Positions 1 through 64,000 of a DNA stretch of 64,000 bases are shown here, one piece after another. The notes below the pieces were generated by a model that did not search any database, was not told the origin of the DNA, and worked only from the letters and a program-made list of their open reading frames with translations. The stretch is from Thioalkalivibrio sp. XN279 (GTDB lineage: Bacteria > Pseudomonadota > Gammaproteobacteria > Steroidobacterales > XN24), in the NCBI RefSeq assembly GCF_011089885.1, contig NZ_JAANBD010000015.1:186001-250000 (forward strand). Direction: 5' to 3'. Every line of letters starts with the position of its first letter. Positions within the stretch are counted from its first letter, which is position 1. Both the position numbers and the translations under genes were made by a program.

Positions 1-1459
1 CGGGGCGCCACAGCAGCAGGTATTCGCCGTACCAGAGCGTCAGCAGCTCGCCCAGCGGGACCTGGACGCGCTCCGCGCCGGCCTGCAGCTCGGCCCGGCC
101 GTCCAGGATCCGGCGCAGGACCAGCTGGTGTTCACGGCCCTCGGCGTCTGACAGCACCATGATGACGGGGCGGTCGAGTACTGCCAGTTCGCCCCAGGTG
201 CCCCGTTGCAGCAGGCAGCGCATGCCCTGGCTCGCAGCCTGTTCGCAGGCCGGGCCGGCGTCCGGGCTGTAGTTGATGTTCCAGTAACCGAACAGGCTCT
301 GGATCGCCGTGTCCGTACCGGAAGCCAGCATGCCGGCGGCGAGGCGACGCTCCAGCGGTTCGGGATCCGGGCCGGATTCCAGGGTCGCGGTCTCGGGCGC
401 CGTCGTCGCGGCAGGTTCCGCACGCACCGGGACGACTGCGGGTTCTGCAACCTCCTGTTGTGGCCGCTGCACCGGGGTCGCTGCCGGGAGCCGCGCGTTT
501 TCGGTCGCCGGGCTGGACCCGGGCTGGAACGTGGCGGCGGGCTCGCGCTGCAGCAGGAACAGGATCACGGCCGCCATGGCGACGATGACCACGCCGGCGG
601 CGCCGAGCAGCATGGCCGTGGCGCCGGGCGACCGGCGCACCTGGCGCTTGATGCGGTCGCCGAAGACTTCACTGGCCGCCTGCCGGGTCATCTTGGCGTC
701 GACGGTGGAGGCCTCGCGAGACCAGGCGCCCAGCAGCGCGCGGTCGGCGATGACGTTCACCAGGCGCGGGATGCCGTCGGAGCTGCGGTGCAGTTCGCGG
801 AGGGCGGCGGTGGTGAAGATCTGGCCGCGGCCTCCGGCCACGTCCAGGCGATGACGCACGTAGGCGTGGAGCTCATCGGCCTCCAGCGGCTCCAGGTGGT
901 AGCGGCCGGTGATGCGTTGAGCCAGCTGGCGCAGGTCGCTGCGCGCCAGCAGGTCCCGCAGTTCCGGCTGCCCGACCAGGATGATCTGCAGCAGCTTCTG
1001 CTTGGCGGTCTCCAGGTTGGTGAGCAGGCGGATCTGCTCCAGCACCTCGGTGGAGAGGTTTTGTGCTTCGTCGACGATGAGCACGACACGCCGGCCGGCC
1101 GCATGGGCCTTGAGCAGGCGCAGGTTGAGCGCGTCGATGATGGCCTTGGGACTGGCGCGCTCCTCGACCTCCACCTGCAGCTCGTCGCAGATGGCGAGCA
1201 GGAACTCGGTCGAGGAAAGACGCGGGTTCAGCACCAGGGCGACTTCAGTGTTGTCCGGCAGCTGTTCCAGCAGACTGCGCACCACGGTGGTCTTCCCGGT
1301 ACCGACTTCGCCGGTCAGCTGGATGAAGCCGCCGCTCTCGGTGATGCCGTACAGGAGGTGGGCCAAAGCCTCGGCGTGACGCGGGCCCAGGTACAGGTAC
1401 CTGGGGTCCGGCGTGATGGCGAAGGGCTTTTCGTTGAGTCCGAAGAAACTTGCGTACAT
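1..1459 (-). CDS. ExeA/GspA-like AAA ATPase, 3' end cut by window edge
   Basis: The product begins MYASFFGLNEKPFAITPDP, the usual opening of ExeA/GspA/MshM-type ATPases, which help assemble type II secretion or pilus machinery in the inner membrane. Walker A is GEVGTGKT near residue 50 and the Walker B-like VVLIVDEAQN follows near 125, so the N-terminal half is an intact AAA domain. A single hydrophobic segment (AMLLGAAGVVIVAMAAVILF) near residues 285-305 anchors it, followed by a low-complexity Pro/Ala/Glu linker and a probable periplasmic domain ending in LLTLWYGEYLLLWRP at the window edge. The ATG at 1457-1459 starts the family-conserved N-terminus. No secretion genes are visible in the window, so the exact partner system is unknown. 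Confidence 0.85.
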   Translation of the reverse strand, partial: MYASFFGLNEKPFAITPDPRYLYLGPRHAEALAHLLYGITESGGFIQLTGEVGTGKTTVVRSLLEQLPDNTEVALVLNPRLSSTEFLLAICDELQVEVEERASPKAIIDALNLRLLKAHAAGRRVVLIVDEAQNLSTEVLEQIRLLTNLETAKQKLLQIILVGQPELRDLLARSDLRQLAQRITGRYHLEPLEADELHAYVRHRLDVAGGRGQIFTTAALRELHRSSDGIPRLVNVIADRALLGAWSREASTVDAKMTRQAASEVFGDRIKRQVRRSPGATAMLLGAAGVVIVAMAAVILFLLQREPAATFQPGSSPATENARLPAATPVQRPQQEVAEPAVVPVRAEPAATTAPETATLESGPDPEPLERRLAAGMLASGTDTAIQSLFGYWNINYSPDAGPACEQAASQGMRCLLQRGTWGELAVLDRPVIMVLSDAEGREHQLVLRRILDGRAELQAGAERVQVPLGELLTLWYGEYLLLWRP

Positions 1460-1534
1460 AACCATTTTCCGCGCGGGACATTCCCGCGGCAGGGTCCCGG
1501 ATGATGCACCGGGTTGGCGCGCCGGGGCAATCCG

Positions 1535-2791
1535 CTAGAGAGTGATCGCGGTGTACAGCAGCAGGCCGACGAAGGTGGTGACCAGGGCGAACAGGTAGCT
1601 CAGCCCCATCAGCACGTACTTGAAAAGGGTCAGCCAGAAGCCCTGGCTGTAGACCCGCCGCAGCGCGCGGAACAGGTAGACCATGACGTAGATGAATGCT
1701 GCGCCGTTGATCAGCCCGGTCGGCAGCATGCCGGGCGCCAGCCACGCGCCCCCCTGCTCGAGCAGGATCAGCAGCAGGCTGAAGATGTAGAAAAAGGAAT
1801 GGTAGTGCACCAGGAACAGCAGGTGCTCGGCGTAGTAGCGGCCCGACAGCGGGTAGGAGAGCTTCATCACCAGCGCCATCACAGGCAGGAAGAGGAACAT
1901 CATCGCCGGGATGTTGCTCAGCACCGCGCGCAGGAAGGAGCGGCCGCGGTCGAGCGTGATGCGCTCGCAGATCTCGCGGGCGCGCTCCGGTGGAATCCAC
2001 TCCGCGAACCAGTCGGGCACGCCCTGGTAGTCGACGTTGCACAGCTCGTCGAACTTGGCGCCGCCCACGGTGACGTTGAAATCGAGCGGTTGCTCTTCCG
2101 CCGCCGTCTCGGGCGGGGGCGCTTCCTGCTGCGGCGTGCCCTCGTCGAACACGACGTCGTCGCCGATGTTGAAGTCCGTCAGCAGGGAAGCGACGAAGAA
2201 GAACACGATGCTGGCCGAGATGAAGAGGCGGAAGGGCGGCACGTAGCGCGCGCGCTTGCCTTCGAGGTAATCCAGGGTCAGCCGTCCGGGCCGGAACAGC
2301 AGCAGCGCGAGGGTGCGCCAGAGGCGGGAGTCGAGCGAGGCGATGAGATCGCCGGCGTCCTGCAGCAGCTCCCACAGCGTGATCATGCGCGTGCGCGCGC
2401 GCTGGCCGCAGTTGGCGCAGTACTGGCCCCACAGCAGCTGGTCGCAGTTGGGGCATGGGCGCGCATCCGTCAGGGCGGCGTCACGCCCCTCCTCGACGAT
2501 GCGGCGCGTGGCGCGGAAGCGGTCGCCGAAGCGCGCGATCCCCTCGGCGCGCATGCGCGGCGCGAATTCCTCCAGGTAGCGCTGCAGCGCCGCGCGGTCC
2601 TCGAGTTCGTAGCGCACGATGCGCAGCGCGGCCCCGGTCTCGGGATCCTCGCCCTTGTGGATGGTCGCGCCGGTAAAGCCCGGCAGCGCGATCATCTCGT
2701 CGGCGTGGTACTCCAGCCAGGCCTCGAAGTCGCGCAGGATGGCCGGGTCCGGCTCGAGCGTGACCTCGTAGGTGATGCGCTCGCCGGACAC
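1535..2791 (-). CDS. DUF4286-DUF3667 fusion, zinc-ribbon membrane protein
   Basis: This 418-residue protein has two parts. Residues 1-100 (ITYEVTLEPDPAI, LPGFTGATIHKGED) look like the small DUF4286 ferredoxin-like domain. From about residue 112 a four-cysteine knuckle (CPNCDQLLWGQYCANCGQ) leads into a DUF3667-type membrane region with about five hydrophobic segments; a charged, Glu-rich soluble loop lies near residues 210-240. The function of DUF3667 is not established. The start is GTG at 2789-2791, 25 bp after the fadE stop, with an AAGAGG-like ribosome site in the gap, so co-transcription with fadE is likely. What it does for fatty-acid oxidation, if anything, is unknown. Confidence 0.75.
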   Translation of the reverse strand: MSGERITYEVTLEPDPAILRDFEAWLEYHADEMIALPGFTGATIHKGEDPETGAALRIVRYELEDRAALQRYLEEFAPRMRAEGIARFGDRFRATRRIVEEGRDAALTDARPCPNCDQLLWGQYCANCGQRARTRMITLWELLQDAGDLIASLDSRLWRTLALLLFRPGRLTLDYLEGKRARYVPPFRLFISASIVFFFVASLLTDFNIGDDVVFDEGTPQQEAPPPETAAEEQPLDFNVTVGGAKFDELCNVDYQGVPDWFAEWIPPERAREICERITLDRGRSFLRAVLSNIPAMMFLFLPVMALVMKLSYPLSGRYYAEHLLFLVHYHSFFYIFSLLLILLEQGGAWLAPGMLPTGLINGAAFIYVMVYLFRALRRVYSQGFWLTLFKYVLMGLSYLFALVTTFVGLLLYTAITL

Positions 2792-2816
2792 GGCCTCTTA
2801 CCCGGCCCCGCCGCCG

Positions 2817-5339
2817 TCAGGCTTCGGTGGTTTCGGCCGCTTCCTGCGCCGACTTGCGTGCGCGCGGCTTGCGCGCGGGCTTGTCCGCCGTGTCCTCCGC
2901 GGACGGCCGCACGAACGGCGACAGGTCCTCCGGCGCGAAGTCGTCGACGTGGATGATCGCCATGATCTTCTCGTCGGCCTGGCGCAGCTTCTCTGCTTCC
3001 GCTGCGCTCAGGATGCCCGCGGCCACCGCTTCCTCGAGCTGGCCGGCGAGGCCGAGGGCCTGGATCTTGCCTTCCTTGGCGCCCTTGCGCAGCTTCTTCT
3101 CCAGCGGCGAGGCCTCGATGGACAGCTCCATCGCCTCCTGCAGCAGGCCGAGATGGCTGCCGGGCTCCACGGTGCGGTACACGCCCTCGCACAGGCCGTC
3201 GCGCATCTCGCCCGGGCTGATGACGCCTTCGACGATGCGCCGCGACAGGCTGTCGCGCGGCGAGCTGAAGCTGCGCCCGCGCGGGAACACCACCAGCCGC
3301 AGCATGCGCGCCACCCAGCGCACCGGGAAGTTGCGCAGGAAGCCGTGCAGCTGTTCCTGGGCGCGGTAGAGCAGGAAGCGACAGCTCCACTCCACCAGCG
3401 GCAGGTCGGCCTCGCGCCGGCCCTGGTTCTCCCAGTGCTTCAGCACCATGGAGGCGAGGTAGAGGTTGGAGAGTATGTCGCCGAGACGGGCGGACAGCAT
3501 TTCCTTCTTCTTCAGGGCGCCGCCCAGCGTCAGCATGGCGGTGTCGGAGACCAGCGCGAAGGCAGCGCTGAAGCGGCCGATGTGCTGGTAGTAGCGCCGC
3601 GTCGGGCCGCGCGTCGGGCTCTCGGCGCCGCGCGCGCCGGTGAGGCCGAGCACGAAGGCGCGGGCGGCGTTGGAGAAGGCGTAGCCGATATGGCCGAACA
3701 GGGCGCGGTCGAAGGCCTCGAGCCCGGCTTCCTGGTCCGGGTCCTGGGCCGCATGCAGCTCCTTCAGCACGAAGGGATGGCAGCGGATGGCGCCCTGGCC
3801 GAAGATCATCAGGCTGCGCGTGAGGATGTTCGCGCCTTCCACGGTGATCATCACCGGCACCGAGTTGTAGCCGGTGCCGAGGTAGTTCTTCGGCCCCATG
3901 CAGATCGCCTTGCCGCCGTGGATGTCCATGGCGTCGTCGGTGACGTCACGGCCGAGCTCGGTGCAGTGGTACTTGAGGATGGCGGCCGGCACGGCGGGCT
4001 TCTCGCCCGCGTCCACCGCGGCGATGGTGACGCTGCGCGCGGCGTCGATGATGTAGGCGAAGCCGGCCATGCGCGCGAGGGCTTCCTGCACGCCCTCGAA
4101 GCGGCCGATGGACATGCCGAACTGCTTGCGGATGCGGCTGTAGGCGCCGGTGGCGAACACCGCCGCCTTGGCGCCGCCGTTGGCGTTGGACGGCAGCGAG
4201 ATGCACCGGCCGACGGACAGGCACTCCATGAGCATGCGCCAGCCCTGGCCGGCCATCTTCGGCCCGCCGATGATGGCGTCCAGCGGCACGAACACGTCCT
4301 TGCCCTCGATGGGGCCGTTCATGAACGGCACCGACAGCGGCAGGTGGCGGCGGCCGATCTCCATGCCGGGCGTGCCCGCAGGGACCAGCGCCAGGGTGAT
4401 GCCGAGGTCTTTTTCCTCGCCCAGCAGGCCGTCGGGATCGAACAGGCGGAAAGCCACGCCCACCACGGTGGCGACGGGCGCCAGGGTGATGTAGCGCTTG
4501 GAGAAATTCATGCGGATGCCCACGACTTCCTCGCCGTCGACTTCCTGCTTGCACACCACCCCGGTGTCGGGGATGGAGGCGGCGTCGGAGCCGGCGCGCG
4601 GGCTGGTCAGGCCGAAGCAGGGAATCTCGCTGCCGTCGGCGAGGCCCGGCAACCAGCGGTTCTTCTGTTCCTCGGTGCCGTACTTGTGCAGCAGCTCGGC
4701 GGGGCCGAGGGAGTTCGGCACGGCGACCGTCGAGGCGAGGGTGGCGCTGCGGCTGGCGACCTTGGTCAGCACCTGGCTGTGCGCGTAGGCCGAGAACTCG
4801 AGCCCGCCGTAGTGCTTCGGGATGATCATGGCGAAGAAGCCGTTCTCGCGCAGGAACTTCCAGGTCTCGGGCGCGAGGTCCTGCAGCGAGTGGGTGACCT
4901 GCCACTCGTCGTTCATGCGGCACAACTCTTCGCACGGCCCGTCGAGGAAAGCCTGCTCTTCTTCGGAGAGCTGCGGGGCGGGCGCGCCGAGCAGCTTGTT
5001 CCAGCGCGGCACGCCGGCGAACAGCTCGCCTTCCCACCACACCGTGCCGGCTTCCAGCGCCTCGCGCTCCGTGCGCGACATGGAGGGCAGCATCTTGCGG
5101 TACATCTTCAGCATCGGGCGGGTCAGCCGCTCGCGGCGGAAGTCCTCGACATTCAGCGCCACCAGCCCGGCGAACACCACCCACAGCACGAGGTTCCACA
5201 GGAACCCGCCGCTGCCGAACAGGGTGTAGGCCACCAGCGCGGCGCCGGCGGACGCAGTGAACACGCCCAGGCTGACGCGACGGTAGGCCAGCGCGATCGC
5301 GCCGCCGAAGAAAACGAGGAACCAGAACAGAGTCGCCAC
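2817..5339 (-). CDS. fadE: Acyl-CoA dehydrogenase FadE
   Basis: At 840 residues this matches the large proteobacterial FadE family (E. coli about 814), which performs the first, FAD-dependent dehydrogenation of acyl-CoA in beta-oxidation. An N-terminal membrane segment (LFWFLVFFGGAIALAY and onward) is followed by the acyl-CoA dehydrogenase core with FGLTSPRAGSDA, the FAD-contacting region (MNFSKRYITLAP) and the C-terminal DUF1974-like extension typical of FadE. The tail is Lys/Arg/Ala-rich. Start is GTG at 5337-5339 with an excellent AGGGGG ribosome site 7 bases upstream. It heads a minus-strand pair with the DUF3667 gene. The mdh gene lies upstream on the same strand, separated by a strong hairpin. 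Confidence 0.93.
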   Translation of the reverse strand: MATLFWFLVFFGGAIALAYRRVSLGVFTASAGAALVAYTLFGSGGFLWNLVLWVVFAGLVALNVEDFRRERLTRPMLKMYRKMLPSMSRTEREALEAGTVWWEGELFAGVPRWNKLLGAPAPQLSEEEQAFLDGPCEELCRMNDEWQVTHSLQDLAPETWKFLRENGFFAMIIPKHYGGLEFSAYAHSQVLTKVASRSATLASTVAVPNSLGPAELLHKYGTEEQKNRWLPGLADGSEIPCFGLTSPRAGSDAASIPDTGVVCKQEVDGEEVVGIRMNFSKRYITLAPVATVVGVAFRLFDPDGLLGEEKDLGITLALVPAGTPGMEIGRRHLPLSVPFMNGPIEGKDVFVPLDAIIGGPKMAGQGWRMLMECLSVGRCISLPSNANGGAKAAVFATGAYSRIRKQFGMSIGRFEGVQEALARMAGFAYIIDAARSVTIAAVDAGEKPAVPAAILKYHCTELGRDVTDDAMDIHGGKAICMGPKNYLGTGYNSVPVMITVEGANILTRSLMIFGQGAIRCHPFVLKELHAAQDPDQEAGLEAFDRALFGHIGYAFSNAARAFVLGLTGARGAESPTRGPTRRYYQHIGRFSAAFALVSDTAMLTLGGALKKKEMLSARLGDILSNLYLASMVLKHWENQGRREADLPLVEWSCRFLLYRAQEQLHGFLRNFPVRWVARMLRLVVFPRGRSFSSPRDSLSRRIVEGVISPGEMRDGLCEGVYRTVEPGSHLGLLQEAMELSIEASPLEKKLRKGAKEGKIQALGLAGQLEEAVAAGILSAAEAEKLRQADEKIMAIIHVDDFAPEDLSPFVRPSAEDTADKPARKPRARKSAQEAAETTEA

Positions 5340-5487
5340 GATGAACCCCCTCGAGCTTGCGGGCCGACGGCTTCAAGGGAATGAAGCCATACAAGCGTTT
5401 GAATATAACCCCCGCAAAGGGGGTGCCGCAAAGATTTCGCAGGGGGGCCGGGGCTGGTTGCGCCGGCTGGGATGGCGGCGCGGAACA

Positions 5488-5515
5488 GGAGGCGCCGCCG
5501 TCGGGCGGCGCCTCC
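5488..5515 (-). terminator. Hairpin downstream of mdh
   Basis: A perfect 12-bp stem (GGAGGCGCCGCC with its complement) closes a GTCG tetraloop 9 bases past the mdh stop. There is no clear T-run after it, so it is a terminator-like hairpin rather than a textbook intrinsic terminator. It separates mdh from fadE. Confidence 0.6.
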
Positions 5516-5523
5516 GCAGGGCT

Positions 5524-6501
5524 TTACAGCAGGTCCTTGACCCCGTCGCGCTCTTCGAGCAGTTCGGCCTCGGTGGCCTGCATGCGTTCCCGGCTGAACT
5601 CGCTGATCTCCAGCCCCTGCACGATCTCCCAACGGCCGTCCTTGCAGCGCACCGGGAAGGAATACACGATCCCCTCGGCCACGCCGTAGCTGCCGTCCGA
5701 GGGCACGGCCATGCTGACCCAGTCGTCGCCGGGTGAGCCGAGGGCCCAGTCACGGATGTGGTCGATGGCCGAGGAGGCGGCGGAGGCGGCGGAGGACAGG
5801 CCGCGGGCCTTGATGATGGCTGCGCCGCGCTGCTGCACGGTGGGAATGAAGTCGTCCTTCACCCAGGCCTCGTCCACCAGCTTCGGGGCCGCCTTGCCGG
5901 CCACCGTGCAGTGGCTGATGTCCGGGTACTGGGTGGCGGAGTGGTTACCCCAGATGGTCATCTGGCGGATGTCCTTCACCGGTGTGCCGGTCTTGATCGA
6001 GAGCTGCGCCAGGGCGCGGTTGTGGTCCAGCCGCGTCATGGCGGTGAAGCGCGCATGGTCGAGATCGGGTGCATTGGAGTAGGTGATCAGCGCATTGGTA
6101 TTCGCCGGGTTGCCGACCACCAGCACCTTCACCTTGCGGTGCGCGTTGTCGTTCAGCGCCTTGCCCTGGGCGGAGAAGATCTTGGCGTTCTCCAGCAGCA
6201 GGTCCTTGCGCTCCATGCCGGGGCCGCGCGGCCTGGCGCCGACCAGCAGGGCGTAGTCGGCGTCGGCGAAAGCCTCTTCCGGCTTGTCGGTGGCGACCAC
6301 GCCGGCCAGCGTCGGGAGGGCACAGTCCAGCAGCTCCATTTCCACGCCCTTGAGCGCGCCCAGCGCCGGAGGGATTTCCAGCAGCTGCAGGATGACCGGC
6401 GTGTCGGGGCCGAGCATCTGGCCGGAGGCGATGCGGAAGGCGAGCTGGTAGCCGATCTGGCCGGCGGCGCCGGTGATGGCGACTCTGGCGGGCTGGGTCA
6501 T
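5524..6501 (-). CDS. mdh: Malate dehydrogenase
   Basis: This 325-residue protein belongs to the cytosolic-type NAD-malate dehydrogenase family (MDH type 2), which interconverts malate and oxaloacetate in the TCA cycle. The N-terminus [21 protein letters not shown] is the NAD-binding Gly motif. [11 protein letters not shown] and TRLDHNRAL (substrate-binding Arg and catalytic Asp region) and [12 protein letters not shown] (catalytic His) are all present. The ATG at 6499-6501 was chosen over the longer upstream reading frame because it has an AGGGAG site 6 bases upstream and starts the conserved region. A strong hairpin follows the stop. Confidence 0.95.
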
Positions 6502-6623
6502 GGGGGACTCCCTGTGCTGGATGCTTGCTGGATAGGGCGCCGGACCCCAAGCCTGGGACCCCGCGCAGGATGCCGGCATTTTAGCAGCGGCGGGCCGGTC
6601 GGGCGCGTGCATGCAGGTGGGGG

Positions 6624-6651
6624 TTGCATTTATTCGAATCGGTGTTATAGT
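6624..6651 (+). promoter_or_regulatory. Sigma-70-like promoter of the GntR/ABC operon
   Basis: TTGCAT (6624-6629) and TATAGT (6646-6651) sit 16 bases apart, a good sigma-70 match in an otherwise GC-rich background. They precede the 29-aa peptide gene and the GntR regulator. The -10 element lies inside the palindrome described separately. The rest of the 311-bp gap between mdh and the regulator holds only this promoter, the palindrome and the small peptide gene. Confidence 0.65.
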
Positions 6652-6664
6652 CAACTACAACACC
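6641..6664 (+). promoter_or_regulatory. GGTG-N16-CACC operator palindrome
   Basis: A 24-bp near-perfect palindrome has half sites GGTGTTATAGT and ACTACAACACC, matching at 10 of 11 positions around a CA centre. It overlaps the -10 box. GGTG-N16-CACC is, as I recall, the operator form reported for YtrA-subfamily GntR repressors in Xanthomonas; the first full-length gene downstream encodes such a regulator. Autorepression is inferred from this position. Confidence 0.7.
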
Positions 6665-6703
6665 GGCTCAGCCAAGGGCGGATTACCGCCAGCGAGGACC
6701 GCC

Positions 6704-6793
6704 ATGAAGACGCAAATGACCCGCGAACAGACCATGCGCATGTTGACGATATTCGCCATCGCGTGCCTCACGCTCGCATCCATCGCTGCCTGA
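6704..6793 (+). CDS. 29-residue hydrophobic peptide
   Basis: A short ORF starts at ATG 6704 with a GAGG ribosome site 8 bases upstream and ends 19 bases before the GntR gene. The product MKTQMTREQTMRMLTIFAIA (first 20 residues) has a charged head and a hydrophobic tail ending CLTLASIAA, like a tiny membrane peptide or leader. It is the first ORF after the promoter and operator. I recognise no family. It may be a real small protein of the operon or a leader peptide that couples translation into the regulator gene. Confidence 0.45.
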   Translation: MKTQMTREQTMRMLTIFAIACLTLASIAA

Positions 6794-6812
6794 AAAGACC
6801 GGGAGGCAACCC

Positions 6813-7196
6813 ATGGAAGGCGAGTGGAACGACAGCCAGCCCATTTACCGCCAGCTGCGCGACCGGGTGGTGAACATGATCCTCGAGGGCGTGCTCACAG
6901 ACGGTGACGCACTGCCCTCGGTGCGCACCGTCGCCGCCGAGTACCGCCTCAATCCGCTCACCGTGCTGAAGGGGTACCAGGAACTGGTGGACGAGGGCCT
7001 GGTCGAGAAGCGTCGCGGGCGCGGCATGTTCGTGCGCGAGGGCGCGCGCAAGGCGCTGGTGAAAGACGAACGCCAGGCCTTTCTCGACGAGCAGTGGCCG
7101 GAGGTGGTGAGCACCATTCGTCGGCTCAAGCTGGATTTGGAAGAACTGCTGGCGCAGGCGCGCCGGCAGCTGGATGACGAGGAGAAGTCGCAGTGA
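6813..7196 (+). CDS. GntR-family regulator, YtrA subfamily
   Basis: A 127-residue protein with an N-terminal GntR winged helix (IYRQLRDRVVNMILEGVL, DALPSVRTVAAEYRLNPLTV) and only a short C-terminal helical tail, the size and architecture of the YtrA subfamily. These usually repress an adjacent ABC transporter operon and respond to envelope-active compounds. Its stop overlaps the GTG of the ATPase gene, so regulator and transporter are translationally coupled. The palindrome over the upstream -10 box is the obvious autoregulatory site. The inducer cannot be read from sequence. Confidence 0.9.
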   Translation: MEGEWNDSQPIYRQLRDRVVNMILEGVLTDGDALPSVRTVAAEYRLNPLTVLKGYQELVDEGLVEKRRGRGMFVREGARKALVKDERQAFLDEQWPEVVSTIRRLKLDLEELLAQARRQLDDEEKSQ

Positions 7197-8050
7197 GCAC
7201 CGTGATTCGTGCACAAGGACTGTCGCGCCGCTACGGCAGCACCGTGGCACTCGATAACGTCGACTTCGAGATCGAAAGCGGGCGCATCGTCGGCATGATC
7301 GGCCCGAACGGCGCCGGCAAGACCACCGCGCTCAAGGCCATCCTCGGCCTCGGGCACTTCGACGGCCAACTGGAAGTGCTGGGCATGGACCCGCGCCGGC
7401 AGCGCGCCGAGCTCATGCAGCAGGTGTGCTTCATCGCCGACGTCGCGGTGCTGCCGCGCTGGCTGAAGGTGCGCCAGGCGCTGGAGTTCGTGCAGGGCCT
7501 GCACCCGCGCTTCGACCGCGCCAAGGCCGAGGCCTTCCTCGACCGCACCGAAATCAAGCGCAACAGCAAGATCAGCGCGCTGTCCAAGGGCATGATCGCC
7601 CAGCTGCACCTGGCGCTGGTGATGGCCATCGACGCCCGGCTGCTGGTGCTGGACGAGCCGACCCTCGGCCTCGACATCATCTACCGCAAGGACTTCTACC
7701 GCGCGCTGCTGAACGACTATTTCGACGGTGAGCGCACCATCCTGCTCACCACCCACCAGGTGGAGGAGATCGAGCACATTCTCACCGACCTGATGTTCAT
7801 CAGCCACGGCCGGCTGGTGCTGGACGAGCCCATGGATGCCCTGGGCGAGAAATACATCGAGGTCGCGGTCCGGCCCGATCGCGCCGATGAGGCGCGCCGG
7901 CTGGGACCGCTGTCCGAACACCAGGGCCTGGGCCGTTATCACTTCATTTTCGAGAACCGCAGCCGCGATGAGCTGGCGCCGCTCGGCGAGCTCAAGGTGC
8001 CCGGCGTGGCGGACCTGTTCGTCGCCAAGGTCAGGGGGGGCGCGTCGTGA
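7193..8050 (+). CDS. ABC transporter ATP-binding protein
   Basis: This 285-residue nucleotide-binding subunit has Walker A GPNGAGKT, a signature loop LSKGMIAQ (a variant of LSGGQ), Walker B LLVLDEPTLGLD and the switch TTHQVEE. The LSKGM signature and the short C-terminal domain are typical of the YtrB/CcmA-like exporters controlled by YtrA regulators. Start is GTG at 7193 overlapping the gntR stop by 4 bp; its own stop overlaps the permease GTG. It should energise the permease encoded next. The substrate is unknown. Confidence 0.92.
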   Translation: MSTVIRAQGLSRRYGSTVALDNVDFEIESGRIVGMIGPNGAGKTTALKAILGLGHFDGQLEVLGMDPRRQRAELMQQVCFIADVAVLPRWLKVRQALEFVQGLHPRFDRAKAEAFLDRTEIKRNSKISALSKGMIAQLHLALVMAIDARLLVLDEPTLGLDIIYRKDFYRALLNDYFDGERTILLTTHQVEEIEHILTDLMFISHGRLVLDEPMDALGEKYIEVAVRPDRADEARRLGPLSEHQGLGRYHFIFENRSRDELAPLGELKVPGVADLFVAKVRGGAS

Positions 8051-8964
8051 ACCAGATGATCACTCTGTTGCGCCGGGAACTGGTCGAGCATCCCGCCAGC
8101 TGGATGGTGCCGGCGGTGCTGGGCGGCTTGTTCGTCGTGGCGGCGCTGTTCGCCGTGTTCGGTATCGCGCGGGTGGGGATCGACGAGGTGCAGTTCAGCT
8201 CCGACGTCTTTGCCGAGGCGGCTGACCCGGGCGATATCCGCGCGGTGCTGATGGTCATGTTCCTCCCGATGGCCGCACTCTTTGCCATGGTCATCAGCGT
8301 GATCATCGGCTTTTACCTGCTGGATGCGCTGTACGCCGACCGCAAGGACCGCAGCATCCTGTTCTGGAAGTCGCTGCCTGTGAGCGACCTGAAGACCGTG
8401 GGCTCCAAGTACCTGACGGCCATCGGCGCCATGCCGTTGCAGGCGCTGGGAGTATTCGTCGCCACGGCGGTGCTCGTGTGGCTCGTCCTGGGCACGGCGG
8501 GCGCCGTGGCAGGCACGAGCCAGTTCCTCGTGCACGGCCCCTCGGCACTGCTGCAGGCCGCGATCGTGCTGGCTTACGGGCTGGTCGCGCTCGGCCTATG
8601 GCTCGCGCCGGTGCACGCCTGGCTGTTGCTGGTCTCGGCCTATGCCAAGCGGGCAGTCCTGGCCTGGGCCACGCTGCCGCCCTTGCTGGTGATCGTGGCG
8701 GAGAAGACGCTTTTCGACACCACGTACTTCGCCATCCTGCTGGGACAGCGCTTGTCCGGTGGCGCGGAGCTGGCGTTCAGCGGCGAGGGCAATGCCGCCA
8801 TCGAGGCCGTCGACGGTGGCGTGTCTGCAGTTTTCCCCGCCCTGGCCGAACTGCTCACGCCCGGCCGCTTCCTCGCCGCACCGGCGCTGTGGGCCGGCCT
8901 CGTGGTCGCGGCCGTGTTCTTCGCCGGCGCCGTCTGGTTGCGGCGCTGGCGCGATGATTCCTGA
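8047..8964 (+). CDS. ABC transporter permease
   Basis: A 305-residue protein with about six hydrophobic segments (for example MVPAVLGGLFVVAALFAVFG, VLMVMFLPMAALFAMVIS, WAGLVVAAVFFAGAVWL) and the charged DRKDRSILFWKSLP turn typical of ABC-2-type export permeases. It starts at GTG 8047, overlapping the ATPase stop, so the two are one transporter. The long extracytoplasmic stretch near residues 230-270 is unremarkable. It is the membrane half of the putative YtrA-controlled exporter. Confidence 0.88.
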   Translation: MNQMITLLRRELVEHPASWMVPAVLGGLFVVAALFAVFGIARVGIDEVQFSSDVFAEAADPGDIRAVLMVMFLPMAALFAMVISVIIGFYLLDALYADRKDRSILFWKSLPVSDLKTVGSKYLTAIGAMPLQALGVFVATAVLVWLVLGTAGAVAGTSQFLVHGPSALLQAAIVLAYGLVALGLWLAPVHAWLLLVSAYAKRAVLAWATLPPLLVIVAEKTLFDTTYFAILLGQRLSGGAELAFSGEGNAAIEAVDGGVSAVFPALAELLTPGRFLAAPALWAGLVVAAVFFAGAVWLRRWRDDS

Positions 8965-9014
8965 TCCTGCGCCCGACCGCGCAGCTCTTTTTCCTATCCG
9001 GAGGTTATGAAGCC

Positions 9015-9404
9015 ATGTCGACGAAGTTCAAGATGCCGCTCATTCCCGCCCTGGCGCTGTGCGCCGCCGCGGTCACTGCCGGTGGCTGCGTGCTGGTGGT
9101 GGACGGCGAGGGCGTGCATCGCGCCAACAGTGACGTGGAGTGGGCCCGGGTGAGCGAACCCGCCCCGGCGTCTTCCACCACAGCGGCGGACGGCGCCCTG
9201 GCCCGGGAAGTGCGCAGCCGCTTCACTGCCGATACTGCCCTGGCGGAGGAGGACATCACCGTGTCCTCGAGCGGCGACGTCGTCACGCTGCACGGGCGCC
9301 TCAGCGACGCAGCGCTGCTCGAGCACGCGCTGCGGGTGGCCGCCGAAGTGCCCGGCGTGACGCGAGTGGTGTCCCGGTTGACAGTCGAGATGGAGGGACA
9401 GTGA
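9015..9404 (+). CDS. BON-domain lipoprotein
   Basis: A 129-residue protein starts at ATG 9015 with a GGAGG-type ribosome site just upstream (in ccggaggttatgaagcc). A signal sequence ends in a lipobox-like TAGGC, so the mature protein would begin at Cys24. Residues 58-125 (LAREVRSRFTADTAL, VSSSGDVVTLHGRLSD, VPGVTRVVSRLTVE) form a BON domain of the OsmY type, associated with outer-membrane maintenance. It follows the ABC permease by 50 bp and precedes the DUF4097 gene by one base, so all three probably share the operon. Confidence 0.8.
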   Translation: MSTKFKMPLIPALALCAAAVTAGGCVLVVDGEGVHRANSDVEWARVSEPAPASSTTAADGALAREVRSRFTADTALAEEDITVSSSGDVVTLHGRLSDAALLEHALRVAAEVPGVTRVVSRLTVEMEGQ

Positions 9405-9405
9405 C

Positions 9406-10500
9406 ATGAGAAACATGCCCTACAAGCTGCTGGCTCCCCTGGTCGCGCTGGCCTGCCTCGCGGCCGGACCGGCGGCCGCCGCCGAGCGCGTGGTGGAGCT
9501 GGAGATCGACGCGCCCGCGCTGCAGGTGACCAACCTCGCCGGCTCGGTGCGTATCGTCCCCGGCGCCGGTGCTGTCGTCCTGCGCGCCACCGTGAAGGCG
9601 GATGACGCTGCCATTGCCGATGCAGTCCGCCTGGAACAGGGGCGGCGCGGCGATACCGCCAGTGTCTCGGTCCGGTTGCCGGACGGCCTGGACGAGGTGC
9701 GCTACGAGGACGAGCAGTTCCGCCGACTCGACGTGCGCCTCGAGTACGAGGGTGAGCGGATCCGTGTCCGCAGCAACGGCGGCGAAACCTTGCGCGTCGA
9801 CCTCGAGCTGCAGCTCCCGGAGGGCACCCAGCTCGAGCTGCGCCAGGGCGTGGGCGACATCGGCGTGGCCGGCGTGGATGCCGACCTGAACCTCAGCCTG
9901 AACTACGGTCATCTGCGCGCCGCCGACGGACAGGGCGTCCTGGTCGCGATGACCCGCGCGGGCGATATCGAGGTGAAAAGCCAGCGCGGCCAGCTCGATG
10001 CGCGCAGCGGTTCCGGCGATGTCGACGTCGAGAACGTGCTCGGCACGACGCGCGCGCGCACCGGCTCCGGCGACGTCAGCCTGAGGGGCGTGGACGGCGA
10101 GATGCAGGTCGAGACCGGTTCGGGGGACCTCGAGCTTGCGGACGTCATCGGCTCGCTGCGCGCCCGTACAGGTTCTGGCGATGTCGAGATCCGCGGCCTC
10201 GGCGCCGGTCCGAAGCTGGATATCGCCACCGGTTCCGGCGACGTGGCGGCTGCGGGCGATCTCGGCGCATTGCGGGACGTGACGGTGCGCACCGGCAGCG
10301 GCGACGTCGCCCTGGCGAGCAGCGCGCCGCTTTCGCTCAAGGTCAGCCTGGCCACCGGCAGCGGCAGCATCAAGGTCGACGTCCCCGTGATGGGCAACGT
10401 CGAGTCCGGGCGCCGCAGCTTCAAGGCCACCATCGGAGCCGGCGAGGGCGAGGCGCGCATCAACACCGGCAGCGGCGACATCTCCATCAAGGCGCCCTGA
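9406..10500 (+). CDS. DUF4097-family secreted beta-repeat protein
   Basis: A 364-residue exported protein has a signal peptide ending PAAAA near residue 25. The C-terminal 170 residues hold eight spaced repeats beginning TGSGDV or close variants (GSGDVDVENV, GSGDVSLRGV, GSGDLELADV, GSGDVEIRGL and so on), each about 20-24 residues, as expected for the right-handed beta-solenoid of DUF4097 proteins. These commonly sit beside envelope-stress or ABC-transporter genes. It ends the YtrA operon. A 10-bp-stem hairpin spans its stop codon and probably terminates transcription from both sides. Confidence 0.85.
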   Translation: MRNMPYKLLAPLVALACLAAGPAAAAERVVELEIDAPALQVTNLAGSVRIVPGAGAVVLRATVKADDAAIADAVRLEQGRRGDTASVSVRLPDGLDEVRYEDEQFRRLDVRLEYEGERIRVRSNGGETLRVDLELQLPEGTQLELRQGVGDIGVAGVDADLNLSLNYGHLRAADGQGVLVAMTRAGDIEVKSQRGQLDARSGSGDVDVENVLGTTRARTGSGDVSLRGVDGEMQVETGSGDLELADVIGSLRARTGSGDVEIRGLGAGPKLDIATGSGDVAAAGDLGALRDVTVRTGSGDVALASSAPLSLKVSLATGSGSIKVDVPVMGNVESGRRSFKATIGAGEGEARINTGSGDISIKAP

Positions 10501-10513
10501 CGCGGCGCCTTGA
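10487..10513. terminator. Bidirectional hairpin between convergent genes
   Basis: A perfect 10-bp stem, TCAAGGCGCC with GGCGCCTTGA, encloses a 7-base loop that contains the TGA of the DUF4097 gene. It lies 4 bp from the purT stop on the opposite strand. Its symmetry and position between convergent genes fit a shared terminator, although no U-tract is strong. Confidence 0.6.
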
Positions 10514-10516
10514 CGG

Positions 10517-11698
10517 CTACAGGCTGATTCTCACTGCCTCGGCAACGCGTCGCGCCTTGGCCCGCGCCTCTTCCAGGCTCTCCCCGCGGGCCAGCGCGAC
10601 GCCGAGCCGGCGCCTGCCCCGCACCTCGGGCTTGCCGAACAGGCGCAGCTCGGTGTCCGGCTCCTCAAGGGCGTCCGACACGCCGCCGTAGCGCATGCGG
10701 TCGGAGTCGCCTGCGCCGAGAATGGCGCAGGACGCCGCGGGGCCACGCTGGCGGATGACCGGCACGGGCAGGCCGAGGATGGCCCGCACGTGCAGGGCGA
10801 ACTCGGACAGGTCCTGCGACGCCAGCGTCACCAGGCCGGTGTCGTGCGGGCGCGGCGAAACCTCGCTGAACAGCACCTCGTCGCCGCGCACGAACAGTTC
10901 CACGCCGAAAATGCCGTGGCCGCCGAGGCGCCCCGTGACCTCCGCCGCGACGTGCTGGGCGCGCTCCAGCGCCAGCGCGGTCATCGGCTGCGGCTGCCAG
11001 GACTCGCGGTAGTCTCCGTCCACCTGCAGGTGGCCGATGGGCGCGCAGAAGCTGGTGCCGTCGCGATGGCGCACCGTCAGCAGCGTAATCTCGTAGTCGA
11101 ACTCGACGAAGCCCTCGACGATGACGCGGCCGGCCCCCGTGCGGCCGCCCTGCTGCGAGTAGTCCCAGGCGTGCTCGATGTCCGCCTCGCTGCGCACGGT
11201 GGACTGGCCCTTGCCCGACGAGCTCATCACCGGCTTGACCACGCAGGGGATGCCGATCTCGGCCACTGCGGCGCGGTACTGCTCCACGGTGTCGGCGAAG
11301 CGGAACGGAGAGGTGGGCAGTCCCAGCTCCTCCGCCGCCAGGCGCCGGATACCTTCGCGGTCCATGGTGAGGCGTGCGGCGAGGGCGGTGGGGATCACCT
11401 GCCAGCCTTCCGCCTCCAGCGCCTGCAGCTCGGCCGTGGCGATGGCCTCGATCTCCGGCACGATGAGCGCGGGACGCTCGGCCTCGACCACGGCGCGCAG
11501 GGCGCTGCGATCGAGCATGTCGATGACATGGCTGCGATGCGCCACCTGCATGGCCGGCGCATTGGCGTAGCGGTCGACGGCGATGACTTCGACGCCGAGG
11601 CGCTGGGCCTCGATGGCGACTTCCTTGCCCAGCTCGCCCGAGCCGAGCAGCAGCATGCGGGTTCCGGTGTCGCTCAGGGGCGTGCCCAGGGTAGTCAT
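10517..11698 (-). CDS. purT: Formate-dependent GAR transformylase PurT
   Basis: The 393-residue product matches PurT, an ATP-grasp enzyme that makes formyl-GAR from GAR, formate and ATP in purine synthesis. [22 protein letters not shown] is the N-terminal pre-ATP-grasp fold; [14 protein letters not shown] is the ATP-grasp P-loop; [15 protein letters not shown] holds the metal ligands. The ATG at 11696-11698 ([12 protein letters not shown]) fits the family start; the longer upstream frame overlaps the antiporter gene. It is the last gene of a minus-strand run after pspF and the antiporter, 22 bp from the latter. Confidence 0.95.
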
Positions 11699-11720
11699 AG
11701 GGTTCTCAGTGCATTCCAGT

Positions 11721-13679
11721 TCAGCGGGAGGTGAAGAGCATGCCCAGGGCATGCTCCAGGTCTTCTGGGCGCCCGAACAGCACCAGCACGTCCTGCTCGC
11801 GCAGGATCGTGTCGGGCAGCGGGTTGCGGCCAACGATACCGTCGCGCCGGATGGCTGTCACGACCACGCCGTGACGCTCCAGGTCCAGCTCCGCCAGGCT
11901 GCGGCCGACAGCGGCGGCTTCTGCCGGCAAGGTGACCGTCTGCAGCTCGGCCTGCTCGGCCTGGCCGGGCTCGCGCGCACTGTCGCGAAACACCGAGCGC
12001 AGGATGGCGTAGCGGTCCCCGCGGATGTTCTGCACTTTTCGTACGACGCGGCCGATGGGCACCTTGAGCAGCGTCAGCATGTGCGAGGCCAGCATCAGGC
12101 TCGCCTCCAGCGTCTCCGGCACCACCTCGGTGGCGCCGGTCTGCAGCAGCAGGTCGAGTTGCGAGTCGTCGCGCGCGCGCACCAGGATCGGCACGTCGGC
12201 AGCCTGCTCACGCACCGCCGCGAGGATACGCGGGGCGGCGCGCTGGCCGGGCACGGTGATGATTACCAGGTCGGCGCGCGACAGCCCTGCCATGCCGAGG
12301 ATGGCGGGATCACTGCAATCGCCCCAGATCACCGGGTCGCCGGCCTCGCGGGCCTTGCCCGCGGTTTCGTGGTCCAGCTCGATGGCCAGGTACTCGATGC
12401 TCTCTTCCTCGAGGATGCGGCCCAGGTTCTGGCCGACGCGCCCGTAGCCGCAGATGACGACGTGATCGCGCTGGGCCGTGGCGGCCACCGGGTCCGGGCC
12501 CGGCGACGGCGGTCGCGGCGGCGGCGCCACGCCGAGCAGGCGCGCGATGGCGTCGCCGTGGCGGATCAGCAGCGGGTTGATGGCCATGCTCAGCACGATG
12601 GCAATGAGCATGGGTTGCACCGCCTCCGGCCCCATCAGCTCGCGCTGGCTGGCCACGGTGAGGATGGCGATGCCAAACTCGCCGCCCTGGCCGAGTGCGA
12701 TCGCAGTCTTGATGGAGGTCTCGCGGGTTTCACGAGCGCGCAGCAGGAGCCCAGCGACGATGGCTGACTTCACCACCGTCAGCAGCAGCAGCGACGCGAT
12801 GACGAAGGGCCACAGCTGCAGCAGGACGCGGAAGTCCAGCGTCACGCCGACCGTGATGAAGAACAGGCCCAGCAGCAGGTCGCGGAACGGCCGGATGTCG
12901 CTCTCGACGCGGTGCCGGAACTCGGTCTCGGCCAGCATCAGGCCGGCCAGGAAAGCGCCCAGCGCCAGCGACAGGCCCACGGCTTCGGTGACCCAGGCGG
13001 CGGCCAGCACCACCAGCAGCACGGTAAGGGTGAACAGTTCGGCGAGGCGCGCGCGCGCGATCTCGCGCATGAAGGGCCGGAGCAGCCAGTGCCCGACCGC
13101 GAGCACGACCACCAGGGCCACGAGCGCCAGCAACACGGCCCGCAGCGGCGCCACCGGGCCGGCGCCACCCGCCAGCACCGGGGCCAGCGCCAGGAACGGC
13201 ACCACGGCAATGTCCTGGAACACGGAGATGCCGATAGCGAGGCTGCCGTGGCGCCGGGTCAGTTCGCCCTGCGCCGCGAGCTGCGGCGCCATCACCGCAG
13301 TCGACGACATCGCGACGGCGCCGCCTAGCAGTATGGCCACGGCCGGCGGGCTGCCGAGCAGCCATGCCCCGGCCACCACCAGCAGCGTCGTGAGCACCAC
13401 CTGCAGCGTGCCGAGCACCACCAGGCTGAAGCCCAGCGAGCGCAGGCGGGGAATGGAGAAGTCCAGCCCGAGCGTGAACAACAGGAAGGCCACGCCGAAC
13501 TCGGCCAGCAGCCGCACTTGCTCCAGTTCCGGCACCACGCCCAGTGCGGCAGGGCCGAGGAACGCGCCGACCAGCACGTAGCCGAACACCGGCGGCAGGT
13601 GCAGGCGTCGCACCGTCGCCAGCGTGAACACCGTGGCGGCGATCAGGATCAGCACGGTGAGCAGCGACAGCTGGCTCAT
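11721..13679 (-). CDS. KefB/CPA2-type monovalent cation:proton antiporter
   Basis: At 652 residues it has about 12 hydrophobic segments (residues 1-385) with the CPA2 antiporter core, then a soluble TrkA-N/RCK NAD-binding domain ([21 protein letters not shown], about residue 412) and a C-terminal TrkA-C domain ending in [14 protein letters not shown]. Such proteins exchange K+ or Na+ for protons and are gated by nucleotides or glutathione conjugates. Whether it is a true KefB cannot be decided here. It follows pspF by 13 bp, so shared transcription with the phage-shock regulator is likely. Confidence 0.88.
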
Positions 13680-13692
13680 GGGTTATCTGTCC

Positions 13693-14742
<1,050 letters not shown>

Positions 14743-14833
14743 TGGGCGATCATGCCGAATAATGGTGAATAACGCCACGAAAAAATGGTGACAGAAACCA
14801 GTTTTATGGTCGGCTGCTAGAAAAGGCACGAAA

Positions 14834-14846
14834 AAACAACAGGTTG
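14834..14846 (+). promoter_or_regulatory. Candidate IHF site upstream of pspA
   Basis: The 13-mer AAACAACAGGTTG matches the IHF consensus WATCAANNNNTTR at all but one defined position and follows an A-tract. It lies 16 bp upstream of the -24 element. In enteric psp control IHF bends DNA between PspF-bound sites and the sigma-54 promoter; the same arrangement is inferred here. Confidence 0.45.
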
Positions 14847-14861
14847 CTTTATTCGCCCGCT

Positions 14862-14877
14862 TGGCACGCTTCCTGCA
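14862..14877 (+). promoter_or_regulatory. Sigma-54 promoter of the psp operon
   Basis: TGGCACG-N4-CTGCA gives the invariant GG (-24) and GC (-12) with the required 10-bp spacing. It sits 32 bp upstream of the pspA ATG and downstream of the divergent pspF gene, exactly where a PspF-activated promoter should be. The AT-rich stretch from 14755 to 14850 is the likely PspF-binding/IHF region. Confidence 0.85.
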
Positions 14878-14908
14878 ATTCTCTTGTCAGGACAACGGAG
14901 GAACCGCC

Positions 14909-15586
14909 ATGGGCATTTTTTCCCGCTTTTCTGACATCGTGAATTCGAACATCAACTCCCTGCTGGAGAAGGCCGAGGACCCCGAAAAGATGGTCCGGCT
15001 GATCATCCAGGAAATGGAAGACACCCTGGTCGAGGTGCGCTCCGCGGCCGCCCGCGCCATCGCAGACCGGAAGCAGCTGGAGCGGCGCCTGGCCGAGGCG
15101 CGGCGCGAGGGTGACGACTGGGCGCGCAAGGCCGAGCTGGCGGTGCGCAAGGGTCGCGACGACCTGGCGCGTGCGGCGCTCGGCGAGAAGGCGGCCGCCG
15201 AACAGCGCGTGGCCTCCCTGGAGGCGCAAGGCACACAGATCGAGGAAGCGCTGGCGCGACTCAACGACGACATGGCGCGGCTGCAGGAGAAGCTGTCCGA
15301 CGCCAAGGCGCGGCAGAAGGCCATGGTCGTGCGTCATCGCACCGCAGGGCACCAGCTCGAGATGCGGCGCCAGATCCACGAGTCGAAGATCGACGACGCG
15401 CTGGTGAAGTTCGAAAAGTTCGAGCGTAAGCTCGAGGACGTCGAGGGTCGCGTGGAAGCCTACGACCTCGGCCAGCGCAAGGACCTGGGCCGCGAGTTCG
15501 CCAGCCTCGAGTCCGAAGAGTCGGTGGAGGCCGAACTGGCCGCACTCAAGCAGCGTGTCGGCAGCGAGACCCAGGACAAGGCCTGA
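14909..15586 (+). CDS. pspA: Phage shock protein A
   Basis: The 225-residue product starts MGIFSRFSDIVNSNINSLLE, the amphipathic helix and first coiled-coil segment of PspA/IM30, and continues as an almost entirely helical coiled coil. PspA binds and inhibits PspF in unstressed cells and binds the inner membrane to preserve proton-motive force during stress. The ATG at 14909 has a GGAGGA ribosome site 8 bases upstream. It is the first gene behind the sigma-54 promoter. Confidence 0.95.
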   Translation: MGIFSRFSDIVNSNINSLLEKAEDPEKMVRLIIQEMEDTLVEVRSAAARAIADRKQLERRLAEARREGDDWARKAELAVRKGRDDLARAALGEKAAAEQRVASLEAQGTQIEEALARLNDDMARLQEKLSDAKARQKAMVVRHRTAGHQLEMRRQIHESKIDDALVKFEKFERKLEDVEGRVEAYDLGQRKDLGREFASLESEESVEAELAALKQRVGSETQDKA

Positions 15587-15633
15587 GCCGGGACCGAGGG
15601 AAGGACTGATAACGAGCAGCAGTGAGCATCGTC

Positions 15634-15861
15634 ATGAGTGAATTCATAGGCGCATTCATGATCATCATCGCGGCCGTCGTGTTGCCGCTGGTGGTCATCC
15701 TGCACTACGTCACCAAGTGGAAGTCCTCGCGCACGCTGTCCGGCGACGAGCAGCGCATGCTCGAGGATCTGTGGCAGGACGCGCAGAAGATGGAGAGCCG
15801 CATCAACGCGCTGGAAACCATCCTGGACGACCGCGTGCCCGACTGGAGGAAAAGGACATGA
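15634..15861 (+). CDS. pspB: Phage shock protein B
   Basis: A 75-residue protein with an N-terminal membrane helix (GAFMIIIAAVVLPLVVILHYV) followed by a short cytoplasmic helix rich in charged residues. Its size, the LP...LHY pattern and its place between pspA and pspC match PspB, which together with PspC relays membrane stress to PspA. I chose ATG 15634 because it aligns with the E. coli start; a GTG at 15622 is possible, and neither has a strong ribosome site. Its stop overlaps the pspC ATG by 4 bp. Confidence 0.85.
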   Translation: MSEFIGAFMIIIAAVVLPLVVILHYVTKWKSSRTLSGDEQRMLEDLWQDAQKMESRINALETILDDRVPDWRKRT

Positions 15862-16139
15862 ACCGTCGCATGCGTTCCCTGCGCGGCGTCCGGCTGTACC
15901 GCGACACCGACCACGGCATGATCATGGGCGTGTGCGCCGGCCTCTCGGACCAGTTCGGTTTCCGGCTCGGGCCGCTGCGCATCATCGCCCTGGTGTCCCT
16001 GTTGCTGTTCACCCTGCCGACGCTGCTGGTGTACGTGGCCGCCGGGCTGTTATTGCCCGACAAGCCGCTGCGCTATTACGGCAGCCGTGACGAGCGCGAG
16101 CTGTGGAGCCAGCGCAGTTCGCGGAGGATGCAGGCATGA
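15858..16139 (+). CDS. pspC: Phage shock protein C
   Basis: A 93-residue PspC-domain membrane protein: LYRDTDHGMIMGVCAGLSDQFG is the PspC N-terminal motif and IIALVSLLLFTLPTLLVYVAA the membrane helix, followed by LLLPDKPLRYY. It overlaps pspB at its start (ATGA) and the second PspC-like gene at its end. In the known system PspC partners with PspB to sequester PspA under stress. Confidence 0.9.
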   Translation: MNRRMRSLRGVRLYRDTDHGMIMGVCAGLSDQFGFRLGPLRIIALVSLLLFTLPTLLVYVAAGLLLPDKPLRYYGSRDERELWSQRSSRRMQA

Positions 16140-16525
16140 AGCGTGAACCGAATCCCGCCCGTTTCTACCGCGATCCGGACGCGGGCAAGCTCGGTGGCGT
16201 GTGCGCCGGCGTGGCCGACTTCTTCGGCTTCGACCTGGCGTTGACGCGGGCGCTCACGGTCATCGCCACGTTCTTTTTCCCGACCCTGCTGCTGGTGTAC
16301 CTTGGCCTTTGGTGGCTGCTGCCGACCAAGCCCGGCCAGATGTACCGCAGCGAGGACGACAAGGAGTTCTGGCGCGGCGTGCGCGTGTCACCCGCTGCGA
16401 CGTTGTCCGACGTCCGGCATCGTTTTCGCAGCAACGACGCGCGGTTGCAGCGGATGGAGCGCTACGTCACCTCGCGCAACTTCAGCCTCGACCGCGAGTT
16501 CCAGGACCTGGAGCGCGGCGACTGA
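16136..16525 (+). CDS. Second PspC-domain protein with coiled tail
   Basis: A 129-residue paralogue of pspC. RFYRDPDAGKLGGVCAGVADFFG repeats the PspC motif, a membrane helix follows (ALTVIATFFFPTLLLVYLGL), and then WWLLPTKPG. Unlike the first PspC it has a 55-residue cytoplasmic tail ending SLDREFQDLERGD. That ending resembles the C-terminus of the small protein encoded next (LRRQFRDLERDD). It overlaps pspC by 4 bp, so it is in the same operon. It may be an additional stress sensor with a different output surface. Confidence 0.82.
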   Translation: MKREPNPARFYRDPDAGKLGGVCAGVADFFGFDLALTRALTVIATFFFPTLLLVYLGLWWLLPTKPGQMYRSEDDKEFWRGVRVSPAATLSDVRHRFRSNDARLQRMERYVTSRNFSLDREFQDLERGD

Positions 16526-16571
16526 GGGTTGGTCCGACCAGCCCGCGAACCAATGACAAGGAGAGCATGCC

Positions 16572-16784
16572 GTGCACCCATTCGAGATGGTGGTCATCAT
16601 CGTCTTCCTCGCTCTCGCGGCGAAGGTGATCTCGCAATACATGCAGCACAAGAGGCAGGCCCCGCCGCGCGACGACGGGCGCATTGAGCAGCTCGAGGAA
16701 CGCGTCCGCGTGCTGGAGCAGATCGTCACCGACTCGGGCTACGAGCTGCGCCGCCAGTTCCGCGACCTCGAGCGCGACGACTGA
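16572..16784 (+). CDS. Small single-pass membrane protein of the psp cluster
   Basis: A 70-residue protein: an N-terminal membrane helix (MVVIIVFLALAAKVISQY), a basic stretch, then a coiled-coil helix (IEQLEERVRVLEQIV) and the ending LRRQFRDLERDD. Its layout resembles PspB, and its C-terminus echoes that of the preceding PspC paralogue. GTG 16572 is preferred because of an AAGGAG site 8 bases upstream. It is 46 bp after the PspC paralogue on the same strand, so it is probably the last psp gene. Its own family is unknown to me. Confidence 0.7.
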   Translation: MHPFEMVVIIVFLALAAKVISQYMQHKRQAPPRDDGRIEQLEERVRVLEQIVTDSGYELRRQFRDLERDD

Positions 16785-16902
16785 CGCCAATATCTACCTG
16801 ATATCCTGAGCTTCCGCGCGGCCCGGCCGCGCCGTCGCGCGACCGGCGGAACCGGACGGTGGCGCGGCGCGAACACGTGGCCTGAGCCGCAAGGAAGCCC
16901 TG

Positions 16903-17604
16903 ATGTCGTCCACCGATCATCCCTCCGCCCACATCCAGCTCGAGTCCGTCAGCAAGGACTACGACGAGCACGGCCAGCCCCATCCCGTCCTGCGCGAGGT
17001 CAGCGCCGAGATCGCGCGCGGCGAGCTGATCGTGCTGGTCGGGCGCTCGGGCTCGGGCAAGAGCACCTTGCTGAACATCATCGGCGGGCTGGACCGGCCC
17101 AGCCGGGGCGAAGTGCGCATCGGCGGCCAGCCGCTCTCCGGGCTCTCGGAAGACGGGCTCGCTCGGCTGCGGCGCCGGGACATCGGTTTCGTGTTCCAGT
17201 TCTTCAACCTGGTGCCGACCCTTACGGCGCTGGAGAACCTGCTGCTGCCGCTGGACCTGCTGGGCGTGGAGCGCGCGGAGGCGCGGCAGCGCGCGGAGGA
17301 CTGGCTGCAGGCCGTGGGCCTGCCCGGGCGCGGGAGCTCTTTCCCCGAGGAGATGTCGGGCGGTGAGCAGCAGCGCATCGCGCTCGCCCGCGCGCTCATC
17401 CACCGGCCCGGCCTGGTGATCGCGGACGAGCCCACCGGCAACCTCGACCTGGAGACGGCGCGCCAGGTTCTGGGCCTGCTCGACGACCTGTGCCGGCGCG
17501 AGGGCACCACCCTGGTGATGGCGACCCACAGCCCGGAGGTGGTCGGCGTCGCCGACCGGGTCTTTACCATCCACGACGGGCGCCTGGAGATCTCCACGCC
17601 GTGA
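16903..17604 (+). CDS. LolD-like ABC transporter ATP-binding protein
   Basis: A 233-residue ATPase of the LolD/MacB (FtsE-like) class: Walker A GRSGSGKS, signature MSGGEQQRIALARAL, Walker B GLVIADEPTGNLD, and the switch ATHSPEV. The ATG at 16903 has a GGAAG site upstream. Its stop overlaps the GTG of the large permease, so they form one complex. Such complexes use ATP to move lipoproteins, lipids or peptides out of the inner membrane rather than to import solutes. The upstream psp genes suggest an envelope-related role, but no promoter evidence ties them together. Confidence 0.92.
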   Translation: MSSTDHPSAHIQLESVSKDYDEHGQPHPVLREVSAEIARGELIVLVGRSGSGKSTLLNIIGGLDRPSRGEVRIGGQPLSGLSEDGLARLRRRDIGFVFQFFNLVPTLTALENLLLPLDLLGVERAEARQRAEDWLQAVGLPGRGSSFPEEMSGGEQQRIALARALIHRPGLVIADEPTGNLDLETARQVLGLLDDLCRREGTTLVMATHSPEVVGVADRVFTIHDGRLEISTP

Positions 17605-20129
17605 GCCGCCTGCTGGCCCGCTCCGGGCGGCGCTTCTTCGCCCGCCACCCCTGGCAATTCGTGCTGGCCGTGGTCGGCGTGGCGCTCGGTGTGGCCGTGG
17701 TGCTGGGCGTGGACCTGGCCGGCGCCAGCGCGCGCCGCGCCTTCGACGCCTCGACCGAGCTGGTGATGGGGCGCGCCACCCACCAGGTGCTGCCTCGCGC
17801 CGGGCGCATGGACGAGTCGGTTTACGTCGAGCTGCGCCGGGCGTTGCGTGCGCAGGGCAGCGGCGGCGCGGCAGCGCCCGCCGTCGAAGGTGCGGTCACG
17901 CTGCCGAACGGGCGCCGGGCCGTGCTGCTGGGCCTGGATCCTTTCGTCGAGGCCCCGTTCCGCGACGAACTGACGGCCTGGAGCGGTGAAGTCGACCTGC
18001 TGGCCCTGCTGACGCGGCCGCGCGCCGTCGCGCTGCCGGAACCGCTGGCCGCCGAGCTCGGCGTGGCGGCAGGCGAGCAGGTCGAGGCCGTTTCGCCCGC
18101 CGGTGCGATCGTGCTCGAGGTCGCGGGGATAGTGGCGCCCGACCCGGAACGGTCTGCCGCGGCCTCGGGCTATGTCTTCGCGGACATCGCCACGGCCCAG
18201 GAACTGCTCGGCATGGTCGGCGCACTCACCCGCATCGACCTCATCGTCGGCGACGAGGTGGCGGCAGCGTTGGCGGCGGGCCTGCCGCCCGAGGTCGAGC
18301 TGGTCGAGGCCTCGTCGCGCTCGCGCGCCACCTTCGGCATGACGCGGGCGTTCCGGCTCAACCTGACGGCCCTGTCGTTGCTGGCGCTCCTGGTCGGCGC
18401 CTTCCTGATCTACAGCACCATGAACTTCCTCGTCGTGCGCCGCACCCGGACCATCGGCATCCTGCGCAGCGTGGGCGTCGACCGCGCCGGCATGGTCCGC
18501 AGCATCCTCGGTGAAGCGCTCATCGTGGGCGTGCCGGGTACGCTGCTCGGCCTGCTGCTGGGCGCCGGCCTCGGCTCCGGCCTCACCGGGCTGGTGGTGC
18601 AGACCATCGACGACCTGTACTTCCGCCTGCGGGTGGACGCGCTCGCCCTGGCCGGCTGGCCGTTCGCCAAGGCGGCTGCGTTGGGCGTAGGCGCCACCCT
18701 GCTGGCGGCCCTGGGTCCGGCGCTGGAAGCGGCCAGCATCCCGCCGCGCGCCGTCCTCTCGCGCGCCTCCATGGAACGGCGCACGCGGCGACGCCTGCCG
18801 TGGCTGGCGGCCAGCGCACTGGTCGCGCTGGTCCTCGCCGTCGCCCTGCTGGCCGCCGGGCGCCACTCGCTGGTGGTGTCGTTCGCCGGCCTGTTCGGGG
18901 TTTTTCTTGCCGCCGCCCTGGCGACGCCGCCGGCCACAGCGGGCCTGATGTCCCTGCTCGACCGCGGGCTCCCGGGCCGGCTGCCCGTCCCCGCACGCAT
19001 GGCCATCCGCGGCACCACAGCCTCGCTCAGCCGTACCGGCGTGTCAGTGGCCGCGCTGGCAGTGGCGGTGGCCACGGTGATCGGGGTCGGCCTGATGGTG
19101 AGCAGCTTCCGCCTCAGCGTCGACGAATGGCTGCAGCAGACCCTCGTGGCCGACTTCTACCTGGCGGTGGACGACGCCTGGTGCGAGAGCGCGGGCGGGC
19201 TGGATCCGCTGGCCGCCGAGCTCAGCGCACTCCCCGGCATCGACGAGGTGACCTATTCGCAACGGCTGCGCCTGCAGGCGGGCGGCGAGGAGTGGCGCCT
19301 GTGGGCGGTCGATCCGGGCCAGCGCGGCCTGGGGTCGACGATCCTGGCCGGGGATCCCGCGACGGCCCGGGCGCGCTTCGATGCCGGCGACGCCGTGCTG
19401 GTGTCAGAGCCCTGGGCCAACCGTCGCGGCACCGGGGTCGGCGACATCATCAGCCTGCCGACGCCCGCGGGCGTGGTGGATTTCCCCGTGGCCGGGGTGT
19501 TCCGCGACTACACCTCGGACCGCGGCGTGATTGCACTGCACCGCGACCGCTACCGCGCCCTGTGGGGCGACGCCTGCAGCGAGGGCGTCGGCGTGACGTT
19601 CGCGCCGGGCACCGACGATGCCGCCGCGCGGCGCGCCATCGAGAGCGTGCTGCCGCCAGGCAGCGCGATCTGGCTGTCGAACAACGCCGAGCTGCGCGCG
19701 GCCTCGCTGGCAGTCTTCGACCGCACTTTCACCATCACGCGCGTGCTCCAGGTGCTCGTCGGCCTGGTCGCCTTCCTCGGCATACTCTCGGCGCTGCAGG
19801 CGCTGCAGCTGGAGCGCGTGCGCGAGACCGCAGTGCTGCGCGCCGTGGGCTGGGTGCCGCGCCAGCTGCGCGCCCTGGTGCTGGCGCAGACCGGACTGCT
19901 CGGCCTCGCTGCCGGGATCTTCGCCATGCCGCTGGGCATCGCACTGGCAGGGCTGCTGGTATTCGTCATCAACCGCCGCGCCTTCGGCTGGACCATGAGC
20001 TTCGAGATCAGCGCCGGCGAACTGCTGCAGGGCGTGCTGTTGGCCCTGGTCGCGGCGCTGCTGGCCGGCGTCTATCCCGCCTGGCGCACCAGCCGGCGGC
20101 CGGTGGCGCAGGACTTGCGTGAAGAGTGA
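17601..20129 (+). CDS. FtsX-family ABC permease, two-domain
   Basis: An 842-residue permease with the duplicated FtsX/MacB-like arrangement: an N-terminal membrane helix (FVLAVVGVALGVAVVLGVDL), a periplasmic domain, a three-helix FtsX block around residues 250-400, a central pair of helices, a second periplasmic domain, and a second FtsX block near the C-terminus ending YPAWRTSRRPVAQDLREE. It starts at GTG 17601 overlapping the ATPase stop. The size fits YbbP-type permeases, pairing with the LolD-like ATPase. The TGA stop (20127-20129) coincides with the end of the hairpin repeat described next. Confidence 0.9.
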   Translation: MSRLLARSGRRFFARHPWQFVLAVVGVALGVAVVLGVDLAGASARRAFDASTELVMGRATHQVLPRAGRMDESVYVELRRALRAQGSGGAAAPAVEGAVTLPNGRRAVLLGLDPFVEAPFRDELTAWSGEVDLLALLTRPRAVALPEPLAAELGVAAGEQVEAVSPAGAIVLEVAGIVAPDPERSAAASGYVFADIATAQELLGMVGALTRIDLIVGDEVAAALAAGLPPEVELVEASSRSRATFGMTRAFRLNLTALSLLALLVGAFLIYSTMNFLVVRRTRTIGILRSVGVDRAGMVRSILGEALIVGVPGTLLGLLLGAGLGSGLTGLVVQTIDDLYFRLRVDALALAGWPFAKAAALGVGATLLAALGPALEAASIPPRAVLSRASMERRTRRRLPWLAASALVALVLAVALLAAGRHSLVVSFAGLFGVFLAAALATPPATAGLMSLLDRGLPGRLPVPARMAIRGTTASLSRTGVSVAALAVAVATVIGVGLMVSSFRLSVDEWLQQTLVADFYLAVDDAWCESAGGLDPLAAELSALPGIDEVTYSQRLRLQAGGEEWRLWAVDPGQRGLGSTILAGDPATARARFDAGDAVLVSEPWANRRGTGVGDIISLPTPAGVVDFPVAGVFRDYTSDRGVIALHRDRYRALWGDACSEGVGVTFAPGTDDAAARRAIESVLPPGSAIWLSNNAELRAASLAVFDRTFTITRVLQVLVGLVAFLGILSALQALQLERVRETAVLRAVGWVPRQLRALVLAQTGLLGLAAGIFAMPLGIALAGLLVFVINRRAFGWTMSFEISAGELLQGVLLALVAALLAGVYPAWRTSRRPVAQDLREE

Positions 20130-20136
20130 CCTGGCC

Positions 20137-20212
20137 GCAGCCGGACCATGACCGGGTCCTTCTCACTTGGAAGTCTTATGCCGCTCGAAGGACCCGGTCA
20201 TGTCCCGGCTGC
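20137..20212 (+). repeat. Hairpin A of element copy 1
   Basis: Two 26-base arms (20137-20162 and 20187-20212) pair at 24 positions and enclose a 24-base loop whose core is TTGGAAGTCTTATGCCGCTC reading on the plus strand. Total length is 76 bases. The stem differs from that of copy 2 by paired changes, while the loop differs at one base. Confidence 0.9.
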
Positions 20213-20439
20213 TACACCGGTTACAGGTCCAGCGGCCTGGTGCACGCGGACCAGGTTGCCGGCGTAGACGGGGGGGTTCAGTGGTGCGGCCGGTCACACG
20301 CGTGGCGCTGTCGTGCTCGGGTCGCCGTGCTTGTTCACCGGGCTGGGCGTGGCTTGCCGCCGACGCCACAAGGGCGGCCCGCTGACATCGCCATCCGGTG
20401 CGACCTTGCGCCAGGAGCGTCGGGGGCATCTCCGCAGTA

Positions 20440-20515
20440 GCGGCCGGGGTATTGCATGGTCCTTCGAGCGGCATAAGACTTCCAAGCGAGAAGGACCATG
20501 CAATGCCCCGGCCGC
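20440..20515 (+). repeat. Hairpin B of element copy 1
   Basis: Two 26-base arms (20440-20465, 20490-20515) pair with one G-T-type mismatch around a 24-base loop. The loop is the same sequence as in hairpin A but on the opposite strand, so the two hairpins carry inverted loops. Total length is again 76 bases. Confidence 0.9.
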
Positions 20516-20636
20516 GGGCAGGTGAGAAGGCCCACCGGGGCCCAGGCGCGTCATCGCGCTGCATCCCGTTCATGCAGGGTTAACGAACCCTATGCCAGTC
20601 TGTCGCCAAGGTCAGTCGATGCCAGCAAGGGGTTAC

Positions 20637-21503
20637 ATGTCGCCATGCCGCCGTATTTCCCGGGGGCTGCTGCTGTGCGCGGCGCTGCTGTCGCTGGCCG
20701 GCTGCGGTACGGCCTTTATCTACGAGCGGGCCGACGGTTTTGCCGGGCGCTGGCTGAATGACTACGTAGAACTCGAGCCGCAGCAGCGGGCGGCGCTGGA
20801 AGCCGAGCTCGAGGCGCTGCACGACTGGCATCGCCGTGAACACCTGCCGCGCTATTCCGCCTGGCTGCGGTCGGTGGCGGCGCAGCTGGAGGCGCCGGGC
20901 GCCCTGGGGCCGGCAGAGATCCGGGCCCGCGGCGAGGAGCTGGGGGCGTTCTGGCGGGAGCTGGCCGACCGGTCGCTGCCGCCGCTGCTCGAGCTCGGCA
21001 GCGGCCTGGAGGACGCCCAGGTGACGGAGCTGGTCGCGCGCCTGCGGGAGGAACACCGGGAATTGCTGGAAGAGGACTCGGGGCGCAGTGCGGAATGGCT
21101 GGCGGCTCGCCGGGCGCGCTCCATGGAGCGCTTCCTGAAACGCTGGACCGGGCGGCTCTCGGCACAGCAGCGCGCCGAGGTGCGCGCCTGGTCGCAGCAG
21201 CTCGAGCCCTCGCGGGAGGCCTGGCTGGAGAGCCGCATGGGCTGGATCGACGCCATGGAGCGCGCGCTGGCCGGCCGTCATGACCAGGAGGCGCTCGCGC
21301 TGGCGGCGCAAACGCTGATCGCGCGGCCGGAGGACCGCTGGAGCGAGGAGTACGCCGGGCTGGTGGCGCGCAACAGTGCCCGCACCACGGCATTCCTCGC
21401 CGGTTTCCTGGCCGGACTCGACCCGGTACAGCGGACGCGGGCGATCGAGCGCCTCGAGTCACTGGCGTCCGATTTCGAGTCGCTGTCGGCGGCGGCCGGT
21501 TGA
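20637..21503 (+). CDS. DUF6279-like lipoprotein
   Basis: A 288-residue protein with a signal sequence and lipobox (LSLAGC, Cys near residue 22), then a helical domain beginning YERADGFAGRWLNDYVELEPQQRAALE, a pattern I associate with DUF6279-family lipoproteins of unknown function. The ATG at 20637 has an AAGGGG site 6 bases upstream and gives a proper signal peptide; earlier in-frame starts do not. It lies 113 bp after the hairpin element; that gap also holds a small palindrome, AGGGTT-AACG-AACCCT, at 20576-20591. Confidence 0.75.
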   Translation: MSPCRRISRGLLLCAALLSLAGCGTAFIYERADGFAGRWLNDYVELEPQQRAALEAELEALHDWHRREHLPRYSAWLRSVAAQLEAPGALGPAEIRARGEELGAFWRELADRSLPPLLELGSGLEDAQVTELVARLREEHRELLEEDSGRSAEWLAARRARSMERFLKRWTGRLSAQQRAEVRAWSQQLEPSREAWLESRMGWIDAMERALAGRHDQEALALAAQTLIARPEDRWSEEYAGLVARNSARTTAFLAGFLAGLDPVQRTRAIERLESLASDFESLSAAAG

Positions 21504-21587
21504 CGCCGGCTTTGTTGCAGTGCGCATAGCTGCGGCTGTGGACTGCTGATTTAATTCCGGGTCGTTGTGTCCCCTGGAGAGCGGAAC

Positions 21588-23267
21588 GTGCACAAGCCAT
21601 GGCTGGAAAGTTACATCCCCGGCACCCCCGCTGAGATCGATCTCAGCGACGGCGCCACCCTCGTGAGCATTTTCGAGCAGGCCGCGCGGCGCTTTGCCGA
21701 CCGGCCGGCTTTCTCGTGCATGGACCACGCCATCACTTACGCCGAGCTGGACCGGATGTCGGCCGAGTTCGCCGGCTGGCTCTCCGGCGAGCTGGGACTG
21801 AAGCCCGGCACGCGCGTGGCCATCATGCTGCCCAACCTGCTGCAGTACCCGGTGGCCCTGTTCGGCGTCCTGCGCGCCGGCATGACGGTCGTGAACGTCA
21901 ATCCTCTCTACACGCCGCGCGAGCTCAAGCACCAGCTGGTGGACTCGGGCGCCGAGGCGATCCTCATCCTGGAGAACTTCGCGGCGACGCTGCAGAAAGT
22001 CATCGCGGACACGCCGGTAAAGCACGTGGCTCTGACCGGCATCGGCGACCTGCTGCCTTTCCCCAAGCGCCACATCGTCAACTTCGTGGTGCGCCGGGTG
22101 AAGAAGATGGTCCCGGAGTACCAGCTGCCGGGCAGCGTGCGGCTGGAGCAGGCGCTGGCGCGCGGTCGCGCCCGCGGCTTCACGCCGGTGCAGGTGACGC
22201 AGGACGACCTGGCGTTCCTGCAGTACACGGGCGGCACCACGGGCGTGTCCAAGGGCGCCATGCTGACCCACCGCAACATGGTGGGGAACCTGCGCCAGAT
22301 GCACGCCTGGATCGGTGATCTCATCGACGAGGGACGCGAGGTGGTCATCACCGCGTTACCGCTGTACCACGTGTTCAGCCTGGTGTGTAACTGCCTGCTG
22401 TTCATGTCCGTGGGCGGCCTGAACGTGCTCATCACCAACCCGCGCGACATTCCGGCCTTCGTCAAGGAATTGTCGAAGCTGAACTTCTCCATCATCACCG
22501 GGGTCAATACGCTGTTCAACGCGCTGTTGCAGGACCCGGACTTCGCCAGGCTGGATTTCTCGCATCTCAAGTGGGCCGGCGCCGGCGGCATGGCGCTGCA
22601 GGCCGCAACGGCGCAGAAATGGCACGAGGTGACGGGGAAGTATGTGCAGGAAGGCTACGGGCTCACGGAGACATCACCGGTGGTGACCATGCAGCCCACC
22701 ACGGTGGATGCGGTCTATACCGGCACCATCGGCCTGCCGCTGCCCTCGACAGAGGTGCTGATCCGGGACGAGGACGGGCGCGACCTGCCCGTGGGCGAGC
22801 CCGGCGAGCTGTGCGTGCGCGGCCCGCAGGTGATGAAAGGCTACTGGCAGCGCCCGGAGGCGACCGAGCAGGTCATGTACCCGGACGGCTTCCTGCGCAC
22901 CGGCGACATCGCGACCATGGACGAGCAGGGGTTCTTCCGTATCGTCGACCGCAAGAAGGACATGATCCTGGTGTCGGGTTTCAACGTCTTCCCGAACGAG
23001 GTGGAGAACGTCGTCACGCTGCATCCCGACGTGATCGAGGCGGCGTGCATCGGCGTGCCGGACCCGAAGTCGACCGAGGCCGTGAAGATTTTCGTGGTCA
23101 AGCGTGAAGGTGCGGTGCTGGACCGGGACGGCGTCATCGCGTGGTGCCGCGAGAGCCTCACGGCGTACAAGGTGCCCCGCCACGTGGAATTCCGCGCCGA
23201 ACTGCCGAAGACCAACGTGGGCAAGATCCTGCGCCGTGCGCTGCGTGACGAAGCGCAGGGAGGCTGA
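21588..23267 (+). CDS. fadD: Long-chain acyl-CoA synthetase FadD
   Basis: A 559-residue adenylate-forming enzyme that activates long-chain fatty acids to acyl-CoA at the inner membrane. YTGGTTGVSKGAMLTH (about residue 213) is the AMP-binding P-loop, GYGLTETSP the second motif and RTGDIATMDEQGFFRIVDRKKD the FACS motif. MLPNLLQYPVALFGVLRAGM is almost the same as E. coli FadD. The GTG at 21588 (VHKPWLESY) has a GGAGAG site and fits the family start. It supplies substrate for FadE and for the dehydrogenase cluster further along. Confidence 0.94.
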   Translation: MHKPWLESYIPGTPAEIDLSDGATLVSIFEQAARRFADRPAFSCMDHAITYAELDRMSAEFAGWLSGELGLKPGTRVAIMLPNLLQYPVALFGVLRAGMTVVNVNPLYTPRELKHQLVDSGAEAILILENFAATLQKVIADTPVKHVALTGIGDLLPFPKRHIVNFVVRRVKKMVPEYQLPGSVRLEQALARGRARGFTPVQVTQDDLAFLQYTGGTTGVSKGAMLTHRNMVGNLRQMHAWIGDLIDEGREVVITALPLYHVFSLVCNCLLFMSVGGLNVLITNPRDIPAFVKELSKLNFSIITGVNTLFNALLQDPDFARLDFSHLKWAGAGGMALQAATAQKWHEVTGKYVQEGYGLTETSPVVTMQPTTVDAVYTGTIGLPLPSTEVLIRDEDGRDLPVGEPGELCVRGPQVMKGYWQRPEATEQVMYPDGFLRTGDIATMDEQGFFRIVDRKKDMILVSGFNVFPNEVENVVTLHPDVIEAACIGVPDPKSTEAVKIFVVKREGAVLDRDGVIAWCRESLTAYKVPRHVEFRAELPKTNVGKILRRALRDEAQGG

Positions 23268-23277
23268 CATCCGACTG

Positions 23278-24021
23278 TTGCCCCGCTTCATGCTCGCCCT
23301 CGCCGCCGCGATGCTGGTGGTTCCCGCCAGCGCGGCGGAAGAGGGCGCGCCCGAGGCCGCGCCCGGGCTGGCGGTGCCGCCGCACGAGGCCATCTACCAC
23401 GCCTCGGTGCGCGGCATCCCGGTCAGCGTCGGCCTGCGCCTGGAACAGCAGGACGGCGACTACTTCCAGTACCGCTCCTGGGCGGAGCCGCGCGGCCTGC
23501 TGGGCTTCATCCGGCGTGAACTCACCGAGACCAGCCTCGTGCACATCGAAGACGGGCGGGTCGTCCCCGTGTCCTACCGCAAGCGCGACGAGTTCGGGGA
23601 CCGCCACAGCGCCATGCGATTCGACCCCTATGCCGGCGAGGTGCACATCGAGTATCGCGGCAGCAGCCAGACGCTGGACTGGGAGCCGGGCATCTATGAC
23701 CTGCTCAGCCTGCGCCTCGCGCTGGCGCACGACCTGGCACGCGGCCAGCTGGCGGAGGTCTACCGGGTGGTGGACGACCGCGGGCGCATCGAAGAAGTCG
23801 ACGTCGAGGTGGCCGCGCGCGAAACCATCGATACACCCCTGGGGAAACTCGAGACCGTGCGTCTCGAGTACCGCAGCCGGCGTCGCGACCGGCTGTTCCG
23901 GCTGTGGATCGCGCCGGACATGGACGCGGCGCTGGTCGCGCTGGAGCAATACGAGGGCGACAGCCTGCGCGGCCGCCTCAACATCGTCGAGTACAGCCGC
24001 CTGGAACCCGCTGCGCCCTGA
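23278..24021 (+). CDS. DUF3108-family periplasmic protein
   Basis: About 247 residues with a signal peptide ending VPASAA, followed by a DUF3108-type beta-rich domain (YHASVRGIPVSVGLRLEQQ, DLLSLRLALAHDL, VEVAARETIDTPLGKLETVRLEY, RLFRLWIAPDM). The family is exported and of unknown role, found next to lipid or cell-envelope genes. It starts 10 bp after fadD. The start is uncertain: TTG 23278 or ATG 23290 are both in frame after a GGGAGG site at 23258-23263. It is probably co-transcribed with fadD. Confidence 0.78.
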   Translation: MPRFMLALAAAMLVVPASAAEEGAPEAAPGLAVPPHEAIYHASVRGIPVSVGLRLEQQDGDYFQYRSWAEPRGLLGFIRRELTETSLVHIEDGRVVPVSYRKRDEFGDRHSAMRFDPYAGEVHIEYRGSSQTLDWEPGIYDLLSLRLALAHDLARGQLAEVYRVVDDRGRIEEVDVEVAARETIDTPLGKLETVRLEYRSRRRDRLFRLWIAPDMDAALVALEQYEGDSLRGRLNIVEYSRLEPAAP

Positions 24022-24054
24022 TCGGGGGGATCAGCCGAGGGTCGGCGCCCGATC
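24020..24054. terminator. Nested hairpin between convergent genes
   Basis: GATCGGG (24020-24026) pairs with CCCGATC (24048-24054), and inside it GCCGA-GGG-TCGGC forms a second stem. It lies exactly between the stops of the DUF3108 gene and the convergent small coiled-coil gene, as expected for a shared terminator. Confidence 0.5.
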
Positions 24055-24316
24055 AACCGAGCTTCGCGCGGATACGCCGGTAAGCCTGGCCAAGCTCCTC
24101 GGCGAGCACGCCGAACGCGGCGCCGACTTCGCCGGACGCCTCCCTGGCTTCTCCAGCAGCGCCGGAGAGCCGGCCTTCCAGCCGCTCCCACTTGCGCTCG
24201 AGCCCGGCCCATTCCTCGCGGAATTCCGCCTTGCCCAGCTCCATCTGCAGCCGCAACTCGTCACGTTCCTGGCGCAGCTTGTCGAGGACCTGCTTGCGCT
24301 TCGATGCTTCGGTCAT
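24053..24316 (-). CDS. Small coiled-coil protein
   Basis: An 87-residue soluble protein, almost wholly charged helix (SKRKQVLDKLRQERDELRLQMELGKAEFREEWAGLERKW), consistent with a coiled coil that may act as a scaffold or small regulator. ATG 24316 has a GAGGTG site 7 bases upstream. No family recognised. It lies downstream of the minus-strand SDR cluster, 39 bp after the small membrane gene. Confidence 0.65.
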   Translation of the reverse strand: MTEASKRKQVLDKLRQERDELRLQMELGKAEFREEWAGLERKWERLEGRLSGAAGEAREASGEVGAAFGVLAEELGQAYRRIRAKLG

Positions 24317-24364
24317 GACTGGCACCTCGCTTCAGTACCGCCTGTACCAAGCATAGGCCAGGCC

Positions 24365-24625
24365 TCAGGTTCCTCCAGCCCCTCCGGCCGGGGCCGGGCG
24401 CAGGCGTCCGCCGAGCCACTGGCCGAGAAAGTAGGCGCCGACGAACAAGGGCAGGGTGGCGAGACGCCAGTCCAGCCCGAGCAGGTCGCGGATCAGCCAC
24501 ACCAGCGGGATCGGCGCGTGGATGGCGACGATCCACGGCAGCGAGCGCTTGGCGAGTCCCGCGCGCCAGTAGCCGAAGGGCAGGTTCGCGAGCCAGACCA
24601 GCAGGAGCGCCAGCGCCAGGTTCAA
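24365..24625 (-). CDS. Small membrane protein
   Basis: An 86-residue protein with three hydrophobic stretches (LALALLLVWLANLPFGYW, LPWIVAIHAPIPLVWLI, LATLPLFVGAYFLGQWLGG) and a basic Pro/Gly/Ala-rich tail. The start appears to be TTG at 24625, 28 bp after the SDR stop, with a GGAGA-like site. I do not recognise the family. It is in the same direction as the SDR-kinase-dehydrogenase operon. Confidence 0.6.
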   Translation of the reverse strand: MNLALALLLVWLANLPFGYWRAGLAKRSLPWIVAIHAPIPLVWLIRDLLGLDWRLATLPLFVGAYFLGQWLGGRLRPAPAGGAGGT

Positions 24626-24653
24626 GGGACCGTCTCCGCCGTTCCGCCAGGCC

Positions 24654-25418
24654 TCAGGTGAGCAGGCCGCCGTCGACCGGCAGGCAGGCGCCGGTGATGT
24701 AGGAGGCGGCGTCCGAGGCGAGGAACAGGATGGCCGGCGCGATCTCCTCCGGCTGCGCCACCCGGTTCATCGGGATCAGCGGCAGGATCATGTTGAGGAT
24801 GCGCTCGTTGCCGATCAGCGCCGAGGCGAACTTGGTGTCGGTCAGCCCGGGCAGCACGGCGTTGACGCGCACGCCCCACGGCGCGCATTCCTTGGCGAAG
24901 GCCCGGGTCATGGAGATGACCGCTGCCTTGGTGACGGAGTAGATCCCCTGGCCAGGACCCGGGCGCTCGCCGTTGATGGACGAGGTGTTGACGATGGCGC
25001 CGCCCCCGTTCTGCTTCATCAGCAGCGCCGCTTTCTGCGACATGACGAAGTAGCCGCGTATGTTCACGTCCACCGTTTTCTCGATCATGGACACAGGGGT
25101 CTCGGTGATGTGGCCGAAGTGCGGATTGGTGGCGGCGTTGTTGACCAGGATGTCGAGGCGGCCATGGGCGCCCTCGATCTGGGCGAAGGCGGCCTCGATG
25201 GCATCGGGCTCGCCCACGTGGCAGGCCATGGGCGTGGCCTGGCCGCCGGCGGCGCAGATGGACTCGGCGACGGCCTCCACGCTCTCGTGCTTGCGCGAGC
25301 TGACGATGACGTGAGCGCCGTGTTGCGCCAGCAGGCGGGCCGTGGCTTCGCCAATGCCGCGCGAGGCGCCGGTGACCAGGGCCACGCGGCCGTAGAGATT
25401 GAACAGTGCATCGCTCAT
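24654..25418 (-). CDS. SDR oxidoreductase of the acyl-CoA/kinase operon
   Basis: A 254-residue classical short-chain dehydrogenase: TGASRGIGE cofactor motif, NNAATNPHFG, catalytic Ser (NTSSING) and YSVTK (Tyr-X3-Lys). These oxidise or reduce hydroxy/keto groups with NAD(P). ATG 25418 has an AAGGAG site 7 bases upstream. It follows the APH-type kinase gene by 10 bp, so it is in one operon with the kinase and acyl-CoA dehydrogenase. In the Pseudomonas lva system the SDR LvaD interconverts 4-keto and 4-hydroxyacyl-CoA, and this gene would fit that place. Confidence 0.88.
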   Translation of the reverse strand: MSDALFNLYGRVALVTGASRGIGEATARLLAQHGAHVIVSSRKHESVEAVAESICAAGGQATPMACHVGEPDAIEAAFAQIEGAHGRLDILVNNAATNPHFGHITETPVSMIEKTVDVNIRGYFVMSQKAALLMKQNGGGAIVNTSSINGERPGPGQGIYSVTKAAVISMTRAFAKECAPWGVRVNAVLPGLTDTKFASALIGNERILNMILPLIPMNRVAQPEEIAPAILFLASDAASYITGACLPVDGGLLT

Positions 25419-25428
25419 CAGGGTCTCC

Positions 25429-26511
25429 TTAAAACCGTGTCTTGCCTGCCGCGACGGCCTCGGCGCTGCGCGAAAGCACCGTGCAGAACTGCCCGAAGGG
25501 GGCAAAGCGCGGATTTTTCGTCTGGCCCAGCACGAAGCGGTAGTAGATCTGCTGCACGATCACGGCGAGGCGGAACAGGCCGTATACATAGTAGAAATCG
25601 AAGCGCGCCGGCGCGAGACCGGTGCGCTCGCAGTAATAGTCCACCAGCTCGGCGCGGCGCATCATGCCGGGCAGGTGGGTGGGCAGCATGCGGATCTGCT
25701 GCAGGGGTTCCGGGTCATCCGCCTGCACCCAGTAGGCCAGCGAAGCGCCGAGGTCCATGAAGGGGTCGCCGAGGGTGGCCATCTCCCAGTCCAGCACGCC
25801 CACGATGCGCCAGCCGTCCGGCCCGGGGCGCAGCACCACGTTGTCGAACTTGTAATCGTTGTGGATCAGCGCCGCGCGCCCGGACTCCGCCGGCTGGTTC
25901 GCCTCCAGCCAGTGCATCAGCGTCTCGTTGTCGGGCACGTCGTCGGTACGCGCCGCGCGGTAGCGCTGCGACCAGCCGCTCACCTGGCGCGCCACGTAGC
26001 CCTCCGGATGGCCCATCTCGCCCAGTCCGGCGGCGGCGTAGTCCACCTCGTGCAGCTCGGCCTGCACGTCGACCAGGTTGCGGCAAAGTGCCGTGGCCTG
26101 TGTGGGGGACAGCGACATGTCTGCCGGCAGGTCGCGCCGCAGGATGCGGCCCTTGAGCCGTTCCATGAGGTAGAACTCCTCGCCCAGTACCTCGCGGTCG
26201 GCGCAGAACAGCAGCGTGCGCGGCGCATAGGGGAAGGCGCCGCTGATGCGCGACAGGATGCGGTACTCCCGGCCCATGTCGTGGGCGCTGCGCGCCTTGG
26301 TGCCGAAGGGCGGGCGCCGCAGCACCCACTCGCGGCTGCCGGCGCGCACGAGGTAGGTCAGGTTGGAGGCGCCGCCCGGGAACTGGCTGATCTCCACCGC
26401 GCTGTCGAAGCCGGGCAGGGCGCGCGCCAGGAAGCCGGCCACCACCGCGGGATCGAGTGCCTCGCCCGCGCGCTGCGGGCGCGCCTCTTCCGGCAGCGCC
26501 GTCTCGCTCAT
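25429..26511 (-). CDS. APH-fold kinase, LvaA/ACAD10-like acyl-CoA phosphotransferase
   Basis: A 360-residue protein of the aminoglycoside-phosphotransferase fold: ISQFPGGASNLTYLV (ATP loop), EFYLMERLKG (hinge), LIHNDYKFDNVVL (catalytic HNDYKFDN, Brenner motif) and VLDWEMATLGDP (metal Asp). Its ATG overlaps the acyl-CoA dehydrogenase stop by 4 bp. APH kinases paired with GPDEVH-type dehydrogenases phosphorylate the 4-hydroxyl of hydroxyacyl-CoA (LvaA; the APH domains of human ACAD10/ACAD11). I therefore infer a lipid kinase, not an antibiotic-resistance enzyme. No LvaB-like partner gene is visible. Confidence 0.85.
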   Translation of the reverse strand: MSETALPEEARPQRAGEALDPAVVAGFLARALPGFDSAVEISQFPGGASNLTYLVRAGSREWVLRRPPFGTKARSAHDMGREYRILSRISGAFPYAPRTLLFCADREVLGEEFYLMERLKGRILRRDLPADMSLSPTQATALCRNLVDVQAELHEVDYAAAGLGEMGHPEGYVARQVSGWSQRYRAARTDDVPDNETLMHWLEANQPAESGRAALIHNDYKFDNVVLRPGPDGWRIVGVLDWEMATLGDPFMDLGASLAYWVQADDPEPLQQIRMLPTHLPGMMRRAELVDYYCERTGLAPARFDFYYVYGLFRLAVIVQQIYYRFVLGQTKNPRFAPFGQFCTVLSRSAEAVAAGKTRF

Positions 26512-27704
26512 CGTTCCGCCGCGGCCTTGAACAGGCGGCGCGCCACCGCCATGCGGTGGACCTCGTCCGGGCCGTCGTAGATGCGCGCGGCGCGCTCCTC
26601 GCGATAGAAGAAAGCGAGGATGCGGTCGTCGGTGACGCCGAGCCCGCCGTGCGCCTGCAGGGCGCGATCCACCACCCGCTGCATCACGTTGGCGGTGTAG
26701 TACTTGATCATGGAGACCCGCTCGCGCGCGGCGCGGAAACCTTCCTGTTCGATGGTCCAGGCCGTCATGAGCACCAGCGCGCGCGCCGCCTCGATCTCGG
26801 CAGCCGACTCGGCAACCCAGTCCTGCACTGCGCCCATCTTGGCCAGCGGCAGCCCCGGCTTGATCTCGCGCTTGAGGGTGTGGCGCAGCATCTCGTCCAG
26901 CGCGCGGCGACAGATCCCGAGCCAGCGCATGCAGTGGTGGATGCGCCCGGGCCCGAGCCGCTCCTGCGCCATGGCGAAGCCGGCGCCGGCTTCGCCCAGC
27001 AGGTTCGTCGCCGGCACACGCACGTTTTCCAGGCGCACCTGGCCGTGGCTGAAGAAGCCGCGGCCGGGATGGCCCATCACCGGGATGTTGCGCACCAGCT
27101 GCACGCCGGGCCGCTCCATTTCCACCAGGATCATGCTGGCGCGCCGGTACTTGTCGGCCTCCGGGTCGGTCACGGCCATGCAGATACCGAACGCAGCCCC
27201 GTCGGCTGCAGTAGCGAACCACTTGTGGCCGTTGATGACGAACTCGTCGCCGTCGCGCACCGCCGTGGTGCCCATCTCGGTGGGATTGGAGCCGGCGAAC
27301 TCCGGCTCGGTCATGAGGAAACAGCTGCGCACCTCGCCCGCGGCGAGCGGCACGAGGAAGCGCTCGCGCTGCGCCGGCGTGCCGTGCGCCACCAGCAGTT
27401 CGGCGTTGCCCGCGTCCGGCGCCTGGCAGCCGAAGACGAGGTGGCCCAGCGGGCTACGCCCGAGCATCTCCGACAACAGGCCGAGCACCACCAGGCCCTC
27501 GCCGCTGCCGCCCTCGTGCGGGGACAGGTTGGGGGCCCACCAGCCGCGGGCCTTGACCTCCGCGCGGCATTCCGCCACGGCTGCATCCAGCGCTTCCCAC
27601 TGCCCCTCGAGCAGCAGCGACTCGAGCGGCTGCACGCGCTCGATGACGAATGCACGCACGGCCTCGAGACGGGCGGAGAGTTCCTGGGAGATGCTGAAGT
27701 CCAT
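26508..27704 (-). CDS. ACAD10/11-type acyl-CoA dehydrogenase
   Basis: A 398-residue acyl-CoA dehydrogenase with the FAD contacts CFLMTEPEFAGSNPTEMGTTA and RALQAHGGLGV. The C-terminus reads IYDGPDEVHRMAVARRLF: where classical enzymes have the catalytic Glu in YEGT-Q-I, this one has Asp in YDGPDEVH, the signature of the ACAD10/ACAD11/LvaC group. Those enzymes act on 4-phosphohydroxyacyl-CoA made by an APH kinase. The ATG at 27704 is separated by 5 bp from the histidine-phosphatase stop, and its stop overlaps the kinase start. Confidence 0.9.
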   Translation of the reverse strand: MDFSISQELSARLEAVRAFVIERVQPLESLLLEGQWEALDAAVAECRAEVKARGWWAPNLSPHEGGSGEGLVVLGLLSEMLGRSPLGHLVFGCQAPDAGNAELLVAHGTPAQRERFLVPLAAGEVRSCFLMTEPEFAGSNPTEMGTTAVRDGDEFVINGHKWFATAADGAAFGICMAVTDPEADKYRRASMILVEMERPGVQLVRNIPVMGHPGRGFFSHGQVRLENVRVPATNLLGEAGAGFAMAQERLGPGRIHHCMRWLGICRRALDEMLRHTLKREIKPGLPLAKMGAVQDWVAESAAEIEAARALVLMTAWTIEQEGFRAARERVSMIKYYTANVMQRVVDRALQAHGGLGVTDDRILAFFYREERAARIYDGPDEVHRMAVARRLFKAAAER

Positions 27705-27709
27705 GGCGA

Positions 27710-28429
27710 CTACCTGAAGGTGACGAGTTCGCGGCCGCCCGCGAGTTCGAGGTGGGCGACGTTGTTGAAGCCGAGCAGCAGCGCATCCTCGTGGCGCTGC
27801 GAGCGACCGTAGTAAAGCTGCGTGACGGAAGCATTGTAAATGCTCCAGTTCATCGACAGGGTGCGCTTGTTGGACAGCCCCAGCACGGCGCGCAGCGCGG
27901 CGGCGATGGCGCCGCCCGAGGTCACGATGCCGATGTGCGCCTTGGGGCCGTGCGCGGCCAGCGCGTCGCTGAGGCCCTGTCCCACGCCGCGGCAGAAGTC
28001 GCGCCAGTCTCCCAGCCCCTCCTGCTCGTGCGGCAGGTTGTCCATCCACGCCTTGAGCATGAAGCGGAAGGCGAACTCGAACAGCTTGGGATCCGACACC
28101 ACGTCCGCGCGCGTGATACCGCGCGGCTCGCCCACGCGCTCCATGAACAGCGGCAGGTAGGCGCGGATCACGGCGACGTGGTCGTATTCGTTGAACGCCT
28201 CGTGCACGGCGTCGGGCGGCGCGCGCTTGCCCAGCACCTCGAGGATGGCGGTGCCGGTGTCGCGCTGCCGGCGCATCGAGCCGCTGAGCAGCGCGTCCAG
28301 CGGCGTGCGGCTGCGCTGCAGGTGGCTGCCGAGCGCATTGGCCTGGCGGCGACCCAGCGCGGAGAGCTGGTCGTAGTCCTTTTTCCCAAAGGACGCCTGG
28401 CCGTGTCGAATCAGGTGGATAACCGCCAT
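27710..28429 (-). CDS. Histidine phosphatase (phosphoglycerate-mutase-like)
   Basis: A 239-residue protein starting MAVIHLIRHGQASFG, with the catalytic RHG motif at the N-terminus and a second catalytic His in GIVTSGGAIAAA-like context (SGG rather than the usual SHG). The fold removes phosphate from small molecules or proteins. It is the first gene of the minus-strand operon leading into the ACAD10/11-type dehydrogenase and the kinase, so it may act on a phosphorylated pathway intermediate or by-product. The replaced SHG histidine weakens the catalytic assignment. Confidence 0.8.
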   Translation of the reverse strand: MAVIHLIRHGQASFGKKDYDQLSALGRRQANALGSHLQRSRTPLDALLSGSMRRQRDTGTAILEVLGKRAPPDAVHEAFNEYDHVAVIRAYLPLFMERVGEPRGITRADVVSDPKLFEFAFRFMLKAWMDNLPHEQEGLGDWRDFCRGVGQGLSDALAAHGPKAHIGIVTSGGAIAAALRAVLGLSNKRTLSMNWSIYNASVTQLYYGRSQRHEDALLLGFNNVAHLELAGGRELVTFR

Positions 28430-28566
28430 GGATCGGGACAGTCTGCTTCGCTCCGGCGGGCGGGAAAGCCCCAAGCCCGATGTTCAGGTCAGTGCGCAAG
28501 GTCAACAATGCGCGCGGTCTCGTGCATTATGTGCCATTTGCCGGGCAGCGACACGAGCCGCAGGTC

Positions 28567-29388
28567 ATGAAAAGAGAAAGAATCGTCATCACCGGAGGCG
28601 GCAGCGGCCTCGGGCGCGCGCTGGCGCTGGAGTACGCGCGGGCAGGCTGGCGCGTCGCCGTGCTGGATCGCAATCGCGCCGCCGCCGAGAGCGTGGCTTC
28701 CGAGGTCGAGGCGGCGGGCGGGAAGTCGCTGGCGCTGGCCTGCGACGTCACCGACCCGGACGCGGTAGGCCATGCCGCCACCGCTATCGGGCGCGGCTGG
28801 CACGGCCTCGACGTGCTGGTGAACAACGCCGGCATCGCGGGATCGGGCACGGTGGCGGACACGCCCGCCGAAGACTGGCGCCGCATCATGGAGGTGAACT
28901 TCTTCGGCGTGGTCACCACCAGCCGCGCCTTCCTGCCGACCATGATCCGCGCCGGCTCCGGGCATGTGGTCAATATCGCCTCGGCGGCGGGCTTCGTCTC
29001 GGCGCCCGGCATGGCGGCCTACAATGCTTCCAAGGCGGCGGTCATCTCCCTTTCCGAGTCCATGCGCGTCGAGCTGTCCGCCCACCGCATCGGCGTCAGC
29101 GTCGCCTGCCCCTCCTTTTTCCGCACCAACCTGCTGGAGGAATTCAGCGGCAGCGAGGCGTCCCGGCAGTACGCGCTGAAGCTGATGGAGAAATCGCCCA
29201 TCAGCGCGGACGACGTGGCACGCTTCATCCGCCGCGGCGTGCGCAAGAAGGAGTTCATGCTGGTCCCGCATGCCGAAGCGCGGCGCATACTGCTGCTGAA
29301 GCGCTACGCGCCGGACCTGTTCTTCACTGCCGTGCGCAAGGGCGCGGCGAAATTCCTCGAGGCCCAGGCAAAGAGCAAGCGCACATGA
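28567..29388 (+). CDS. SDR family oxidoreductase
   Basis: A 273-residue short-chain dehydrogenase: ITGGGSGLGRALA cofactor motif, NNAGIAGSG, catalytic Ser in NIASAAG and YNASK. The C-terminal 45 residues (RRILLLKRYAPDLFFTAVRKGAAKF) are basic and amphipathic, suggesting membrane contact. It diverges from the histidine-phosphatase operon with a 137-bp gap. Its stop overlaps the next ATG by 4 bp. ATG 28567 gives the normal SDR start; the ribosome site is weak. Confidence 0.85.
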   Translation: MKRERIVITGGGSGLGRALALEYARAGWRVAVLDRNRAAAESVASEVEAAGGKSLALACDVTDPDAVGHAATAIGRGWHGLDVLVNNAGIAGSGTVADTPAEDWRRIMEVNFFGVVTTSRAFLPTMIRAGSGHVVNIASAAGFVSAPGMAAYNASKAAVISLSESMRVELSAHRIGVSVACPSFFRTNLLEEFSGSEASRQYALKLMEKSPISADDVARFIRRGVRKKEFMLVPHAEARRILLLKRYAPDLFFTAVRKGAAKFLEAQAKSKRT

Positions 29389-30455
29389 ACAAGCCATGGA
29401 TGATCTACGGCGCCAACGGATACACCGGCGAGCTGATCGCGCGCGAGGCGGTGCGGCGCGGGCACGCGCCGCTGCTGGCCGGGCGCAACGAAGAGAAAGT
29501 CGCGGCCCTGGCCGGCGAGCTGGGGCTCGAGCACCGCTGTTTCGCGCTCGAGGCGCCGGGCGCGGTGGATCGCGGGCTCGCGGGCATGGCCCTGGTCATC
29601 CATTGTGCCGGTCCGTTCTCCGCCACCGCGCGGCCCATGATGGACGGCTGCATCCGCAACGGCGTGCATTACCTCGACATCACCGGCGAGATCGCCGTCT
29701 TCGAGCTGGCGCACCAGCTGCATGAGCGCGCCCGCCAGGCCGGCGTGTTGCTGTGTCCGGGCGTGGGCTTCGACGTGGTCCCCACGGACTGTCTCGCCGC
29801 CACCCTCAAGGAGGCCCTGCCCGGCGCGCGACGCCTCGCGCTGGGCTTCGATTCCCGCGGCGGCATGAGCCCCGGCACGGCGCGGACTTCGGTCGAGGGC
29901 CTGGCCCAGGGCGGCCGCATCCGGCGCGAAGGCAAGCTCGTGCCGGTGCCGCTGGCGTGGCGCACGCGCCGCATCGATTTCGGCGACGGCGAGAAGCTCG
30001 CCATGACCATTCCCTGGGGCGACATCGCCACGGCCTGGTATTCCACCGGCATACCGGACATCGAGGTCTACCTGCCGGCACCGCCGAAGCTGGTCGCGCG
30101 GCTGCGGCGGTTGAACTGGATCCGGCCGCTGCTCGGCCTGGGCTTCGTGCAGGCTTGGCTCAAGGGCAAAGTCGACCGCAGCGTGCGCGGGCCTGACGCC
30201 GACAAGCGCGCCCGCACCCCGACTTCCGTCTGGGGCGAGGTGACGGACGGCCAGGGCCGGGTGGTCAGCGGGCGCGTCCGCGTGGCCAACGGCTACGACG
30301 TCACCGTGCACGCTTCTCTGGGCATCGCGGAGCGCGTCCTGGAGATGCGCCGGGTGGTCGGCCACCTGACGCCCGCGCAACTCGTCGGCAAGGATTTCGT
30401 CGAGCAGTTGCCCGGTTCCACGCCGATCCAGGTCGAGGGCCAGGGTGACGACTGA
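29385..30455 (+). CDS. Saccharopine-dehydrogenase-like oxidoreductase
   Basis: A 356-residue protein with the Rossmann start WMIYGANGYTGELIAREAVRRG and LVIHCAGPFS, DITGEI, LCPGVGFDVVPTDCLA, features of the saccharopine dehydrogenase NADP-binding family that includes trans-acting enoyl reductases. Substrate unknown. It overlaps the SDR upstream (ATGA) and the YheT-like hydrolase downstream by 11 bp, so it lies in the middle of a four-gene operon likely concerned with lipid or ketone metabolism. Confidence 0.82.
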   Translation: MNKPWMIYGANGYTGELIAREAVRRGHAPLLAGRNEEKVAALAGELGLEHRCFALEAPGAVDRGLAGMALVIHCAGPFSATARPMMDGCIRNGVHYLDITGEIAVFELAHQLHERARQAGVLLCPGVGFDVVPTDCLAATLKEALPGARRLALGFDSRGGMSPGTARTSVEGLAQGGRIRREGKLVPVPLAWRTRRIDFGDGEKLAMTIPWGDIATAWYSTGIPDIEVYLPAPPKLVARLRRLNWIRPLLGLGFVQAWLKGKVDRSVRGPDADKRARTPTSVWGEVTDGQGRVVSGRVRVANGYDVTVHASLGIAERVLEMRRVVGHLTPAQLVGKDFVEQLPGSTPIQVEGQGDD

Positions 30456-31446
30456 GGCGACGCGGGATTTCGCGCCGACCGGGCTGATCGCCAATCCCCA
30501 CGTCCAGTCCATCCTGGTCAGCTCGCCCCTGCGCCGCGTGCTGCTGCGCCGGCGCGCTGCACCCGTGCTGGCCGCGAGCCGTAACCTGCTGCTGGATTGC
30601 GGGGAGGGCGTGCGCCTGCATGCCTGGCATGCGCCGCAACCCGGCGCCGGCGCACGCGGCATCGCGATCCTGATCCACGGCTGGGAGGGCGCGGGCGACT
30701 CCTCCTACCTGTTGTCTGCGTCCATGAGCATGTACGCCGCAGGTTGGGACGTGGTGCGCCTGCACCTGCGCGATCATGGCCCGAGCCATCACCTCAACGA
30801 AGACCTGTTCCACTCCAACCGCATCCGCGAGGTCGTGGGCGGCGTCGCCCGCCTCGCCGAGCTGTTTCCGCAGCGGCCGTTCTGCCTCGGCGGCTTCTCG
30901 CTCGGCGGCAACTTCGCGCTGCGTGTCGCTGCGCGCGCACAGGCCGCCGGCATTCCGCTGGACCGGGTCATGGTCGTGTGCCCGGTGCTCGATCCTGCCA
31001 GCACGCTCGACGCCATGGAGCGTGGGCCGCGTGTGTATGAACGTTACTTCATGATGAAGTGGCGTCGCTCCCTGCGCATCAAAGCGAAACTGTTTCCACA
31101 GCGCTACGACTTCGGCGACCTGAAGCGTTTCCGTGGCCTGCGCGACATGACCGACGATTTCGTGTGCGACTACAGCGAGTACCCAGACCTGGCGAGCTAC
31201 CTCGCGGGTTATGCTGTCACCGGCGACGCCCTCGCCGGCATCACGGCGCCGACCCTGCTGGTCGCGGCGCACGATGACCCGGTGATCCCGGCACGCGACC
31301 TGCCGCGCTTGGCACGGCCCGAGCCGTTGCAAATCATTGCCACCACCCGCGGCGGACACTGCGGCTTCCTGCCGTCCGCCTTCGGGCACAGCTGGATCGA
31401 CGGCCTGATGCGCGAATGGTTCGGCGCGGCGGCCGCAGGCGCATGA
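30445..31446 (+). CDS. YheT-like alpha/beta hydrolase
   Basis: A 333-residue hydrolase of the YheT/ABHD1-3 family: HLNEDLFHSNR, the nucleophile elbow GGFSLGGNFALR (GFSLGG), the Asp in AAHDDPVIP and catalytic His in TRGGHCGFL. The family contains lipases and esterases of poorly known substrates. It starts at GTG 30445, overlapping the preceding gene, and ends overlapping the next small membrane gene by 4 bp. Confidence 0.87.
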   Translation: MTTEATRDFAPTGLIANPHVQSILVSSPLRRVLLRRRAAPVLAASRNLLLDCGEGVRLHAWHAPQPGAGARGIAILIHGWEGAGDSSYLLSASMSMYAAGWDVVRLHLRDHGPSHHLNEDLFHSNRIREVVGGVARLAELFPQRPFCLGGFSLGGNFALRVAARAQAAGIPLDRVMVVCPVLDPASTLDAMERGPRVYERYFMMKWRRSLRIKAKLFPQRYDFGDLKRFRGLRDMTDDFVCDYSEYPDLASYLAGYAVTGDALAGITAPTLLVAAHDDPVIPARDLPRLARPEPLQIIATTRGGHCGFLPSAFGHSWIDGLMREWFGAAAAGA

Positions 31447-31790
31447 TCCGCATCGCTCCGCTGCCGCTGGCGATCATCATGCTGGCCTCGATCTTCGCCG
31501 CGCGCGCCGCGCTGCGCCTGGCGCAAGCGGAGTTCTACGTGCTGCATTTCGCGGTGCTGGGCTGGCCGGCCTGGGCGGTCTGGGCCGTCTCCATTGCCGA
31601 GCTGGCCGGGGCGTTGCTGCTGTTGCAGCGGGCGACCTTCCCGGCCGGCGCCATCCTGCTCGGGCTGGTGGCGGGCAGCTTCACGTTCGCCTACCTGCAG
31701 GCCGGCGCGCCGGTGGAGGCGCTCGGCCCGGGAGGCCTGCTGTTGGCGCTGGGCGGGATCGCCTTTCTCCGGCGGCTGCCCCGACACTGA
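31443..31790 (+). CDS. Small four-helix membrane protein (DoxX-like)
   Basis: A 115-residue membrane protein with four hydrophobic stretches (APLPLAIIMLASIFAARAAL, VLGWPAWAVWAVSIAELAGALLLL, AGAILLGLVAGSFTFAYL, GLLLALGGIAFLRRL). The helix pattern recalls DoxX-like small membrane proteins, but no key residues were identified. It overlaps the hydrolase gene. Its TGA stop at 31788-31790 is where the second copy of the two-hairpin element starts. Confidence 0.68.
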   Translation: MIRIAPLPLAIIMLASIFAARAALRLAQAEFYVLHFAVLGWPAWAVWAVSIAELAGALLLLQRATFPAGAILLGLVAGSFTFAYLQAGAPVEALGPGGLLLALGGIAFLRRLPRH

Positions 31791-31797
31791 CCTGCCC

Positions 31798-31873
31798 GCG
31801 GCCGTGGCATTGCATGGTCCTTCTCGCTTGGAAGTCTTATGCCGCTCGAAGGACCATGCAATACCCCGGCCGC
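31798..31873 (-). repeat. Hairpin B of element copy 2
   Basis: Arms 31798-31823 and 31848-31873 (26 bases each) pair with two mismatches around a 24-base loop identical to the loop of hairpin B in copy 1. Total 76 bases. On the plus strand the loop reads TTGGAAGTCTTATGCCGCTC. Confidence 0.9.
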
Positions 31874-32099
31874 TGCTGTGGAGATGCCCCCGACGCTCCT
31901 GGCGCAAGGTTGCACCGGATGGCGATGTCAGCGGGCTGACCCCGTGGTTGCGGCGGCAAGCCGCGCCAATCCCGGTGAGCGAGGACGGCGACCCGAGCCA
32001 GACGTGGTCGCGATTGTCCCGGGCCAGTTACCGAACCATCCCGTATCCGGCAGCGACCTGGTCGAAGTGCGTCCGGGCCTGTCCGCTGTAACCGTCGCA

Positions 32100-32173
32100 G
32101 CGGCAGGGCATGACAGGGTCCAGCTCGCTTGGAAGTCTTATGCCGCTCACAGGACCCTGTCATGCCCTGCCGC
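32100..32173 (-). repeat. Hairpin A of element copy 2
   Basis: A perfect 22-bp stem (32100-32121 with 32152-32173) encloses three loosely matched bases per side and then the same 24-base loop (32125-32148). In element orientation this loop is inverted relative to hairpin A of copy 1. Stem bases that differ from copy 1 (for example GACAGGGTCC against GACCGGGTCC) are compensated on the other arm. Confidence 0.9.
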
Positions 32174-32212
32174 GGCCAGGTCTTACAGCCAACACGGCCC
32201 GGAAGCACGCGG

Positions 32213-34030
<1,818 letters not shown>

Positions 34031-34042
34031 GTGGGCGGCGGA

Positions 34043-34792
34043 TTATACGGCTTCGTGCGCCAGGGCGGCGGCCAGCGCGCGGTAGCGCATGGTCTCGAGC
34101 CAGCGCGCGCCGCGGGCCATGAGCGTCCGGGCGGTGGGTGCGTCCTCGATCTCGTACAGCACCCACGCCCACGGGCCCACGGGCAGGGGGCCCGGCGGCA
34201 GGCGCTGGTGACGGCAGAACAGCCATGCGGCCTCGATGCCCTGTGCGCGGGCGGCGATCTCCGCGTCGAAGCCGCGCACTACCCAGCCCAGTTCGCGCAG
34301 TCCGCTCGCATGGGCGAGGGCGAGCACCTCGTAGTCGTCGGAAATCAGCCGCCATCGCCCCGCCGCAGGGGCCAGTGCCTCCAGGCTGGCGGCCAGCACC
34401 TGTTTCCTGCCGAATCGCTCCAGGCTTTCGATTTTCAGCTCGACGAAGGCGTGCACGCCGGGATGGCCGCTCAGCCACGCGGCGAACTCGGCCAGGCGCG
34501 GGATGCGGACATCGGGGAATTGCGCGCCGAATCGGTCCGGCTCGCCGACCGGGATTTCGTCGAGTGTCGCGGCGTCCAGGTCGAATATCGCCTCCGCGCG
34601 CCCGGCCACGCGCTGCAGGTCGGCGTCATGCAGCAGGACGGGCACGCCGCCGGCGCACAATTGCACGTCCACCTCGACCCAGCGCGCGCCGGCATCGACG
34701 GCGTCCTGCAGCGCGGGCAGCGTGTTCTCGGGCCGCTCGGCCGCGTGGCCGCGGTGGGCCACGAGAACCGGCGCTGGCGGGGTTGTTGGCAT
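34043..34792 (-). CDS. Glycerophosphodiester phosphodiesterase
   Basis: A 249-residue GDPD: LVAHRGHAAERPENTLPAL (catalytic His/Arg and Glu), VEVDVQLCAGGVPVLLHD (metal Glu/Asp and His) and FVELKIES are all present. It hydrolyses glycerophosphodiesters from phospholipid turnover to glycerol-3-phosphate and an alcohol. No signal peptide, so cytoplasmic, like UgpQ. It precedes the ABC exporter gene by 12 bp on the minus strand, suggesting one transcript. Confidence 0.92.
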   Translation of the reverse strand: MPTTPPAPVLVAHRGHAAERPENTLPALQDAVDAGARWVEVDVQLCAGGVPVLLHDADLQRVAGRAEAIFDLDAATLDEIPVGEPDRFGAQFPDVRIPRLAEFAAWLSGHPGVHAFVELKIESLERFGRKQVLAASLEALAPAAGRWRLISDDYEVLALAHASGLRELGWVVRGFDAEIAARAQGIEAAWLFCRHQRLPPGPLPVGPWAWVLYEIEDAPTARTLMARGARWLETMRYRALAAALAHEAV

Positions 34793-34808
34793 GGGCGGTA
34801 CCGCGCAA

Positions 34809-35480
34809 TTACCAGGGGAGTTCCTGGCCCTTCGCGTGCCAGAAGCTGCCGGTGTTGGCGAGGCTGAGTTCGTCCATGCGCGCGATCAGCCCGGCGGCCG
34901 CTTCTTCCGGCTCCACGTCGCCGCCGCCGCCCACCATCTCCGTGCGCACGTAGCCCGGATGCAGCAGCGCCACGGCGATGCCGCGCTCTTTCAGGTCCAT
35001 GGCCAGCGAGCGGCCGGCGGCGTTCACGGCCGCCTTGCTCATGCGGTAACCGTAGTAGCCGCCGGAGTCGTTGTCGCCCATCGAGCCCATGCGGCTGGTG
35101 ACGATGCCGACGCGCGAGCCTGACTGCAGGTTGCCCAGCAAGGCCTGGGTCACCAGCAGGGGCCCGACGGAATTGACCCGGAACTGCAGGTAGACGTCCT
35201 CGAGCGCCTCGTCCTGCAGGCCGCCGAGCGTGTCGCGCCTGAGCACCCCGGCGTTGTTGATCACCCAGTCGAGCGGCTGGCCCTCGAGCTCGCGTGCCAG
35301 TCCCCGGATCGACTCGGCATCGCCCACGTCGACACCCGCGATGATGCGCACGCCGAGCGCCTCGAGGGCCGCCGAAGGCTTGCGGCATGCGGCAATGACC
35401 TGGTCGCCGCGCGCGGCGAGACGCTTGCACAGCGCGAGACCGATACCGCGGTTGGCGCCCGTGACGAGACATACAGACAT
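34809..35480 (-). CDS. SDR family oxidoreductase
   Basis: A 223-residue compact SDR: VTGANRGIGLALC, NNAGVL, catalytic Ser in VTSRMGSM and YGYRMSK (Tyr-X3-Lys). It resembles carbonyl-reductase-like SDRs that lack the C-terminal substrate loop. ATG 35480 has a GGAGG site 6 bases upstream. It is the first gene of the minus-strand run into GDPD and the ABC exporter. Confidence 0.85.
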   Translation of the reverse strand: MSVCLVTGANRGIGLALCKRLAARGDQVIAACRKPSAALEALGVRIIAGVDVGDAESIRGLARELEGQPLDWVINNAGVLRRDTLGGLQDEALEDVYLQFRVNSVGPLLVTQALLGNLQSGSRVGIVTSRMGSMGDNDSGGYYGYRMSKAAVNAAGRSLAMDLKERGIAVALLHPGYVRTEMVGGGGDVEPEEAAAGLIARMDELSLANTGSFWHAKGQELPW

Positions 35481-35556
35481 GGTGTCCTCCTCTAACTCCG
35501 TTGCTGGCTTGCCCGCAAGTATAGGCAGCCGGCGGCGGGGCCGATAAAGTAACAGC

Positions 35557-36081
35557 ATGCCGTTAGTGCGCGTCCTGCTGCTGGTCTCCTGTCTCGGCCT
35601 CGCTGCCTGCGCCGCCACCCCTGCGCCGCAGGGCCTCGCGATGCCCGCGCCGCACGAGGCCCGCGCCGCCAGCCTGCTGGCCGGCTACCTGCTGGGGCGC
35701 GGCTGGACGGTGGCGCTGGCCGAGGACCGGGTGGTGGTCGCAGCGCGCGGTCCGGAACGGCTGGAGCTGGAACCGCTGCTGGACGCCACGGGTCTCGACC
35801 GGATCATCGTCTGGCGCAGCTGGCCGGCCGTGCCGGGAGCCGATCCGGCCGCGCTCGAGGCGCTGGCGCTGGAGCTGAACGCCAACCTGAATGTCGGCCA
35901 GTTCCAGGCCGGGGCGGGCGAGCTCCGCTTCCAGTCTTCCCTGCCTTTCCTCGATGCCCTCGAGCCGCGGCTGCTGGACGCTTACCTGGAGCACACGGGC
36001 CGGGTCAGGCTGGCCGTGCTGCGGGTCCAGGGCGAGCGCCAATTGCTGGTGCCGGTTGAGGGTGACTCCTCCGGCCGTTAA
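35557..36081 (+). CDS. Small lipoprotein, possibly YbjN-like
   Basis: A 174-residue protein with a signal sequence and lipobox LAAC (Cys about 18). The rest (ALELNANLNVGQFQAGAGELRFQSSLPFLDALEPRLLDAYLEH) looks like one alpha/beta domain with a YbjN-like flavour, but the match is only by pattern. Start ATG 35557. It is divergent from the SDR gene and precedes the DUF2505 gene by 35 bp. Confidence 0.65.
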   Translation: MPLVRVLLLVSCLGLAACAATPAPQGLAMPAPHEARAASLLAGYLLGRGWTVALAEDRVVVAARGPERLELEPLLDATGLDRIIVWRSWPAVPGADPAALEALALELNANLNVGQFQAGAGELRFQSSLPFLDALEPRLLDAYLEHTGRVRLAVLRVQGERQLLVPVEGDSSGR

Positions 36082-36116
36082 TCTGGCCTGGCTGCACGAT
36101 CTTCCCGGAGCCCCGT

Positions 36117-36614
36117 ATGAGCCTCACCGTCCGCGCCCGGCACGAGTACGACCACCCCCTGGCGAAAGTATGGGCCGTGTTCACTGATCCCGAGTTCTAC
36201 CAGGCCAAGTTCGAGGGCATCGGGCACCGCGCGGTCGAGGTGGTGTCCGCCGAGCGCGAGGGCGACGAGTTCAGCATCGAGATCAGCCGCGAGGTGCCGG
36301 TGGACGTACCGGCCGTGCTGCGCGGCCTGCTGGGCGAATGGAACACGCTGCTGCAGGCCGAGCGCTGGGCGCCGGCGGGCAAGAACGCCTACAGCAATGA
36401 GCTCACCATCGAGGCGCGCGGGGTGCCCGCCACCATGCGCGGCCGCATGCAGCTGTCGGCCAACGGCAAGGGCTGCGTCAACGAGGTCGAGATCACGATC
36501 CGCGCTTCCGTGCCGCTGATCGGCGGCAAGCTGGAGCAGTTCGCGGCGCGCGACGCCGAGGCGACGCTCGCCGCCGAGTACGACTTCATCCAGGGCTACC
36601 TGGAGTCGGCCTGA
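36117..36614 (+). CDS. DUF2505 SRPBCC-fold protein
   Basis: A 165-residue protein: VRARHEYDHPLAKVWAVFTDPEFYQAKFEGIG at the N-terminus and PLIGGKLEQFAARDAEATLAAEYDFIQGYL at the C-terminus are the DUF2505 pattern, a helix-grip (SRPBCC) fold that binds hydrophobic ligands. ATG 36117 with a CCGGAG site. No signal peptide. Function unknown; convergent with the DUF2333 gene. Confidence 0.82.
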   Translation: MSLTVRARHEYDHPLAKVWAVFTDPEFYQAKFEGIGHRAVEVVSAEREGDEFSIEISREVPVDVPAVLRGLLGEWNTLLQAERWAPAGKNAYSNELTIEARGVPATMRGRMQLSANGKGCVNEVEITIRASVPLIGGKLEQFAARDAEATLAAEYDFIQGYLESA

Positions 36615-36631
36615 GGCTCAGCGCTTGAGAC

Positions 36632-37648
36632 TCAGCCCCCCGCCAGCAGCTCGCGCAGGTTGGTGATGGCCTGGGTGGCGCGCGACAGGTAGGACGCCAT
36701 CACCAGCGAGTGGTTGGCGAACATGCCGAAGCCCCCGCCGTTGAGCACCACCGGGCTGCGCATCGGCGCCAGGCTCGCTTCCAGTTCGCGGATCACCTGG
36801 CGCAGGCTGACGGTCGCGTTCTTGTCCTCGAGCACGTGCTGGAAGTCGTACTCCACGGCGCGCAGGAAATGGAGCAGCGCCCAGGCGGTGCCGCGCGCCT
36901 CGAAGAACACGTCGTCGATCTCCAGCCACGGTGTCTTCACCGCGATGTTGTCGCCGCGCGGCTGCCCGGCTGCGGCGGAGGGATCCAGTGCCAGGTCGGT
37001 GTTCACCCGCATCTGGCCGACGCTCGCCGACAGGCGCTGCGACAGGTTGCCGAGCCGCTTTTCCACCACCGCCAGCCATTCGCGCAGGTTGTCGGCCCGG
37101 GCGTAGAAATTGGCGTCCGGTTGCGACGTGTCGAGCAGGCGCGCCTGGTAGTCCTCGAGGTACTCGATGGCCTCGCGGTAGCGGGACTCGCTCGAGGGCA
37201 GGATCCAGCTGTCGCTGTCGAAATTGAAATTCGGCTCCATTTCCGCGAGCGCGGGGTCTTCCACCGACTGCGTCTGCGAGCGGCTGAAATCGTTGCGCAT
37301 GACGCGCGAGAGGTCCCGCACCTGCACCAGCACACCGAACTCCCAGTTGGGAATGTTGTCCAGCCACAGCCCGGGCAGGGTGACGTCGTTGCTCAGGTAG
37401 CCGCCGGGCTTGTCCAGCAGCGTGCGCGAGACGCGCAGCAGCGTTTCGGTGGTGGCGTAGCCGGTGATCGCAGGCCGGCCGTCTTTCTCCCAGTCCACCC
37501 AGAAGATGTCCGGTTCGCGCGACCAGTACCAGCTCAGCACCAGCAGGAACACCAGCAGCACCGCCGCGGCGACGCCGATCACGCGCCCCAGCCCGCGGCG
37601 CGGCGTGGCCGGGTTGCGCAGGCTGGACCACCATCCCTTGATGTTCAT
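36632..37648 (-). CDS. DUF2333 membrane-anchored protein
   Basis: A 338-residue protein with one N-terminal membrane helix (VIGVAAAVLLVFLLVLSWYW) and a large periplasmic helical domain. The anchor followed by the residues GYATTETLLRVSRTLLDKPGGYLSNDVTLPG matches DUF2333 as found in gammaproteobacteria. Function unknown. ATG 37648 is preceded by an AAGGAG site. It is convergent with the DUF2505 gene and follows the quinone reductase gene by 39 bp. Confidence 0.82.
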   Translation of the reverse strand: MNIKGWWSSLRNPATPRRGLGRVIGVAAAVLLVFLLVLSWYWSREPDIFWVDWEKDGRPAITGYATTETLLRVSRTLLDKPGGYLSNDVTLPGLWLDNIPNWEFGVLVQVRDLSRVMRNDFSRSQTQSVEDPALAEMEPNFNFDSDSWILPSSESRYREAIEYLEDYQARLLDTSQPDANFYARADNLREWLAVVEKRLGNLSQRLSASVGQMRVNTDLALDPSAAAGQPRGDNIAVKTPWLEIDDVFFEARGTAWALLHFLRAVEYDFQHVLEDKNATVSLRQVIRELEASLAPMRSPVVLNGGGFGMFANHSLVMASYLSRATQAITNLRELLAGG

Positions 37649-37687
37649 TTTCGTGCTCCTTCGGAATCTGTGCTTGAGCGGCCGGCC

Positions 37688-38680
37688 TCAGGCGGGCAGC
37701 GGGTCGCGGTCGTGCGGGGCGTCGAGATCGAGCTCCGGTCCCAGCGGCACCACCCCGGTCGGGTTGATCATCCTGTGGCTGTAATAGTAATGCCGTTTGA
37801 TGTGGTCGAGGTTGACCGTCGCCGCCACCCCCGGGACCTGGTACAGCTGGCGCGTGTAATTGGACAGCTGCGGGTAGTCGCGAATGCGGCGCAGGTTGGC
37901 CTTGAAGTGGCCGACATAGACCGGGTCGAAGCGCAGCAGGGTGGTGAACAGGCGCCAGTCGGCCTCGGTGAGGCGGTCGCCGGCCAGGAAGGGCTGGCGC
38001 GCGAGGCGCTCATCCAGCCAGTCCAGGGCGGCGAAGAGGGCGCCGAAAGCTTCCTCGTAGGCTTCCTGGGTGGTGGCGAAGCCGCAACGGTAGACCCCGT
38101 TGTTGACTTCTGCGTAGACGCGCTTGTTCACGGCGTCGATTTCCGCACGCAACCCGGCGGGGTAGTAGTCGGTGTCGGAGGCGGCGCAGGCGGCGAAGGC
38201 GCTGTTGAGCATGCGGATGATGTCGGCCGACTCGTTGCTGACGATGGTCTCCCGCTCGCGGTCCCACAGCACCGGCACGGTGACGCGGCCGGTGTAGTCG
38301 GGCCGCGCGCGCGTATACACCTGGTGCAGGTAGTCGCTGCCGAACAGCGGGTCGCCGGCGGTGAATTCACCGGCCGCACAATCGCGGAACTCCCAGCCGT
38401 TCTCCAGCATGTCGGGGTGGACCACCGAGACGCTGACGGCGTCCTGCAGCCCTTTCAGCGCGCGGAAGATCAGGGTGCGATGCGCCCAGGGACAGGCCAG
38501 GGAAACGTACAGGTGGTAACGCCCGGGTTCGGCGCGGAAGCCGCCCTCGCCAGTAGGCCCCGCCGTCCCGTCGGCCGTGACCCAGTTGCGGAACACGGCG
38601 TCCGAGCGCACGAACTTGCCGCCCGTGGACTCGGTGTCGTACCACTCGTCCCGCCACTTGCCTTCGACCAAGAGACCCAT
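37688..38680 (-). CDS. yqjG: Glutathionyl-hydroquinone reductase (YqjG/ECM4-type)
   Basis: A 330-residue xi-class glutathione transferase. The N-terminal thioredoxin-like half has SLACPWAHRTLIFRALKGL with the catalytic Cys of the CPWAHR motif, and the helical half ends HIKRHYYYSHRMINPTGVVPLGP, the conserved tail that binds glutathionyl-hydroquinones. It reduces glutathionyl-hydroquinones to hydroquinones with glutathione, and gshA is encoded 2 kb away. ATG 38680 was chosen; an upstream in-frame start would add 13 residues. Confidence 0.92.
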   Translation of the reverse strand: MGLLVEGKWRDEWYDTESTGGKFVRSDAVFRNWVTADGTAGPTGEGGFRAEPGRYHLYVSLACPWAHRTLIFRALKGLQDAVSVSVVHPDMLENGWEFRDCAAGEFTAGDPLFGSDYLHQVYTRARPDYTGRVTVPVLWDRERETIVSNESADIIRMLNSAFAACAASDTDYYPAGLRAEIDAVNKRVYAEVNNGVYRCGFATTQEAYEEAFGALFAALDWLDERLARQPFLAGDRLTEADWRLFTTLLRFDPVYVGHFKANLRRIRDYPQLSNYTRQLYQVPGVAATVNLDHIKRHYYYSHRMINPTGVVPLGPELDLDAPHDRDPLPA

Positions 38681-38742
38681 GTCAATGAACGCTCCCGGCG
38701 CAGCCCGTAAGATGCGCACTTTGTTTCCAAGGAGCGCCCATT

Positions 38743-39099
38743 ATGACCGAAGAGACCTACGCCGCCGTCCGCAAGCGCATCACCAAGGCCAACGCCGCCC
38801 TGCGCCAGGGCCAGCCCGACACCTTCAAGGGCTTCAACATGATCCACCACCAGGCCATGCAGGACGGCGCCCTGGACCACAAGACCAAGGAGCTGGTCGC
38901 GGTGGCGCTGTCCGTGGCCTCGCGCTGCGATCCCTGCATCGCCTTCCATGTCCCCGCGGCCCTGCGGCTCGGCGCCACGCGCGAGGAGATCATGGAAATC
39001 CTCTCGGTGACGGTGATGATGGGCGGTGGGCCGTCGCTGATGTACGCCGCGCACGTCATGGACGCGGTGGACGAGGAGCTCGGCAAGGCGGAGGACTGA
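38743..39099 (+). CDS. AhpD-like carboxymuconolactone-decarboxylase-family protein
   Basis: A 118-residue helical protein with the CxxC redox motif and conserved His in SVASRCDPCIAFHVPAALRLGATREEIMEI, the AhpD-like pattern (Cys-Asp-Pro-Cys). Such proteins use the cysteine pair as a peroxidase or disulfide relay. ATG 38743 has an AAGGAG site 9 bases upstream. It is divergent from yqjG with a 62-bp gap, hinting at co-control in thiol stress. Confidence 0.9.
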   Translation: MTEETYAAVRKRITKANAALRQGQPDTFKGFNMIHHQAMQDGALDHKTKELVAVALSVASRCDPCIAFHVPAALRLGATREEIMEILSVTVMMGGGPSLMYAAHVMDAVDEELGKAED

Positions 39100-39108
39100 T
39101 CCCCGGCT

Positions 39109-40290
39109 TCAGTGCGCGCCGCGCGTGGTGTTCCAGCGCCGCACCCAGTCCAGCAGCTTCTCCGCCTCGAGGGCGCGTGCCACGAAATAGCCCTGGCCCT
39201 CGTTGCAGCCGAGCGCGGAGACGAGATCCCAGGCGCGCTGGTTGTCGATGCCCTCGGCGACCACCCGCATCTGCAGCTGGTGCCCGAGGCGGATGTTGGA
39301 CTGCAGTATGGCCGCGGCTTCTTCATCCACCAGGGCGTTGCGCACGAAGCAGCGATCCAGCTTGAGCTCGCTGTAGGGCAGGTCGTTGAGCTGGGTCATG
39401 TTGGAGCGGCCGGTGCCGAAGTCGTCGATAGACAGCTCGAAGCCCTGCAGGCGCAGGCGAGTGAGCGTCTCCAGCGTGTCGACGCTGCTGTTGCCGTCCC
39501 AGTTCTCGGTGACCTCGAGCGTGACGTGCGCGGGCTTCAGCCGGAAGGTCTCGGCCCAGGTCACCAGCGTCTGCGGCAGGCGCTCGTCCGCCAGCAGCAG
39601 GGGCGAAATGTTCACCGCCAGTTGCAGCGACAGGCCGCCTGCGCGCCAGCGCGCCGCGGCCGAGAAGGCATGGCAGACCAGCGCTTCCGTCAGGGGGAAG
39701 ATCAGGCCGGATTCTTCGGCCACGCGGATGAAGGTGCCGGCCGGCAGGATGCCGCGCTCCGGGTGCTCCAGGCGCGCCAGCGCCTCGACGCCGACAGGCT
39801 GCAGGGTCTCGAGATCGATCTTGGGCTGGAACCAGGGTCGGATGCGCCCCCGGTGCAGGCGGTCGCTGACCAGTTCGCTGCTGAGCTGCAGCGGCAGGCC
39901 CATGGTGGTTTCGTCCGGCGTCTGCACCGGCATCAGCAGCATGGCGCCGAAATCGGCGACGCTGTACGGCTGCTGCAGTTGCCCGAGCAGCTTGAGTCCG
40001 CGCGCCCGCGCCAGGCGCGCAGCCGAGCTGAGCACCCTGGCATGGCTGCCGCCGGTAAGAATGAGGCCGGCCTCGCAGGCGTGCTCGCTGAGGAAGCGCA
40101 GGCCGTCGATGCCGTCCGTGCGGTCGCCCGACAGGGACAACACCGTGAAACTCAGCTTCGGGTGCCACATAGCAGCGAACGAGATCGCGTCCGCAGCCGT
40201 GTCGGCGCGATAGCCGCGGCGGCCGCAATAGTCGGCCAGTCGGGCTCGCACCTCCGTATCCGGTTCCATGATGAGGATCTGGGATTTCAC
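39109..40290 (-). CDS. EAL-domain phosphodiesterase with degenerate receiver
   Basis: A 393-residue protein. Residues 1-120 look like a receiver domain, but the segment that should carry the phospho-acceptor Asp reads VLSLSG, with Ser in its place, so normal phosphorylation is unlikely. Residues 145-385 are an EAL domain: VEALARLEH, AVNISPLL, LEVTENWD, IDDFGTGRSN, ELKLD and VAEGID keep the metal and catalytic residues, so c-di-GMP hydrolysis is plausible. GTG at 40290 or ATG further in (40269) could start it. It stands alone, convergent with the AhpD-like gene. Confidence 0.85.
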   Translation of the reverse strand: MKSQILIMEPDTEVRARLADYCGRRGYRADTAADAISFAAMWHPKLSFTVLSLSGDRTDGIDGLRFLSEHACEAGLILTGGSHARVLSSAARLARARGLKLLGQLQQPYSVADFGAMLLMPVQTPDETTMGLPLQLSSELVSDRLHRGRIRPWFQPKIDLETLQPVGVEALARLEHPERGILPAGTFIRVAEESGLIFPLTEALVCHAFSAAARWRAGGLSLQLAVNISPLLLADERLPQTLVTWAETFRLKPAHVTLEVTENWDGNSSVDTLETLTRLRLQGFELSIDDFGTGRSNMTQLNDLPYSELKLDRCFVRNALVDEEAAAILQSNIRLGHQLQMRVVAEGIDNQRAWDLVSALGCNEGQGYFVARALEAEKLLDWVRRWNTTRGAH

Positions 40291-40421
40291 GCTGGATGGA
40301 TAACAGGTACTGCGCCCCGGGGCCCATGAAGCGGGTCACGGTTTGCCGCCGAACCCTGTGCCTGCGCGTATAATCGCCCATCCTGCGCACCAGCGACCAC
40401 CCAGCGGGGAGATTGCCTGCC

Positions 40422-41999
40422 ATGTACCAGCTAGCCGACGAGCGGCTGTCGCGCCTCGCCGCCGTCGACGGCGATTGTCTCCACGGCGGCGGTCGCGGGG
40501 TGGAGAAGGAGTCCCTGCGTGTCACCCCGGACGGGCGGATCGCCACCACCCCGCATCCGGCCGCGCTCGGCGCCGCGGTGGCTCATCCGTGGATCACTAC
40601 GGACTACTCGGAGGCGCTGCTCGAGTTCGTCACCCCGCCGCTCGACACCTGCTGGGCCACGCTGCAGTTCCTGTGCGACGTGCACCAGTTCGTGTATCCG
40701 CGCCTCCCCGAGGGCGAGATGCTCTGGGCCACCAGCATGCCCTGCGCGGTCGGCGGCGACGCCAGCATCCCGGTGGCCGACTACGGGACCTCGAACGTCG
40801 GGCGCATGAAGCACATCTATCGTCTCGGCCTGGGCTACCGCTACGGGCGGGTGATGCAGACCATCGCCGGCGTCCATTTCAACTACTCCCTGCCGGAGCG
40901 CTTCTGGGAGGTGCTGGGCGAGGTCGAGGGGCGTGACGGCATGGACCGGGCGTTCCGCGACGACATGTACTTCGGGCTGCTGCGCAACTTCCGGCGTTAC
41001 GGCTGGATCGTGATGTACCTGTTCGGCGCCTCGCCGGCGGTGTGCAAGTCTTTCCTCGGTGGGCGCGACCCCGGCCTGCCGGAGTTCGACGCCAGCACCT
41101 GGTACGGCCCCCATGCGACCTCGCTGCGCATGAGCGACCTCGGTTACCGCAACACCAACCAGGCCGGCATCCACCTGTCGATGAACTCGCTGCAGGAATA
41201 CATCGACGGGCTCGAGCACGCCATTCGCTCCCCCTGGCCGCCCTATGAGAAGATCGGCGTGTCCGCCGGCGGGGTATGGCGGCAGCTTTCCACCAGCGCG
41301 CTGCAGATCGAGAACGAGTACTACGGCTACGTGCGCCCGAAGCAGCCCATCCGCAGCGGCGAGCGCCCGACACTGGCGTTGCGGCGCGCCGGGGTGGCGT
41401 ACGTCGAAGTGCGCGCCCTCGACGTGAGTCCCTACGACCCCGCCGGGGTGAGCCAGAACGAGCTGCGCTTCCTCGAGGCCTTCCTGGTGTTCTGCATGCT
41501 GCATGACAGCCCGCCGTTGGCGGCGGCCGAAATGGAGCAGCTGGACGCGAACCACGCCCGGGTGGCGGTGGCCGGGCGCGACCCCAGGCTGGCGCTGGAC
41601 ATCGCGGGCCGGCACCAGCCGCTGGTGGCCTGGGGACGCGAGATCTGCCGCCAGCTGGCGCCGATCTGCGCGCTGCTGGATCACGGCGACCCGTCGCGCT
41701 CCTACAGCGCCGCGCTGGAGCTGCAGTCGGCCAAGCTCGAAGACCCGGCGCTGACGCCGTCGGCCCGGATCCTGGCCGAGATGCGCCAGGAGAGCGAGTC
41801 CTTTTTCGGCTTCGCCCGGCGCATGTCGCAGCAGCACGCCGACTACTTCGCCGCACTGCCCCCCATGTCGTCTGCCCGGCTGGACGAATTCGAGGCCGAG
41901 GCCCGCCGCTCGCTGGAGACCCAGCAGGCGCTGGAGGCTGACGATGACGAATCCTTCGAGGACTACCTGGCGCGGTATTTCGCCACGCCGGCACCTTGA
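40422..41999 (+). CDS. gshA: Glutamate-cysteine ligase
   Basis: A 525-residue enzyme of the proteobacterial GshA family making gamma-glutamylcysteine, the first step of glutathione synthesis. GRGVEKESLRVTPDGRIATTPHP is the N-terminal signature; TDYSEALLEFVTPP (substrate/metal Glu), QTIAGVHFNYSLP and YVEVRALDVSPYDP are conserved. ATG 40422 starts MYQLADERL. Its TGA shares one base with the ATG of the next gene. It supplies glutathione for YqjG nearby. Confidence 0.95.
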   Translation: MYQLADERLSRLAAVDGDCLHGGGRGVEKESLRVTPDGRIATTPHPAALGAAVAHPWITTDYSEALLEFVTPPLDTCWATLQFLCDVHQFVYPRLPEGEMLWATSMPCAVGGDASIPVADYGTSNVGRMKHIYRLGLGYRYGRVMQTIAGVHFNYSLPERFWEVLGEVEGRDGMDRAFRDDMYFGLLRNFRRYGWIVMYLFGASPAVCKSFLGGRDPGLPEFDASTWYGPHATSLRMSDLGYRNTNQAGIHLSMNSLQEYIDGLEHAIRSPWPPYEKIGVSAGGVWRQLSTSALQIENEYYGYVRPKQPIRSGERPTLALRRAGVAYVEVRALDVSPYDPAGVSQNELRFLEAFLVFCMLHDSPPLAAAEMEQLDANHARVAVAGRDPRLALDIAGRHQPLVAWGREICRQLAPICALLDHGDPSRSYSAALELQSAKLEDPALTPSARILAEMRQESESFFGFARRMSQQHADYFAALPPMSSARLDEFEAEARRSLETQQALEADDDESFEDYLARYFATPAP

Positions 42000-42949
42000 T
42001 GGCGACGAGCCTGGGTTTCCTGGCGCTGGGTTTCCTGCTGCTCTATGGCGGCGGCGAGTGGCTGGTGCGCGGCGCCAGCAACCTGGCGTTGCGCTTCGGC
42101 ATGAGCCCGTTCCTGGTCGGCATGACCATCGTCGCCTTCGCCACCAGCGCGCCCGAGCTGGCGGTCAGCCTGCAGGCGGCCCTGAGCGGCGTGGACGACA
42201 TCGCCATCGGCAACGTGGTGGGCTCGAATATAGCCAATATCGGCCTCATTCTCGGCATCTGCGCGGTGCTGACGCCGACGGTGGTGCGCATGCGCCTGAT
42301 CCAGCTGGATCTGCCGTGGCTGATCGTGGTCTCGGGCCTGCTGACGGCGTTTCTCTACGATGGCGGGCTGACCCGCGCCGGCGGCATCGTCTTCCTCTGC
42401 GGCCTGGCGGCCTTCCTGTTCTGGAACATCCGCGTCGGTCACCCGGAGCAGGAGGAGGACGCCGTCAAGCAGGAGTTCGAAGGCGTCGTGCGGCCACGCG
42501 TCGGCGCCAGCGTCGACCTGCTGCTGATCTTTCTCGGCCTGGTCGCCCTGGTCGCCGGGGGCGCGGCCTTCGTGCGCGGCGGCGTCAGCCTGGCGGAGGC
42601 GCTCGGCGTACCCTCGGCGATCATCGCCCTGACCGTGGTCGCGGTGGGCACCAGCCTGCCGGAGCTGGCCACCAGCATCGTCGCCGCCATGCGCGGCGAT
42701 GCCGACATCGCGGTGGGCAACGTCGTCGGCTCCAATTTCTTCAACATCCTTGCCATCCTGGGCATCACCGCCACCATCCAGCCGCTGGAGCGCGGCGGCA
42801 TCACCATGGTCGACATGGGCGTGATGGTGGCTTTCGCCGCCGCCCTGCTGCCGCTGATCATGGTGCGCCGCTGCATCGGCCGGCCCGAAGGCGTCGTCCT
42901 GCTGCTGGGCTACGGCGCCTACGTCACCTGGCTGGTGCTCAACGCCTAG
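41999..42949 (+). CDS. Calcium/sodium antiporter (CaCA family)
   Basis: A 316-residue membrane protein with two inverted alpha repeats: the first has AFATSAPELAVSLQAAL and IGNVVGSNIANIGLILG, the second AVGTSLPELATSIVAAM and VGNVVGSNFFNILAILG. These are the ion-binding signatures of the YrbG/CaCA family. About ten membrane segments. ATG 41999 overlaps the gshA stop by one base. Convergent with the isoaspartyl peptidase gene, overlapping it by 4 bp. Confidence 0.93.
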   Translation: MATSLGFLALGFLLLYGGGEWLVRGASNLALRFGMSPFLVGMTIVAFATSAPELAVSLQAALSGVDDIAIGNVVGSNIANIGLILGICAVLTPTVVRMRLIQLDLPWLIVVSGLLTAFLYDGGLTRAGGIVFLCGLAAFLFWNIRVGHPEQEEDAVKQEFEGVVRPRVGASVDLLLIFLGLVALVAGGAAFVRGGVSLAEALGVPSAIIALTVVAVGTSLPELATSIVAAMRGDADIAVGNVVGSNFFNILAILGITATIQPLERGGITMVDMGVMVAFAAALLPLIMVRRCIGRPEGVVLLLGYGAYVTWLVLNA

Positions 42950-43947
42950 GGCTCTTCGCCGGCGAAGATCGCCACCTCGCGCCCCGCGGCGTCGGCCCGG
43001 CCCCGGTACATGCCTTCCGTGCTGAAGGACAGGCTGTAACGACCCGCACCGTCCAGCACGATGACGCCGCCGAGGCCGCCGAGAGCCCGGATTTCCTCCA
43101 GCACGCCGCTGGCCGCCGCAGCGGGCGTGTCTCCGCCCAGGCTCATGCGGGCACAGATGGCGTGCGCCGCCGCGGCGCGGATGAAGTACTCGCCGTCGCC
43201 GGTGGCGGACACGGCGCAGCCTGTATCCGCCCAGGTGCCGGCGCCGATGACGGGCACGTCGCCGAGGCGCCCCCAGCGCTTGGCCGTGGTGCCGCCGGTG
43301 GAGGTCGCGGCCGCGAGCCGCCCGCCGGCGTCCAGCGCCACGGCGCCGACGGTGCCGAAGCGGCCCTGGTCCGGTTCTATGGGCAGTGCGCCCTGCAGGA
43401 TCGCGTGTTGCAGCTGCTGCCAGCGCCGCTCGGTGCGGAACCAGCTGCTCGGCTTGAGCTCCAGTCCCTGGTCGATGGCGAACTCGATCGCGCCCTCGCC
43501 GGCGAGGAAAACATGCGGCGAGGCTTCCATGACGCGGCGCGCGAGCAGCACCGGGTTGCGCACCCAGCGCACGGCGCCCACGGCGCCCGCCTGCCGCGTC
43601 GCCCCGTCCATGATGGACGCGTCCAGCTCGTTACGCCCGTCGGCGGTGAATACCGCGCCGCGCCCGGCGTTGAACAGCGGCGAGTCCTCCATCGGCACGA
43701 TGGCGGCGGTGACGGCGTCGAGCGCGCTGCCGCCGCTCTCCAGCACGCGCCAGCCGGCCTCCAGGGCTGCGTGCAGCGCCGCCTCGTAGGCGGCACGGTC
43801 GTCCGCACTCATGTCCGCCGCGCGCAGCGTGCCGGCGCCGCCGTGGATCAGCAGCACGGGTTCAGCCGCTGCCGCAGGCTGGGCTGCGGCGGGCATCAGG
43901 GCGGCGAGGGCGGCGAGAGTGGCGAGAGTGGGAAGAAACTTCGTCAT
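42946..43947 (-). CDS. Periplasmic isoaspartyl peptidase/L-asparaginase
   Basis: A 333-residue N-terminal-nucleophile hydrolase. A signal peptide (cut near residue 28) precedes LLIHGGAGT, NAGRGAVF and the autocleavage site GRFGTVGAVALDAGGRLAAATSTGG, where the nucleophile is about Thr199; ATSTGGTTAKRWGRLGD is the substrate-binding part. The enzyme removes isoaspartate from damaged peptides and may hydrolyse asparagine. Export to the periplasm is inferred from the signal. ATG 43947 overlaps the PP2C stop by 4 bp. Confidence 0.92.
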   Translation of the reverse strand: MTKFLPTLATLAALAALMPAAAQPAAAAEPVLLIHGGAGTLRAADMSADDRAAYEAALHAALEAGWRVLESGGSALDAVTAAIVPMEDSPLFNAGRGAVFTADGRNELDASIMDGATRQAGAVGAVRWVRNPVLLARRVMEASPHVFLAGEGAIEFAIDQGLELKPSSWFRTERRWQQLQHAILQGALPIEPDQGRFGTVGAVALDAGGRLAAATSTGGTTAKRWGRLGDVPVIGAGTWADTGCAVSATGDGEYFIRAAAAHAICARMSLGGDTPAAAASGVLEEIRALGGLGGVIVLDGAGRYSLSFSTEGMYRGRADAAGREVAIFAGEEP

Positions 43948-44837
43948 GGGTTCTCCTGTTGCAGCGGGATCTGGCGCGGCGCGGGCAGCAGCCGGGCCAC
44001 GGCCGCGCCCGGCCGGCGCCGGAAAGCGATGACAGTGAGGTCGTCCGGCTTGCTGGGATGCTCGCCCGGCGCGTCCTCGGCGGCGCCGCGCATGCGCGCC
44101 AGCGCCTGTTCCGCCAGCGCGCCGACGCGCCGGTCCAGCCGGCCACAGCGCATCAGCCCCGCAATTTCCTGCAGGCGCATGTTGTCCACCAGCCCGTCAC
44201 TGCATACCAGCACCGTGTCGTGTGCGGCGAGCCGCACGGCGGAGCCGACCTCGATGCGCATGTCGCGGCTGCCGAGGAAGTTCGACACCAGGTGCCGGTC
44301 TTCATGGTGCAGGGCTTCTTCGTGGTCGACCAGCCCGGCCTGCAGCGCGAAACCCACCGGCGAGTGGGACAGGGTGCGCAACTTCAGGCGGCCGCGCTGG
44401 CCGAGCACGATGACTTCCGAGTCGCCGATGTTGTAGGCGCGCACCATGCCGTCGCACAGCTCGGCCACCACCAGCGTCGTGGCGCTGCCGTTGGCCAGCG
44501 CCAGCACGGCGTCGTTGGCGCGGGAGATGCCGTCGAGTATGGCCGCCTGCAGGGCGCGGCCCTGCGCGAACTCCTGCTCCACGACCGCCGCCAGCGTGGC
44601 GATGGCGCAGGCCGCAGCAGCGCCGCCGCCGGGCATCCCGCCCATGCCGTCCGCTACCGCCAGCACCGCGTTGCGCGCGTCCAGCGGCAGGACCAGCAGG
44701 GCGTCTTCGCTTTTTGCCTTGCCCGCGCACGGCGCCGTCCAGGCGACTGCAGCGCCGTCCGTCACACGCAGCAGGGCTTCTGTCCGGGCCTGGGCCGTGG
44801 CGAGCTGCAGGCCTTCCTCGGCCGGGAATGCGCTCAC
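43944..44837 (-). CDS. PP2C-type protein phosphatase
   Basis: A 297-residue phosphatase of the PP2C/PPM family: KSEDALLVLPLDARNAVLAVADGMGG (metal Asp), GSATTLVVAELCDGMVRAYNIGDSEVIVL, LVCSDGLVDN and KPDDLTVIAF (last metal Asp). It dephosphorylates Ser/Thr residues and pairs with the kinase encoded upstream: its GTG (44835-44837) overlaps the kinase TGA by 4 bp. A longer reading frame runs far upstream but only shadows the kinase gene. Confidence 0.9.
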   Translation of the reverse strand: MSAFPAEEGLQLATAQARTEALLRVTDGAAVAWTAPCAGKAKSEDALLVLPLDARNAVLAVADGMGGMPGGGAAAACAIATLAAVVEQEFAQGRALQAAILDGISRANDAVLALANGSATTLVVAELCDGMVRAYNIGDSEVIVLGQRGRLKLRTLSHSPVGFALQAGLVDHEEALHHEDRHLVSNFLGSRDMRIEVGSAVRLAAHDTVLVCSDGLVDNMRLQEIAGLMRCGRLDRRVGALAEQALARMRGAAEDAPGEHPSKPDDLTVIAFRRRPGAAVARLLPAPRQIPLQQENP

Positions 44838-45733
44838 CGGGCCGCCGCCGGGCGCCGGATACGTTCGAATGCAGCCAGCATCTGCTGGCCGTCGCGGTAG
44901 CGGCGCCCCGGCTTGACCTCGATGGCCCGCCGGATCAGCGCCACCATGTCGGGGTGCAGCTTCTGGCGCAGCCGCGCCGCACCGGGCGGCGGCCAGTCGT
45001 AGGGCCAGCGCGGCAGGACGCCGGCGAACATGCGGTACAGCACCAGGCCGACCGAGAACACGTCGGAGGCCAGCAGCGGGCGTCCCATGGCCTGTTCCGG
45101 CGCCACGTAGCCCACTGTGCCGGAGCCGGAGGCCTCGATCCTGCCCCGCGCCAGCTTGGAGAAGCCGAAATCCGCCAGGCGCAGCTGGTTGTCCGGGAAC
45201 AGGATGAAGTTGTCGGGCTTGATGTCGCAGTGGATGATGCGCTCCTCGTGCGCGTGCGCCACTCCCGCCAGGATCTGGGCCGTGAAGTCCAGCGCCTTGG
45301 CGGTCGAGATGCGTTTCTGCAGCCTGCTGCCCAGGGTCTCTACCCCCAGCGGCATGGAAATCACGAAGTAGCCGTCGATGAAGCAGGCGTTCTGGATCGG
45401 CAGGATGTTGGGGTGGTCGAGTTTCGCCAGCATGCGGACTTCCTTGCGGAAATCGGCCAGGAAATAGTCGTCCATCATGCGGCGGTGCGGGATCTTGAGG
45501 GCCACGCGCAGGCCGTGGATGGTGTCGTAGGCCTGGTAGACGGTCGCCAGCGGGCCGTCCGACAGGCGCCGCTCGATGCGGTATTTGCCCAGTTTTTGCC
45601 TGGCTCTCAGCAAGGTCCACGACTCCGGGGATCGCGCCTGGCGCGGCCCGGGAGGGGCGGCGCCGGAAGTCCCGGAATATAGGGCAAAGCCGCCGTCGGC
45701 GCGAGGCATTGAATTTTCCGTCCGTCGCGCCAT
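44834..45733 (-). CDS. Ser/Thr protein kinase
   Basis: A 299-residue Hanks-type kinase with no membrane segment. Lys80 (VALK), Glu98, HCDIKPDN (168-175, catalytic Asp170) and DFG (188-190), then the APE-like APEQAMGRPL, are intact. The glycine loop (RLSDGPLATVYQAYD) is weak, lacking the second Gly. The C-terminal lobe ends in a basic helix. The opening 45 residues are low-complexity; a start at ATG 45709 is also possible. Together with the PP2C gene it forms a compact reversible phosphorylation module without an obvious partner gene. Confidence 0.9.
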   Translation of the reverse strand: MARRTENSMPRADGGFALYSGTSGAAPPGPRQARSPESWTLLRARQKLGKYRIERRLSDGPLATVYQAYDTIHGLRVALKIPHRRMMDDYFLADFRKEVRMLAKLDHPNILPIQNACFIDGYFVISMPLGVETLGSRLQKRISTAKALDFTAQILAGVAHAHEERIIHCDIKPDNFILFPDNQLRLADFGFSKLARGRIEASGSGTVGYVAPEQAMGRPLLASDVFSVGLVLYRMFAGVLPRWPYDWPPPGAARLRQKLHPDMVALIRRAIEVKPGRRYRDGQQMLAAFERIRRPAAAR

Positions 45734-45819
45734 CTAAGGGTGCTGAGGGCCGCGGCGGAACCGCTCGCGGCTGCCGCGCGAACACATGGGTGCCAAGCAA
45801 GAGGTGGAGCAAGCCGACG

Positions 45820-46032
45820 ATGAGTGGATACGCACGCAAGGACTTCCCGCAGGACGCCGATTTCGAGTTCGCCGGGGACGGTGAGCCGATCGAGGTCTTG
45901 TCGGACATCGGCCGCCGCGAGGCGCAGCGCAGCGGTCCGGGCACCGCGGCGCGGCGCACGCTCGAGGCGCTGGCCGAGAGCCGCCGCCTGAGCCGCGAGC
46001 TGGCCGACCTCGAGAGTTTCGACGACCTGTAG
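45820..46032 (+). CDS. PA3496-family small protein
   Basis: A 70-residue acidic soluble protein with C-terminal TAARRTLEALAESRRLSRELADLESF, matching the conserved tail of the PA3496-type family of putative envelope-integrity proteins. ATG 45820 has GAGGTGGAG-type purines about 14 bases upstream. It is divergent from the kinase gene with an 86-bp gap and 50 bp ahead of the DUF4136 lipoprotein. Its role is not known. Confidence 0.7.
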   Translation: MSGYARKDFPQDADFEFAGDGEPIEVLSDIGRREAQRSGPGTAARRTLEALAESRRLSRELADLESFDDL

Positions 46033-46082
46033 ACGGCCTATAATCGGATCACCATGACGATACCGCAGCAGAGGCGCGAGCG

Positions 46083-46676
46083 ATGAGCAGCATATGCATG
46101 CGCGGACTGGCCCTGGCGGCCGGGTTGGCGGTGCTGGCCGGCTGCGCCACAGCGGGTCCGGACATCAGCACCGACTACGACAGTTCCGCTGATTTCTCCC
46201 AGTACCGCACGTTCGCTTTCATGAGCCGCGACGAGCGCGGCGTGGAGCGCTCGTACGACACCATCGCGGATCGGCGCCTCATGTCCGCCGTGACCCGTGA
46301 GATGGAAGCCCGCGGCTATCGGCGCGTCGAGGCGGGCGCCGACCTGCTGGTCAACTTCGCGGTCAGCACCGAGGAGGTGGAAGACCTGCGCACCGTCCCG
46401 TCCTCGGTCATCCCGCCGCCCTGGTACGGCTGGCGTACCGGCTACTACTACGACCCCTGGCCGGCCTACAGCTACGAGACGCGCATCGACCGCTACCAGC
46501 GCGGCACCCTGTTCGTAGACCTCGTCGATGCAGAGCGACGCCAGCTGGTATGGGAGGGTCGCGCGGTGGGACGCGTGACGCGCGAGGCGCGCGAGGACCC
46601 GGGCGCAGCACTCGACCAGGCGGTCAGCGAGATTTTCGCCCGCTATCCCTTCACGGCCGGGCCCGCGCCCCGCTGA
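46083..46676 (+). CDS. DUF4136-family lipoprotein
   Basis: A 197-residue lipoprotein: signal sequence, lipobox LAGC (about residue 21), then the DUF4136 domain (ISTDYDSSADFSQYRTFAF, GADLLVNFAVSTEE, GTLFVDLVDAERRQLVWEGRA, LDQAVSEIFARYP). The family sits in the outer membrane and is of unknown function. ATG 46083, 50 bp after the PA3496-type gene. It is convergent with the following small lipoprotein gene with only 9 bp between them. Confidence 0.87.
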   Translation: MSSICMRGLALAAGLAVLAGCATAGPDISTDYDSSADFSQYRTFAFMSRDERGVERSYDTIADRRLMSAVTREMEARGYRRVEAGADLLVNFAVSTEEVEDLRTVPSSVIPPPWYGWRTGYYYDPWPAYSYETRIDRYQRGTLFVDLVDAERRQLVWEGRAVGRVTREAREDPGAALDQAVSEIFARYPFTAGPAPR

Positions 46677-46685
46677 CGGGACCTT

Positions 46686-47120
46686 TCACCGCGTCCTGCC
46701 CGTCGCCGGGTCACTGCGGCGGCGGGTCGGATCGCGCGGCACCACGTCGCAGGCCTGGCCCTCGTGCCGCGCGGCGGCCACCGTGTCATTCCTGATCTCG
46801 AAGAACAGCGTGCACTCGCCCTGTGGCGCCGGGCTGCGGGGCTGTCGCGGGCGGCCGGGATCCAGCGGTGCGCCCGGGTCTGCAAGCTGCTCGATCCGCG
46901 GGTCCAGGCTCCGGGTGCGCTCGTACACCAGCACCGTCGCGCCGTCCGCCTCGCTCACGGTACGCAGCGGCGGCCCCCAGGCATCCAGCAGTGCCGAGGT
47001 CGAGGCGCCGACCCAGGCGTCGAGGTCCTGCTGCCACCAGGGTGTGGCGGCGCAGGCGGTGAGCAGCAGGGCGGCGAGCAGGGTTGCCGCCGCGTGACGG
47101 CGGGAGAGGGACGGGCTCAT
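46686..47120 (-). CDS. Small lipoprotein, unknown family
   Basis: A 144-residue protein with signal sequence and lipobox LTAC (about residue 22), a short helical region with WVGASTSALLDAWGPP, and a C-terminal part CTLFFEIRNDTV... with one Cys pair. The WxGxxxxxLLxxWGxP pattern resembles small outer-membrane-associated lipoproteins often found near cytochrome or c-di-GMP genes. ATG 47120, 7 bp after the thioredoxin-CcdA gene, so in the same transcript. Confidence 0.75.
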   Translation of the reverse strand: MSPSLSRRHAAATLLAALLLTACAATPWWQQDLDAWVGASTSALLDAWGPPLRTVSEADGATVLVYERTRSLDPRIEQLADPGAPLDPGRPRQPRSPAPQGECTLFFEIRNDTVAAARHEGQACDVVPRDPTRRRSDPATGRTR

Positions 47121-47127
47121 GCCCGGA

Positions 47128-48423
47128 TCATATCAGTCCCGCGCGCCGGCTGATGAGGTGGATCACCCAGGTCAGCGCCACCGCGCCGAGCAGCAGCACG
47201 ATGGCGATGCCGGCGTTGTTCAGCGCCGTCGGCGCGACCAGCATCAGCGCCCCCAGGCCCAGCATCATCATCCCCGACATGAGCTTCAGCAGCCGTCCCT
47301 CGGCCTCGCCCAGCTTGCGCGAACCGAACTTCATCACGAACAGCAGGACGATGATCAACAGCGGGATGACGTAGATGATGTTGTACAGCACCAGGTACAT
47401 GTAATAGACGAACGTGTCGGCCTCGCGCAGCGTCAGGATGCGCGTGTAGACCATGGGCAGTCCCGCCGTGCACAGCAGCTCGTAGGAGTTCACCGCCACC
47501 GCGAGGATGGCGGTGCCCGCGAGCATGGCCCAGACGCTCTTGGCGGCGACGAGGTTGCGCATGCGCTGGTACATGCCGGGCTTCTTCGATTCCGGGATGG
47601 ACAGCGACGGGCCGCCGGACTGGAACCAGAAGTAGTCCTTGATGTTGATCGCGGCGAGGCCGACGGCGATGACGCCGGCGATGACCGTCACCAGCCTGAG
47701 CTCGCCCAGCAGCAGGAAGACGTTCAGCCAGGCGGCCATGAAGACGAAATAGATCAGTCCCGAGATGAGGACGAAGGTGCCGCCGACCAGCATCATGCGG
47801 GCGCGGCTGCGCGCATGCACCATCAGGCTGAGCAGGAACAGCAGCACGAAGAAGGCGCAGGGATTGAAGGCGTCCAACCCGGCGATGACCACGGTGAGGA
47901 TCGGCAGGCCCCAGTCGGACGGGTCGATCATCCCGAGCAGCGGCACCTGCACGCCCATGACCTCGCCGGGCTTCGGCCCGCCGCCGCCGGCGCTCGCACC
48001 GGAGAACATGGCGATGGCCTCGTCCGGGTTGGCGCGGCAGTGCTCGAGCCGGGCCAGCAGCACGGCGCCGGTGGTCTCGGCGTTGTCGAAGCCGGTGTGC
48101 ATGGTGCCGCAGAAGATGAAGGCGGGGACGCTGCGCGCCTGCTCGCCGATGGCACGCGCCGTGTCGCGGTAAAGGATGCCGTTGTCGCGGCTCTTGGTGA
48201 TCTCGAAGGCGCGCAGGTCGATCCACTCGCGGGCGTCCAGGCCGGCGATGAAGGGCTTCGCTTCCTGGCAGTGCGGGCAGGTGTCGGAATAGAAATACCA
48301 GACAACAATGCGCGGTTCGCCGTCGGGGCCGGCACTCAGCCACTCCACTTCGGCGCGCGCCGACGACGCGCACAGCAGCAGCGCCAGCGCGGCGAGGAAC
48401 AGGGTCAGGGTCTTGTAATGCAT
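47128..48423 (-). CDS. Thioredoxin-CcdA-like fusion membrane protein
   Basis: A 431-residue protein. A signal peptide and a periplasmic thioredoxin-like domain with CPHC (Cys49-Cys52, in WYFYSDTCPHCQEAKPF) are joined to about eight membrane helices of CcdA/DsbD-beta type, with conserved FNPCAFF and YELLCTAGLP cysteines that pass electrons across the membrane. This is a DsbD-like reductant conduit feeding periplasmic thiols, as needed for cytochrome c maturation. It lies downstream of the multiheme cytochromes. ATG 48423 follows a strong hairpin. Confidence 0.9.
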   Translation of the reverse strand: MHYKTLTLFLAALALLLCASSARAEVEWLSAGPDGEPRIVVWYFYSDTCPHCQEAKPFIAGLDAREWIDLRAFEITKSRDNGILYRDTARAIGEQARSVPAFIFCGTMHTGFDNAETTGAVLLARLEHCRANPDEAIAMFSGASAGGGGPKPGEVMGVQVPLLGMIDPSDWGLPILTVVIAGLDAFNPCAFFVLLFLLSLMVHARSRARMMLVGGTFVLISGLIYFVFMAAWLNVFLLLGELRLVTVIAGVIAVGLAAINIKDYFWFQSGGPSLSIPESKKPGMYQRMRNLVAAKSVWAMLAGTAILAVAVNSYELLCTAGLPMVYTRILTLREADTFVYYMYLVLYNIIYVIPLLIIVLLFVMKFGSRKLGEAEGRLLKLMSGMMMLGLGALMLVAPTALNNAGIAIVLLLGAVALTWVIHLISRRAGLI

Positions 48424-48435
48424 CGCTCGTCCACT

Positions 48436-48472
48436 CCGCCGGAGCGCTGAACTCTACTCAGCGCTCCGGCGG
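48436..48472 (-). terminator. Strong hairpin before the thioredoxin-CcdA gene
   Basis: A perfect 15-bp stem (CCGCCGGAGCGCTGA with its complement) around a 7-base loop lies between the NapC-like stop and the thioredoxin-CcdA ATG, 13 bases before that ATG. It could end the cytochrome transcript or protect an RNA end; there is no T-run after it. Confidence 0.55.
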
Positions 48473-48517
48473 CGGGCAATTGTGGCAAGTGCTTGGGAAC
48501 TTTTCCCGCGCAGGCCG

Positions 48518-49945
48518 CTACGGGTTCAGCTCTTGCAGGATCTCCGGGTTCTCCTCGCGCGTCGCCAGCACGGTGTGGCACAGCGTGCAGTTGCGCGAGA
48601 TCCCCTCGCCCTCGGCGGTCTTGTGTTCCCGGTTGTGGCAGCGGAAGCAGCCCGGTGCGTTCTCGCGGCTGCGGATCGGCGGGTGACCGCTGTGGTCCGG
48701 GTAGGTATCCCAGCGCACGTTCATGTGCGGAAACACGTTCCAGCTATAGATGTCGCCCAGTGCGTCCGCGGCCTCCGTGATCGCCGCGGCCTTTTCGACC
48801 ACGAGGTCCGGGTAGTTCTCTCGGTAGAAGGCCTGCAGCGACTCGGCCACGCCGATGCGGGCGTCTTCCTTCGTCTCGTAGTCGGCCTCCTCGATGATAC
48901 GCACGCCCTCGCGCTTGATGTACGGCAGGGTCTTGTCGATTTTTCCGCCGGACATGAGGATGTCCAGTTCCTCGCCCGGGTGACGGTAAATGTGTGTCGG
49001 GCGGTTGTGGCAGTCGACGCAGTCCATGGTGCGCCACTCGCCCGGGTCCTCGGGCATGTTGTCCGCCAGGAAGACCTTTTTCGTGCCGTCGGCCAGCGTC
49101 ATCTCGATGTCGTAGACCTCCATCCTGCTGGGGTCGGAGCGATACCGGATCTCGATATTCGGGTCCACGTGCCAGTGAATGCCCGAGGACTCGCGCCCGG
49201 CGAGGCCGCCGACCTTGAGCAGGATGGCGCTCTTGAGCTCGGTGTTGGCTTCGTCCTCGTCGTAAATGGTATCGATCTTCAGCTTGTCGCCGACGAACAC
49301 CGTCGGCCAGTGGCACTGTTCGCAGGTGTCGCGCGCCGGGCGCAAGTCGTGCAATGGCGTATGGATCGGCCGCGGGTAGATGTCCAGCGCCACCGCCACC
49401 AGCTGCCAGGCGCCGTCCATCTTCGACTTCACGAACCAGTCGGCGCCGGGGCCGATGTGGCAGTCGACGCAGCCCACGCGCGAGTGCGGCGAGCGGCTGT
49501 GTGCGGTGTGCTCCGGCTCCATCACGGCGTGACAGGCCAGGCCGCAGAACGCGGTCGAGTCCATCACTTCCACGCCCTTGTAGGTGGCGCCGGCGATCAC
49601 GACGATGTTCACCAGCGTCAGCACCAGGAAGATCACCATCGCCTTGCGCGTCGTCTCCTGGTTGAGGTCGATCACAGGGAACAGCGGCGGCGCCTTGCCT
49701 TCCGCAGCGAGCTTTGCGGCGCGCTTGCGCTGCCGGTAAATCCCGACCGGGATCATCAGCAAGCCCAGCACGAAGAACATCGGCAAGATCAGGAAGGTCA
49801 CGATGCCGAGATACGGCCCGCCTTCGAAGCCGACGGCGTGGACGATGAACAGGGCCACGATCAGCGTCAGGGTAGCCACCGCCAGCGCAGTGCCGGCAAG
49901 GCTGATGGGGTTCTGGGTCAGGGCGGCAAAGAAGTGTCGAGCCAT
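48518..49945 (-). CDS. NapC/NirT-like membrane multiheme cytochrome c
   Basis: A 475-residue protein with three N-terminal hydrophobic segments (about 12-40, 44-70, 102-123) and a periplasmic domain with six heme-attachment motifs: CGLACH (about 134, one residue longer than usual, as at the quinol-facing heme of NrfH-type proteins), CVDCH, CEQCH, CVDCH, CFRCH and CTLCH. It probably oxidises quinol and passes electrons to periplasmic or outer partners. The third membrane segment and the long final region exceed a classic four-heme NapC. It is transcribed after the CbcL-like gene, 115 bp downstream. Confidence 0.87.
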   Translation of the reverse strand: MARHFFAALTQNPISLAGTALAVATLTLIVALFIVHAVGFEGGPYLGIVTFLILPMFFVLGLLMIPVGIYRQRKRAAKLAAEGKAPPLFPVIDLNQETTRKAMVIFLVLTLVNIVVIAGATYKGVEVMDSTAFCGLACHAVMEPEHTAHSRSPHSRVGCVDCHIGPGADWFVKSKMDGAWQLVAVALDIYPRPIHTPLHDLRPARDTCEQCHWPTVFVGDKLKIDTIYDEDEANTELKSAILLKVGGLAGRESSGIHWHVDPNIEIRYRSDPSRMEVYDIEMTLADGTKKVFLADNMPEDPGEWRTMDCVDCHNRPTHIYRHPGEELDILMSGGKIDKTLPYIKREGVRIIEEADYETKEDARIGVAESLQAFYRENYPDLVVEKAAAITEAADALGDIYSWNVFPHMNVRWDTYPDHSGHPPIRSRENAPGCFRCHNREHKTAEGEGISRNCTLCHTVLATREENPEILQELNP

Positions 49946-49972
49946 GGTTGTTTTCCTCTTGGGGACGCACGA

Positions 49973-50047
49973 GGCCCCACCGATCTCTCGGCGGGGCCCC
50001 GGGCCTATCCCTGGTTGAATACCCGGGCGGCCGTCCTGGTCGCCCGG
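49973..50047 (-). other. Two stem-loops between the cytochrome genes
   Basis: Two hairpins lie in the 115-bp gap. The first (49973-49998) pairs GGCCCCACCGA with its complement with one mismatch and a TCTC loop. The second (50023-50047) is a 7-bp CCGGGCG stem. They may attenuate transcription into, or protect, the downstream cytochrome message. Nothing else is evident in the gap. Confidence 0.45.
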
Positions 50048-50060
50048 ATAGTTGCAGTCA

Positions 50061-52031
50061 TCAATAAATCAGCAGTGCGGTAAAGATCCCCACCGCCAGG
50101 GCCAGGCCGATCGCGACGGCGATGAAGCCCCAGAAGTGGATGCTGCGCATCTGTTCCGGCGTCGGCGCCGGCACGATGTGGTCTTCCAAGGTGCCTTCTT
50201 CCACCATGCGCTGGTATTCCAGCGGCCGCTCGTCCTTGAAGCGCTCGATCGGCTGGCTGCCGGTGAACACCACCGGATCCAGCGGGAAGCTCTCCGGACG
50301 CAGGTGCGTATGGAAGAAGTGGAACAGGAAGATGAAGCCGGTGGCCAGCAGGGCTTCCTCGCTGTGCACCACGTACGCGGCGTTCAGCGCCCAGCCCGGC
50401 AGCGGCAGGATCTCGGTGAAGAAGTTCGGGAACCAGAGCATCAGGCCGGAACCGCCGATGATCAGCATGCCCCAGAACACCGCCAGGTAGTCGAACTTCT
50501 CCCAGTAGGTCCAGCGGTCGCCCGCAGGTCTCGGACCCATGTAGAGGAAGTACTTGAACATGGCGACGATGTCCTTGCCGTCCTTCAGCTGCGGCGTCAT
50601 GGAGTTCGGCCCCCAGAACAGGCCCTTCTCACCGGCGATGAGGCGGCGGATCAGGACCACCAGGTGCCAGACGAAGTAGCCGAAGGTGCCGACCGCCGCG
50701 GCGCGATGCAGGAACATGGTGTTGTCGACGCCGCCGAACCACGCCATCAGCGTGTGCGCCCACGGTGCATGCGCGAACTTCAGCGGCAGGCCCGTGGCCG
50801 CCAGCAGCAGGAAGGTCACGATGATCAGCTTGTGCATGCTGATGTCGCGCTTCTTGAAGCGCCGTATGTAGGTGTTGCTCGGGCTGTGGTGGCCGAGGAA
50901 CTCGCCACGCATGTGGCCGACGATGCCGCGTTGCAGCCACAGGATGGCGTGGATGCCGAAGAAGCCGAACACGCCGATCACCAGCGCATGCATCGCCATG
51001 GCGATGATGAAGACGTAGAAATTGTCATCCGGGCTGTTCGGGTTGATGTGCGGGTTGAAGGAGGCGAAGGCCGGCGTCACGTCGCCGTGGCACTCGCCGC
51101 ACATCGCCTGCAGGTTGTCCGGGTGGATGGTCGAGCGCGGATCGTCCTGGCCCAGCGTGCTGTGCGGGGTATGACAGTCCGAGCACGTCGCGGAGGTGAC
51201 CAGGCCGAGGTCCGTGGCCTTGCCGTGGAAGCCGCCGCGGTAGGTGTTGTACAGGTCGCCGTGGCAGTCGCCGCACTCGTCGGCCATGTGCAGGCGATCG
51301 GCGCCCAGCGTCGGGTCCTTGATCGAGTGCGATTCATGGCAATCGATGCAGGTGGCGGTGTTGGTGTCGCCCGCCTGCCAGGCGGCGCCGTGGGCGCTGA
51401 CGTTCAGCCACTCCTCGTAGATGTACTGGTGGCAGTCGCCGCACATCTGGGGCGAGTTCTTGAACGAGGTGTGCGAGCGCTCGTGCTCCACCGGGAAGAC
51501 CATGTGGCTGCCGTGGCAGGTGCTGCAGGTCGGGGAGGCCACCAGGCCTGAGCGCAGCAGCCCGCGGCCGTGCACGCTCTCGACGAAGGCCGTGATCAGG
51601 CCGCCGCCGCCTTCATGGCCGCGGTGGCAGTCACCGCAGACCTGCACCTGGCCCACGGGCGACATGGGCGAGTGCAGGTCGTCGTTCTTGAGCATGGTGT
51701 GGGCGCTGCCGTGGCAGTCCATGCAGCCCACCTGGTCGGCGTGGGCGCTGCGGCCGACGGCGCGCGGCGCCATGGTGTGGCACTGGGCGCAAATGGCGTC
51801 GCCGCTGAGGTCGGCCAGGTCCTCGGCCTTGTGGCGCGGGCTGGTCACGTTGGTGTGGCAGTCCTTGCAGGCCACCTCGGCATGCGCGGTGGAGTCGAAG
51901 TGCGTGTCCTTGTGGCACATCGCGCAACGGATCTCGCGCTCCTGGGCGTCGGCTGTCGCGGCGCCGAGGGAGAGCACTGCTGCGACCAGCAGGCCGCACA
52001 GCAGGGCAGGGAAGGAGAGATGTCTGGCCAT
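50061..52031 (-). CDS. Eleven-heme cytochrome c fused to cytochrome b (CbcL-like)
   Basis: A 656-residue protein. After a signal peptide (1-29) come eleven CxxCH heme sites between residues 36 and 315 (CAMCH, CKDCH, CAQCH, CMDCH, CGDCH, CSTCH, CGDCH, CIDCH, CGDCH, CSDCH, CGECH). From residue 338 the chain becomes a membrane domain with histidines spaced for a di-heme HydC/FdnI-type cytochrome b (MAMHAL, GIHAIL, ISMHKL, FLHRAA, FVWHLV, VHSEEA). This layout matches Geobacter CbcL, which moves electrons from menaquinol to low-potential acceptors. ATG 52031 gives a clean signal peptide; the earlier in-frame start does not. Confidence 0.9.
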   Translation of the reverse strand: MARHLSFPALLCGLLVAAVLSLGAATADAQEREIRCAMCHKDTHFDSTAHAEVACKDCHTNVTSPRHKAEDLADLSGDAICAQCHTMAPRAVGRSAHADQVGCMDCHGSAHTMLKNDDLHSPMSPVGQVQVCGDCHRGHEGGGGLITAFVESVHGRGLLRSGLVASPTCSTCHGSHMVFPVEHERSHTSFKNSPQMCGDCHQYIYEEWLNVSAHGAAWQAGDTNTATCIDCHESHSIKDPTLGADRLHMADECGDCHGDLYNTYRGGFHGKATDLGLVTSATCSDCHTPHSTLGQDDPRSTIHPDNLQAMCGECHGDVTPAFASFNPHINPNSPDDNFYVFIIAMAMHALVIGVFGFFGIHAILWLQRGIVGHMRGEFLGHHSPSNTYIRRFKKRDISMHKLIIVTFLLLAATGLPLKFAHAPWAHTLMAWFGGVDNTMFLHRAAAVGTFGYFVWHLVVLIRRLIAGEKGLFWGPNSMTPQLKDGKDIVAMFKYFLYMGPRPAGDRWTYWEKFDYLAVFWGMLIIGGSGLMLWFPNFFTEILPLPGWALNAAYVVHSEEALLATGFIFLFHFFHTHLRPESFPLDPVVFTGSQPIERFKDERPLEYQRMVEEGTLEDHIVPAPTPEQMRSIHFWGFIAVAIGLALAVGIFTALLIY

Positions 52032-52141
52032 GGTGTTAACCCCGGTGTAGCGGTCCCCGGACCGCCGGCCCCGCGTCTGGCGGGAGTCCATGTTTGGTTT
52101 TCGGCCGCCCCAAAACCGGCCGAGCCTTCAGGCGGCACGGC

Positions 52142-52162
52142 CCGCAAATGCTGGATTTGCGG
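52142..52162. terminator. Palindrome between radical SAM gene and CbcL-like gene
   Basis: CCGCAAAT-GCTGG-ATTTGCGG is a perfect 8-bp inverted repeat 57 bases past the radical SAM stop and 110 bases before the CbcL-like ATG. It may be a terminator for the former or an operator for the latter. The TTGACG at about 52180 on the minus strand could be a -35 element, but no convincing -10 follows. Confidence 0.4.
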
Positions 52163-52218
52163 ACACTTACCTCAGGCGACGTCAATTTTGCGCGGTGCGG
52201 CGGCCGCCGCAATCAGGG

Positions 52219-53535
52219 TCAATGCGTACCCGGGGGGCGCAGGTCGGGGGTCGGGATACGGGTCTCGAGGGGGCCGGGCGCGTCCAGTTCCTCGCGGATG
52301 GTGTGGCGCATCAGGTCGCGGAAATCTGACACGGCCATGAAGAACTCGCGCATGATGAGGATCCAGACGCGCATGCCGTACTCGGTCAGTACCAGCCGAT
52401 CCCCCTCGTCGCGCACCGCACCCATCATCTTCAGGCCGAGGATTTCGGGCGCCAGCTTCCAGAAGAAGCCCGGATAGCGCTTTTCGGCCACGGCCTTGTC
52501 CAGCGACAGGCCGAACAGGTTCATGAGCATGAAGTAACGCAGCCGGTCGCGCCGGGTCAGCGGCTGGCGCCGGCTGATGCCGAAGCGGCCACCGTCGACC
52601 TGGCGGTTGTAGTGGTTCAGCGAGAAGGTGCTGGAGTAGAGCACGCCGTCGAGGTAGCTCATGGCGCCGCTGCCGAGGCCGAGGTACTCCTCGTTCTCGA
52701 TGATGTACTCGTCGACCGTGCCCCGCTCGCGGTTGAAGCACCAGGCCGAGGACGGCTGGTAGCTGTCCGGCAGCGCGTCGAGGATCAGCCGGTACATGTG
52801 GCCCTCGCGGTCGAAGTCGACCTCGCCCATGGTCTTGAGCATCTTGCGCATGGTGCTCTCGGCGCTCATGAGCGGGTAGAAAGTCACCTGGCTGACTTCG
52901 AGCTGCCGCGTCAGCAGGTCGATGTCACGCAGCAGCGAGCGCTCGTCCTGGTAGGGCAGGTTGAAGATCATGTCGGCGTTGAGGGTCTCGAAGAAGCCGT
53001 GGGCTTTCTCCAGGCGCTTTATCACCTCCGCTGCGGAGCCGTATTTCTCGTAGCGGTCCATCTGCTTGAGGAGTTCGTCATCCAGGCTCTGGATGCCGAC
53101 CGAGACGCGCGTGACGCCGGCGTCGCGCATCTGCGACATGACCTCCGGGCGCAGGTCGTCCGGGTTGGTCTCGATGGAGATGCTCTCGATGGGGCTGAGC
53201 TTGTGCAGCAGCCCGAGGGTCTCGGCCAGCTCCGCAGGCATCACCGTGGGCGTGCCGCCGCCGACATAGACGTCGGAGAAGCGGTAACCCGCCTCGTGCG
53301 CCATGCGGATCTCCTGGCGCAGGCTCTTGAAGTAGCGCAGCGCCTTGTGTTCCTCGAAGCACACGCGGTGGAAGGAGCAGAAGGGGCACAGCACGGTGCA
53401 GAAGGGCACGTGCAGGTACAGCATGTACTTGCGCGCGGTGTCCGGCGCCGGCAGGGACTCGCTGGGCTGCGGCCGCGCGAAACGGGTCAGCCTCCGGCTG
53501 TTGTGCCGGAACCCCGCGGTCAGCAGGCGATCCAT
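52219..53535 (-). CDS. HemN-like radical SAM enzyme
   Basis: A 438-residue radical SAM protein of the coproporphyrinogen oxidase-like (HemN/HemW) group: YLHVPFCTVLCPFCSFH carries the CX3CX2C iron-sulfur ligands, then VYVGGGTPTVMP, ISIETNPDDL, RVSVGIQSLDDELLKQMDR and YLGLGSGAMSYLDG. The HemW-type C-terminal domain is present. It may make or traffic heme, fitting the cytochromes encoded next, but it is not necessarily HemN itself. ATG 53535 is chosen; a TTG 12 bases earlier has a better placed GGGAG site. Confidence 0.85.
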   Translation of the reverse strand: MDRLLTAGFRHNSRRLTRFARPQPSESLPAPDTARKYMLYLHVPFCTVLCPFCSFHRVCFEEHKALRYFKSLRQEIRMAHEAGYRFSDVYVGGGTPTVMPAELAETLGLLHKLSPIESISIETNPDDLRPEVMSQMRDAGVTRVSVGIQSLDDELLKQMDRYEKYGSAAEVIKRLEKAHGFFETLNADMIFNLPYQDERSLLRDIDLLTRQLEVSQVTFYPLMSAESTMRKMLKTMGEVDFDREGHMYRLILDALPDSYQPSSAWCFNRERGTVDEYIIENEEYLGLGSGAMSYLDGVLYSSTFSLNHYNRQVDGGRFGISRRQPLTRRDRLRYFMLMNLFGLSLDKAVAEKRYPGFFWKLAPEILGLKMMGAVRDEGDRLVLTEYGMRVWILIMREFFMAVSDFRDLMRHTIREELDAPGPLETRIPTPDLRPPGTH

Positions 53536-53608
53536 GATGCTCAAGACGGCGGCGCTCCCTTTACTGTGGGCCGGGCGCGAAAGTCGCCAATGGTAACGCA
53601 GTCGGCTC

Positions 53609-54685
53609 TCATTCCCGATGCGTATTCGTCGCCAGCCCGGTCCCCGGAGCCGCAGCCCCGTGCCGCCGGCGCCAGGCGCCGGGACTGTCCCCGGTCCAGC
53701 GCCGGAAGGCATGCGACAGGTTGGCGGCGTCGCTGAAGCCGGTGCGCGCGGCGATCTCGTCCAGCGGCAGCCCGGTGTTTTCGAGGTAGCCGGCGACCAG
53801 TCCGAAGCGCACCTCGTCGACCAGGGCGCGGAAGCTGGTACCTTCTTCCGCCAGCTTGCGGCGCAGGCTGCGGCGTGAAAGTCCCAGCCCGCGTGCGGCC
53901 TCGTCCTGGGTGGGCAGCCGGCCGGGGTGGTCCAGCAGCAGGCGCCTGAGCCGCGTCGACAAACCGCCGGCCGGGGACAGCCCCTCCAGCAGCCGGCGGC
54001 ATTGCGCCTCGGCCGCTGCAGCCGTGACCGGGTCGCCGCCGGGCAGGGGCTGGTCCAGTGCGGCCGCCGCCAGGCGGAGCGCGTGCCGCGCGGCGCCGAA
54101 AGCGGGGCGACAGCCGAACACCGCCTCGTAGCGGGCCGCCCAGGCCGGCGCCGGATAGGCGAACTCTGCCCCGGCGAGGCCGCCGCGCCGGCCCGTCAGG
54201 TCCTCCAGCAGCGTTGCCGCCGCCGCGGCGTCGCGTTCGACGAGAAAGATCTCGAGTCCGCCCAGGGGCGCGCCCGCCTGCATCACCAGCGCCGCCTCGG
54301 GCCGGGTGCGCTCGAAGCGCCAGCGCAGGAAGGTATGGGTCAGGTCGACGTACTGCAGCCCGAGGCGGATGGCGCTGGCGAGGGTGGGGCTGGCCGCCAG
54401 GGCCAGGCCCCAGAAACCGAACACGGGGAAGCGATGCCCGCGACCGGCGAGCAGCCCGAGGTCGGGCCGGCCCGAGACCTCGAGCGCCAGCCGGATGAAG
54501 GCGATTTCACGCTCCACGGGGATGGCCTGGCCCGTCCCTGCCAGCCCCTCGGCCAGCCCGCAGCGGGCCAGCAGCGGCAACGGGTCGATGTCGAGGTCCT
54601 GCAGGGTGCGCGCCAGCACGGCCACGCCTGCCGCGGGATGGCGCAGGCCGGGTGGAACCATCGGGGCGGGACCGTGGGCGCTCAT
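53609..54685 (-). CDS. AraC-family regulator with arabinose-binding-type N-domain
   Basis: A 358-residue regulator. The N-terminal two thirds (VLARTLQDLDIDPLPLLARCGL through FGFWGLALAASPTLASAIRLGLQYVDL) resembles the PF12625 arabinose-binding-like domain of OruR/ArgR-type AraC proteins. The C-terminus has two helix-turn-helices (TQDEAARGLGLSRRSLRRKLAEEGTSF and LDEIAARTGFSDAANLSHAFRRWTGDSPGAWR). It is divergent from alkB with a 76-bp gap, so alkB is the likely target. Effector unknown. Confidence 0.9.
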   Translation of the reverse strand: MSAHGPAPMVPPGLRHPAAGVAVLARTLQDLDIDPLPLLARCGLAEGLAGTGQAIPVEREIAFIRLALEVSGRPDLGLLAGRGHRFPVFGFWGLALAASPTLASAIRLGLQYVDLTHTFLRWRFERTRPEAALVMQAGAPLGGLEIFLVERDAAAAATLLEDLTGRRGGLAGAEFAYPAPAWAARYEAVFGCRPAFGAARHALRLAAAALDQPLPGGDPVTAAAAEAQCRRLLEGLSPAGGLSTRLRRLLLDHPGRLPTQDEAARGLGLSRRSLRRKLAEEGTSFRALVDEVRFGLVAGYLENTGLPLDEIAARTGFSDAANLSHAFRRWTGDSPGAWRRRHGAAAPGTGLATNTHRE

Positions 54686-54761
54686 GTTGGCCGAAAATAA
54701 CAAAAGGATTGACGGATGGGAACAATGCGGCCGCGGGCATCGCCGCGGCACTATCGTCTGC

Positions 54762-55877
54762 ATGGCTGCTCATCCCGCTGAAGTCACTGCCTGGACCGAC
54801 CGGCGCCGCCACTGGTGGCTGGCCTCGGTGTTCATGCCCATGTTGCCGCTGGCGGGGATCACGGCGTGGCTCTCCACCGGCGCGGAAGGCTGGTTGTGGC
54901 TGACGCCGGTGGTGCTCTACGGGCTGGTGCCACTGCTGGACCACCTGCTCGGCGAGGACGAGACGAATCCCCCCGAGACACTGGTGCCCGAGCTGGAGAC
55001 TGATCCCTGGTACCGCTGGCTGGCCTGGCTGGCGGTGCCGGCGGTGTGGCTCACGGTGACCGTCGCGGCCTGGGTGGCCGTCGAGGGCGGCCTCGGCTGG
55101 GTGGGCTGGCTCGGCCTGGCCCTGTCGGCCGGCTGGACCAGTGGTGCGGGGATCAACGCCGGCCACGAGCTGGGCCACAAGAAGGCGCCGCTCGAGGTGT
55201 GGCTGGCCCGCGCCGCCCTGGCCCCGTCCTGCTACGGGCACTTCGTGGTGGAGCACGTGCGCGGCCACCATCGCGACGTCGCCACGCCGGAGGACCCGGC
55301 GTCTTCCCGCCTGGGCGAGAGCTACTACCGCTTCATGCTGCGCGAGATCCCCGGCGCCGTCCGGCGCGCCTGGCAGCTGGAACGCGAGCGTCTCGCCGCG
55401 CAAGGCCGAGGCCCCTGGCATTTCGCCAACCACAACCTGCAGGCCTGGGCGCTGAGCGTGCTGTTCTGGACGCCCCTGCTTTACTGGCTCGGCCCGGGCT
55501 TGCTGCCCTTCCTTTTATTACAGGCGGTATTCGCCTACAGCCTGTTGTCTGCCGCCAACTACGTCGAGCACTACGGCCTGAAGCGCCAGCGCCGCCCGGA
55601 CGGCCGCTACGAGCGCTGTACGCCGCGCCACAGCTGGAACTCCAATCACGTCATTTCCAACCTGCTGCTGTACCAGCTGCAGCGCCATTCCGATCACCAC
55701 GCCTGGCCGGCGCGCCGCTACCAGAGCCTCAGGCACTTCGACGAGGCCCCACAGCTGCCGACCGGCTACTACGGCATGTTCCTGCTGGCCATGGTCCCGC
55801 CGCTGTGGCGTCGGGTCATGGACCCGAAGGTGCTGGCGCATGCGGGCGGGGACCTCGAGCGGATCAATCGAGGCTGA
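54762..55877 (+). CDS. alkB: Alkane 1-monooxygenase AlkB
   Basis: A 371-residue integral membrane di-iron hydroxylase that oxidises medium-chain alkanes to primary alcohols. The histidine boxes are present: NAGHELGHKK, EHVRGHHRDVATPEDP, and LQRHSDHHAWPARRYQ, plus NYVEHYGL, the motif typical of AlkB rather than of other fatty-acid hydroxylases. About six membrane helices. ATG 54762 starts MAAHPAEVT. Divergent from the AraC regulator. It would need a rubredoxin and rubredoxin reductase, neither of which is in the window. Confidence 0.94.
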   Translation: MAAHPAEVTAWTDRRRHWWLASVFMPMLPLAGITAWLSTGAEGWLWLTPVVLYGLVPLLDHLLGEDETNPPETLVPELETDPWYRWLAWLAVPAVWLTVTVAAWVAVEGGLGWVGWLGLALSAGWTSGAGINAGHELGHKKAPLEVWLARAALAPSCYGHFVVEHVRGHHRDVATPEDPASSRLGESYYRFMLREIPGAVRRAWQLERERLAAQGRGPWHFANHNLQAWALSVLFWTPLLYWLGPGLLPFLLLQAVFAYSLLSAANYVEHYGLKRQRRPDGRYERCTPRHSWNSNHVISNLLLYQLQRHSDHHAWPARRYQSLRHFDEAPQLPTGYYGMFLLAMVPPLWRRVMDPKVLAHAGGDLERINRG

Positions 55878-56030
55878 GGCCTGAGCCGAGCAGACGCGTC
55901 CTGAATTCCGCGACATCGGTCCGGGCTTATGACAAACGTCGGGGGTGACTTCGGGCGCGGACGGTGGCAGATTCCGCTGAACGCGGCGCCGAGACCGCGA
56001 GCTGGCCCCAAGTCTGGAGAGGTTGAACCG

Positions 56031-57938
<1,908 letters not shown>

Positions 57939-57962
57939 CCTCCGCAGCCAGCAGCACAAAGA

Positions 57963-57992
57963 GCGGGGCGGGCCGGCGACGGTCCGCCCCGC
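57963..57992. terminator. Hairpin after the protease gene
   Basis: GCGGGGCGGGCC pairs with GGTCCGCCCCGC (one wobble) around six bases, 25 bases after the protease stop. It is GC-rich and not followed by T-run on the plus strand, so it is a probable but not textbook terminator. Confidence 0.5.
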
Positions 57993-58124
57993 ATGCGTCC
58001 GAAGCCAGCTAAGTGACTGATTAAGAGTTCCAGCGGCGGCTCTTGATCCGATTTGTCGCGGTTTCCGGTCAATCCGCAGTTCCCTCCATAGCCGTCGCCG
58101 TCCCACGCACTAGCTTTTAAATGT

Positions 58125-58143
58125 CAGGAGAAGGTTTCTCCTG
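58125..58143 (+). other. Small hairpin in the hsp20 leader
   Basis: CAGGAGAA-GGT-TTCTCCTG is a perfect 8-bp stem 29 bases upstream of the hsp20 start, within the untranslated leader. It is short and A/T-containing, so it could melt with heat, but its stem does not cover the ribosome site that precedes ATG 58172. I see no convincing sigma-32 promoter in the rest of the 233-bp gap. Confidence 0.35.
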
Positions 58144-58171
58144 GCACGCACCCACATGGGAGGTGATGAGC

Positions 58172-58672
58172 ATGTCGACGGTACGCGAGACGGCCCCGAA
58201 GGTATCGGGGAAAGGCTCGAGGAGCGTCGCGCGGATGAGCAAGCCCCTCCTGGGCATGGAAGACTTCATCGAGAACCTGTTCTCGAGATCGTTGATGGAG
58301 CCCATGGGCTGGAGGCGTCCGCTGCTTGCCGAACTCGAGGACTTCGAACTGAAGTTCCCGCGGATCGACATGGTGGATCGCGAGAGCGAATTGCTGATTC
58401 GTGCTGAGCTCCCCGGGGTGAGCAAGGACGAGCTGGAGATCACCGTGGCGGATGATTTCCTGACGATTGCGGTCAACCGGGAGACCTCGGAGAAAGAATC
58501 CTCCGAGCACTTCTACCGGGCCGAGATGTCGCGCGGCGCCATGGAGCGGATCATCCCGCTGCCGGTGGACGTCGTCGGCGACAAGGCCAAGGCCGAACTG
58601 AAGGACGGAGTCCTTGAGCTGGTCATCCCCAAGGCCACCAAGGTCAGCCGCCACAAGGTGAGCGTGCGCTAG
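58172..58672 (+). CDS. Hsp20-family small heat shock protein
   Basis: A 166-residue alpha-crystallin protein. The core domain (FPRIDMVDRESELLIRAELPGVSKDELEITVADDFLTIAVNRE through LVIPKATK) carries the A/GxxxGVL-type ending DGVLELVIPKA. These hold unfolding proteins in soluble form. ATG 58172 has a GGGAGG site 9 bases upstream; earlier in-frame ATGs at 58121 and 58166 are less likely. It stands alone between the protease and the GNAT gene. Confidence 0.9.
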   Translation: MSTVRETAPKVSGKGSRSVARMSKPLLGMEDFIENLFSRSLMEPMGWRRPLLAELEDFELKFPRIDMVDRESELLIRAELPGVSKDELEITVADDFLTIAVNRETSEKESSEHFYRAEMSRGAMERIIPLPVDVVGDKAKAELKDGVLELVIPKATKVSRHKVSVR

Positions 58673-58765
58673 CAATCCCCCGCCGGCGCACGCGGATCGC
58701 CCCACGGGCGGTCCCGCGGCCGGGATGGCGCAAGGCCGTCCCGGCCGTTCTCTTGCCGGCGCGGG

Positions 58766-59530
58766 CTAGCTCTTGGCGGGCTTGCTCTGGGCCGGCTTGC
58801 TCTGGGCCGGCTTCGGGCGGTCCTGCCGCTGCAGCGTCTCCAGCAAGGCCTTGGGGCCGAGCGCCTGCAGCCGCTTCTCGGCCAGCGCCAGCGGCAGCAC
58901 CAGCCCGCCCTCGGCCATGCGCTTGAACATGTGCGTCACGGCGGCGGCGTTGCGCGCCAGCTGCGCCATCAGCGGGTCGCCCAGCGCCGGCACCGGGAAG
59001 CGGAATCGCAACAGCTCGTCCTCGCGCTGGAAACCGCCCGGCGGCACGTAGGGCTCCAGCAGCCGGCGCATGCGCCGGTTCTCGGCCTGCAAGCGCCCGT
59101 CGGCCCAGGGGATGCGGCGCTCGCTCATCATGGCGAGCAGGCGGTGCAGCAGGATGCGTCCGATGCCCAGCCCCTGCCAGTCGTCGACGATGGTGATGGC
59201 AATCTCGCCGGCGGCGGGATCCTCGCGGCTGCGCACGAAGCGCGCCATGCCGATCGGCGCGGCTTCGGCGTCGTGCTCGTCCAGTTGCACGGCCACGATG
59301 GCGCCGTGGTCGTGGTCGGCGGGCGAAACGAGGGCCTCGATCTCGGCCTCGGTGAGGCGCATCTTGGGATAGAACCAGCGCTGCACGCGGGTTTCGGGCG
59401 ACAGCCGGTCGAATGCCGCGAGAATGCCGTCCCGGTCGCCGCGGTCGGCCAGGCGCAGGCGCATCCGGGTGCCGTCGGGGAGGGTCAGTTCCTCGCGGTA
59501 GCTGGCATCGAACAGGCGGTCTGGCGTCAT
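58766..59530 (-). CDS. GNAT-family N-acetyltransferase
   Basis: A 254-residue GNAT protein: acetyl-CoA-binding region DDWQGLGIGRILLHRLLAMM and LQAENRRMRRLLE are clear. The C-terminal extension ends in three KPAQS/KPAKS repeats encoded by 15-bp direct repeats at 58766-58810. The long C-terminal part (VTHMFKRMAEGGLVLPL...) is not part of the classical GNAT fold. ATG 59530 matches the start of the conserved region; a longer frame upstream is probably not translated. Confidence 0.87.
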   Translation of the reverse strand: MTPDRLFDASYREELTLPDGTRMRLRLADRGDRDGILAAFDRLSPETRVQRWFYPKMRLTEAEIEALVSPADHDHGAIVAVQLDEHDAEAAPIGMARFVRSREDPAAGEIAITIVDDWQGLGIGRILLHRLLAMMSERRIPWADGRLQAENRRMRRLLEPYVPPGGFQREDELLRFRFPVPALGDPLMAQLARNAAAVTHMFKRMAEGGLVLPLALAEKRLQALGPKALLETLQRQDRPKPAQSKPAQSKPAKS

Positions 59531-59696
59531 GCGGGCGTTCTCACGCTCTCCGGCCGTTTCTGTTGCATCGCAGCATAGCACGGATACCCGTGGCGCGCCG
59601 GGCTGCCGGATTGACCATAGCCGGTTTTGTGACACGTGCACGCTGCGACGCGGCAGGCCCATTGAGTTGCGCGCCCGGCACGGGGAGGATAGCCCG

Positions 59697-60584
59697 ATGG
59701 AAACCGACTACGACGCCCCGGAGCTGGTGTATCGCAGTCGCCGCCGGGGCGCCTGCGCCGAGGCGGCGCTGGTGCTGGAAGCCGTAGGCCTGCGCCCGGT
59801 CCTGCACGACCTGGGCGGATCCTGGGTGGTCATCGTGGCGCCGCACGAGGCGGGCCGGGCCCGCGCCGAGATCGCGGCCTGGCAGGCGGAGAACCCGCCG
59901 CGCCCGGCGGAGCCGCCGCCGCGGCAGCCGCTGGCGGACGGGCGGCCGGGGGCGGTCGGCTACGTGCTGGTCGTGGTCGGCGTGGCGCTGGCGGTGGCCA
60001 ACTTCGCCCTCGACCGCGACTGGCTGGCCGCGGGGCGCGTGGATGGGGTCGCTATGCGGGCCGGCGAGTGGTGGCGGGCCGTGACTGCCCTGACCCTGCA
60101 CGCGGATCTCCAGCACCTGGCGGGCAACATCTTCTTCGGCGGCCTGTTCGGCGGCTTCGCCGGGCGCTACCTCGGCTCAGGCGTCGCCTGGCTGCTGGTG
60201 CTGCTGGCCGGGGCCTGCGGCAACGTGGTCAATGTCATCCTGCAGGGCTTCGACCACCGCGCCATCGGCGCCTCGACCGCGGTCTTCGCGGCGCTGGGCC
60301 TGCTCGGCGCGCTGGCCTGGGCGGGCCGGCGCGCCAGCACGCAGGGGCGCTGGTACCGCTGGGGTCCGGTGATCGGGGCGGTGGCGCTGCTCGCCTTCAC
60401 CGGCACCGGCGGGGAGCGGACTGACATCGGTGCGCACCTGTGGGGCTTCGCGGCAGGACTGGGGGCGGGATGGCTGGCGGCGGGGTTGTCGCCGGACGTA
60501 CTGCGGCGGCGGGACGTGCAGGCAGCCGCCGCGCTCGCGGCGCTGGGCGTGGTTGCGGGCGCCTGGGTGCTGGCACTGGCCTGA
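59697..60584 (+). CDS. Rhomboid intramembrane protease with N-terminal soluble domain
   Basis: A 295-residue protein. Residues 1-65 (ELVYRSRRRGACAEAALVLEAVGL, WVVIVAPHEAGRARAEIAAW) form a small soluble domain, then six membrane helices with rhomboid marks: WWRAVTAL, HLAGNIFFGG (Asn), the Ser in AIGASTAVFAALG and the His in IGAHLWGFAAG. The motif after the Ser is T rather than the usual G. It cleaves membrane proteins within the bilayer; target unknown. ATG 59697 has a GGGGAGG site 8 bases upstream. Confidence 0.9.
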   Translation: METDYDAPELVYRSRRRGACAEAALVLEAVGLRPVLHDLGGSWVVIVAPHEAGRARAEIAAWQAENPPRPAEPPPRQPLADGRPGAVGYVLVVVGVALAVANFALDRDWLAAGRVDGVAMRAGEWWRAVTALTLHADLQHLAGNIFFGGLFGGFAGRYLGSGVAWLLVLLAGACGNVVNVILQGFDHRAIGASTAVFAALGLLGALAWAGRRASTQGRWYRWGPVIGAVALLAFTGTGGERTDIGAHLWGFAAGLGAGWLAAGLSPDVLRRRDVQAAAALAALGVVAGAWVLALA

Positions 60585-60629
60585 AGTCCGCGCGCGGCTT
60601 CCGGCGCGGCGCGGCGCTGCCGGCCAGCC

Positions 60630-62096
60630 TCAGGCGTGGCGCAAGGCCTCGGGCGCGGGTGCCGCCGGGCCGATGCGGCCGAAGACCGCCACGGCAATGG
60701 CGGAGAACAGCACTCCGGGGACGATCTCGTAGAGCTCGAAGATCCCGCCCGAGAGCGACTTCCAGGCCACGACCGTGATGCCGCCTGCCAGGATGCCGGC
60801 GTAGGCGCCGGCGAGGCTCATGCGCTTCCAGTACAGCGAGGCCAGCAGGGTGGGCCCGAAGGAGGCGCCGAAGCCGGCCCATGCGTACGCCACCAGGTCC
60901 AGCACCTTGCTGTCGGGATCGAGCGCCAGCAAGAACGCGCCGATGGCGATGAGGATCACGGCGAAGCGGCCGATCCAGAGCAGTTCCCCGGGCCGGGCCT
61001 GCGGCCGTAGCAGGTCCCGATACAAGTCCTCCGACACGGCAGAGGAGGCCACCAGCAGCTGCGAATCGGCAGTGGACATCACCGCGGCGAGGATCCCGGC
61101 CAGGCACACGCCGGCGACCACCGGGTGCAGCAGCGCCGCCGCCATCGCCATGAACACTTTCTCGGTGTCTGCTCCCGCGAGCCCGGGTGTGAGCCAGGCT
61201 GCGCCGGTGAGCCCGACGGTCATGGCGGCGCCGAGCGCGATGATGACCCAGCCCACCGCGATGCGGCGCGAGGCGTCGAGCTCGGCGGCGGAACGCACGG
61301 CCATGAAGCGCGCCAGGATGTGGGGCTGGCCGAAATAGCCGAGGCCCCAGCCCAGCAGCGACGCCACGCCGATCACGGTCAGGGGTGCGCCGGTGTTGTC
61401 GGTGAAGGCATTCAGCAGGGCCGGGTTGCGTTCCGCCAGGCCCGCGGCGAGGCCGTCGAAGCCGCCCGTGACCGCGACGCCGAAGCAGGCCACCAGCACC
61501 AGTGCGGCCAGCATCAGCATGCCCTGCAGGGCATCGGTCCAGCTCACCGCGAGGAAGCCGCCGATGAATGTGTAGGCCAGCACTGCGCCCGCCCCGGCGG
61601 CGACCGCCCAGGTGTAGGGCAGGCCGAACACGGTCTCGAACAGCTTGCCGCCGGCGACCAGCCCGGAGGCGGTGTAGAAAGTGAAGAAGAGCAGCACCAC
61701 CCCCGCGCCGAGGAGGCGCAGCAGGCCGTAGGGGTCGGCAAAGCGGCGCTGCAGGTATTCGGGCAGCGTGAGGGCATCGCCATAGGCCTCGGTGGCGATG
61801 CGCAGGCGGCTGGCGGTGAAGCGCCAGTTGAGCCAGGTGCCGGCGAGCAGGCCGATGACCAGCCAGGCGGATTCCAGTCCCGCCACGTAGGCGTACCCGG
61901 GGAGGCCGAGCAGCAGCCAGCCGCTCATGTCGGAGGCCTGGGCCGACAGCGCCGTGGTCCAGCGGCCCAGCCGGCGCCCGCCCAGGATGTAGTCGCGCAA
62001 GTTGGCGGTGCTGCGCCAGGCGATGATGCCGATGGCCAGCACCACCAGCAGGTAGACCACGAAAGTCAGCGTGACGGCAGGGCCGGTCTCGATCAT
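60630..62096 (-). CDS. Sodium:solute symporter (PutP-type)
   Basis: A 488-residue SSF-family transporter with about 13 membrane segments. ALSAQASDMSGWLLLGLPGYAYVAGLE, GKLFETVFGLPYTWAV and AVMSTADSQLLVASSAVSEDLYRDL are characteristic of proline/sodium symporters. The SSF core is clear, but substrate assignment to proline is only by similarity. ATG 62096 (MIETGPAVTL). It is divergent from the patatin-like gene with a 57-bp gap. Confidence 0.9.
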   Translation of the reverse strand: MIETGPAVTLTFVVYLLVVLAIGIIAWRSTANLRDYILGGRRLGRWTTALSAQASDMSGWLLLGLPGYAYVAGLESAWLVIGLLAGTWLNWRFTASRLRIATEAYGDALTLPEYLQRRFADPYGLLRLLGAGVVLLFFTFYTASGLVAGGKLFETVFGLPYTWAVAAGAGAVLAYTFIGGFLAVSWTDALQGMLMLAALVLVACFGVAVTGGFDGLAAGLAERNPALLNAFTDNTGAPLTVIGVASLLGWGLGYFGQPHILARFMAVRSAAELDASRRIAVGWVIIALGAAMTVGLTGAAWLTPGLAGADTEKVFMAMAAALLHPVVAGVCLAGILAAVMSTADSQLLVASSAVSEDLYRDLLRPQARPGELLWIGRFAVILIAIGAFLLALDPDSKVLDLVAYAWAGFGASFGPTLLASLYWKRMSLAGAYAGILAGGITVVAWKSLSGGIFELYEIVPGVLFSAIAVAVFGRIGPAAPAPEALRHA

Positions 62097-62153
62097 CGGC
62101 CGGATGGTAGCAGGGACTGTCCCGATGCGTCCCGGGCCCGTATCCTTCGTTGC

Positions 62154-63227
62154 ATGGCAGCACACGCGCTACGCATCCTGGCCGGCCCCACGGCCCTCCA
62201 CAACCTGCGGACCCACGGTTTCGACCCCGACGCCTTCGCGGTCATGGCGGGCGCCTCGGGCAGCGCCAAGTGGTTCTCCATCGGTGGGCTGGACCGTGCC
62301 CTGGCGACGCATTTCGTGGCGCGACGGCATTCGCCGCTGTTCGTCATCGGCTCCTCGATCGGCGCCTGGCGCGCCTGCTGCCACGCGATGCCGGATCCGC
62401 TCGCGGCACTGGACCGGCTGGAGGAGGCCTATCTCGCCCAGACCTACGATGCCCGGCCGGCGCCGGCGCAGGTGACCGAGACCAGTCGCGGCATCCTGCG
62501 TCACGTGCTCGGGGACGACGGTGCCGGCCAGGCCCTGCGCCACCCGACCATCAGGCTCAACGTCGTCGTCGCGCGGGCGCGGCACATGGCCGCGTCCGAG
62601 ACGCCCTGGGTGCAACAGCTGGGCCTGCTCGTGGCCGCCCTGGGCAACGCCGTGTCGCGCCGGACGCTGGGCCTGACCTTCGAGCGGGTCCTGTTCCATG
62701 ATCCGCGCGGGCGCGCCCCGTTCCTGGACCCGGACATCCTCCCGGGCGAGACCGTGCCGCTGACCCGGGACAACCTGGCGCCCGCCGTGCTCGCCTCCGG
62801 GGCCGTGCCGCTGGTGCTCGAGGGCGTGCGCGAGATTCCCGGCGCCATGCCCGGCATCTACCGCGACGGCGGCATCATCGACTACCACTTCGACAGCCCG
62901 CTCTCCGGCGAGGACGGGCTGGTGCTCTACCCACATTTCTATCCCCACCTGGTCCCGGGCTGGTTCGACAAGGTGCTGCCCTGGCGCCGGGCCGGCCGCC
63001 GCGCCCTCGATCGCACCGTGCTGCTGTGTCCCTCGGCGTCGTTCGTCGCCGGGCTGCCGGGCGGCAGGATCCCGGACCGCAAGGATTTCCAGGCATTCGA
63101 GGCCGAGGAGCGGTTGCGACGCTGGCGGACCGCCATCGCGGCCGCCAGGCGCCTGGGCGACGAGTTTGCCGAGCTGGTGGACACCGGCACCCTGCCCGGA
63201 CGGGTCGAGCCTTTCCCCGGAATCTGA
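62154..63227 (+). CDS. Patatin-like phospholipase
   Basis: A 357-residue protein with patatin marks: an oxyanion Gly-rich start (VMAGASGSAKWFSIGG), the nucleophile elbow GSSIGAW (GXSXG, catalytic Ser) and the catalytic Asp in YRDGGIIDYHFD. No signal peptide, so probably a cytoplasmic or membrane-surface lipid acylhydrolase. The sequence ends RVEPFPGI. ATG 62154. Divergent from the symporter; followed at 79 bp by the YbaK-like gene. Confidence 0.85.
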   Translation: MAAHALRILAGPTALHNLRTHGFDPDAFAVMAGASGSAKWFSIGGLDRALATHFVARRHSPLFVIGSSIGAWRACCHAMPDPLAALDRLEEAYLAQTYDARPAPAQVTETSRGILRHVLGDDGAGQALRHPTIRLNVVVARARHMAASETPWVQQLGLLVAALGNAVSRRTLGLTFERVLFHDPRGRAPFLDPDILPGETVPLTRDNLAPAVLASGAVPLVLEGVREIPGAMPGIYRDGGIIDYHFDSPLSGEDGLVLYPHFYPHLVPGWFDKVLPWRRAGRRALDRTVLLCPSASFVAGLPGGRIPDRKDFQAFEAEERLRRWRTAIAAARRLGDEFAELVDTGTLPGRVEPFPGI

Positions 63228-63305
63228 GTCCGGCTGGAACAAGTCCAGATGGGCCGGCCGCCGGACCGCTATAATCAGTCGACATCGATCCGACGGAGCA
63301 TCGAG

Positions 63306-63776
63306 ATGAGCCTTGCCAAGACCGTCAACTACGCGCTCGCCCTGACCCGGGTGGATTTCCAGATCCTCCGTCATCACCACAGTGACACGGCGCTGGCGGC
63401 CGCGCGCACGGCCCACGTCGATCCGAGCACCCTGGCCAAGGCCGTGGTGCTGAAGGACGGCATCGGCCCGCTGCTGGCCGTGGTCCCGGCGAGCGAGCGC
63501 CTGGACCTGGAGCGGCTGCGCGCCGCCCTGCGCCGCCCCGGCCTGGATTTCATTCCCGAGGAGCAGCTCGACCAGCTGTTCTACGACTGCGACAAGGGCG
63601 CCATTCCGCCGCTCGGGCCGGACTACCGCGTCCCGACCGTGGTCGACCTGCGCCTGCGCGACTCCGACCAGGTCTATTTCGAGGCCGGCGACCACGAGGA
63701 CCTGGTGCACGTGGACCAGACCAGCTTCCGCACGCTGATGCGGGGCGCCGAATACCTCGACATCGTCGTCCACTGA
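63306..63776 (+). CDS. YbaK/ProX-like tRNA-editing domain protein
   Basis: A 156-residue freestanding YbaK-type domain (LAAARTAHVDPSTLAKAVVLKDGIGPLLAVVPASERLDLERL, AIPPLGPDYRVPTVVDLRL). Such domains deacylate mischarged tRNA or bind tRNA-like ligands. The N-terminus carries VNYALALTRVDFQILRHHHSDTA. The GGAG purines upstream of ATG 63306 serve as its ribosome site. It may share a transcript with the partial permease gene starting 44 bp later. Confidence 0.85.
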   Translation: MSLAKTVNYALALTRVDFQILRHHHSDTALAAARTAHVDPSTLAKAVVLKDGIGPLLAVVPASERLDLERLRAALRRPGLDFIPEEQLDQLFYDCDKGAIPPLGPDYRVPTVVDLRLRDSDQVYFEAGDHEDLVHVDQTSFRTLMRGAEYLDIVVH

Positions 63777-63819
63777 CGGGGACCGTCCCCATCAATCCCC
63801 CGCGCCGGCCGCGCCGACC

Positions 63820-64000
63820 GTGACTCCAGCCCCGCCGGACCTGCACGGCCTCGCCGTCATGCTGCTGGCGGTGGTCGCGCTGTTCCTGTTCAGCCGCGAT
63901 CGCATCCCCATGGAGAACTCGGCTCTGGTGGTGCTGGCGCTGCTGGTGGTCGGGTTCGAGGTGTTCCCCTACGTCTCGCCGTCGGGCCAGTCCATCGGCA
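63820..64000 (+). CDS. SLC13-like anion permease, 3' end beyond window
   Basis: The first 60 codons are visible, starting at GTG 63820: a hydrophobic helix (LHGLAVMLLAVVALFLFSRDRIPMEN), then another (SALVVLALLVVGFEVFPY) and SPSGQSIG. The opening resembles SLC13/DASS-type sodium-coupled anion transporters with TrkA-C inserts, where this RIPMENSAL pattern recurs. Identification is tentative because most of the gene is outside the window. Confidence 0.55.
   Translation, partial: MTPAPPDLHGLAVMLLAVVALFLFSRDRIPMENSALVVLALLVVGFEVFPYVSPSGQSIG

Follow-up and report, generated by a model that had tools for sequence, protein, structure and literature searches.

Loop inversion within hairpins of a REP-like palindrome family in Thioalkalivibrio sp. 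XN279 and its probable origin by polymerase template switching

Introduction

Two copies of a paired-hairpin element lie in opposite directions within a 64,000-nucleotide stretch of the genome of Thioalkalivibrio sp. XN279 (contig NZ_JAANBD010000015.1, positions 186,001 to 250,000; hereafter, the window). One of the four hairpins carries its loop the wrong way round relative to its own outer ends, and the question that this locus raises is how the loop came to be turned. A preliminary description had proposed that recombination between the inverted arms, or cruciform flipping, could invert the loop, which would make the hairpin either a tiny invertible switch or a mark of hairpin-based replication.

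Here, we report an analysis of the window, of the hairpin family in the genome of XN279, and of orthologous loci in related genomes. The observation is real, and the loop was most likely turned by a commonplace error in the replication of palindromes, not by a genetic switch.

Results

Two copies of one element in the window

Four exact, mismatch-free copies of the 20-nt loop TTGGAAGTCTTATGCCGCTC are present in the window, compared with none in 100 shuffles. Every one of them lies within a hairpin, with arms of 22-26 nt that are 92-100% complementary, in agreement with the near-perfect inverted repeats of the preliminary description, and the four hairpins together form two copies of one element in opposite directions (Table 1). 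The copies are mutually reversed, with 87% identity over 239 nt between 20288-20526 and 31787-32025. With all four loops located exactly, the initial reading that, in element order, the A loops are opposite and the B loops alike between the copies was borne out.

The deviating hairpin is hairpin A of copy 2, in which the feet are canonical on the minus strand (CCTGGCCGCGG...CCGCTGC) and the loop is opposite to the feet. It matches the covariance model of the family (see below) on both strands, with 74.6 and 50.4 bits; the remaining three hairpins of the window score 104-111 bits on their better strand and 30-36 bits on the weaker one. A search of the whole window against Rfam at the gathering thresholds gave no matches.

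Table 1. Hairpins, loops and adjoining open reading frames in the window
Feature	Coordinates	Strand	Remarks
Matches of the loop TTGGAAGTCTTATGCCGCTC	20167-20186 (+), 20466-20485 (-), 31828-31847 (+), 32129-32148 (+)		exact
FtsX/MacB-type permease ORF	17490..20129	+	PF02687, PF12704; stop codon abuts copy 1
Copy 1, paired-hairpin element	20130..20522	+	outer feet CCTGGCCGCAG and CCGCGGGCAGG; inverted relative to copy 2
Copy 1 hairpin A	20137..20212	+	26-nt arms, 2 mismatches; loop 20167-20186 canonical
Copy 1 hairpin B	20440..20515	-	loop 20466-20485 on minus strand, canonical
DUF6279 ORF	20592..21503	+	PF19795; downstream of copy 1
DoxX-like ORF	31416..31790	+	PF13564, 20.6 bits, below the Pfam cut-off of 26.3; ends at copy 2
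Copy 2, same element as copy 1, reversed	31791..32180	-	
Copy 2 hairpin B	31798..31873	+	loop 31828-31847 (+), canonical
Copy 2 hairpin A	32100..32173	-	feet canonical on minus strand; arms 22/22 complementary; loop inverted
Inverted 20-nt loop of copy 2 hairpin A	32129..32148	+	
ABC transporter ORF	32213..34030	-	PF00664, PF00005; converges on copy 2

Size, spread and gene context of the family

The genome of XN279 (G000; 3.13 Mb, a draft assembly in 29 contigs) contains 15 occurrences of the loop within two mismatches. A covariance model (R1) built from 40 hairpins yielded, with both strands counted, at least 57 matches in XN279 and at least 33 and 11 in two relatives of the same genus, G001 and G002, these counts being lower bounds because 150 candidates were scored per genome; there was no match among the candidates scored in 16 other relatives (3 of 19 genomes positive). 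A script that drops identical cores extracted 46, 23 and 8 distinct hairpins, respectively, from the fetched stretches of the three genomes, a list that omits duplicates by design (for example, hairpin B of copy 2) and may miss weak hairpins. The typical hairpin has a stem of about 26 bp and a conserved loop of 24 nt, of which there are several types, among them TTGGAANTCTKATGCCGCTC, TCGGAAATCTTTATCTCGCTC and TTAGAAATCTTTATGCGCTC. Usually, two hairpins in convergent orientation make up an element, which spans about 230-430 bp from hairpin to hairpin; the 28 elements of XN279 comprise 20 pairs and 8 single hairpins.

The loop pattern was detected in 3 of 97 genomes of relatives, all three in one genus, and the TCGG-type loop in one of 369 genomes drawn from the class, namely that of XN279 itself, G001 and G002 being absent from the draw. 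A genome-collection search for the family returned six stretches, all from Thioalkalivibrio sp. XN8. The exact loop pattern had no occurrence in viral contigs, and copy 1 had no match to plasmids and phages at E 1e-5. Genes for Y1_Tnp number zero in XN279 and two each in G001 and G002, and the four neighbourhoods of the latter contain no covariance-model match better than E=0.6 (one at E=0.6). The hairpins are a REP-like family without a link to RAYT, known here from one genus. Literature searches on Thioalkalivibrio palindromic repeats and on REPIN/RAYT hairpins, in which the Thioalkalivibrio REPs were not compared by sequence, did not recover a description of the family.

Copy 1 is in a tandem context, with an FtsX-type gene followed by the DUF6279 gene, and copy 2 in a convergent one, between the DoxX-like and ABC transporter genes. 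In XN279 as a whole, 18 of the 28 elements lie between convergent frames by the first frame call and 21 after a second look at 11 doubtful or non-convergent loci, which removed L144 and added L002, L007, L135 and L142. By these crude gene calls, L003, L144 and L145 appear to be tandem, and L005, L010, L128 and L134 lack a clear context. By a similarly crude method, the window has 52 pairs of adjacent genes, 9 of them convergent. By analogy with what has been proposed for REPs, the hairpins likely have a role at the 3' ends of mRNAs or in the topology of the DNA.

Loop orientation relative to the feet

The outer feet of the hairpins are unequal, one reading CCTGnCCGCGG and the opposite one CCGCTGC (alignment A1), so that orientation can be read independently of the loop. 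Relative to the feet, the loop is canonical in 42 of the 46 distinct hairpins of XN279, inverted in two and tied in two (L133 and L144); all 23 hairpins of G001 and all 8 of G002 are canonical, which amounts to 73 of 75 classifiable hairpins over the three genomes. The two inverted ones are hairpin A of copy 2 and a hairpin on contig C24 (C24:12938-13015; L009:639-716), which also matches the covariance model on both strands (81.8 and 50.4 bits). Among the matches listed, the only other one with at least 45 bits on the weaker strand is a fused hairpin of G001 at the site of copy 2 (71.6 and 45.3 bits), which has left-type feet on both sides.

Orthologous loci

By at least one flank, 22 of the 28 XN279 loci match a family locus of G001, which argues against the suggested mark of hairpin-based replication. 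At C24, the two species share 91.6% identity over 1280 bp and the same feet, and the loop occupies the same place in exactly the opposite direction; the loop sequence itself, TTGGAAATCTGATGCCGCTC, is common to both, the differences being confined to its direction and to the arms. Counted by eye, 27 comparable orthologous hairpins have the same loop direction and one, that of C24, the opposite. The count covers 23 locus pairings and 22 different XN279 loci, of which L132/L151 and L137/L014 yielded nothing comparable, and at L003/L048 (copy 1) the order of A and B differs between the species, so that the two hairpins there are perhaps not one-to-one orthologues. The retention of orientation in 27 of 28 cases makes a frequently flipping switch unlikely. 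Hairpin A of copy 2 has no counterpart: G001 has the single fused hairpin there, and no family hairpin was recognised in G002.

As a separate observation, loop and arm types at the same sites differ between species.

Arms of the inverted hairpins

With G001 as a stand-in for the ancestor at C24, a clean flip predicts that the left arm in XN279 equals the reverse complement of the right arm in G001. The left arm of XN279 is three edits away from this prediction and one edit away from the left arm of G001. The right arm of XN279, three edits from that of G001, is an exact complement of the left arm of the same hairpin (0 edits), the corresponding distance in G001 being 3 edits. Furthermore, all eight other B-type right arms (L001, L003, L004, L005, L006, L024, L034 and L048; by eye) end in GGCCGCT, which supports the G001 form as ancestral; the right arm of C24 alone ends in GAGCCGCT, which is complementary to the left arm of that hairpin. 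Together, the edit distances and the arm ends indicate that inversion of the loop at C24 went along with the overwriting of one arm. If the G001 form is ancestral, the left arm persisted and the right one was copied anew from it; starting from perfect arms, a clean flip would have given an identical result. The earlier idea that the loop became inverted between its arms stands, in that C24 provides an in-place inversion between orthologues, whereas recombination or cruciform flipping as its cause does not fit arms that were not swapped.

In the 20 pairs nearest to the loop, the arms are perfect in 5 of 43 distinct XN279 hairpins, both inverted ones included, and mismatched in the other 38; the frequency of perfect arms among the non-inverted hairpins is 3 of 41. 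The chance of both inverted hairpins being among the five is 5x4/(43x42)=0.011. Hairpins devoid of mismatches number 3 among 22 in G001 and none among 9 in G002 (74 distinct hairpins in this tally, from which L024 was omitted because its core duplicates that of L009). The three remaining hairpins with perfect arms in XN279 (L006, L128 and L137) have canonical loops. For hairpin A of copy 2, with 22 of 22 pairs formed, the reversal of the loop is shown relative to the feet alone.

Covariation and mismatches in the stems

In alignment A1, 93.5% of the cells are paired, and 107 cells are changed on both sides compared with a shuffled mean of 31, a value as high being reached in 0 of 500 shuffles. 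Since the structure prediction came from this very alignment, some excess over the slid controls is to be expected, and further pair types number 19, below the shuffles (21.4). Covariation of this strength is what would be expected if arms were repeatedly homogenised; it also fits a purely RNA-based reading as a conserved 3'-UTR hairpin, yet template switching could produce it too, and that reading has against it the A.C rather than G.T cells of the inner helix on the loop+ strand.

Read on the loop+ strand, the non-Watson-Crick cells in the 20 pairs nearest to the loop of the 74 hairpins are A.C in 69 cases, G.T in 7 and other in 85, although mismatches shared among related copies mean that the cells are not independent counts. 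The inner helix contributes 16 A.C cells but not one G.T, and a single outer pair at the foot (columns 19/97) has 11 G.T and 2 A.C. Since A.C cells become wobble pairs on the other strand, the bias suggests folding of the loop- strand, and selection on a folded strand may also shape the stems.

Discussion

In-place inversion of the loop between orthologues is accompanied at C24 by a rewritten right arm, and both inverted hairpins have perfect arms. We interpret the hairpins as long, REP-like quasi-palindromes and assign a probability of roughly 0.8 to the reading that hairpin A of copy 2 and the C24 hairpin are fixed template-switch mutations of a polymerase. Under this mechanism, a replicating polymerase would occasionally switch template inside the palindrome, copy the loop from the opposite strand and return in the other arm, which would leave the loop inverted and one of the arms replaced by a perfect complement of its partner. 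For hairpin A of copy 2, the same origin would apply by extension from C24. The reading is limited to two events, one of them with an orthologue.

Arm homogenisation together with inversion of the spacer or loop has been attributed to template switching in yeast genes (PMC8604942) and in rRNA genes, including bacterial ones (PMC8794818). The yeast report assigns the combination of loop inversion and arm homogenisation to intermolecular template switching (PMC8604942), and the examples of rRNA hairpin loop inversion include Actinobacteria and Firmicutes (PMC8794818). The hairpins described here resemble these cases in the inversion of the loop in place, the rewritten arm of C24 and the long arms (PMC8604942, PMC8794818). 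The inversions described in these reports are short, with 2-5 substitutions in yeast spacers and rRNA loops that are typically 4 nt, some 7-8 (PMC8604942, PMC8794818). In 9 of 10 yeast cases the arms were already perfect (PMC8604942), so that rewriting of an arm is not obligatory. The family differs from these cases in being a dispersed repeat with loops of 20-24 nt, much longer than the few nucleotides of the published inversions noted above, and in that the mechanism is inferred here. Small inversions at hairpin loops also occur in chloroplast genomes, where the loop of a stem-loop is reversed between related genomes; in contrast to these, the present case involves a bacterial chromosome, a conserved repeat loop and evidence of arm rewriting.

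An assembly artefact is an improbable alternative. When arms are perfect, an assembler with short k could fail to orient the loop, and both inverted hairpins do belong to the five with perfect arms, in a draft assembly. However, the whole hairpin, at about 76 bp, should be shorter than one ordinary read, and the remaining perfect-arm hairpins are canonical. Moreover, ambiguity of the loop cannot create the rewritten right arm of C24: the longest run common to both arms in the relative is 15 bp, below the usual values of k, so an artefact should be unable to rewrite the arm.

Quite improbable, too, is a two-state recombinational switch, in which the loop would be flipped back and forth by a recombinase or through RecA-type exchange of one arm with the other. 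Near-perfect inverted arms flanking a strongly conserved loop, with two loops in the other state, are what such a switch would look like; a clean flip, though, would exchange the arms and keep their mismatches, whereas the right arm of C24 copies the left, and both the orthologue comparison and the predominance of canonical loops weigh against it. Invertons hold a segment between inverted repeats that is present in both directions; the family departs from them in that the C24 arms were rewritten, not swapped, and orientation is mostly stable between two species.

That the loop of hairpin A of copy 2 came from an oppositely directed family member, through gene conversion or insertion, is very improbable as an explanation of the inversions, even though differing loop and arm types at the same sites indicate that copies exchange sequence or are replaced. 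At C24, only direction and arms distinguish the species, the loop sequence being the same; the idea may still apply to hairpin A of copy 2, given the fused hairpin of G001 and the lack of a recognised one in G002. Hairpin-transfer replication of a mobile element, leaving flip and flop terminal hairpins, is scarcely credible: the 20 elements with hairpins at both ends do recall replicons with palindromic ends, but flip-flop inverts the whole palindrome rather than the loop plus one rewritten arm, and the flank matches to G001, the searches of plasmids, phages and viral contigs, and the Y1 transposase genes, not found in XN279 and not adjoined by family hairpins in the relatives, all speak against it.

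Like REP, BIME and REPIN sequences, the family consists of dispersed palindromes, often opposite-orientation dimers with one distinct foot, and like REPs it is located at the 3' ends of genes, mostly between convergent or unidirectional genes (PMC3733652). Conversely, its stems of about 26 bp compare with 5-13 in REPs, and the length of its elements with REP spacers of mostly 20-100 bp (PMC3733652). It carries no tag of the GTAG or CGTC superfamilies, the 5' foot of the loop- strand being GCAG (alignment A1), and, unlike RAYT-linked REPs, it has no linked RAYT (Y1) gene that we could find in XN279, G001 or G002. CGTC REPs likewise lack a dedicated transposase (PMC3733652). Thioalkalivibrio REPs are mentioned in PMC3733652, and the genus is also named in PMC3116915 and PMC2817692.

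More speculatively, and with considerable doubt, the family could represent REP-like elements of a novel type, in which template switching would time and again renew the long palindromes, with loop polarity and internal mismatches under selection on one strand. If so, the inverted loops would be natural loss-of-polarity mutants that show which hairpin strand is read; in a bolder form, loop polarity would still flip measurably and matter to the convergent genes. The strand-biased mismatches suggest that selection sees one folded strand. For the mechanism itself, the C24 hairpin is a bacterial case in which the product helps to separate template switching, which rewrites an arm, from recombination, which swaps arms, and the family, with dozens of palindromes that resemble one another and are marked for polarity at either foot, constitutes a natural counter of loop inversions.

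Genomic setting of the hairpin family

Stem mismatches show a strand bias, with 69 A.C against 7 G.T on the loop+ strand across 74 hairpins from the genome of the isolate (G000) and two genomes of the same genus (G001 and G002). Convergent genes flank 21 of the 28 G000 elements on a second look (18 of 28 on the first call), compared with 9 of 52 neighbouring gene pairs in the window. In G002, family hairpins are clustered at two loci, L083 (contig C17) and L153 (contig C34), where 4 and 5, respectively, among those listed lie about 3 kb apart at most.

No Y1_Tnp transposase gene was found in G000; G001 and G002 carry two each, and none of these four gene neighbourhoods contains a family hairpin.

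Comparison of shared sites between species

At the copy 1 site, the order of hairpins A and B in G000 is the reverse of that in G001, and the entire element may therefore have been inverted or replaced. At the copy 2 site, G001 has a single fused hairpin, with both outer ends (feet) of the left type, in place of the pair; this hairpin perhaps arose by deletion between the two.

Elements compared at shared sites
Element	Genome	Coordinates
Copy 1, paired hairpins	G000	window 20130-20522
Copy 1 site, A/B order reversed	G001	L048/L081
Copy 2 site, fused hairpin	G001	L079:297-390

More broadly, family elements occupy corresponding sites in the two species (L001-L010 and L127-L145 of G000 compared with G001 loci), and at the same site the loop and arm types are frequently unlike (for example, L131 versus L058 and L136 versus L053). 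These differences look as if copies inside one genome had undergone concerted evolution.
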